Below are positions 1-21,388 of a stretch of DNA of 21,388 bases, piece after piece. How positions within the stretch are numbered: the first letter of the stretch is position 1; every line of letters begins with the position of its first letter. Source of the stretch: a virus; IMG/VR virus record IMGVR_UViG_3300027720_000036, positions 1 through 21,388 of that record, one strand, 5' to 3'. Below the pieces are notes generated by a model. The model worked only from the letters and a program-made list of their open reading frames with translations. It was not told the origin of the DNA and did not search any database. The translations under genes and the position numbers were made by a program.

Positions 1-1
1 C

Positions 2-151
2 GTCAGCCAGACTGCCGGCGGCAGGTTCAGCTTTGCCACCTCCGCTGCCCGCATTGTCGTGATCCCCGAGCCCGAGGCTGTCATCACCATGGTGGTGCTG
101 GCGGTAATGATCTTCATGTGGAGGCCGCATGTGCATCGAGCAACTAGCTGA
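2..151 (+). CDS. C-terminal fragment of a PEP-CTERM-like protein (5' end outside window)
   Basis: Only the last 49 residues are in the window, in an open frame that enters from the left edge. The tail reads VVIPEPEAV, then a hydrophobic stretch (ITMVVLAVMIFMW), then a short basic end (RPHVHRATS). This three-part layout of Pro-Glu-Pro, one membrane helix and a positive C-terminus is the architecture of PEP-CTERM sorting signals. In exosortase-bearing bacteria, planctomycetes among them, exosortase recognises these signals and anchors or releases surface proteins. The stop lies 23 bases inside the next gene, so this is coupled to the phage operon and is not a stray host gene. The body of the protein, and hence its function, cannot be seen. 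A plain C-terminal membrane anchor is the alternative reading. The sorting role is inference. Confidence 0.6.
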   Translation, partial: VSQTAGGRFSFATSAARIVVIPEPEAVITMVVLAVMIFMWRPHVHRATS

Positions 152-404
152 ACTGAATCCCGACGCCCTGACCCCGGATGGTCTGGAGTCTGCCTACGTC
201 GGCTTCACCTGCAACCACCACCATGCCCATGTCGCCGTGTACTCGTTTGAGCGGTGCGTTGAAGTACTCGTTACCCGTGACGGGATGAGCAACGATGACG
301 CTGAAGAGTTTCTCCATTTTAACACGCTGGGTGCGTGGGTCGGTGAGAACGGGCCGCTGTTCATCCTTACGGGAGCCTGCGATGGCGAAGCTAAAGAAGA
401 TTGA
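129..404 (+). CDS. Small conserved phage protein with a FNTLGAWVGENGP motif, function unknown
   Basis: A 91-residue protein. Its distal part, DGMSNDDAEEFLHFNTLGAW followed by VGENGPLFI, matches from memory a widespread family of short phage proteins with a 'D-A-x-E-[FY]-[LF]-x-F-N-x-x-G-A-W-V-G-E' core. To my knowledge that family has no established function. A His-rich patch (CNHHHAH) sits near residue 30. The ATG at 129 is chosen because GGAGG (120-124) sits 4 bases upstream. The gene overlaps the PEP-CTERM-like frame upstream and the following gene downstream, so it belongs to a coupled operon. It is soluble, with no signal peptide or membrane segment. Confidence 0.8.
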   Translation: MCIEQLAELNPDALTPDGLESAYVGFTCNHHHAHVAVYSFERCVEVLVTRDGMSNDDAEEFLHFNTLGAWVGENGPLFILTGACDGEAKED

Positions 405-594
405 GTGCTTGGGCGGGCCGCTCGATGGGAAGCGTGTCGCTGTCTCCAACGAGGTGGACTTCGTCACAACGAACCTAAACCCGCTGGTAACGCATTGGTA
501 CAACCGCGAAGAGCAGCAGATGGGCAAGCGGGTGCGGCAGGTGTTCCGCCATTACGAGATCCATGTCGGCCCAGAGGACGGCCAGAATGACTGA
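382..594 (+). CDS. Small hypothetical phage protein with a GGPLDGKRV motif
   Basis: A 70-residue protein starting MAKLKKIECLGGPLDGKRVA. The N-terminal 'GGPxDGxxV' signature followed by a short beta-rich tail ending in an aromatic 'HYEIHVG' strand recalls small phage proteins of unknown role. I recognise the pattern but not a function. The ATG at 382 is preferred over an in-frame upstream ATG at 295 because GGGAG (371-375) sits 6 bases before it and because the upstream extension would lie wholly inside the preceding gene. It overlaps the preceding gene by 23 bases and the following gene by 8, consistent with translational coupling. Confidence 0.72.
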   Translation: MAKLKKIECLGGPLDGKRVAVSNEVDFVTTNLNPLVTHWYNREEQQMGKRVRQVFRHYEIHVGPEDGQND

Positions 595-787
595 TACCGA
601 GTCTGCCCGGGTCGCTCCCGGCTATCTGGGGGATGGAGTTAGCCCCAGCCACAACGACAAAAATCTCCACCATATTCTCACCGACGCGGAGCGGGAGGCG
701 ATTGAGCGTGCCGCGTTTGTTTCTGATCAGGCGGGGCTCGAGAAGTCAGCCGCCACGCTCCGCAACCTACTGGAAAGGATGAAATGA
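587..787 (+). CDS. LTDAEREAIE-family small protein, copy 1
   Basis: A 66-residue protein whose second half, LTDAEREAIERAAFVSDQ, ends in ATLRNLLERMK. A near-copy is encoded by the next gene. The likely fold is two amphipathic helices: one from LTDAEREAIE, one from the LRNLLERMK end. There is no catalytic motif. From memory this 'LTD-E-REAIE ... ATLR-LLER' pattern recurs in planctomycete and planctomycete-phage sequences without a known role. The ATG at 587 follows AGAGGA (573-578) with an 8-base spacer. The next gene starts in the ATGA overlap at 784-787. Confidence 0.7.
   Translation: MTDTESARVAPGYLGDGVSPSHNDKNLHHILTDAEREAIERAAFVSDQAGLEKSAATLRNLLERMK
677..706 (+). repeat. 30-bp perfect direct repeat, copy 1
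   Basis: This is identical to 877-906 and encodes the LTDAEREAIE core in both duplicated small genes. The flanking codons diverge quickly, so identity is confined to this block. Confidence 0.9.
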
Positions 788-1008
788 GAATTGACCCCGA
801 CGCGTGTCGCGACCCAGACCTCCTTGCCGCAGAGTTGCGGCGATTGCGAACCGTAATCGCAGCAGGCGAGCCAACCCTCACCGACGCGGAGCGGGAGGCG
901 ATTGAGGATGCGGCAGGAATCTGTGAGGAACACGCAGAGGAATACGACGGCACGGATAGCTCACCAATTGCCGACACTCTCCGCAAACTGCTGGAGCGTC
1001 TGAAATGA
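784..1008 (+). CDS. LTDAEREAIE-family small protein, copy 2
   Basis: A 74-residue paralogue of the preceding product. It adds an N-terminal helix (CRDPDLLAAELRRLRTVIAA), then repeats LTDAEREAIE and ends ADTLRKLLERLK. The acidic middle (EEHAEEYDGTD) replaces copy 1's linker. A 30-base identical DNA segment (677-706 and 877-906, exactly 200 bases apart) marks either recent duplication or local gene conversion. It is joined to its neighbours by ATGA overlaps at both ends, so the two copies and the next gene are almost certainly translated from one message. Function unknown. The paired helices suggest a protein-binding or dimerising role, which is speculative. Confidence 0.72.
   Translation: MRIDPDACRDPDLLAAELRRLRTVIAAGEPTLTDAEREAIEDAAGICEEHAEEYDGTDSSPIADTLRKLLERLK
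877..906 (+). repeat. 30-bp perfect direct repeat, copy 2
   Basis: This is the second copy of the 30-base block at 677-706, in the same reading phase within its gene, and exactly 200 bases away. Confidence 0.9.
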
Positions 1009-1364
1009 CCGATAACGAACAGAAGGTCTTGGTAGGTGTCATGCTGTCTGAGATCGGCACGGCACAGAAATACAACTCCCTAGTGTCTGAGTTGCAGGCC
1101 GATATCGAGCGGCTGCGGGGCGAGGCCCGGTACTGGCGGACGATGTACCAGCACAACTGCAAAGAGCCGCAGTGGATGGACATCTCTAAGGTGACGCCGC
1201 CAGACGAGAACCGGCAGTACCTGCTCTACACGACTGCCCTAGAGGGATTCGTGTGGATCGGCCGGCGTGGCCCGCTGCCCAAGTCAGTCACTCACTGGAT
1301 GAGCGTGCCAGAGCTACCGCCGCCGTCACTACGGCAGGATGAGCCCGCCTCTGGGGAGCCATGA
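1005..1364 (+). CDS. DUF551-like phage protein with an N-terminal coiled coil
   Basis: A 119-residue protein. Residues about 20-50 are helical and coiled-coil-like (SLVSELQADIERLRGEARYW). Residues about 56-105 read WMDISKVTPPDENRQYLLYT ... VTHWMSVPELPPP, which fits the DUF551 pattern 'W-I-x-V-x-x-x-x-P-x-x-x-x-x-Y-L-[VL]-x-T ... V-T-H-W-M-P-L-P-x-P-P'. DUF551 is a small beta-rich phage and prophage domain without an assigned activity. The gene starts in an ATGA overlap with the previous gene. Its last 36 bases overlap, tail to tail, the minus-strand gene that follows, so no terminator separates the two convergent units. Confidence 0.82.
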   Translation: MTDNEQKVLVGVMLSEIGTAQKYNSLVSELQADIERLRGEARYWRTMYQHNCKEPQWMDISKVTPPDENRQYLLYTTALEGFVWIGRRGPLPKSVTHWMSVPELPPPSLRQDEPASGEP

Positions 1365-2633
1365 CTGCTCAGTACGCTGTTTCCTGAGCTTGGCCTCTTC
1401 CTCGATAGCCTTATCCCGCTGTACCTGCTGGGCAGAGTACTCCGCGGCGGCATTAGTCGGCACGTTACCCGAAGTTTTAAAATTCTCAGAATTCGATACG
1501 TCTGGGTGTTGGGTCACAGCCAGCCAGTTCAAGGGGCTCGAAACCTCATCGATACCTTCCCGGGCGACCACTCCAGCAGCTGCTTTGGCAAACCCCTTGC
1601 CTAGCCCACCGACCAGCCCAAACCCGAGCGATGCGACCGAGAATGGGTCGAACGCCTCGTGGCCCATGTCGGCCCAGAACTCTCCGGCGGGAGAGTACTG
1701 AACGCCCTTTGAATGCCCATAGTCTTTCACCGACGGGGCACCTGATTGCTCGACCAGCCCCCTCAGAGCGTTGCCGTATTCGCTTCGCTGATCCGGGGTC
1801 ATGCCTTCAGGCACCGGGAAGCTGGCCCGGCCGACATCCTTCTCAGCCCGCTCGTGGGTGCGGCTGTCTGACAAGCCGGACAGGATGTTCGATCCCCACT
1901 TGTACCCGTGGTTGATCAGGTCGCCGGCTGCCCTGACAGCTGCGTTGGGCATGAACGGCAGATCCGGCTGATCGTTCTTCAGGAGCGGTGCGTCGTCTCG
2001 CCGGGAAGCCCGCATGCTGGCGGTCGGCCAGACGTTCATCTCCGAGAGCACCTGACCGACGACGGTGTCGCCGTTGTTCTCGGTGTTCCCGAGAGAGTGC
2101 TGCCCCGGGTAGTGCGTGGACATCCAGCTGGAGTGGTGCTGGGGATCAGCCTCAGCTGCTTCGTGGTATCCGACCGCGTCGTTGAGCCGCTGGGCCCGTG
2201 TGGCTGGGCTGAGAGTCGTCGCCTTCCCCCACGCTGACGATGGCAGTTCCAGCTGGGCCGGGTTGTTGTCTTCGTCTACCCCGTAGTTGATGCCGCCAAC
2301 GAGGTGCCGGCTGCTCGGAACAGGCTGACGATTCAACACTGAGTTCAGGAGGTTGCTGTCTCGCAGTGATCCGTAGACCTTCTGGTCGCCCGGGCCGAGC
2401 GAGTACGCGCCGTTCCGCTCACTGTCCGCGATTCCCTCGACATGACCCTGAGCCGACTTAGGGATCACATCATCGAGGTGCGACACCAGCGCCGCATGCA
2501 CCGGATGGTCTGGGTTCAGCAGGATCGCAGCAGCTGCATCGGGGTCTATGCCGGGGGCGTGACGCTGCGCTAAAGCCGCTAGATGCGGGGTGATTCGCTG
2601 CCTCGCAGCGGCCATGAAGTCGTTGTCTGCCAT
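1329..2633 (-). CDS. Unknown 434-residue protein, the only clear minus-strand gene
   Basis: The protein is 434 residues from the ATG at 2633, which has GGAGG (2638-2642, read on the minus strand) just upstream. An in-frame TTG 48 bases further out is less likely. Residues 1-60 are Ala/His-rich and helical. Residues about 155-200 hold a striking polar block with HEAAEAD, HH, THYPGQH and a later LSEMN. A Gly/Ala-rich hydrophobic stretch (FSVASLGFGLVGGLGKGFAK) lies at 331-350, and the C-terminus is charged and coiled (residues 400-423). It reads like a minor or internal virion protein, and the HEAAE and HH elements vaguely recall small podophage structural proteins, but I cannot name a family. 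HEAAE lacks the second His of a zincin HExxH. The plus strand has no competing long coding frame here. Confidence 0.72.
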   Translation of the reverse strand: MADNDFMAAARQRITPHLAALAQRHAPGIDPDAAAAILLNPDHPVHAALVSHLDDVIPKSAQGHVEGIADSERNGAYSLGPGDQKVYGSLRDSNLLNSVLNRQPVPSSRHLVGGINYGVDEDNNPAQLELPSSAWGKATTLSPATRAQRLNDAVGYHEAAEADPQHHSSWMSTHYPGQHSLGNTENNGDTVVGQVLSEMNVWPTASMRASRRDDAPLLKNDQPDLPFMPNAAVRAAGDLINHGYKWGSNILSGLSDSRTHERAEKDVGRASFPVPEGMTPDQRSEYGNALRGLVEQSGAPSVKDYGHSKGVQYSPAGEFWADMGHEAFDPFSVASLGFGLVGGLGKGFAKAAAGVVAREGIDEVSSPLNWLAVTQHPDVSNSENFKTSGNVPTNAAAEYSAQQVQRDKAIEEEAKLRKQRTEQSWLPRGGLILP

Positions 2634-2637
2634 TGGG

Positions 2638-2642
2638 CCTCC
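2638..2642 (-). promoter_or_regulatory. Shine-Dalgarno GGAGG deciding the start of the minus-strand gene
   Basis: CCTCC on the plus strand is GGAGG on the minus strand, 4 bases before the ATG at 2633. It favours that ATG over the upstream in-frame TTG at 2681. Confidence 0.6.
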
Positions 2643-2690
2643 ACTGAATTTATGGAGCAGATCCGAGAAGTCGGGCCACAAAGTCAGAAA

Positions 2691-2708
2691 CCCTTACCCC
2701 GAGCGAGG
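2691..2708 (+). repeat. Leader motif CCCTTAC-CCC-GAGCGAGG, copy 1
   Basis: CCCTTAC followed after three C residues by GAGCGAGG. The same two blocks, without the three C's, precede the scaffold gene at 3198-3212. The second block supplies part of the ribosome binding site of the CAP gene. Confidence 0.5.
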
Positions 2709-2716
2709 AGTTTTCT

Positions 2717-3178
2717 ATGACCCGACTCTTTGTCGCTGCCTTGTTGGCGGCTTGTGTTTCCAGTTTCGCGAAAGCCGAAAGCCCTACTGGCAACAGGCTT
2801 TACCGCACCGAATGTAACAACGGCGTATGTCGCCGGGTGTACGTCGGAAGCGAGTGGGAGAACTCGATCGTTGACAAAGTCAACAGCGAGCGTGCTACCC
2901 GCGGCCTTCGCCCTCTCGTTGTCACCCAGAAGCTGATGGGCCTAGCCCGCAGCTGGTCGGGTCGTCAGGCGAATGAGCGTCGGATGTACCACTCCGGCTG
3001 GTCAGGCATGGGTGAGAACGTCGCCTACGGCCAGAAGGGCCCTTCTGAGGTGATGACCGCATGGATGAACAGCCCCGGCCATCGGGCCAACATCCTCAAC
3101 CCGAAGTACTCCGAGATCGGTGTTGGCGTCGTGATGTCGAGCAACGGCCAGCCCTATTACACGCAGCACTTCCGTTAA
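2717..3178 (+). CDS. Exported CAP-domain (SCP/PR-1-like, YkwD-type) protein
   Basis: A 153-residue protein. Residues 1-20 form a signal sequence (MTRLFVAALLAACVSSFAKA). It could be cut after AKA (20) by signal peptidase I, or at LAAC (10-13), which also fits a lipobox, giving a lipoprotein. A CxxxxC pair (C33, C38) follows. The CAP domain spans about 48-153: VNSERATRGLRPL, MYHSGWSGMGENVAYG, WMNSPGHRANIL, YSEIGVGVV and YYTQHF. The residues expected in the CAP cavity are present (H92, E100, H122, E133). Bacterial CAP proteins are secreted or surface proteins of mostly unclear activity. AGGAG (2706-2710) sits 6 bases before the ATG. It lies alone between a minus-strand gene and the scaffold gene, as an accessory (moron-like) gene might. 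Domain identity is firm. Its role in infection is unknown. Confidence 0.93.
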   Translation: MTRLFVAALLAACVSSFAKAESPTGNRLYRTECNNGVCRRVYVGSEWENSIVDKVNSERATRGLRPLVVTQKLMGLARSWSGRQANERRMYHSGWSGMGENVAYGQKGPSEVMTAWMNSPGHRANILNPKYSEIGVGVVMSSNGQPYYTQHFR

Positions 3179-3197
3179 TCCCCGAGCGTCCGATTAG

Positions 3198-3212
3198 CCC
3201 TTACGAGCGAGG
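3198..3212 (+). repeat. Leader motif CCCTTAC-GAGCGAGG, copy 2
   Basis: The same two blocks as at 2691-2708, here adjacent. It ends 5 bases before the scaffold ATG at 3218, so GCGAGG acts as its Shine-Dalgarno. Whether the pair is more than a shared ribosome-binding context is unknown. Confidence 0.5.
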
Positions 3213-3217
3213 CCAGC

Positions 3218-4291
3218 ATGTCTGACGAAATGCTTGACGATGTCGAGATTGAAGATGAATCCCCAGATCAGGACGTACCGGATCAGGACGAGTCTCCCGA
3301 GGAGGATGACGCACCTGAGCCGCAGGAGACGGCACCGCAGCCGACCGTCTGGGACGCCTTTAAATCTTTGCCTGACTTCCAAGGGCAAGATGAGCGTGCG
3401 ATTGCTCAGAGGCTATATCAAAGCCTTGAGCGAGAAAAGCAAGCCACGCATGCCCTAGCTCAGTACCGGGAAGTTCTTCCCCACACGCAGCAGTATCTGA
3501 GGGATCGCCCCGAGTACGAGAAGTGGCGAGCCTCGCAGTCTGCCCCCGCCGCACCGCAGCCAGCTGCTGCCCCGGCTCCCCAGAAAGAAGAGAGTTGGTG
3601 GAACCCTCCGCAGGTGCGTGACGCCTACAAGCGTTACATCGTCAAGGACGAATCCGGCCGGGACTCGATCCACCCTGATGCACCGATCGACGCGAAGCAT
3701 GCACTGACTGAGTACTTCCAGTACCGGCAGGACTTTGCGGAGAAGTTCCTCACGAACCCAGAGGACGCTCTCGCCCCGATGGTGTCGCGTCTGGCACAGC
3801 AGCAGGCGTCGGAAATCGTGCAGCAGCAGCTGCAAGAAGCCGGCCGTAAGCAGTACATCCAGACGCTGGAAGAACAGAACCGCGACTGGCTCTACAGCGA
3901 CCCCACCAACAGAATTGTTTCAAAAGAGGGTGAGGCTGCCAAAAGATACATTGAGCAAGCCGCACAGCTGGGAATCTCCACACCGGAGGCCCGCTGGCAG
4001 TTTGCTCTTGAGAAGGTCGAGCGCGACCTGATGCACCAAGTGCTTCAGGCTCAAACAGGCCAAGCTCGTCAGCAGGCTTTCGAATCGCAACTCAGTCGCG
4101 TCCCCGCTCCGGCCCCGCAACAGCCGCCGCAGCGCACGCAGGCAGAAGCGAACATGGAGTATCTGCGACGGGCCGCATCGCGCTCCGCCAATCGTGCTGG
4201 CGTGCAGACTAATAACCCCGAAGCTGGTCGCAAGGGGTTGAGCTTTGAAGAACGGCTTCGTGCCGACGCATCCGACGCGGGTCTTATCTGA
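3218..4291 (+). CDS. Probable capsid scaffolding protein
   Basis: A 357-residue protein directly upstream of the major capsid gene. The first 45 residues are very acidic (DDVEIEDESPDQDVPDQDES...). Then come a helical segment (FQGQDERAIAQRLYQSLERE), an Ala/Pro linker around 108-125, and long Gln/Glu/Ala-rich helices (QQQASEIVQQQLQEAGRKQY). The C-terminus is basic and disordered (NRAGVQTNNPEAGRKGLSFE). Acidic, helical, low-complexity proteins with a basic C-terminal tail are characteristic of scaffolds, which nucleate procapsid assembly and bind the coat through the tail. Position and composition support the call. There is no protease domain, so it is not a protease-scaffold fusion. An internal head protein is the alternative. 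Confidence 0.8.
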   Translation: MSDEMLDDVEIEDESPDQDVPDQDESPEEDDAPEPQETAPQPTVWDAFKSLPDFQGQDERAIAQRLYQSLEREKQATHALAQYREVLPHTQQYLRDRPEYEKWRASQSAPAAPQPAAAPAPQKEESWWNPPQVRDAYKRYIVKDESGRDSIHPDAPIDAKHALTEYFQYRQDFAEKFLTNPEDALAPMVSRLAQQQASEIVQQQLQEAGRKQYIQTLEEQNRDWLYSDPTNRIVSKEGEAAKRYIEQAAQLGISTPEARWQFALEKVERDLMHQVLQAQTGQARQQAFESQLSRVPAPAPQQPPQRTQAEANMEYLRRAASRSANRAGVQTNNPEAGRKGLSFEERLRADASDAGLI

Positions 4292-4322
4292 CCTGCCTAA
4301 CTGAACAGGAAAGGTTGTTACT

Positions 4323-5441
4323 ATGGCTAGTACTACTGACTGGGCCCGCGCTATCGGGACATCGATCACAAATTACCTGCGGGAAGAAGAGATCGCTGTC
4401 CTTCGTAAGTTCCGTATCTACGCTGCGCTTGAGGGTGGCGGTAACGTACTAACTAATCAAAGTGGAAGGGGCTTCTCATGGGAAGTTCGTTTTCGAAATC
4501 AGCCCGTTTCGTCCAATAATGGAGAAACTCCTCGGGTTTTCGCTCGACAGAATTTGTGGAAGACCGGGAAGCTGGATTGGAGGGGGTATCAGGTTTCCGA
4601 CATGATCCTGCGGCGCGAAATGCTCGAAAATCGCGGGCAGCAGGCACTTATCAACGTGGCTGGCAAAATGGCCGCTCGACTTCAGGAGTCGATGGAGCAG
4701 CACCTCGCCAAGGAAGTTTACGTTGACGGCAACAAGCCGGGTAACGAAATGCGATTCTGCGGTCTAGATTCCATGTTCGGCTACGATGGCACCGTGAATG
4801 TTACTAACGGCCAGAAGCGGACGGCCAATGCGGCTGACCCTTTTGCGTGGGCGAAGGACGACTACGCCGGTCTCTCGACGGAGCTTGGTGCGGAAGCCGG
4901 CTCGCAGCTTGAGACGGGCAGCTGGCCCAACGTGGTGTGCGATGAGTCCTATGACTACTACACCCCGATTATCACTAATTACACGAGCACGTTCTTCAAG
5001 GGTGCTACACCCACTTGGAAGGATCAGTGCGTCGAGGCCGTGCGTGAAGCGATTCACCAAACTAAGAGAAATGATTCGAAAGAATCGGCCATTGACCTCG
5101 TGATTGTTGATCGCCGCATGTTCATTGACTATATGAACCGGCTCGACAGCAAGGAGCGGGCGATCGTTACTAAGACGAACGGCCTGAAGTCCTACGGTTT
5201 CGGTGATGTGTTCGAACAGGACGGCGTGGAAATCTCGACGGAATATGCCGTTCCGACGGGCTGTGGCTACGGTCTCAGCATCGGGAACATGTACCTGCAC
5301 TGCATGGAATCGCAGCTGATTACGGCCGAGGGCCCGCATTACAATCAGCACAATCAGGCTTACGAATATGTGGCCTCGACCTTAGCCAACCTCCGTTTTG
5401 TAAGTCCAAGAAATTTCTTTAAGCTCGCGGCTGTCGCCTGA
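4323..5441 (+). CDS. Major capsid protein
   Basis: A 372-residue protein of normal length for an HK97-fold coat subunit. It is placed right after the scaffold and before a small beta-rich protein. The sequence RKFRIYAALEGGGNVLTNQS, then WEVRFRNQPV, WKTGKLDWRGYQVSDMILRR and LENRGQQALINVAG, looks like a capsid N-arm and E-loop followed by the long spine helix (about 100-130). LDSMFGY, YDYYTPIITNY and DLVIVDRRMFIDYMNRL follow. From memory this resembles coat proteins annotated in planctomycete and environmental phages. No cleavable delta domain is evident. AGGAAAGG (4307-4314) precedes the ATG by 8 bases. Codon use includes more A/T-ending codons than the fibre genes. Self-assembles into the procapsid shell with the scaffold. 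Confidence 0.88.
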   Translation: MASTTDWARAIGTSITNYLREEEIAVLRKFRIYAALEGGGNVLTNQSGRGFSWEVRFRNQPVSSNNGETPRVFARQNLWKTGKLDWRGYQVSDMILRREMLENRGQQALINVAGKMAARLQESMEQHLAKEVYVDGNKPGNEMRFCGLDSMFGYDGTVNVTNGQKRTANAADPFAWAKDDYAGLSTELGAEAGSQLETGSWPNVVCDESYDYYTPIITNYTSTFFKGATPTWKDQCVEAVREAIHQTKRNDSKESAIDLVIVDRRMFIDYMNRLDSKERAIVTKTNGLKSYGFGDVFEQDGVEISTEYAVPTGCGYGLSIGNMYLHCMESQLITAEGPHYNQHNQAYEYVASTLANLRFVSPRNFFKLAAVA

Positions 5442-5474
5442 TCCACCACCCAGTAGTCACAAGGAAAAGTTCGC

Positions 5475-5975
5475 ATGTCCTACAATGTCGATCCCGGCTT
5501 CGGCCGTGGACAAGTGCTGGGTGCCCTGTGGGTTCACCCGACCGAGAAGACCGACCCAACCGTGACGGGTGCGTCACAGGTCGGCACGAAGAAGCAGTTC
5601 ACTGATGTGAACGCCAAGACGGGTGCCGTGCTCTCCAACGAGTTGGTCACCTGCGTGGCCGTTCGCAACACCACCGCGGCGGCTGTGCTTCCGGGCACGA
5701 CCCAGACGGTGCTCGGTTACACGGGCGTGGTTGACGAGTACGTCAAGCCCGTCCCGGTGAACGAGGTGTTCTGGCTCGTGATCGATGGCCCGACCCAGCA
5801 GCCGCTGGGCACCCGGGTCAACCTGATGACGACCGGGACTGCGAAGCCCCGCGTGATTCTGGTTGATGGCGACGAAGTCGATGAGACGGACGCTACGAAC
5901 CCCGCGGTTCGCGTGGTGTTTGGTGAGGACGATGACGCGGTCACGCCCGACACGACGGCCCCTGTTGTCCCGTAG
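5475..5975 (+). CDS. Putative capsid decoration / head-stabilisation protein
   Basis: A 166-residue, beta-rich, Thr/Val/Pro-rich protein immediately after the major capsid gene, where decoration proteins usually sit. The N-terminus is polar (MSYNVDPGFGRGQVLGALWV). The middle holds ATTGTAKP-like and VNEVFWLVIDGPTQQPLGTR segments. The 'FWLVIDGP' strand resembles small capsid-associated proteins (DUF2190-like) that carry a 'V-x-x-G-x-[VA]-x-[VL]' beta core, though I cannot assign a family firmly. The C-terminal 20 residues are acidic and Thr/Pro-rich, probably disordered. AAGGAAAAG precedes the ATG. Roughly one strong start and no competing frame. Confidence 0.62.
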   Translation: MSYNVDPGFGRGQVLGALWVHPTEKTDPTVTGASQVGTKKQFTDVNAKTGAVLSNELVTCVAVRNTTAAAVLPGTTQTVLGYTGVVDEYVKPVPVNEVFWLVIDGPTQQPLGTRVNLMTTGTAKPRVILVDGDEVDETDATNPAVRVVFGEDDDAVTPDTTAPVVP

Positions 5976-5979
5976 AAAC

Positions 5980-5988
5980 GAGGTGATC
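5980..5988 (+). promoter_or_regulatory. Near-perfect Shine-Dalgarno GAGGTGATC for a TTG start
   Basis: GAGGTGATC matches the full anti-Shine-Dalgarno complement. Its GAGG core ends 7 bases before the TTG at 5991. It is the best ribosome binding site in the window and decides an unusual start codon. Confidence 0.75.
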
Positions 5989-5990
5989 TT

Positions 5991-6203
5991 TTGCGGTATG
6001 TCCTCTTTGTTCTTTGTGCTTCCTTGGTTTCTGTTGCGGTGGCTGATGAGGCCGTCCCTCGTAACCACCTCGATGTGAAGTCCCAGCAGCACGAAGTGCG
6101 ACGGGATGCTCGCGCCGAGCGGCATGAGATCCATCGTCGCTTCAAGGCCAAGAAGCTGGAGTCACGAGCACGAGCCCTGCGTGCTGAAGGCGACAGCAAG
6201 TAA
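5991..6203 (+). CDS. Small exported basic protein, TTG start
   Basis: A 70-residue protein read from TTG 5991. Read this way it opens with a textbook signal peptide: RY, a hydrophobic core VLFVLCASLVSVAVA, then a cleavage site AVA|DE after residue 18. The mature part (about 52 residues) is one highly charged helix (HEVRRDARAERHEIHRRFKA...), Arg/His/Lys/Glu-rich. The ATG at 5998 is in another frame. It sits last in the head cassette, 15 bases after the decoration gene and before a strong hairpin. An exported helix of this kind is unexpected among head genes. Possible roles are an envelope-acting lysis accessory or a periplasmic factor, neither shown. No lipobox was seen. Confidence 0.7.
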   Translation: MRYVLFVLCASLVSVAVADEAVPRNHLDVKSQQHEVRRDARAERHEIHRRFKAKKLESRARALRAEGDSK

Positions 6204-6228
6204 GTGATCAAGTGTGGGTCTGAACTAC

Positions 6229-6267
6229 GGGCGGCGGGATGACACAGGTGTCTCCCGCCGCCCCTTC
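6229..6267 (+). terminator. Rho-independent terminator closing the head cassette
   Basis: Perfect 11-base arms GGGCGGCGGGA (6229-6239) and TCCCGCCGCCC (6253-6263). They are extended inward by GACA/TGTC across a single bulged T to a CAGG loop. A short pyrimidine-rich run (CTTCTCT) follows. It lies after the head genes and 20 bases before the next ATG. Strong stem, weak U-tract, so it may act as a partial terminator or an mRNA-stabilising 3' end. Confidence 0.72.
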
Positions 6268-6282
6268 TCTACCGAGTGAGAT

Positions 6283-6672
6283 ATGGCCTTCAGAACACTA
6301 GACCCGAGCCAAGACCTCAAGGGCTTTCAGGTCAAGGGCGGCAGCAAGCAGTCGTCTTCGAACGATATCGACTTCGACTACACGGGGATGGATCTCGCCG
6401 CCAAGAACGGCGATGAGCTTTCCAAGCTGCGAGCCACCAAGCAGCAGGCCCTGATGGAAGACCCGCTGTCCACTCTTGGGACGGCCGGGCGTATCCGCGA
6501 TCTCCAGCGGTACATGGATGCCTACCACTCCGGCCGCTCCCTGCCGGACATGAACGTACTCCCGGGCCAGCGCGTCAAGAGCGTGCGGACATCGAGCAGC
6601 ACCGATAGCGACTCAGCAGCTGCGGCTGATTACTTTGACCCCCACATGCGTGGACAGGATAGGACTAAATAA
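6283..6672 (+). CDS. Hypothetical protein, probably virion-associated
   Basis: A 129-residue soluble, polar protein with no recognised family. The N-terminal 30 residues are Ser/Gly/Lys-rich (FQVKGGSKQSSSNDIDFDYT). A central helical part follows (ELSKLRATKQQALMEDPLST, then GRIRDLQRYMDAYHSG). The C-terminus is Ser/Asp-rich and disordered (TSSSTDSDSAAAADYFDP). A weak GAGTGAG ribosome site sits close before the ATG. It lies between the head cassette and the terminase genes, directly followed (2-base gap) by another unknown, so the two are likely co-translated and may be internal head or connector proteins. That role is inferred from position only. Confidence 0.62.
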   Translation: MAFRTLDPSQDLKGFQVKGGSKQSSSNDIDFDYTGMDLAAKNGDELSKLRATKQQALMEDPLSTLGTAGRIRDLQRYMDAYHSGRSLPDMNVLPGQRVKSVRTSSSTDSDSAAAADYFDPHMRGQDRTK

Positions 6673-6674
6673 CC

Positions 6675-7160
6675 ATGCCAAACGGACGCTACGTTCACCA
6701 GACCGAGTGGACGAACAAGATGCAGCATGCGGATCGTGCCAACGCCGCAGCCAACAACACTGACGGTGGCTCTGCCCGCCTGAACAACTTCAACAACACC
6801 GGCGCTGCCCGTCAGGCCAATGAGGCTGTGGGTGAGATGGTGCATGCCGACAACAACTGGGAATACCAGCGTGGTGTCGAGAATGCCTACGATCAGAACA
6901 GCTTTGAGCGCGGCTTGCAGGATCGGGCTATGGCCGACCGCGAGCGTCAGACGGCCAACAGTGCCGCCGATGCGCAGATGAAGTACGGCTCGCAGAACTA
7001 TCAGGCCGACTCCATTGCACGCAGCATGAATGCCATGAACGGCAGCCCGCTCACGGGTCTTACGGCCCAGCCCACGACGCCGGGCGTGGATATTTACAAC
7101 AACGGCGGGCAGCGTATCGGTGGCTCCGGCTACCGCAGTGTGCTGTCTGGGTTGGGCTGA
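6675..7160 (+). CDS. Hypothetical Asn/Gln/Ala-rich protein, possibly an internal virion protein
   Basis: A 161-residue protein unusually rich in Asn, Gln and Ala (ANAAANNTDGGSARLNNFNN). A predicted helical middle follows (YQRGVENAYDQNSFERGLQD, then RAMADRERQTANSAADAQMK), then a Gly-rich end (NNGGQRIGGSGYRSVLSGLG). There is no catalytic motif, signal peptide or membrane segment. This composition is typical of small ejected or internal proteins of podovirus-like virions, but no family is recognised. AGGA (6661-6664) lies 10 bases before the ATG. It ends just before a hairpin, so it seems to be the last gene of a two-gene unit. Confidence 0.62.
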   Translation: MPNGRYVHQTEWTNKMQHADRANAAANNTDGGSARLNNFNNTGAARQANEAVGEMVHADNNWEYQRGVENAYDQNSFERGLQDRAMADRERQTANSAADAQMKYGSQNYQADSIARSMNAMNGSPLTGLTAQPTTPGVDIYNNGGQRIGGSGYRSVLSGLG

Positions 7161-7190
7161 AAAATAGTCCGGCGCTCGCTGGACGCTCGG

Positions 7191-7226
7191 AGCCGATCCG
7201 GTGGGGACGCTCATCGGATCGGTTTT
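7191..7226 (+). terminator. Hairpin with T-run before the terminase genes
   Basis: Arms CCGATCCG (7193-7200) and CGGATCGG (7215-7222), extendable by a G-T and an A-T pair on the outside, close a 14-base loop and are followed by TTTT. It fits a modest rho-independent terminator between the unknown pair and the packaging cassette. The T-run is short, so read-through is likely. Confidence 0.55.
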
Positions 7227-7240
7227 CGAAAGGAGAGAGC

Positions 7241-7777
7241 ATGGCTATTCGAACGTGTGAAGACTGCGGCACGCAGCTGGAAGACACTGCGATCAACTTC
7301 CCCGTCTATAAGAAGCGGGTTCAGAAGTGCTTGGGTTGCGTTGTCACTCTGCGTCGGCAGGCTGCTGACGCCAAGCGCGAGAAGCAGGCACGGCGGATGG
7401 GCCGGCTGGAAACCGCTGCCGTCGATACCTTGCTGACCGCATCCCGTAAGGGCGGCACGAACATCCCGCACTCAGCGGAATTGCTTGAGCAGCTGATGGT
7501 CTGCTTTGGAGGGGTCAACGGCTTCTCCCAGCTGCTGCTGAAGAACTACTTCGACGCCCCGGCCGGAAGCGGTCAGCGGACGAAGATCATGGAAATGATC
7601 ACCAAACTGGTGACGGTTAACGCTGATCAGGGTGGCTCTAAGAAGCCCCTCGCCCTGTGGTCGGAAGACGAGCTTGAGAACGAGCTTGATATCCGAATCA
7701 GACAGGCAGTAGGGATGCCCGTGCTCACTCTGGAGGTGGTCAGTGAAACCGCTGCCGTCGATCCCGGTAACGTCTAG
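7241..7777 (+). CDS. Putative terminase small subunit with N-terminal zinc ribbon
   Basis: A 178-residue protein whose 3' end overlaps the large terminase gene by 35 bases, the usual position of the small subunit, which binds the packaging site and regulates the motor. Residues 6-33 hold CEDC ... CLGC (C6, C9, C30, C33), a probable zinc ribbon. A basic helix (LRRQAADAKREKQARRMGRL) and a helical core (SAELLEQLMVCFGGVNGFSQ ... KIMEMITKLV) follow. From memory, the 'F-G-G-x-x-G-F-[SA]' segment is seen in small-terminase-like proteins of some podophages. AAGGAGAG is well placed before the ATG. The call rests on position plus DNA-binding features. A zinc ribbon is not standard for the family. Confidence 0.65.
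   Translation: MAIRTCEDCGTQLEDTAINFPVYKKRVQKCLGCVVTLRRQAADAKREKQARRMGRLETAAVDTLLTASRKGGTNIPHSAELLEQLMVCFGGVNGFSQLLLKNYFDAPAGSGQRTKIMEMITKLVTVNADQGGSKKPLALWSEDELENELDIRIRQAVGMPVLTLEVVSETAAVDPGNV
7732..7736 (+). promoter_or_regulatory. Shine-Dalgarno GGAGG for the GTG start of the large terminase gene
   Basis: GGAGG inside the 3' end of the small-subunit gene, 6 bases before GTG 7743. It supports translational coupling of the two subunits. Confidence 0.7.
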
Positions 7778-9446
7778 TTATCAGAAGGAGCGGTTGAAGG
7801 AGCTTCAAGCGGAGATCAATGATCGCCGCATCGAGTCCCTTCGTCTGTACCGTGCCTCTCCGCTTCAGGAGAAGATGCACGCCAGCATGGCTAGCGAGCG
7901 TCTGGTGATCGGTGGCAATCGATCCGGCAAGACGATCTCTACCGCGGTCGAGGTTGCCCGGGCGGCGACCGGCTGCGACCCCTACGGAAAGTACCCAAAG
8001 AGTGATGCAGTCATTGCTGTCGTCGGCCGCAGCTATTCCCATTTGGGTATGGTCTGCGTTCCGTACCTGTTACGAGCGGATCGGTTCAAGATCATTCGCG
8101 ATTCGCAAACGCAGCAGTGGCGAGCGTATGACCCGATCAACGATGCCGGCCGGAAGGCTGAGGCCAAGCCCGCTCCTCCGCTCATACCGCCAAGGCTCAT
8201 CAAGAGCATCAGCTGGATACAGAAGAGTGCTAACTACGCCAACTGTATCGAGCTAACGAACGGCACGCGGATCTTCTTCTTCTCAGCTGAGTCAGAGCCT
8301 CCGCAGGGGTTCGCCGCCGATCTTGTGTGGATTGACGAGGACATCCCTCAAGACAATCTGATCCCTGAATTGCAGGCTCGTCTGGCCGATAAGAAGGGCC
8401 GGCTGCTGTGGTCGGCTATGCCGCACTCCCGGTCGGAGTCGCTGCTGGGTCTATCCGAGCGTGCTGACCGGGCGGTCGAGCTTGGTATACCGAATCCGAC
8501 TATCGAGAAGTTCGTACTCAGGTTCCTTGATAACGACCATATCGATAACGAGGAAAAGGCCAAGGCCCTTGAGCGGTGGGCGGCAGCTGGCGAAGACGTA
8601 CTGCGGATGCGGTCTGAGGGCGAGTTCCTCACCGACTCGGTCTTAGTATACCCACGCTTTAATATGGCCGTTCAGGGGATGGACAGATCCCAGCTGCCCA
8701 ATGGAATGGTGCCGCCTGAGTGGACGAGATACCTCGCGGTAGACCCCGGTCATCAGGTCTGCGCAGTACTGTTTCTTGCCGTCCCTCCCGATGGCAGCTG
8801 TGCAGTCTTGTATGACGAACTGTACATCCGGCAGTGCTCTGCCATTACGTTTGGGGAGAAGCTGGCTGAGGCCACGAAGGGCCAGACGTTCTACAGCTTC
8901 GTGATCGACATGCACGGCGGCCGGCTGCGGGACATCGGCTCCGGGCGGCAGGTGGTGGTGCAGTACGTCGAGGAGCTTAGGAAGCATGGGGTGCGATCGC
9001 TGACCACGGGGTCTGCGTTCATGGCGGGCTGTGATGACATAGCCGCTCGCACGAGTGCTGTCCGCTCGTCCCTGCATGTACGCCCCGACGGCAACACCCG
9101 TCTAAGAGTACTGCGCGGAGCCTGCCCGAACCTTGAGAGAGAACTCAAGCGGTATCGCAAGAAGACCATCATGGTCAACGGCGTGGCGGTCGTGAGTGAC
9201 GAACCGAACACGCGAGGTGAGTGCCATGCAGTCCAGTGCATGGAGTACCTAATCGCATCCGATCCAAAGTACGTTCCGCAGAAGAAAACTGACTTGGAAC
9301 CCGAGATGCCTCAGTGGATGATGGAGTTTATGGAGCGCCGCCGTAAGCGCACTACGCCTTCGGGCTACACCTATCTCGGCCCGCAGTCGGATCTTTCGGC
9401 TCAGGAGATTGAGGAGAACGCGAATGAGTTCGCAGAGTGGCTCTGA
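7743..9446 (+). CDS. terL: Terminase large subunit (ATPase-nuclease packaging motor)
   Basis: A 567-residue protein. The ATPase domain has Walker A GGNRSGKT (57-64), Walker B LVWIDED (194-200, with the D-E pair at 198-199) and the coupling motif LLWSAMP (221-227). The C-terminal RNase H-like nuclease shows acidic positions at D334 (YLAVDPGH), D358/E359 (LYDELY) and D389 (FVIDM). A late EYL segment (501-503) sits where the last acidic motif usually ends. It docks on the portal, translocates DNA into the procapsid and cuts the concatemer. It starts at GTG within the small-subunit gene and overlaps the next gene by 23 bases. All core motifs are intact and the length is normal for the family. Confidence 0.96.
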   Translation: MKPLPSIPVTSSYQKERLKELQAEINDRRIESLRLYRASPLQEKMHASMASERLVIGGNRSGKTISTAVEVARAATGCDPYGKYPKSDAVIAVVGRSYSHLGMVCVPYLLRADRFKIIRDSQTQQWRAYDPINDAGRKAEAKPAPPLIPPRLIKSISWIQKSANYANCIELTNGTRIFFFSAESEPPQGFAADLVWIDEDIPQDNLIPELQARLADKKGRLLWSAMPHSRSESLLGLSERADRAVELGIPNPTIEKFVLRFLDNDHIDNEEKAKALERWAAAGEDVLRMRSEGEFLTDSVLVYPRFNMAVQGMDRSQLPNGMVPPEWTRYLAVDPGHQVCAVLFLAVPPDGSCAVLYDELYIRQCSAITFGEKLAEATKGQTFYSFVIDMHGGRLRDIGSGRQVVVQYVEELRKHGVRSLTTGSAFMAGCDDIAARTSAVRSSLHVRPDGNTRLRVLRGACPNLERELKRYRKKTIMVNGVAVVSDEPNTRGECHAVQCMEYLIASDPKYVPQKKTDLEPEMPQWMMEFMERRRKRTTPSGYTYLGPQSDLSAQEIEENANEFAEWL

Positions 9447-9762
9447 GTTTGAGATGCCGGCTATCGAGCTTGGCGATGCTGTCTTGTACTACTCGTCCGC
9501 GCTCGACCTGACGGAGCCCGTGCTGGGCTGGGTCTGCCGCCGGCCGGGAGCGAAGACGGTGTGCATCCTTGTGTTCTCGCCTGATGCGGGCTTCGTTGAG
9601 AAGCCGAGCGTGCGTCATCTGCACGACCCGGGCCTGCAAGAGAACCCGGCATGGCGGCAGTGGGGTGCGTGGGTACTCCACCCGAAGACCGAACTGCTGA
9701 GGCGGCTCGAAACGATTCTCCCCCAGATGGTCACCCTGCTGGCGAAGCACAAGAAAGACTGA
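9424..9762 (+). CDS. Conserved hypothetical protein between terminase and portal
   Basis: A 112-residue protein. It has a beta-rich middle (PVLGWVCRRPGAKTVCILVF) followed by SPDAGFVEKPSVRHLHDPGL and WGAWVLHPKTELLRRLETIL. From memory, small phage proteins with 'V-L-G-W ... V-x-H-x-D-D-P' and a 'W-x-x-x-P-x-x-x-x-L' end are found next to portal genes, without known function. The ATG at 9424 is preferred over an earlier in-frame ATG at 9409 because GAGGAG (9411-9416) lies 7 bases upstream of it. It overlaps the terminase end by 23 bases, and the portal gene follows after 3 bases. Confidence 0.75.
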   Translation: MSSQSGSEFEMPAIELGDAVLYYSSALDLTEPVLGWVCRRPGAKTVCILVFSPDAGFVEKPSVRHLHDPGLQENPAWRQWGAWVLHPKTELLRRLETILPQMVTLLAKHKKD

Positions 9763-9765
9763 CGC

Positions 9766-11865
9766 ATGGAAGACACCGGATTCGAAGTCAAGGACGACAG
9801 CCCGCTCAACGAGCAGCCGAAGCAGTCCAAGCTCTCGCCAGATTCGCCGCTACGGCCGCTGGCAGCCAGCTGGATTCTGAAGATCGGTGCGGCCAAGCGG
9901 GCCAAGTCTCAGTTCGACGCCGACGCCCGGGAAGGCATGGCCTTCTTCGATGGGCTCGGTGCTTGGTCTATGAATCCGCAGGGCGTTAGGGGGCAGAGCC
10001 TGATGAGCCGGCCGACCCCCGCGCCCGCATTCCGTATCGCCATCAACCGTGTGTTCGAAGCGGTGAAGCTCATCGGGGCAGTGCTGTACGCCCGGAACCC
10101 GAACCGAACTGTCACGCCGCGGAAGTTCCCCACGGTGTCGCCAGAGATGCTGGGCATTAATCCTGACGCCTATCAGGTTGACCCGATGACCGGGCAGCCC
10201 ATGCCCGACCCAGCTGTTGAGATGTACATCCAGACATCGCAGGCCGTGGGGATTCAGGAAGAGAAGAAGCAGCTGCAAGCGGAGTTGCTTCAGGCATACC
10301 TCAACTACACGCCTGTCGAGAACGACTTGAAGGGTCACTGCCGGCGAGCCATTGACGAGGGGATCATTAAGGGTGCCGGAGTACTCTGGACTGAAGCGGT
10401 TCAGGTGGAGAACGTCCCACCCGCCCAGCCGACTCTTCTGATCGGCTCGTTCATGGATAGCGTGGACAACCTGCTACTCGATCCCGACGCACAGGTGATC
10501 CAAGAGATCCAGTGGTGTGCCAAGCGGTGCGTGCAGCCGATCGATCAGGTGGCTCGCCTATTTGGCCTATCCCGCGACGACCTCAAGCCGAACCTCGAAA
10601 GCTACTCCAGTGCGTCCCGTCAGGTGGACGACCGCAGGAACGACTACGGCACGATGAAGCACCGCACGGGGAAGAGCAACGACCTCGTGACCTACTGGAA
10701 GATTTGGTCGAAGTGCGGAATCGGTGACAGGCTGAAGGGTGCGAAGAAGGAAGACCGCGGGCTGTTCGATCCGCTGGGAGACTTCTGCTACATCGTCGTG
10801 GCCGACGGTGTCGAGTACCCCTTGAATATCCCGCCGGAGTCGCTGAAGGAACCGCTCGATCAGGATGGCCTGCCGCAATCAATGCGTGCCCGGGCCGGCT
10901 GGCCGATCCCGTTCTGGGCAGCTGACGCACAAGGCTGGCCGTTCTCGATGTGGGCTCCCAACCCCAAGCCGAACTCGCTGTGGCCGTTGAGCTACATCAA
11001 GCCCGGCATCGGTGAACTCAGGTTCATCCAATGGGCGTTCTCTTACATGATGCAGCGGGTCGCCATCAGCTGCGAGACGCTCATCGGCGTGTCGAAGGCC
11101 GCGGATCAGGACATCAAGCAGCAGCTGCTCGCCCCCTCCGAGAACGGCTTTAAGGTTGTCGAGATCAGCGAGGCGATGGGGAAGTCGGTCAACGAGATCA
11201 TCTCGGTGTTCCAGCAGCCCAACGTCACGACCGAGTTGCCGAACCTCATTCAGGAGGTCGCGGCCATGTTTGAGAAACGAGTTGGGCTCACTGAGTTGGT
11301 CTATGGACAAACTCGTTCAGCCCTGAGAAGTGCCAGCGAAGCACAGGTCAAAGCTGATTCCATGCAGATCCGACCCGACGACCTCGCGTCGAGCGTGGAG
11401 GATTGGTTGAGCGATGTGTCTCGAAAGGAAGCCATGGCCGCTCGATGGCTTCTCAATCCGTCCGACGTTGCTCCGATCCTTGGCCCGCTGGGGGCCGAGG
11501 CTTGGGGCCTGCACCTCTCCAATCGGGATGGCGACCCATCTGGTGAAATCGCCCGTGAGTTTTCGTATCGCATCGAGGCCGGCAGTGCGCGCAAGCCGAA
11601 CAAGTCAGCCAAGATTGAACAATTGAACATGGCGATTCAGACGCTAGGCCCAATGCTCCAGCAGGTGGCAGCTGGCGGCAATCCGGGGCCTATGAACGCC
11701 CTTCTAACGGACTGGGCCTCAGCCAACGACCTCGATGTAACCAACTATCTTCTTCCACCCCCACCTCCACCCGCGCCGCCCGGTGCCGTCGCCTCTCCTC
11801 CGACGCCCGGGCCGGCTGCGGGGCCACCCGAGCAATCCCCACCACCACCGCAGCAGGGAGGCTGA
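9766..11865 (+). CDS. Portal (head-tail connector) protein
   Basis: A 699-residue protein right after the terminase genes. Key segments are FRIAINRVFEAVKLIGAVLY (89-108), the portal-typical SVDNLLLDPDAQ (about 230-241), and a wing/stem region around YIKPGIGELRFIQWAFSYMM. A long helix-rich C-terminal part follows (ELPNLIQEVAAMFEKRVGLT, then RSASEAQVKADSM). The last 40 residues are Pro-rich (LLPPPPPPAPPG...) and probably disordered. It would form the dodecameric ring at one capsid vertex, through which DNA enters and leaves. Length is close to P22-type portals and longer than siphovirus portals. The ribosome site is weak (AAGAAAG), so coupling to the previous gene, 3 bases away, is likely. Confidence 0.88.
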   Translation: MEDTGFEVKDDSPLNEQPKQSKLSPDSPLRPLAASWILKIGAAKRAKSQFDADAREGMAFFDGLGAWSMNPQGVRGQSLMSRPTPAPAFRIAINRVFEAVKLIGAVLYARNPNRTVTPRKFPTVSPEMLGINPDAYQVDPMTGQPMPDPAVEMYIQTSQAVGIQEEKKQLQAELLQAYLNYTPVENDLKGHCRRAIDEGIIKGAGVLWTEAVQVENVPPAQPTLLIGSFMDSVDNLLLDPDAQVIQEIQWCAKRCVQPIDQVARLFGLSRDDLKPNLESYSSASRQVDDRRNDYGTMKHRTGKSNDLVTYWKIWSKCGIGDRLKGAKKEDRGLFDPLGDFCYIVVADGVEYPLNIPPESLKEPLDQDGLPQSMRARAGWPIPFWAADAQGWPFSMWAPNPKPNSLWPLSYIKPGIGELRFIQWAFSYMMQRVAISCETLIGVSKAADQDIKQQLLAPSENGFKVVEISEAMGKSVNEIISVFQQPNVTTELPNLIQEVAAMFEKRVGLTELVYGQTRSALRSASEAQVKADSMQIRPDDLASSVEDWLSDVSRKEAMAARWLLNPSDVAPILGPLGAEAWGLHLSNRDGDPSGEIAREFSYRIEAGSARKPNKSAKIEQLNMAIQTLGPMLQQVAAGGNPGPMNALLTDWASANDLDVTNYLLPPPPPPAPPGAVASPPTPGPAAGPPEQSPPPPQQGG

Positions 11866-11867
11866 CG

Positions 11868-12434
11868 ATGAATGAGTTCGACAGGGAAGTCGCAGAGATA
11901 CGCAAGCGTGGCGTTACACCAAAGTGTTTCGGCAAAGGAAAAGGGAATGCCACCGCGGAGCAATGGGCAGCAAACCTTGAGTATCACAAGAGGTTTGGGG
12001 CGCAAGACAAGAGGAAGGAGTACCGTCGGGGCTGGTATGCGAAGAACCGCGACCTGACGAAGGGAAGAACCAAGCAGTGGCAGTCCGAGAACCCTCAGAG
12101 GCATGCCGCTTTTGTCCAGAAGGCGCAGCTGTTTAGGAACTACGGCATTCTCCCATCGCAGTACGGCGCGATGCTGTCGGGGCAGGATGGCGTGTGCGCC
12201 ATTTGCGGAGAGACTTGCTCCCGAGGAAACAGACTCTGCGTCGATCATTGCCACGACTCGATGGCAGTCCGGGGACTTCTGTGCGGGAAGTGCAATTCGG
12301 GATTAGGCATGTTTAGAGATAATCCCGACCTCCTTCGCAAGGCCGCAGAGTACTTGGCAGCCGGCGGCACACCGGCCTTTGACATTGTCACCTTCTACCA
12401 ACTCGCCACAGGTACATCCCATGACAACAACTGA
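11868..12434 (+). CDS. Recombination endonuclease VII-like (T4 gp49-type) nuclease
   Basis: A 188-residue protein. Residues 105-145 carry the Endonuclease_7 signature: CAIC (C110, C113), VDHCHD (D126, H127, H129), LLCGKCN (C139, C142, N143) and then SGLGMFRDNPDLLRKAAEYL. These match T4 endonuclease VII's four zinc cysteines and the catalytic D-H-x-H plus N. The family cleaves Holliday junctions and other branched DNA, clearing them for packaging. The N-terminal 90 residues are basic and helical (KRKEYRRGWYAKNRDLTKGR) and likely bind DNA. It starts 2 bases after the portal stop, behind GGGAGG, and overlaps the next gene by 14. Free-standing homing-type use of this fold is the alternative. Confidence 0.92.
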   Translation: MNEFDREVAEIRKRGVTPKCFGKGKGNATAEQWAANLEYHKRFGAQDKRKEYRRGWYAKNRDLTKGRTKQWQSENPQRHAAFVQKAQLFRNYGILPSQYGAMLSGQDGVCAICGETCSRGNRLCVDHCHDSMAVRGLLCGKCNSGLGMFRDNPDLLRKAAEYLAAGGTPAFDIVTFYQLATGTSHDNN

Positions 12435-12963
12435 CCTCCCCTATGACATCGCCGCCGCCGGCCCGGATGTTCAGGCTCACTACCGCCGGATGATCGCAGA
12501 CGGTCAGACCCCGCGGTTCGCGGAGATGTGTTCCCTGAGCCAGCCGCCGGGCGTGTCGGGCGTAGACAGGACGTTCCAAGAAGGCCGGCTGGACGGTAAC
12601 TGGATGGACTCCCTGCCCAAGAAGCAGGCCCAGAGGCTCATCCGCGAGGCCAAGCAGGCCGGGGTCAATCCCAACGGCAAATGGTACATGAGTGGTCTGG
12701 CCGACTCCCGCGGTGCCCGAGATCCGCGGGCATGGGTCTCAAGCCGGGACGAGGTGCTTCAGGTCTGTAAGGATCGCAGGCTGGAGATCAAGGGGACGAT
12801 CAACTATTCCCCCGGCGAGGCTGCCCCGCCCAAGAGGATTGACATGGCCCCGAGGCTGGTCAACGAACTGGTCAAGAAGCACCTCGCTGAGAACCCCGGC
12901 ACGAAGCGGGCGGATGCGGTGGAAGCCGTGAAAAAGAAGCACGCATTGAAGCGGAAGCTGTAA
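12421..12963 (+). CDS. Unknown phage protein downstream of endonuclease VII
   Basis: A 180-residue protein starting MTTTDLPYD at 12421. The earlier in-frame start at 12379 lies inside the nuclease gene and lacks a ribosome site. The middle, DGNWMDSLPKKQAQRLIREA ... GVNPNGKWYMSGLADSRG ... DPRAWVSSRDEVLQVCKDRR, matches from memory a family in planctomycete-type phages with the same 'G-K-x-Y-x-x-G-L-A ... D-P-x-A-W-V' pattern. No function is known to me. The C-terminus is a basic helix (AVEAVKKKHALKRKL), suggesting nucleic-acid or capsid contact. It is the last gene before a structured 60-base gap. Confidence 0.72.
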   Translation: MTTTDLPYDIAAAGPDVQAHYRRMIADGQTPRFAEMCSLSQPPGVSGVDRTFQEGRLDGNWMDSLPKKQAQRLIREAKQAGVNPNGKWYMSGLADSRGARDPRAWVSSRDEVLQVCKDRRLEIKGTINYSPGEAAPPKRIDMAPRLVNELVKKHLAENPGTKRADAVEAVKKKHALKRKL

Positions 12964-12980
12964 TTCCAGATCGGGTGCTC

Positions 12981-13021
12981 CGGGCCAAAAACCCAGTGGG
13001 AACGATACCACTGGAGGCCCG
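12981..13021 (+). promoter_or_regulatory. Nested hairpin that buries the next gene's ribosome binding site
   Basis: Outer arms CGGGCC (12981-12986) and GGCCCG (13016-13021) enclose inner arms CCAGTGG (12993-12999) and CCACTGG (13008-13014), with loop GAACGATA. The Shine-Dalgarno GGAGG (13013-13017) of the gene at 13024 lies inside the right arms. In mRNA it could hold translation of the tail operon low until opened by ribosomes or a ligand. There is no T-run, so a terminator is unlikely. Confidence 0.6.
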
Positions 13022-13023
13022 CC

Positions 13024-13338
13024 ATGGCCCGCTTTGAACGGCTGAACAACAGCTACCCCGTCACGATCACCGCCGATCCGGCGACCTCCCAGAAGCTGCC
13101 GTTTGGCGCTGTGGCTGGGGCTACGCTGATGGTGACCTCCGGCACGGGCACGATCACTTGGTACTGCCAAGCCGATCCCGATGGCGACCTGTTCGCCATG
13201 TATGACGCCGACGGCAACCCGTGCGAGAGTGCTGTTTCAGAGGGTAACGCCTTCGATCTACCAGCTGCTCTGTTCGCCTGCCCGTACATCGTCGGTGGTG
13301 GCTCGGACATCGAGGGCTTTCTCGCTGTGAGTTCCTGA
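13024..13338 (+). CDS. Small beta-rich structural protein heading the tail-appendage operon
   Basis: A 104-residue protein of alternating beta strands (YPVTITADPATSQKLPFG, GATLMVTSGTGTITWYCQAD, AFDLPAALFACPYIVGGG). It has no signal peptide or enzyme motif. The TVTITAD ... GTITWY pattern resembles small virion proteins of phages in which a short beta domain binds the capsid or fibre surface. I cannot name the family. GGAGG lies 6 bases before the ATG but inside a hairpin. Its stop overlaps the next start (TGATG), so the two are coupled. Confidence 0.68.
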   Translation: MARFERLNNSYPVTITADPATSQKLPFGAVAGATLMVTSGTGTITWYCQADPDGDLFAMYDADGNPCESAVSEGNAFDLPAALFACPYIVGGGSDIEGFLAVSS

Positions 13339-13496
13339 TGCCCCAGAGCCCCAGACTCCTGCGACCTGTTGCCCGGAAGTCATCCGGCACGGTGAACCCG
13401 CCGCCGCCGGCTGTGACGTATCGCATCCTCCAAGAGAGCGTGTTCCGCATCCTCACCGAATCCGGCTCGCCACTCCGTAAGGAGCAGACAACCTAA
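13338..13496 (+). CDS. 52-residue microprotein with paired RILxES motifs
   Basis: The product reads MPQSPRLLRPVARKSSG then TVNPPPPAVTYRILQESVF and RILTESGSPLRKEQTT. A basic N-terminus, a Pro linker and two short repeats (RILQES, RILTES) are seen. From memory, the 'RILTEDG' style repeat recurs in tiny genes within phage tail loci, with no known role. It fits exactly between TGATG (13336-13340) and TAATG (13494-13498) junctions and leaves no gap, the best evidence that it is translated. It also carries the ribosome site (AAGGAG) of the next gene. Confidence 0.62.
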   Translation: MPQSPRLLRPVARKSSGTVNPPPPAVTYRILQESVFRILTESGSPLRKEQTT

Positions 13497-13993
13497 TGGC
13501 CGACACAAAGATATCCGCGTTGCCAGCTGGCACAGCAGTCGCCACCACGCTCCTCCCGGGCGTGAACGGTGCTGTCACGCAGCGAGTGTCAGTCAAGCAG
13601 ATCCTTGACCTCGTGGGAACGATAGCCGGCCCTCCGGGTGCTGACGGTGCCCCGGGCGCTGACGGCCCAGCTGGTGCTGACGGCCAGCCGGGGGCTCCGG
13701 GCGTAGACGGGAAAGATGCTCTCCACATCGTCTCGGTTGTTGAGCCTGCACCGGGCACAGAGATCGGTGACCTGTGGATCGACCCAGACGGAGCGCCTGC
13801 GGGTGGTGCTGGTGGTTCGTTCGATGACGCAAGCCCGATCACCTATGACTCGCAGGAAGTTGTGCAGCAGACGAACGGTGATCCCATCGGCCTGTCGCCA
13901 GACGGCCTGACGTTCCACCAACCGACCATCGTCGCGGCTATCCCGGTGGTGGTGAACGGCAAGCGATACCTCCTTCCCCTTTGCGAGGAGTAG
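13496..13993 (+). CDS. Collagen-like tail-fibre protein
   Basis: A 165-residue protein. The N-terminus MADTKISALPAGTAV ... VNGAVTQRVSVKQ (1-35) is the common phage 'KISALPAAT ... LLPVVxGGVTxR' fibre/anchor module. Ten uninterrupted Gly-X-Y triplets follow (45-74: GPP-GAD-GAP ... GKD), which would trimerise as a collagen-like rod. Next come the GDLWIDPDGA patch (about 92-101) and a C-terminal segment ending GLSPDGLTFHQPTIVAAIPV, VVNGKRYLLPLCEE. It is part of the adhesion apparatus. The start overlaps the preceding stop in TAATG, and the next gene begins 2 bases after the stop. Confidence 0.85.
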   Translation: MADTKISALPAGTAVATTLLPGVNGAVTQRVSVKQILDLVGTIAGPPGADGAPGADGPAGADGQPGAPGVDGKDALHIVSVVEPAPGTEIGDLWIDPDGAPAGGAGGSFDDASPITYDSQEVVQQTNGDPIGLSPDGLTFHQPTIVAAIPVVVNGKRYLLPLCEE

Positions 13994-13995
13994 TC

Positions 13996-14676
13996 ATGCC
14001 CGCACCCACACGCGCTACGCCCTACCAGAACTTCACCGCCGCGATCAACCCGACGAAGGGGATCGTAGGCTACTACTCCGACGCCGAGACCGACGCCCTG
14101 CTCGCTGGCGTTGCGGCTGGCGACGTTGACCTGACGGGGTACGCCAAGACCGAAGACCTGCCCCTTGTCTTTGAGCAGGACGCTGAACCAGCTGGCAAGG
14201 ACGGTGATCTGTGGCTCGGCCCGGAGGTTACTCCCGCTGCCGCTCCCGTCACGCAGCCGGTCATTGAGGGCCAGCCGCAGGCGAAGTCGATGACTGAGCC
14301 AGAGGTTAAGGCCATCGTCCGCACGATGATCGCTGGTGGCAAAGAGCCGCCCGCCGACTTTGACTGGACTCCGATGGTGTTCGTCAAGGGTGCCGGGCTG
14401 ATCGAAGCCAAGCAGACCAATGGCGTTCTCCTGCTCAGGGGCGAACTCGTTTTCACTTACTCGTCTCCCGGCACCTTCACCACCGTCCGCACTCTCCCTG
14501 CCAGCTTGCCCAAGCCGCTGGTGAATTGCAGTGCGGTGGTCACAGGAAAGGAAAACGGACTGGCCTTCAAGTTCGTGTCGGTCACCCTGACTACTTCTGG
14601 CGACCTCAACGTAGTGGCGAGTGGCGGCAAGTTCACCCATGTGTCCTTCGACGGGATGATCGCCTATGTGTGCTAA
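13996..14676 (+). CDS. Tail-fibre protein with DWTxMV tip domain
   Basis: A 226-residue protein. A short N-terminal motif (NPTKGIVGYYSDAETDALLA) is akin to the YYTKAETD fibre repeat. GYAKTEDL and a GDLWLGPE patch (70-76) follow, then the linker AAAPVTQPVIEGQPQAKS. A C-terminal beta domain (about 101-226) begins EVKAIVRTMIAGGKEPPADF and runs DWTPMVFVKGAGLIEAKQTN to SFDGMIAYVC. The C-terminal domain is paralogous to the end of the next gene's product. The ATG at 13996 has GAGGAG upstream. An in-frame TTG at 13981 lies inside the previous gene and is not favoured. It likely forms a receptor-contacting tip, inferred from its terminal position. Confidence 0.8.
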   Translation: MPAPTRATPYQNFTAAINPTKGIVGYYSDAETDALLAGVAAGDVDLTGYAKTEDLPLVFEQDAEPAGKDGDLWLGPEVTPAAAPVTQPVIEGQPQAKSMTEPEVKAIVRTMIAGGKEPPADFDWTPMVFVKGAGLIEAKQTNGVLLLRGELVFTYSSPGTFTTVRTLPASLPKPLVNCSAVVTGKENGLAFKFVSVTLTTSGDLNVVASGGKFTHVSFDGMIAYVC

Positions 14677-16108
14677 ACAGCTATACGTCAAGTCCAACGG
14701 TCAGTGGGTTGCTGCTCTCGGCGGCGGCTCCGCGGTCGCTGACGGCCTTGCGACAGAGCAGTTCGTCACCGATGCCATTGGTGCCGGTGGGTTCGCCACG
14801 ATCATCGACCTGAACGACGCACTGGCGGCAATCCAGACGGGCGACACCGACCTGACCGACTACTACACGAAGCCAGAGGTTGATGCCAAGGTTGCTGTCC
14901 TTCAGCAAGGCGTGGACGACGCCAACCTTGGAGTGCAGGGTGTTGCCGACCAAATCCCCTTCGTTGCAGAACAGATCGGCATCCAGACCGACGCCAAGTT
15001 CGCCCTCAAGGCAGACAAGGCCGACACCTACACCAAGCAGGAAGTCGATGACCGATACGCCCAGAAGGTAGACAACACACAGAACATCGTTGTCAATGCA
15101 ACGGTGGCTAGGGGCTATGCGTTTGGAGACGGCATTTCCACCAGCAATCCCGGCCTGCTCTACGCCGATACCGGCGAAGGCTACGGCCCTCGCTTAGTGC
15201 TGGATACACCGGCTGGCGTGGAACTGATCCCGTACCAGAGCGACTTTGAGCCGATCAAGGAACGTCTGACCACGCTGGAGAGCAAGCCCGCTCCGACAGT
15301 TGACCTTTCCCCCTACATCACTCAGGTGGATGCCGACGCACGTTATGGTGCCCGCACCGCAGAAGCCGTGTCCCTCTTGCAGGGCCAGCTTCAAGCCGTC
15401 TTCGATAGCGTTTACACCCGCCCGGAGGCCGATGACAGATACGCGGAGAGGGCAAAGACCTACACGAAGACCGAGTGCGACGGCAAGTTCCTGACGCTCG
15501 TGGATATTGATCAGTTCGCTTACCGGGCTGACGTTTACACGCAGAAGCAGTGCGACGACCGCTTCATGCGGATCGACCAAGCGTTCAGCAAGATCGACTT
15601 CGACAACCAGATGGCGTTGATGCTGTACTCGCGCAAGCAGATTGATGACAAGCTGATTGCCATCAATCCGATTGGTGCGCCGACGATCAACAATCCTGCC
15701 CTTGCCGAGTTCAAGCAGTCTGTCCTAGACGAGGTGAAGTTGATGCTTGTGGGTGGTACGAAAATGCCACCGCCCGACATTGATTGGACATGGATGGTTC
15801 GTATGGATGGGGCGAAGGAGTCTGTCTCTACCGAGATTCAAGCGAGGATGATCGGCGGGTTCATTGAACTCAAGGGCACCCTGTCATTCGGTGCTGGTAT
15901 TGGCGAGTGGGTGCCGCTGCGACTGCCGCCGCAGTTCCCGCTTGCAGAACTTGAATCGAAGTACCCCCTTGCCATGCGGCTTGTTGGCACGGCTGTCACC
16001 TACGGTTTCTGCACGATTCACCAGAATAATCGTGACATCAAAGTAAGTCCCGGCGCACGATCAAGCGAGGCAACATTCTCCGGCATTCGATGGAAGGCCG
16101 CGTACTGA
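14666..16108 (+). CDS. Long tail-fibre protein with YTKxExD repeats
   Basis: A 480-residue protein. The N-terminus MCAKQLYVKSNGQWVAALGG is a short fibre-anchor type. Seven copies of the Y-[TS]-x-x-x-x-D-x-[RK] fibre repeat lie at residues 67, 122, 218, 250, 266, 291 and 321 (for example YTKQEVDDRYA, YTRPEADDRYA, YTQKQCDDRFM). Two carry Cys (ECDGKF, QCDDRF). The C-terminal domain (about 356-480) starts EVKLMLVGGTKMPPPDIDWT and ends GIRWKAAY, homologous to the tip of the preceding product. Such repeats form trimeric coiled shafts. It starts 11 bases inside the previous gene. The next gene starts at TGATG. Confidence 0.85.
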   Translation: MCAKQLYVKSNGQWVAALGGGSAVADGLATEQFVTDAIGAGGFATIIDLNDALAAIQTGDTDLTDYYTKPEVDAKVAVLQQGVDDANLGVQGVADQIPFVAEQIGIQTDAKFALKADKADTYTKQEVDDRYAQKVDNTQNIVVNATVARGYAFGDGISTSNPGLLYADTGEGYGPRLVLDTPAGVELIPYQSDFEPIKERLTTLESKPAPTVDLSPYITQVDADARYGARTAEAVSLLQGQLQAVFDSVYTRPEADDRYAERAKTYTKTECDGKFLTLVDIDQFAYRADVYTQKQCDDRFMRIDQAFSKIDFDNQMALMLYSRKQIDDKLIAINPIGAPTINNPALAEFKQSVLDEVKLMLVGGTKMPPPDIDWTWMVRMDGAKESVSTEIQARMIGGFIELKGTLSFGAGIGEWVPLRLPPQFPLAELESKYPLAMRLVGTAVTYGFCTIHQNNRDIKVSPGARSSEATFSGIRWKAAY

Positions 16109-16209
16109 TGCACCCAATGCAGCGACAACATCTGTTGAAAGTCGTGGCGTTCATCGCCACCTTCTTCGCTGCCATCGTCTGGCTGCTTAATGGCGGGAGA
16201 TTCCCATGA
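16108..16209 (+). CDS. 33-residue single-span membrane protein (possible lysis gene)
   Basis: MHPMQRQHLLKVVAFIATFF continues AAIVWLLNGGRFP. One membrane helix spans about residues 10-27, with a basic N-terminus and short GGRFP tail. It begins in TGATG with the fibre stop and ends in an ATGA overlap with the next gene. GGAAGG lies 10 bases upstream. Size and topology fit a small holin, antiholin or similar lysis protein, and such genes often sit among fibre genes in short-tailed phages, but no family is recognised. Confidence 0.6.
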   Translation: MHPMQRQHLLKVVAFIATFFAAIVWLLNGGRFP

Positions 16210-16376
16210 TCAACACCCACATCTTCATCGTTGCTGCCGTCATGTGGAGCTTCGTTGCTCTCGCCTACCTCGCCATCAAGGCGTGCCAGTTGTTCTTGGA
16301 GAGCGAGGAGCGGGCATTCAATAGGTGGCTGGACGAGATCCACGACGAATTCAATCCACGGGACGAGGGTAAGTAA
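16206..16376 (+). CDS. 56-residue single-span membrane protein (possible lysis partner)
   Basis: MINTHIFIVAAVMWSFVALA then YLAIKACQLF form one N-terminal membrane helix (about 5-25). An amphipathic, acidic C-terminal helix follows (LESEERAFNRWLDEIHDEFN) and a charged end. GGGAG (16195-16199) is 6 bases before the ATG, and both junctions are stop/start overlaps (ATGA, TAATG). Paired with the preceding microprotein, it may be a holin or an Rz-like component. It is shorter than known inner-membrane spanins and has no Cys-lipobox, so the role stays open. Confidence 0.62.
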   Translation: MINTHIFIVAAVMWSFVALAYLAIKACQLFLESEERAFNRWLDEIHDEFNPRDEGK

Positions 16377-16672
16377 TGGCAGCGCTTTATTATTGGGATG
16401 GGTCGGCATGGCTCCCGATCTCGACCGGGAGCAGTGGTGGCGGCGGCACTGGCCCGCAGGGGCCAGCTGGCGCTGACGGGATCTCCATAACCGTATTCGG
16501 GCCGCAGCCCACCCCGCCCGTGAATCCCCGCAAAGGCGACGAGTGGATTGATAACTCGATCCGCTCTGGGGACGACGATCTGGTGCTCCAGATGCCGACC
16601 CCCGAGCCCGAAGTGATCCGCATCAAGAGACTTCCGCCAACGCCCGAACCCGTGATAGTATATCTTCAGTAA
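16376..16672 (+). CDS. Small fibre-associated protein with WDGSAWLP anchor
   Basis: A 98-residue protein. Its N-terminus MAALYYWDGSAWLPIS is a variant of the WDGxAWV anchor found in the next two genes. A Gly-rich linker and a short collagen-like piece (GPQGPAGADG) follow, then the GDEWIDNSI patch (about 54-62) and a Pro/Glu-rich tail with two TPEP motifs. It appears to be a short adaptor or a truncated fibre built from the same parts as its neighbours. The start overlaps the previous stop in TAATG, with GAGGG upstream. There is no tip domain. Confidence 0.75.
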   Translation: MAALYYWDGSAWLPISTGSSGGGGTGPQGPAGADGISITVFGPQPTPPVNPRKGDEWIDNSIRSGDDDLVLQMPTPEPEVIRIKRLPPTPEPVIVYLQ

Positions 16673-16697
16673 CACTTAGATTCGAAAGGTATTGAAC

Positions 16698-16758
16698 ATG
16701 GCATCCGATGTCCGAATTTGGGACGGCAGTGCGTGGGTTAGCCTGAAGGGGCCCACTG
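16698..16758 (+). repeat. Duplicated fibre-anchor DNA, copy 1
   Basis: Encodes MASDVRIWDGSAWVSLKGP. It aligns without gaps to 17540-17600 and shares long identical blocks such as AATTTGGGACGGC and GCGTGGGTTAGCCT. Confidence 0.85.
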
Positions 16759-17477
16759 GTAACACCGGACTTCCGGGTACCGGCGCGACCGTAACCGTTG
16801 CCGGAACCAACACGGTGGCGGCGGGGACTCCCGCTAGCGTTACCGACTCTAACGCCGACCCGTCGATTGCGAACCTGACGTTTAACATCCCGCAGGGTGC
16901 GGCCGGTGCCGCGGCGACCATCGCTGTGGGCACTGTCACCTCTGGTGCTGCGCCTGCCGTCACCAATTCCGGCTCAAGCTCGGCGGCGGTATTCAATTTT
17001 GTGTTGCAGAAGGGTGACAAAGGTGATGCCGGCAGCGGTGTTACTATCAAGGGCACTCTGCAAGGCGCAGCCACACCGCTTCCGACCTCCCCTGTCGCGG
17101 GTGATATGTACATCATTGGCACTCCGGTGCCGACTGCGGTTAGTACTTTGGTTCCGAGTGCTATCGCTGGCGACGGACTGGTGTGGTCAGGCACGGCGTG
17201 GACTGACGTTGGGCCTGTCAGGGGGCCGCAGGGCGCGACCGGAAACACTGGTAACGCCGGCACTAACGCCACTGTCTCTGTAGGGACTATTACTACGGGT
17301 GCCGCCGGTAGCCCGGCGAGTGTTACGGACGGCGACCTCGCCAATCCGAACAACGTGGTGCTGAACATGACGATCCCGCAGGGCGCGAAGGGTGATGCCG
17401 GTACGAACTATCAGGTTTACAACACCGTCACCACTCCGGTCGGCATGTTGTCTGGCGCTATCTGGCTCGTTCCTTGA
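16698..17477 (+). CDS. Collagen-like tail-fibre protein, SDVRIWDG anchor
   Basis: A 259-residue protein. The anchor MASDVRIWDGSAWVSLKGP (1-19) leads into collagen-like triplets. Three copies follow of a phage fibre module of the form ATVxVGTxTxGA ... SVTD ... FxIPQGAxGxAG, beginning near residues 30, 73 and 193. A GDMYIIG patch sits near 136-142, GLVWSGTAWTDVGPVRGPQG lies before the last module, and the end is MLSGAIWLVP. Gly/Ala/Thr-rich throughout. The ATG at 16698 has GAAAGGT 7 bases upstream. An in-frame TTG at 16692 is unlikely. The role is structural, in the adhesion fibres. Its first 60 bases are nearly duplicated at the start of the next gene. Confidence 0.82.
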   Translation: MASDVRIWDGSAWVSLKGPTGNTGLPGTGATVTVAGTNTVAAGTPASVTDSNADPSIANLTFNIPQGAAGAAATIAVGTVTSGAAPAVTNSGSSSAAVFNFVLQKGDKGDAGSGVTIKGTLQGAATPLPTSPVAGDMYIIGTPVPTAVSTLVPSAIAGDGLVWSGTAWTDVGPVRGPQGATGNTGNAGTNATVSVGTITTGAAGSPASVTDGDLANPNNVVLNMTIPQGAKGDAGTNYQVYNTVTTPVGMLSGAIWLVP

Positions 17478-17494
17478 TAACAGGCGTTACAATT

Positions 17495-17519
17495 AGGGGA
17501 TGGCAATAGGGCCTCCCCT
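17495..17519 (+). promoter_or_regulatory. Intergenic hairpin between two fibre genes
   Basis: AGGGGA (17495-17500) pairs with TCCCCT (17514-17519), and GGC (17502-17504) pairs with GCC (17511-17513). T17501 is bulged and the loop is AATAGG. No T-run follows, so it is more likely an mRNA-structure or processing element than a terminator. Confidence 0.42.
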
Positions 17520-17539
17520 CACCGGCACAGGAATGAACC

Positions 17540-17600
17540 ATGCCTTCTGACGTAAGAATTTGGGACGGCGCAGCGTGGGTTAGCCTCAAGGGGCCTGCTG
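17540..17600 (+). repeat. Duplicated fibre-anchor DNA, copy 2
   Basis: Encodes MPSDVRIWDGAAWVSLKGP. It is the second copy of the 16698-16758 block, followed by unrelated fibre sequence. Confidence 0.85.
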
Positions 17601-19987
17601 GCGATCCCGGCCCCAGCGCTGTTTCTACAGATGCTGGCAACGTAGCCAAGCTGGGGGCGGATGGCCGCATCTCCGTCCAGCCTGCGGACATGGATTCCCG
17701 GTTCGTGAACGTGGCTGGCGATACGATGACCGGCACCCTGAATATCTCAGGGCTTAATGCTGTGTCCACCGGCCTTGTTGTCACCTCATCGGGGGCATCG
17801 GCTCTAGCACAGGTGGCTCGCTATGACGCAACGGCTGCCGGTGCTCAGTTTGTCCTTATCAAGGGACGAGGCACATCCGCTGCTCCGTTGGCGACCACCA
17901 CTGGCGACAACATCGGCAACTTTGTCTACCAGACTCGGAACTCTGGTGGGGCGCTCACCTCATGTGCATTCCAGAGGACTGTAACCACCGCTGCCCCTGC
18001 GGCAAACAACACTGCTTGCAAGATAGAGATGGGCGTAAGCGACGGCACCAACGCTACCGCCCCCGTGGTTCTGACTGTCAAGCCAACCGGCGTTGATGTT
18101 GCGGGCGTAGCTTCCGTCAACACCCCCGCTCCCGCATCCGAAGCGGCGGCAGCCAAACTCGTAGTGGTGGGCGGGAACGTGTCGGCTGCGAGCCTAGCGC
18201 AAACAAACACTCTCGCGGCTGTTTCTATTCGGCCTAACTCTTCCAGCGGTTACACCCTTGCCATCGGGGCTGCGGTCGGGGCGAACAATCCGTATCTGCA
18301 AGGCGTGACATTCAGTGGCGGCACCGACGCTGGCCCGTTGTCCATCCAGCCCTATGGCGGCAATCTAGGCATTGGCAAGTCTGGCACACCCACTTCAACC
18401 TTAGACGTTGTGGGCACGGTTGCTATCTCGGGCAACATCACCTCGACTGGCACCGCCCATAACTTCGCGGCCAATTCCATTACGGCCTCTGCCATCTCAG
18501 GGCTCCCGACTGCCTCTGCGTTAGCTGGTTCTGCATCTACGCCAGCCGGTGCTGCGGGGACTGCCACCGCTTATGCCCGTGCCGACCACTCCCACCCGAC
18601 ACAAATCCTTCGTGCAGACGATCTCATTGACGTTTCGATTACGGGCACCCCGACCGCCGGTCAGGTGCTGCGATACAACGGCACAGGCAACTTCGTCAAT
18701 GCGTCACTCAGCTACTCCGACCTCGCCGGGACACCACCGGAGGGCACGGCTGTCGCCCCCAGCACCGCCGCCGGTCTGGCTGCCACAGTAAGCGGTACAG
18801 TTGGCACCAGTGCGACCTATGCCCGTGCCGACCACACCCACCCCGCTCCTGTTTTCCCAGCCCTCAAGGCCGACGATCTTTCTGACGTTACCGTCGCAAC
18901 GCCAGCCGCCGGTCAAGTGCTGAGATGGAATGGCACTGCGTTCGTCAACTCCCAGCTTGCCTACACCGACCTGTCGGGAACACCGACTGGTGGAGCCACA
19001 CCCGGCGACACGGTTACGGCACTCACTGGAACTGGCACTGCGGGGACTGCCACAACCTACTCACGATCTGACCACGCCCACCCCGCCGTCACGCTGGATG
19101 ACCTTACCGACGTTGTTGTCTCAACACCCGCAGCTGGTCAGGTAATCCAATACAACGGAACTAGCTGGGTCAATCAGCCGCTGATTACAAATAACCCAAC
19201 GATACTTGCACCCGTGCTGGATCGGGTTTGGGACAGCTTTGGCACGGCAAGTGCGAGTCCGCTTGGTCAGTACAGACCGCTTCTAGTTCTCAACGTACCG
19301 CCTACGGCAAGCACCACCCTTCTTGGTGTTCATGTCCGCTCTAGGGATACTAACAACACTCTCCCAGACGATGAGTATGACGGCACTTTTGCAGTAACCA
19401 CGCTTGGCAAGCTCAATACCGTAACTGGCTTGTTCACTGGTGGCGTGACTCTGTACTCCGACTGGGTGTCGATGGCTCTTGGGGCCAATGAGAGGCACGC
19501 TGTTCTCGGGCTCTCCAATGGGCCTTTTGCCAACGTAAAGGACTATTACTGGTCTATCAGGTACTACTCCGCCACCGAAAACGGAGTGTGGTCGGACGAC
19601 AAGCTTGGTGCGGATTTCATTGCCACCACCCCCGTACCCGTCAATAACAGCGTCAACTTCTACAAAGCCAGCCGCACCATCGATGCCAGCGATGTTGGCA
19701 AGGACATTGCGAACGACTCAAACAATTCAGCCGTTGTCGCGTTCACATTGCCAGCCGATAGCGTCTGCCCGATTGGCACTCAGATCAAGGTATTCGATTG
19801 CAGCCCTTCGTCCACTACCTCGATCCAGTGCCCAACGGGCCAGCAGATGTGGTGGAACAGTTCAATCACAGGCGGCTCTAACAGCACTGCCGGTGGGCTT
19901 GGGCCGCAGACGTTGGTGCTGCCGCCTACTAACTTCAAGCTGACGCTGCTCAAAGTGGCCGCAAACAAATGGTTCGTTTTCGAGTAA
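17540..19987 (+). CDS. Large tail-fibre protein (815 residues), likely main adhesin
   Basis: The longest gene here. Parts in order: SDVRIWDGAAWVSLKGP anchor (1-19); GDTMTGTLNI repeat (60-69), a standard fibre motif; a long beta-rich shaft; SGTAHNFAANSITASAISGL near 310; then three tandem modules (18535-19190). Each module has an ATxYxRxDHxHP box followed by a DDLxDVxxxxPxAGQVLxxNGT box. A distal domain with Trp/Tyr-rich strands follows (RVWDSF, YYWSIRYYSATENGVW). The final domain, ASRTIDASDVGKDIANDSNN ... FTLPADSVCPIGTQI ... LLKVAANKWFVFE, looks like a common fibre C-terminus with 'T-L-P-x-x-x-x-x-P-x-G-T-x-I' and a terminal 'W-x-[VL]'. AGGAATG precedes the ATG. Confidence 0.86.
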   Translation: MPSDVRIWDGAAWVSLKGPAGDPGPSAVSTDAGNVAKLGADGRISVQPADMDSRFVNVAGDTMTGTLNISGLNAVSTGLVVTSSGASALAQVARYDATAAGAQFVLIKGRGTSAAPLATTTGDNIGNFVYQTRNSGGALTSCAFQRTVTTAAPAANNTACKIEMGVSDGTNATAPVVLTVKPTGVDVAGVASVNTPAPASEAAAAKLVVVGGNVSAASLAQTNTLAAVSIRPNSSSGYTLAIGAAVGANNPYLQGVTFSGGTDAGPLSIQPYGGNLGIGKSGTPTSTLDVVGTVAISGNITSTGTAHNFAANSITASAISGLPTASALAGSASTPAGAAGTATAYARADHSHPTQILRADDLIDVSITGTPTAGQVLRYNGTGNFVNASLSYSDLAGTPPEGTAVAPSTAAGLAATVSGTVGTSATYARADHTHPAPVFPALKADDLSDVTVATPAAGQVLRWNGTAFVNSQLAYTDLSGTPTGGATPGDTVTALTGTGTAGTATTYSRSDHAHPAVTLDDLTDVVVSTPAAGQVIQYNGTSWVNQPLITNNPTILAPVLDRVWDSFGTASASPLGQYRPLLVLNVPPTASTTLLGVHVRSRDTNNTLPDDEYDGTFAVTTLGKLNTVTGLFTGGVTLYSDWVSMALGANERHAVLGLSNGPFANVKDYYWSIRYYSATENGVWSDDKLGADFIATTPVPVNNSVNFYKASRTIDASDVGKDIANDSNNSAVVAFTLPADSVCPIGTQIKVFDCSPSSTTSIQCPTGQQMWWNSSITGGSNSTAGGLGPQTLVLPPTNFKLTLLKVAANKWFVFE
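18535..19190 (+). repeat. Three tandem fibre modules (ADHxHP plus AGQVLxxNGT)
   Basis: Three units of roughly 245 bases. Each has an 'A-R-A-D-H-[ST]-H-P' box (near 18580, 18825, 19065) and an 'A-G-Q-V-[LI]' box (near 18655, 18905, 19130). DNA stretches such as TATGCCCGTGCCGACCAC recur exactly in the first two. Confidence 0.82.
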
Positions 19988-19996
19988 AGGAACAAC

Positions 19997-20836
19997 ATGG
20001 CTGACGAACAGATTCTCTGGCCCCTGCGGGCAGTGTCGAAAGACCCGTCCAACGCCACCGAGCTAGATGACGACAACGCTATCTTCACCGACATGAATCG
20101 CATCTCAGATGCTATGGCGGGCGTGTTTGTCCAGAAGTCTGGCGACACGATGACGGGTGACCTAGCCATTCAGGCGGGCTTGTCTGTCACAGGCAACATC
20201 AACCTCGACGGCAACATCTTCTGTCAGGGTGGCGTGAGTAGTGAAACTGTGTCGTCTGGCGACATATCCGGAACAATACTGCGGGCATCAGAGCTTGTCG
20301 AATCCTTCGACATCCAGACCCAGCGGTTGAGGATCGAAGGCCCTGCTTCAGATTTCGATGCAGCGGTTGACGTAAACATCCAGCCAGAGCGAGTGTTCGG
20401 GTGCGGCGTAAGGTCTACCTGTTTCACCCAAGTCGCAGGTGGCACTGCTATCGGCGTGTGGGCGAATGCTGGAGAGATTGATATCGGCTTAGGTGGAAAA
20501 TACTACTCCTTTTACGCCAACGGAGAAGTGCCGTCATACTTTCAAGGGCCAGTGGGCTGCGGCTGGCTCACCCCAACGAACGCGCTTGAAGTAGGCGGCA
20601 CAACCAAACTACGAGGTGCGTTGGAAATCACAGGCCGAATCACTGCATCTGCAAGCTCTCACGACTTCGCCCCTAATTCGATCCCGTCATCTGCCGTATT
20701 CGGCAACGTCCCGAGAACCGTCGATAACACAGACCCCGATCCCAATCAAGCAGGCCAAATGGCTTGGGATACCAACTTCCTTTATCTGCACACCGGCGCA
20801 AACGGATGGAAAAAAGTCCCCCTGTCCGCACTCTAG
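19997..20836 (+). CDS. Tail-fibre / appendage protein with GDTMTG repeat
   Basis: A 279-residue protein. The N-terminus (ILWPLRAVSKDPSNATELDD) is unlike the other anchors. GDTMTGDLAI (49-58) and further beta-solenoid-like stretches (GLSVTGNINLDGNIFCQGGV, LRASELVESFDIQTQRLRIE) follow, then GGKYYSFYANGEVPSYFQGP and an ALEVGGTTKLRGALEITGRI shaft. SHDFAPNSIPSSAVFGNV echoes the preceding fibre's HNFAANSITASAISGL. The end AGQMAWDTNFLYLHTGANGW is the familiar phage 'G-x-[MI]-x-W-D-x-x-F-L-Y-x-x-x-x-x-x-x-W' closing motif. AAAGGAA lies before the ATG, 9 bases after the previous stop. Confidence 0.83.
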   Translation: MADEQILWPLRAVSKDPSNATELDDDNAIFTDMNRISDAMAGVFVQKSGDTMTGDLAIQAGLSVTGNINLDGNIFCQGGVSSETVSSGDISGTILRASELVESFDIQTQRLRIEGPASDFDAAVDVNIQPERVFGCGVRSTCFTQVAGGTAIGVWANAGEIDIGLGGKYYSFYANGEVPSYFQGPVGCGWLTPTNALEVGGTTKLRGALEITGRITASASSHDFAPNSIPSSAVFGNVPRTVDNTDPDPNQAGQMAWDTNFLYLHTGANGWKKVPLSAL

Positions 20837-20846
20837 AAAGGCCCCC

Positions 20847-21032
20847 ATGACCGAAGACAAGCCCGTCACCGAAACGCCCGCCGCCCCCGTCATCAGCAAT
20901 GATCATGACACCGCTGCCTTGTTGGCCGAGATGGAGGCCCGCCGTGAGGAAGAAGCCAAGATCGCTGCCGAACAAGATGCCGCCCTGCAAGCCGTCCGAG
21001 ACGCCTGCAATGCCTTTCGTAATCCCAAGTAA
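20847..21032 (+). CDS. Small coiled-coil hypothetical protein
   Basis: A 61-residue protein. The N-terminal 20 residues are Thr/Pro/Ala-rich and likely disordered (TEDKPVTETPAAPVISND). The rest is one long charged helix (DTAALLAEMEARREEEAKIA, AEQDAALQAVRDACNAFR). No family is recognised. The ATG at 20847 has GAAAGG just upstream and follows the fibre stop by 10 bases. It could be a chaperone or trimerisation partner for the fibres, by position only. Confidence 0.65.
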   Translation: MTEDKPVTETPAAPVISNDHDTAALLAEMEARREEEAKIAAEQDAALQAVRDACNAFRNPK

Positions 21033-21046
21033 CTAAGAAAACTTGA

Positions 21047-21075
21047 TTGGCCCACCCGGCCTAGCAATGTACAAT
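21047..21075 (+). promoter_or_regulatory. Candidate sigma-70-type promoter before the adaptor gene
   Basis: TTGGCC (21047-21052, 4 of 6 to TTGACA) and TACAAT (21070-21075, 5 of 6 to TATAAT) are separated by 17 bases. They lie in a locally AT-richer 68-base gap. GGAG follows at 21090-21093 before the ATG at 21101. The best promoter-like pair I found in the window. Confidence 0.42.
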
Positions 21076-21100
21076 TGACCAGTATCCCCGGAGATAACAG

Positions 21101-21388
21101 ATGAGTCTCTTCACGCTCGCCGCCCAAGATGCCATGGAGTACTTGATGCAGACCTCCGGGGGAGGTGCTCAGGACTCTGAGTATCGAGTGCTCCGCGCTG
21201 CCCTGCATCACTCCTACCGTGACGTTTGCGGCGCGAAGGACTGGCTGTGGCATGTGGACGAGGGGACGATCACCACGATTGCCGGCGAGACGACGTACCT
21301 TCTCCCGGTCAATTGCAAGAACGTGGATGCTATCTCGCTCCCCGACCAGACGACGACGACCTCGTATGTCACGCCGGCGGAGTGGGTG
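21101..21388 (+). CDS. Head-tail adaptor / tail-tube-like protein, N-terminal part (runs off window)
   Basis: 96 residues are visible, open to the right edge. MSLFTLAAQDAMEYLMQTSG is followed by SEYRVLRAALHHSYRDVCGA, KDWLWHVDEGTITTIAGETT and YLLPVNCKNVDAISLPDQTT. The layout is helix, helix, an 'aromatic-x-W' turn, then 'T-x-x-G-x-x-x-Y-x-L-P-x-[ND]-x-x-x-V-x-x-[IV]'. It is typical of podovirus head-tail adaptors and tail-tube A proteins (P22 gp4 / T7 gp11-like in organisation). It would seal the portal and connect the tail. GGAG lies 7 bases before the ATG. The rest of the gene is outside the window. Confidence 0.7.
   Translation, partial: MSLFTLAAQDAMEYLMQTSGGGAQDSEYRVLRAALHHSYRDVCGAKDWLWHVDEGTITTIAGETTYLLPVNCKNVDAISLPDQTTTTSYVTPAEWV

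Follow-up and report, generated by a model that had tools for sequence, protein, structure and literature searches.

The closest described counterpart of the proteins considered here is the PEP-CTERM domain (TIGR02595 / PF07589), which Haft et al. reported in 2006 together with the exosortase EpsH (PF09721) (PMC1569441). Sorting by the PEP-CTERM/exosortase route occurs widely among environmental bacteria and is poorly understood. PEP-CTERM proteins have a signal peptide, a unique ectodomain, and a C-terminal region made of PEP, a hydrophobic helix, and one or more positive residues; they show little homology outside the domain and are often encoded by stand-alone genes (PMC1569441). The same principle, i.e., a signal peptide combined with a C-terminal motif, a helix, positive charge, and a membrane enzyme, is found in the LPXTG/sortase system of Gram-positive bacteria, although the motif, the enzyme family, and the envelope are different, and EpsH is not homologous to sortase (PMC1569441).

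The phage proteins described here share the architecture of the PEP-CTERM proteins, along with their limited homology outside the domain and their frequent occurrence as stand-alone genes. However, they differ in being encoded by phages without an exosortase, in having a reduced basic cluster and, in several members, a charged extension, and in scoring for the most part under the model cut-off. At the family level, their best match is NF038129, an NCBIfam family of PEP-CTERM proteins, which is hit by the last 55–65 residues of two of them, L011 (E 2.6e-4) and L050 (E 0.0046); the phage tails reach 14–21 bits against a cut-off of 65, and the match is mainly to the tail. Searches of the open-access literature on PEP-CTERM or exosortase and phage or viral genomes, judged mostly from titles and abstracts, found no phage PEP-CTERM protein described. 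A paper on Microcystis viruses that names PEP-CTERM refers to genes of the host. What appears to be new is a phage-borne family of PEP-CTERM-like proteins, PEP-CTERM sorting itself being already known.

The window gene and its tail

The window, i.e., the whole stretch of DNA that was analysed, has 21,388 bases and corresponds to its viral record end to end, and the PEP gene starts before base 1. Its gene content includes a CAP-domain protein, a major head protein, a terminase large subunit, and a portal-like protein. The features of the PEP gene region are the following:

2..151, plus strand: truncated phage gene, 3′ end only, encoding the last 49 residues of a predicted exported protein with a PEP-CTERM-like tail (open frame; best match of an HMM built from relatives only, E 1.8e-5)
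65..73, plus strand: Pro-Glu-Pro codons CCC GAG CCC (read from the sequence; in the 11-row alignment A3, no other columns are invariant)
77..121, plus strand: hydrophobic helix of 15 residues, AVITMVVLAVMIFMW, mean hydropathy 2.67 (AlphaFold models of relatives have a helix directly after PEP)
122..148, plus strand: weakly basic short end, RPHVHRATS (translation)
129..404, plus strand: phrog_13182 gene, of unknown function, which overlaps the PEP gene by 23 bases and in several relatives is found close to it

Frame 2 has no stop codon from base 2 up to the TAG at 149–151, and its translation (P0001) reads VSQTAGGRFSFATSAARIVVIPEPEAVITMVVLAVMIFMWRPHVHRATS, with PEP at residues 22–24 and VVIPEPEAVITMVVLAVMIFMWRPHVHRATS as the last residues before the stop. 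The preliminary description had read in this tail a PEP motif, a membrane helix, and a basic end, in that order. The order is indeed present, as PEP is followed by an uncharged hydrophobic run of 15 residues and then by R..H.HR.., but the basic end is weak, with two Arg and two His, whereas host tails have three to five Arg/Lys. The overlap of 23 bases with the next gene, also claimed there, is exact: the downstream ORF starts with an ATG at 129, inside the PEP gene and with GGAGG just 5′ of it, and the PEP gene stops with the TAG at 149–151. The coupling to a phage operon that had been read from this overlap is a property of the window and not of the family, because the plus-strand overlap with phrog_13182 is peculiar to the window, while in several relatives the PEP gene stands alone on the opposite strand.

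The window tail alone gives no match to TIGR02595 (cut-off 16 bits), and its single NCBIfam match is NF038129, with 14 bits and E 0.033, far under the cut-off of 65. Since it lies below the TIGR02595 cut-off, the tail is named PEP-CTERM-like and not a member of the model, and the window protein can be classed as PEP-CTERM-like within a family that has one TIGR02595-passing member.

The protein encoded at 129–404 (plus strand) also occurs in the large Bacillus phages Mater, Grass, and BSP38 and in a 309 kb Tunturiibacter phage, with 30–55% identity. Elsewhere in the window, two adjacent small ORFs at 563–1008 (plus strand) have a common module, LTDAEREAIE...LR(N/K)LLER(M/L)K, and related phages have several small proteins with similar endings, LTDEE...TLRSLLERL. 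An ORF of 450 residues at 1329–2681 (minus strand) lies amid plus-strand genes and has no family match, and a similar ORF is found in the same place in the related record L003. Collagen-like Gly-X-Y stretches (GPPGADGAPGADGPAGADG...) are present at 13496–13993 and 16692–17477 (plus strand), among likely tail-fibre genes. The CAP-domain protein (2717–3178, plus strand; PF00188 E 4e-18, phrog_16914) has an apparent signal sequence, and many Pirellulales genomes contain DNA similar to short parts of its gene, e.g., 41 bases at 90%, in keeping with capture from such a host.

The family in related phages

With the window head protein, 43 related viral contigs were retrieved, and a tail search of these contigs revealed several with a similar ending composed of VPEP and a helix, encoded on the other strand from the head gene. 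The PEP gene was found in ten related phage contigs, namely L011, L016, L018, L019, L024, L026, L028, L033, L050, and the fragment L049. The relatives are laid out as an N-terminal export signal, an ectodomain of about 170–200 residues, PEP, a hydrophobic helix, and a variable end. Export signals were recognized by inspection wherever the N terminus is present, for example MKKFLCLLAILFASPAAAG or MLRSLAFALALACAAVLGLAFSLFGAGMALAG, and these signal sequences have A-x-A ends, as in the former. P, E, and P alone are invariant in the alignment of 11 rows, which includes the window tail, and they are still kept where the identity between subgroups drops to about 17–43%. The preliminary description had proposed to look for a signal peptide in the complete protein and for the ending in related phage contigs, and both are seen in the relatives, with PEP kept in all homologues.

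The gene is present in 11 of 42 records, the window counted (some records are fragments, where absence is uncertain), and is missing from L003 and L004, the records of the closest head-protein (MCP) relatives; it is therefore accessory. In the four relatives that were mapped (L011, L018, L024, and L026), the PEP gene is read in the direction away from the rightward genes next to it; these include phrog_13182 in all four and start with an SSB-like gene in L024 and L026. No additional PEP protein was found in further phages with a phrog_13182 gene (L087–L106). Regarding the subgroups, L011 and L050 are mutually related (E 5e-8), and they show weak homology with the L028 and L018 groups (E 0.4 and 1.9), although a profile of the ectodomain alone ranks them first and second among the non-member frames out of 11,730. 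This pair may represent distant relatives of the L028 and L018 groups or parallel PEP proteins, and L011, the member that passes TIGR02595, is weakly akin to the subgroup of the window. The 49-residue tail alone gave no confirmed match in viral contigs, a full-length relative gave none among the INPHARED phages, and the ectodomain gave weak matches and no family match in Pfam and PHROGs.

Selection was estimated as dN/dS by the Nei–Gojobori method, on short samples and for within-group pairs with enough change. The values for the ectodomain are 0.06 (L028/L026), 0.07 (L028/L033), 0.13 (L028/L016), and 0.18 (L018/L024). More than 20 residues beyond PEP, they are 0.04 and 0.25 for the two L028 pairs that are closest, and 1.4 (L028/L016) and 2.1 (L018/L024) for the other two pairs. 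The ectodomain is clearly under purifying selection, and the far end is much less constrained.

Two AlphaFold models, obtained from nine-row alignments with a mean pLDDT of 58 and pTM of 0.51 and 0.55, both have an N-terminal helix, a beta-sandwich, and a helix that begins at PEP or just past it. For the first model, the best PDB matches include carbohydrate-binding modules: CBM61 matches the low-confidence ectodomain model with a Foldseek E of 6e-4 and VIA-align Z scores of 7.9–8.2 (at best Z 8.2, 109 residues aligned, rmsd 2.9), and the carbohydrate-binding domain of a pectate lyase does so with Z 8.8 (111 residues, rmsd 3.3). CBM61, CBM6, and CBM16 have a beta-sandwich fold like that of the ectodomain model, although at about 10% identity, for a common fold, and with a model pLDDT of 58. 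It is a reasonable guess from these models that the ectodomain binds polysaccharide.

Candidate hosts and their exosortase

The freshwater phages of the PEP family probably infect planctomycetes, a phylum for which few phages have been studied. When 84,980 species genomes were scanned by pattern for the head protein, a single relative was confirmed. It lies on a 55-kb contig in a Pirellulaceae MAG, and this contig has scaffold-like, head, terminase, and portal genes as in the window phage; the assembly of this MAG includes a second relative contig, and relatives of the head protein and of the terminase occur in another Pirellulales assembly (G817). Phage contigs binned into MAGs are host evidence of moderate weight, and for the window phage itself the host is a candidate one. 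A search for CRISPR-spacer links between the window DNA and 396 Pirellulales genomes yielded gene-level similarity and short matches only. On a 148-kb Planctomycetota contig (G602:C14; L107/L068/L108), distant terminase, portal, and head genes lie beside a tRNA-Met and a resolvase; this contig elsewhere encodes cellular-type proteins, e.g., ThuA and a di-haem cytochrome c peroxidase, and because of these genes and the resolvase a prophage is likely there.

The candidate host MAG encodes an exosortase (PF09721 E 2.4e-29) with the CxG, NxxR, and HxxxG motifs, which correspond to the residues that Haft et al. gave for exosortase (PMC1569441), and has 15 PEP-CTERM tails above the cut-off. Exosortase is present in 153 of 199 Pirellulaceae genomes and was found in none of the 42 phage records, so that sorting would depend on the enzyme of the host.

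The 15 Pirellulaceae tails consist of PEP, usually 15–16 uncharged residues, and three to five Arg/Lys, with the end within 4–12 residues. In the phage tails, PEP and the hydrophobic run are kept and the basic cluster is reduced. The first Lys/Arg is often at position 17 after PEP (window, L011, L028, L033, and L049), likewise in most host tails, whereas the residue that follows PEP is often E/D in the phage and S/T/G/N in the host. Past the first helix, a charged and often acidic stretch of 10–36 residues follows in L016, L018, L024, L028, L033, and L049, in contrast to the terminal RRRR of the host; the L028-type tails are acidic, whereas the end of L011, KKRSNHGSCRA, fits the basic-cluster feature. 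L011 passes TIGR02595 with 18.2 bits against the cut-off of 16, while L049 (13.0), L050 (12.1), and L028 (10.1) do not, and most family members, the window among them, are under the curated PEP-CTERM cut-offs. Of the checks proposed in the preliminary description, the PEP-CTERM model is thus passed by L011 and not by the window tail, and the exosortase to be looked for in the host is there in the candidate MAG, along with the 15 tails.

Exosortase substrate or membrane anchor

A chance resemblance, i.e., an unrelated C terminus with PEP and a hydrophobic run, would agree with the weak basic end and with a tail that alone stays under TIGR02595, but it is very improbable. The HMM A4, built from the relatives only and with the window sequence left out, ranks 2–151 first among the 421 frames of the window, with the E value given above, and when the divergent L011 is removed too it scores this frame at E 1.8e-4 and the next one at 0.88. 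Moreover, in 7,851 frames of the related contigs, those ending in PEP and a strongly hydrophobic run are the PEP family, the other pattern matches being, by eye, proline/serine-rich or otherwise weakly hydrophobic. Chance is thus rejected at the homology level by the relatives-only HMM, and by this comparison of sequences the similarity of the window tail to those of its relatives is not fortuitous. The gene might instead be a recently captured or decaying PEP-CTERM gene of the host, useless to the phage, as its accessory distribution, its degenerate basic cluster, and the many PEP-CTERM genes of Planctomycetota could suggest. This is improbable in view of the purifying selection on the ectodomain and of the occurrence of the gene in divergent phage subgroups, often beside the same genes; in addition, no ectodomain homologue was found in 241 Pirellulaceae genomes, where four weak matches concern the tail region only.

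The main rival to sorting by an exosortase is a plain membrane anchor, in which the protein would face the periplasm and act, e.g., in superinfection exclusion, with PEP kept structurally as a rigid juxtamembrane linker and no exosortase involved. The charged extensions past the helix, the few basic residues in most members, and the model scores under the cut-off favour it, and the long hydrophobic N terminus of the L028 and L018 groups could be an uncleaved anchor. Against it stand the exact conservation of P-E-P, and of nothing else, in 11 rows while the helix sequence drifts, the PEP-15/16-K/R spacing that several members have in common with host PEP-CTERM proteins, and the one member above the TIGR02595 cut-off, which are the reasons for the exosortase reading, as well as the link of these phages to an exosortase-rich host group. 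We regard the plain anchor as a serious alternative, albeit the less likely one.

With modest confidence, we lean towards a phage-encoded, Sec-exported protein whose PEP-CTERM-like signal would be processed by the host exosortase, and which would be placed on the surface and alter the envelope. The signal peptide would carry the phage protein over the planctomycete inner membrane through the Sec pathway, and the C-terminal helix would serve as a temporary anchor in this membrane, with PEP facing the periplasm. PEP would then be recognized by the host exosortase, which would cut off the helix, and the beta-sandwich ectodomain would be released to the cell surface or the exopolysaccharide. There it would probably bind or mask surface polysaccharide and change the envelope of the infected cell, with limited superinfection or limited adsorption to debris as possible effects. 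The export and anchoring steps rest on sequence; we infer the processing by exosortase, the final location, and the function, and likewise the acceptance by the host enzyme of tails that mostly have few basic residues and, in some cases, charged extensions. The central claim of the preliminary description, a phage protein sorted by the enzyme of its host, has gained a gene family, export signals in the relatives, the kept PEP, and an exosortase in the candidate host, with processing as its putative step.

More broadly, and with somewhat less than even confidence, we propose that planctomycete phages may carry genes for exosortase substrates of their own, whose signal is modified (PEP, helix, a single Lys/Arg, and a charged end), hijack the host enzyme, and coat the infected cell with a polysaccharide-binding phage protein, a phage-borne display route not known before. 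If true, viruses would exploit the PEP-CTERM/exosortase route, and the family would offer a small natural set of substrates with variant signals for testing the requirements of exosortases, as well as a pointer to the remodelling of the planctomycete surface by phages.
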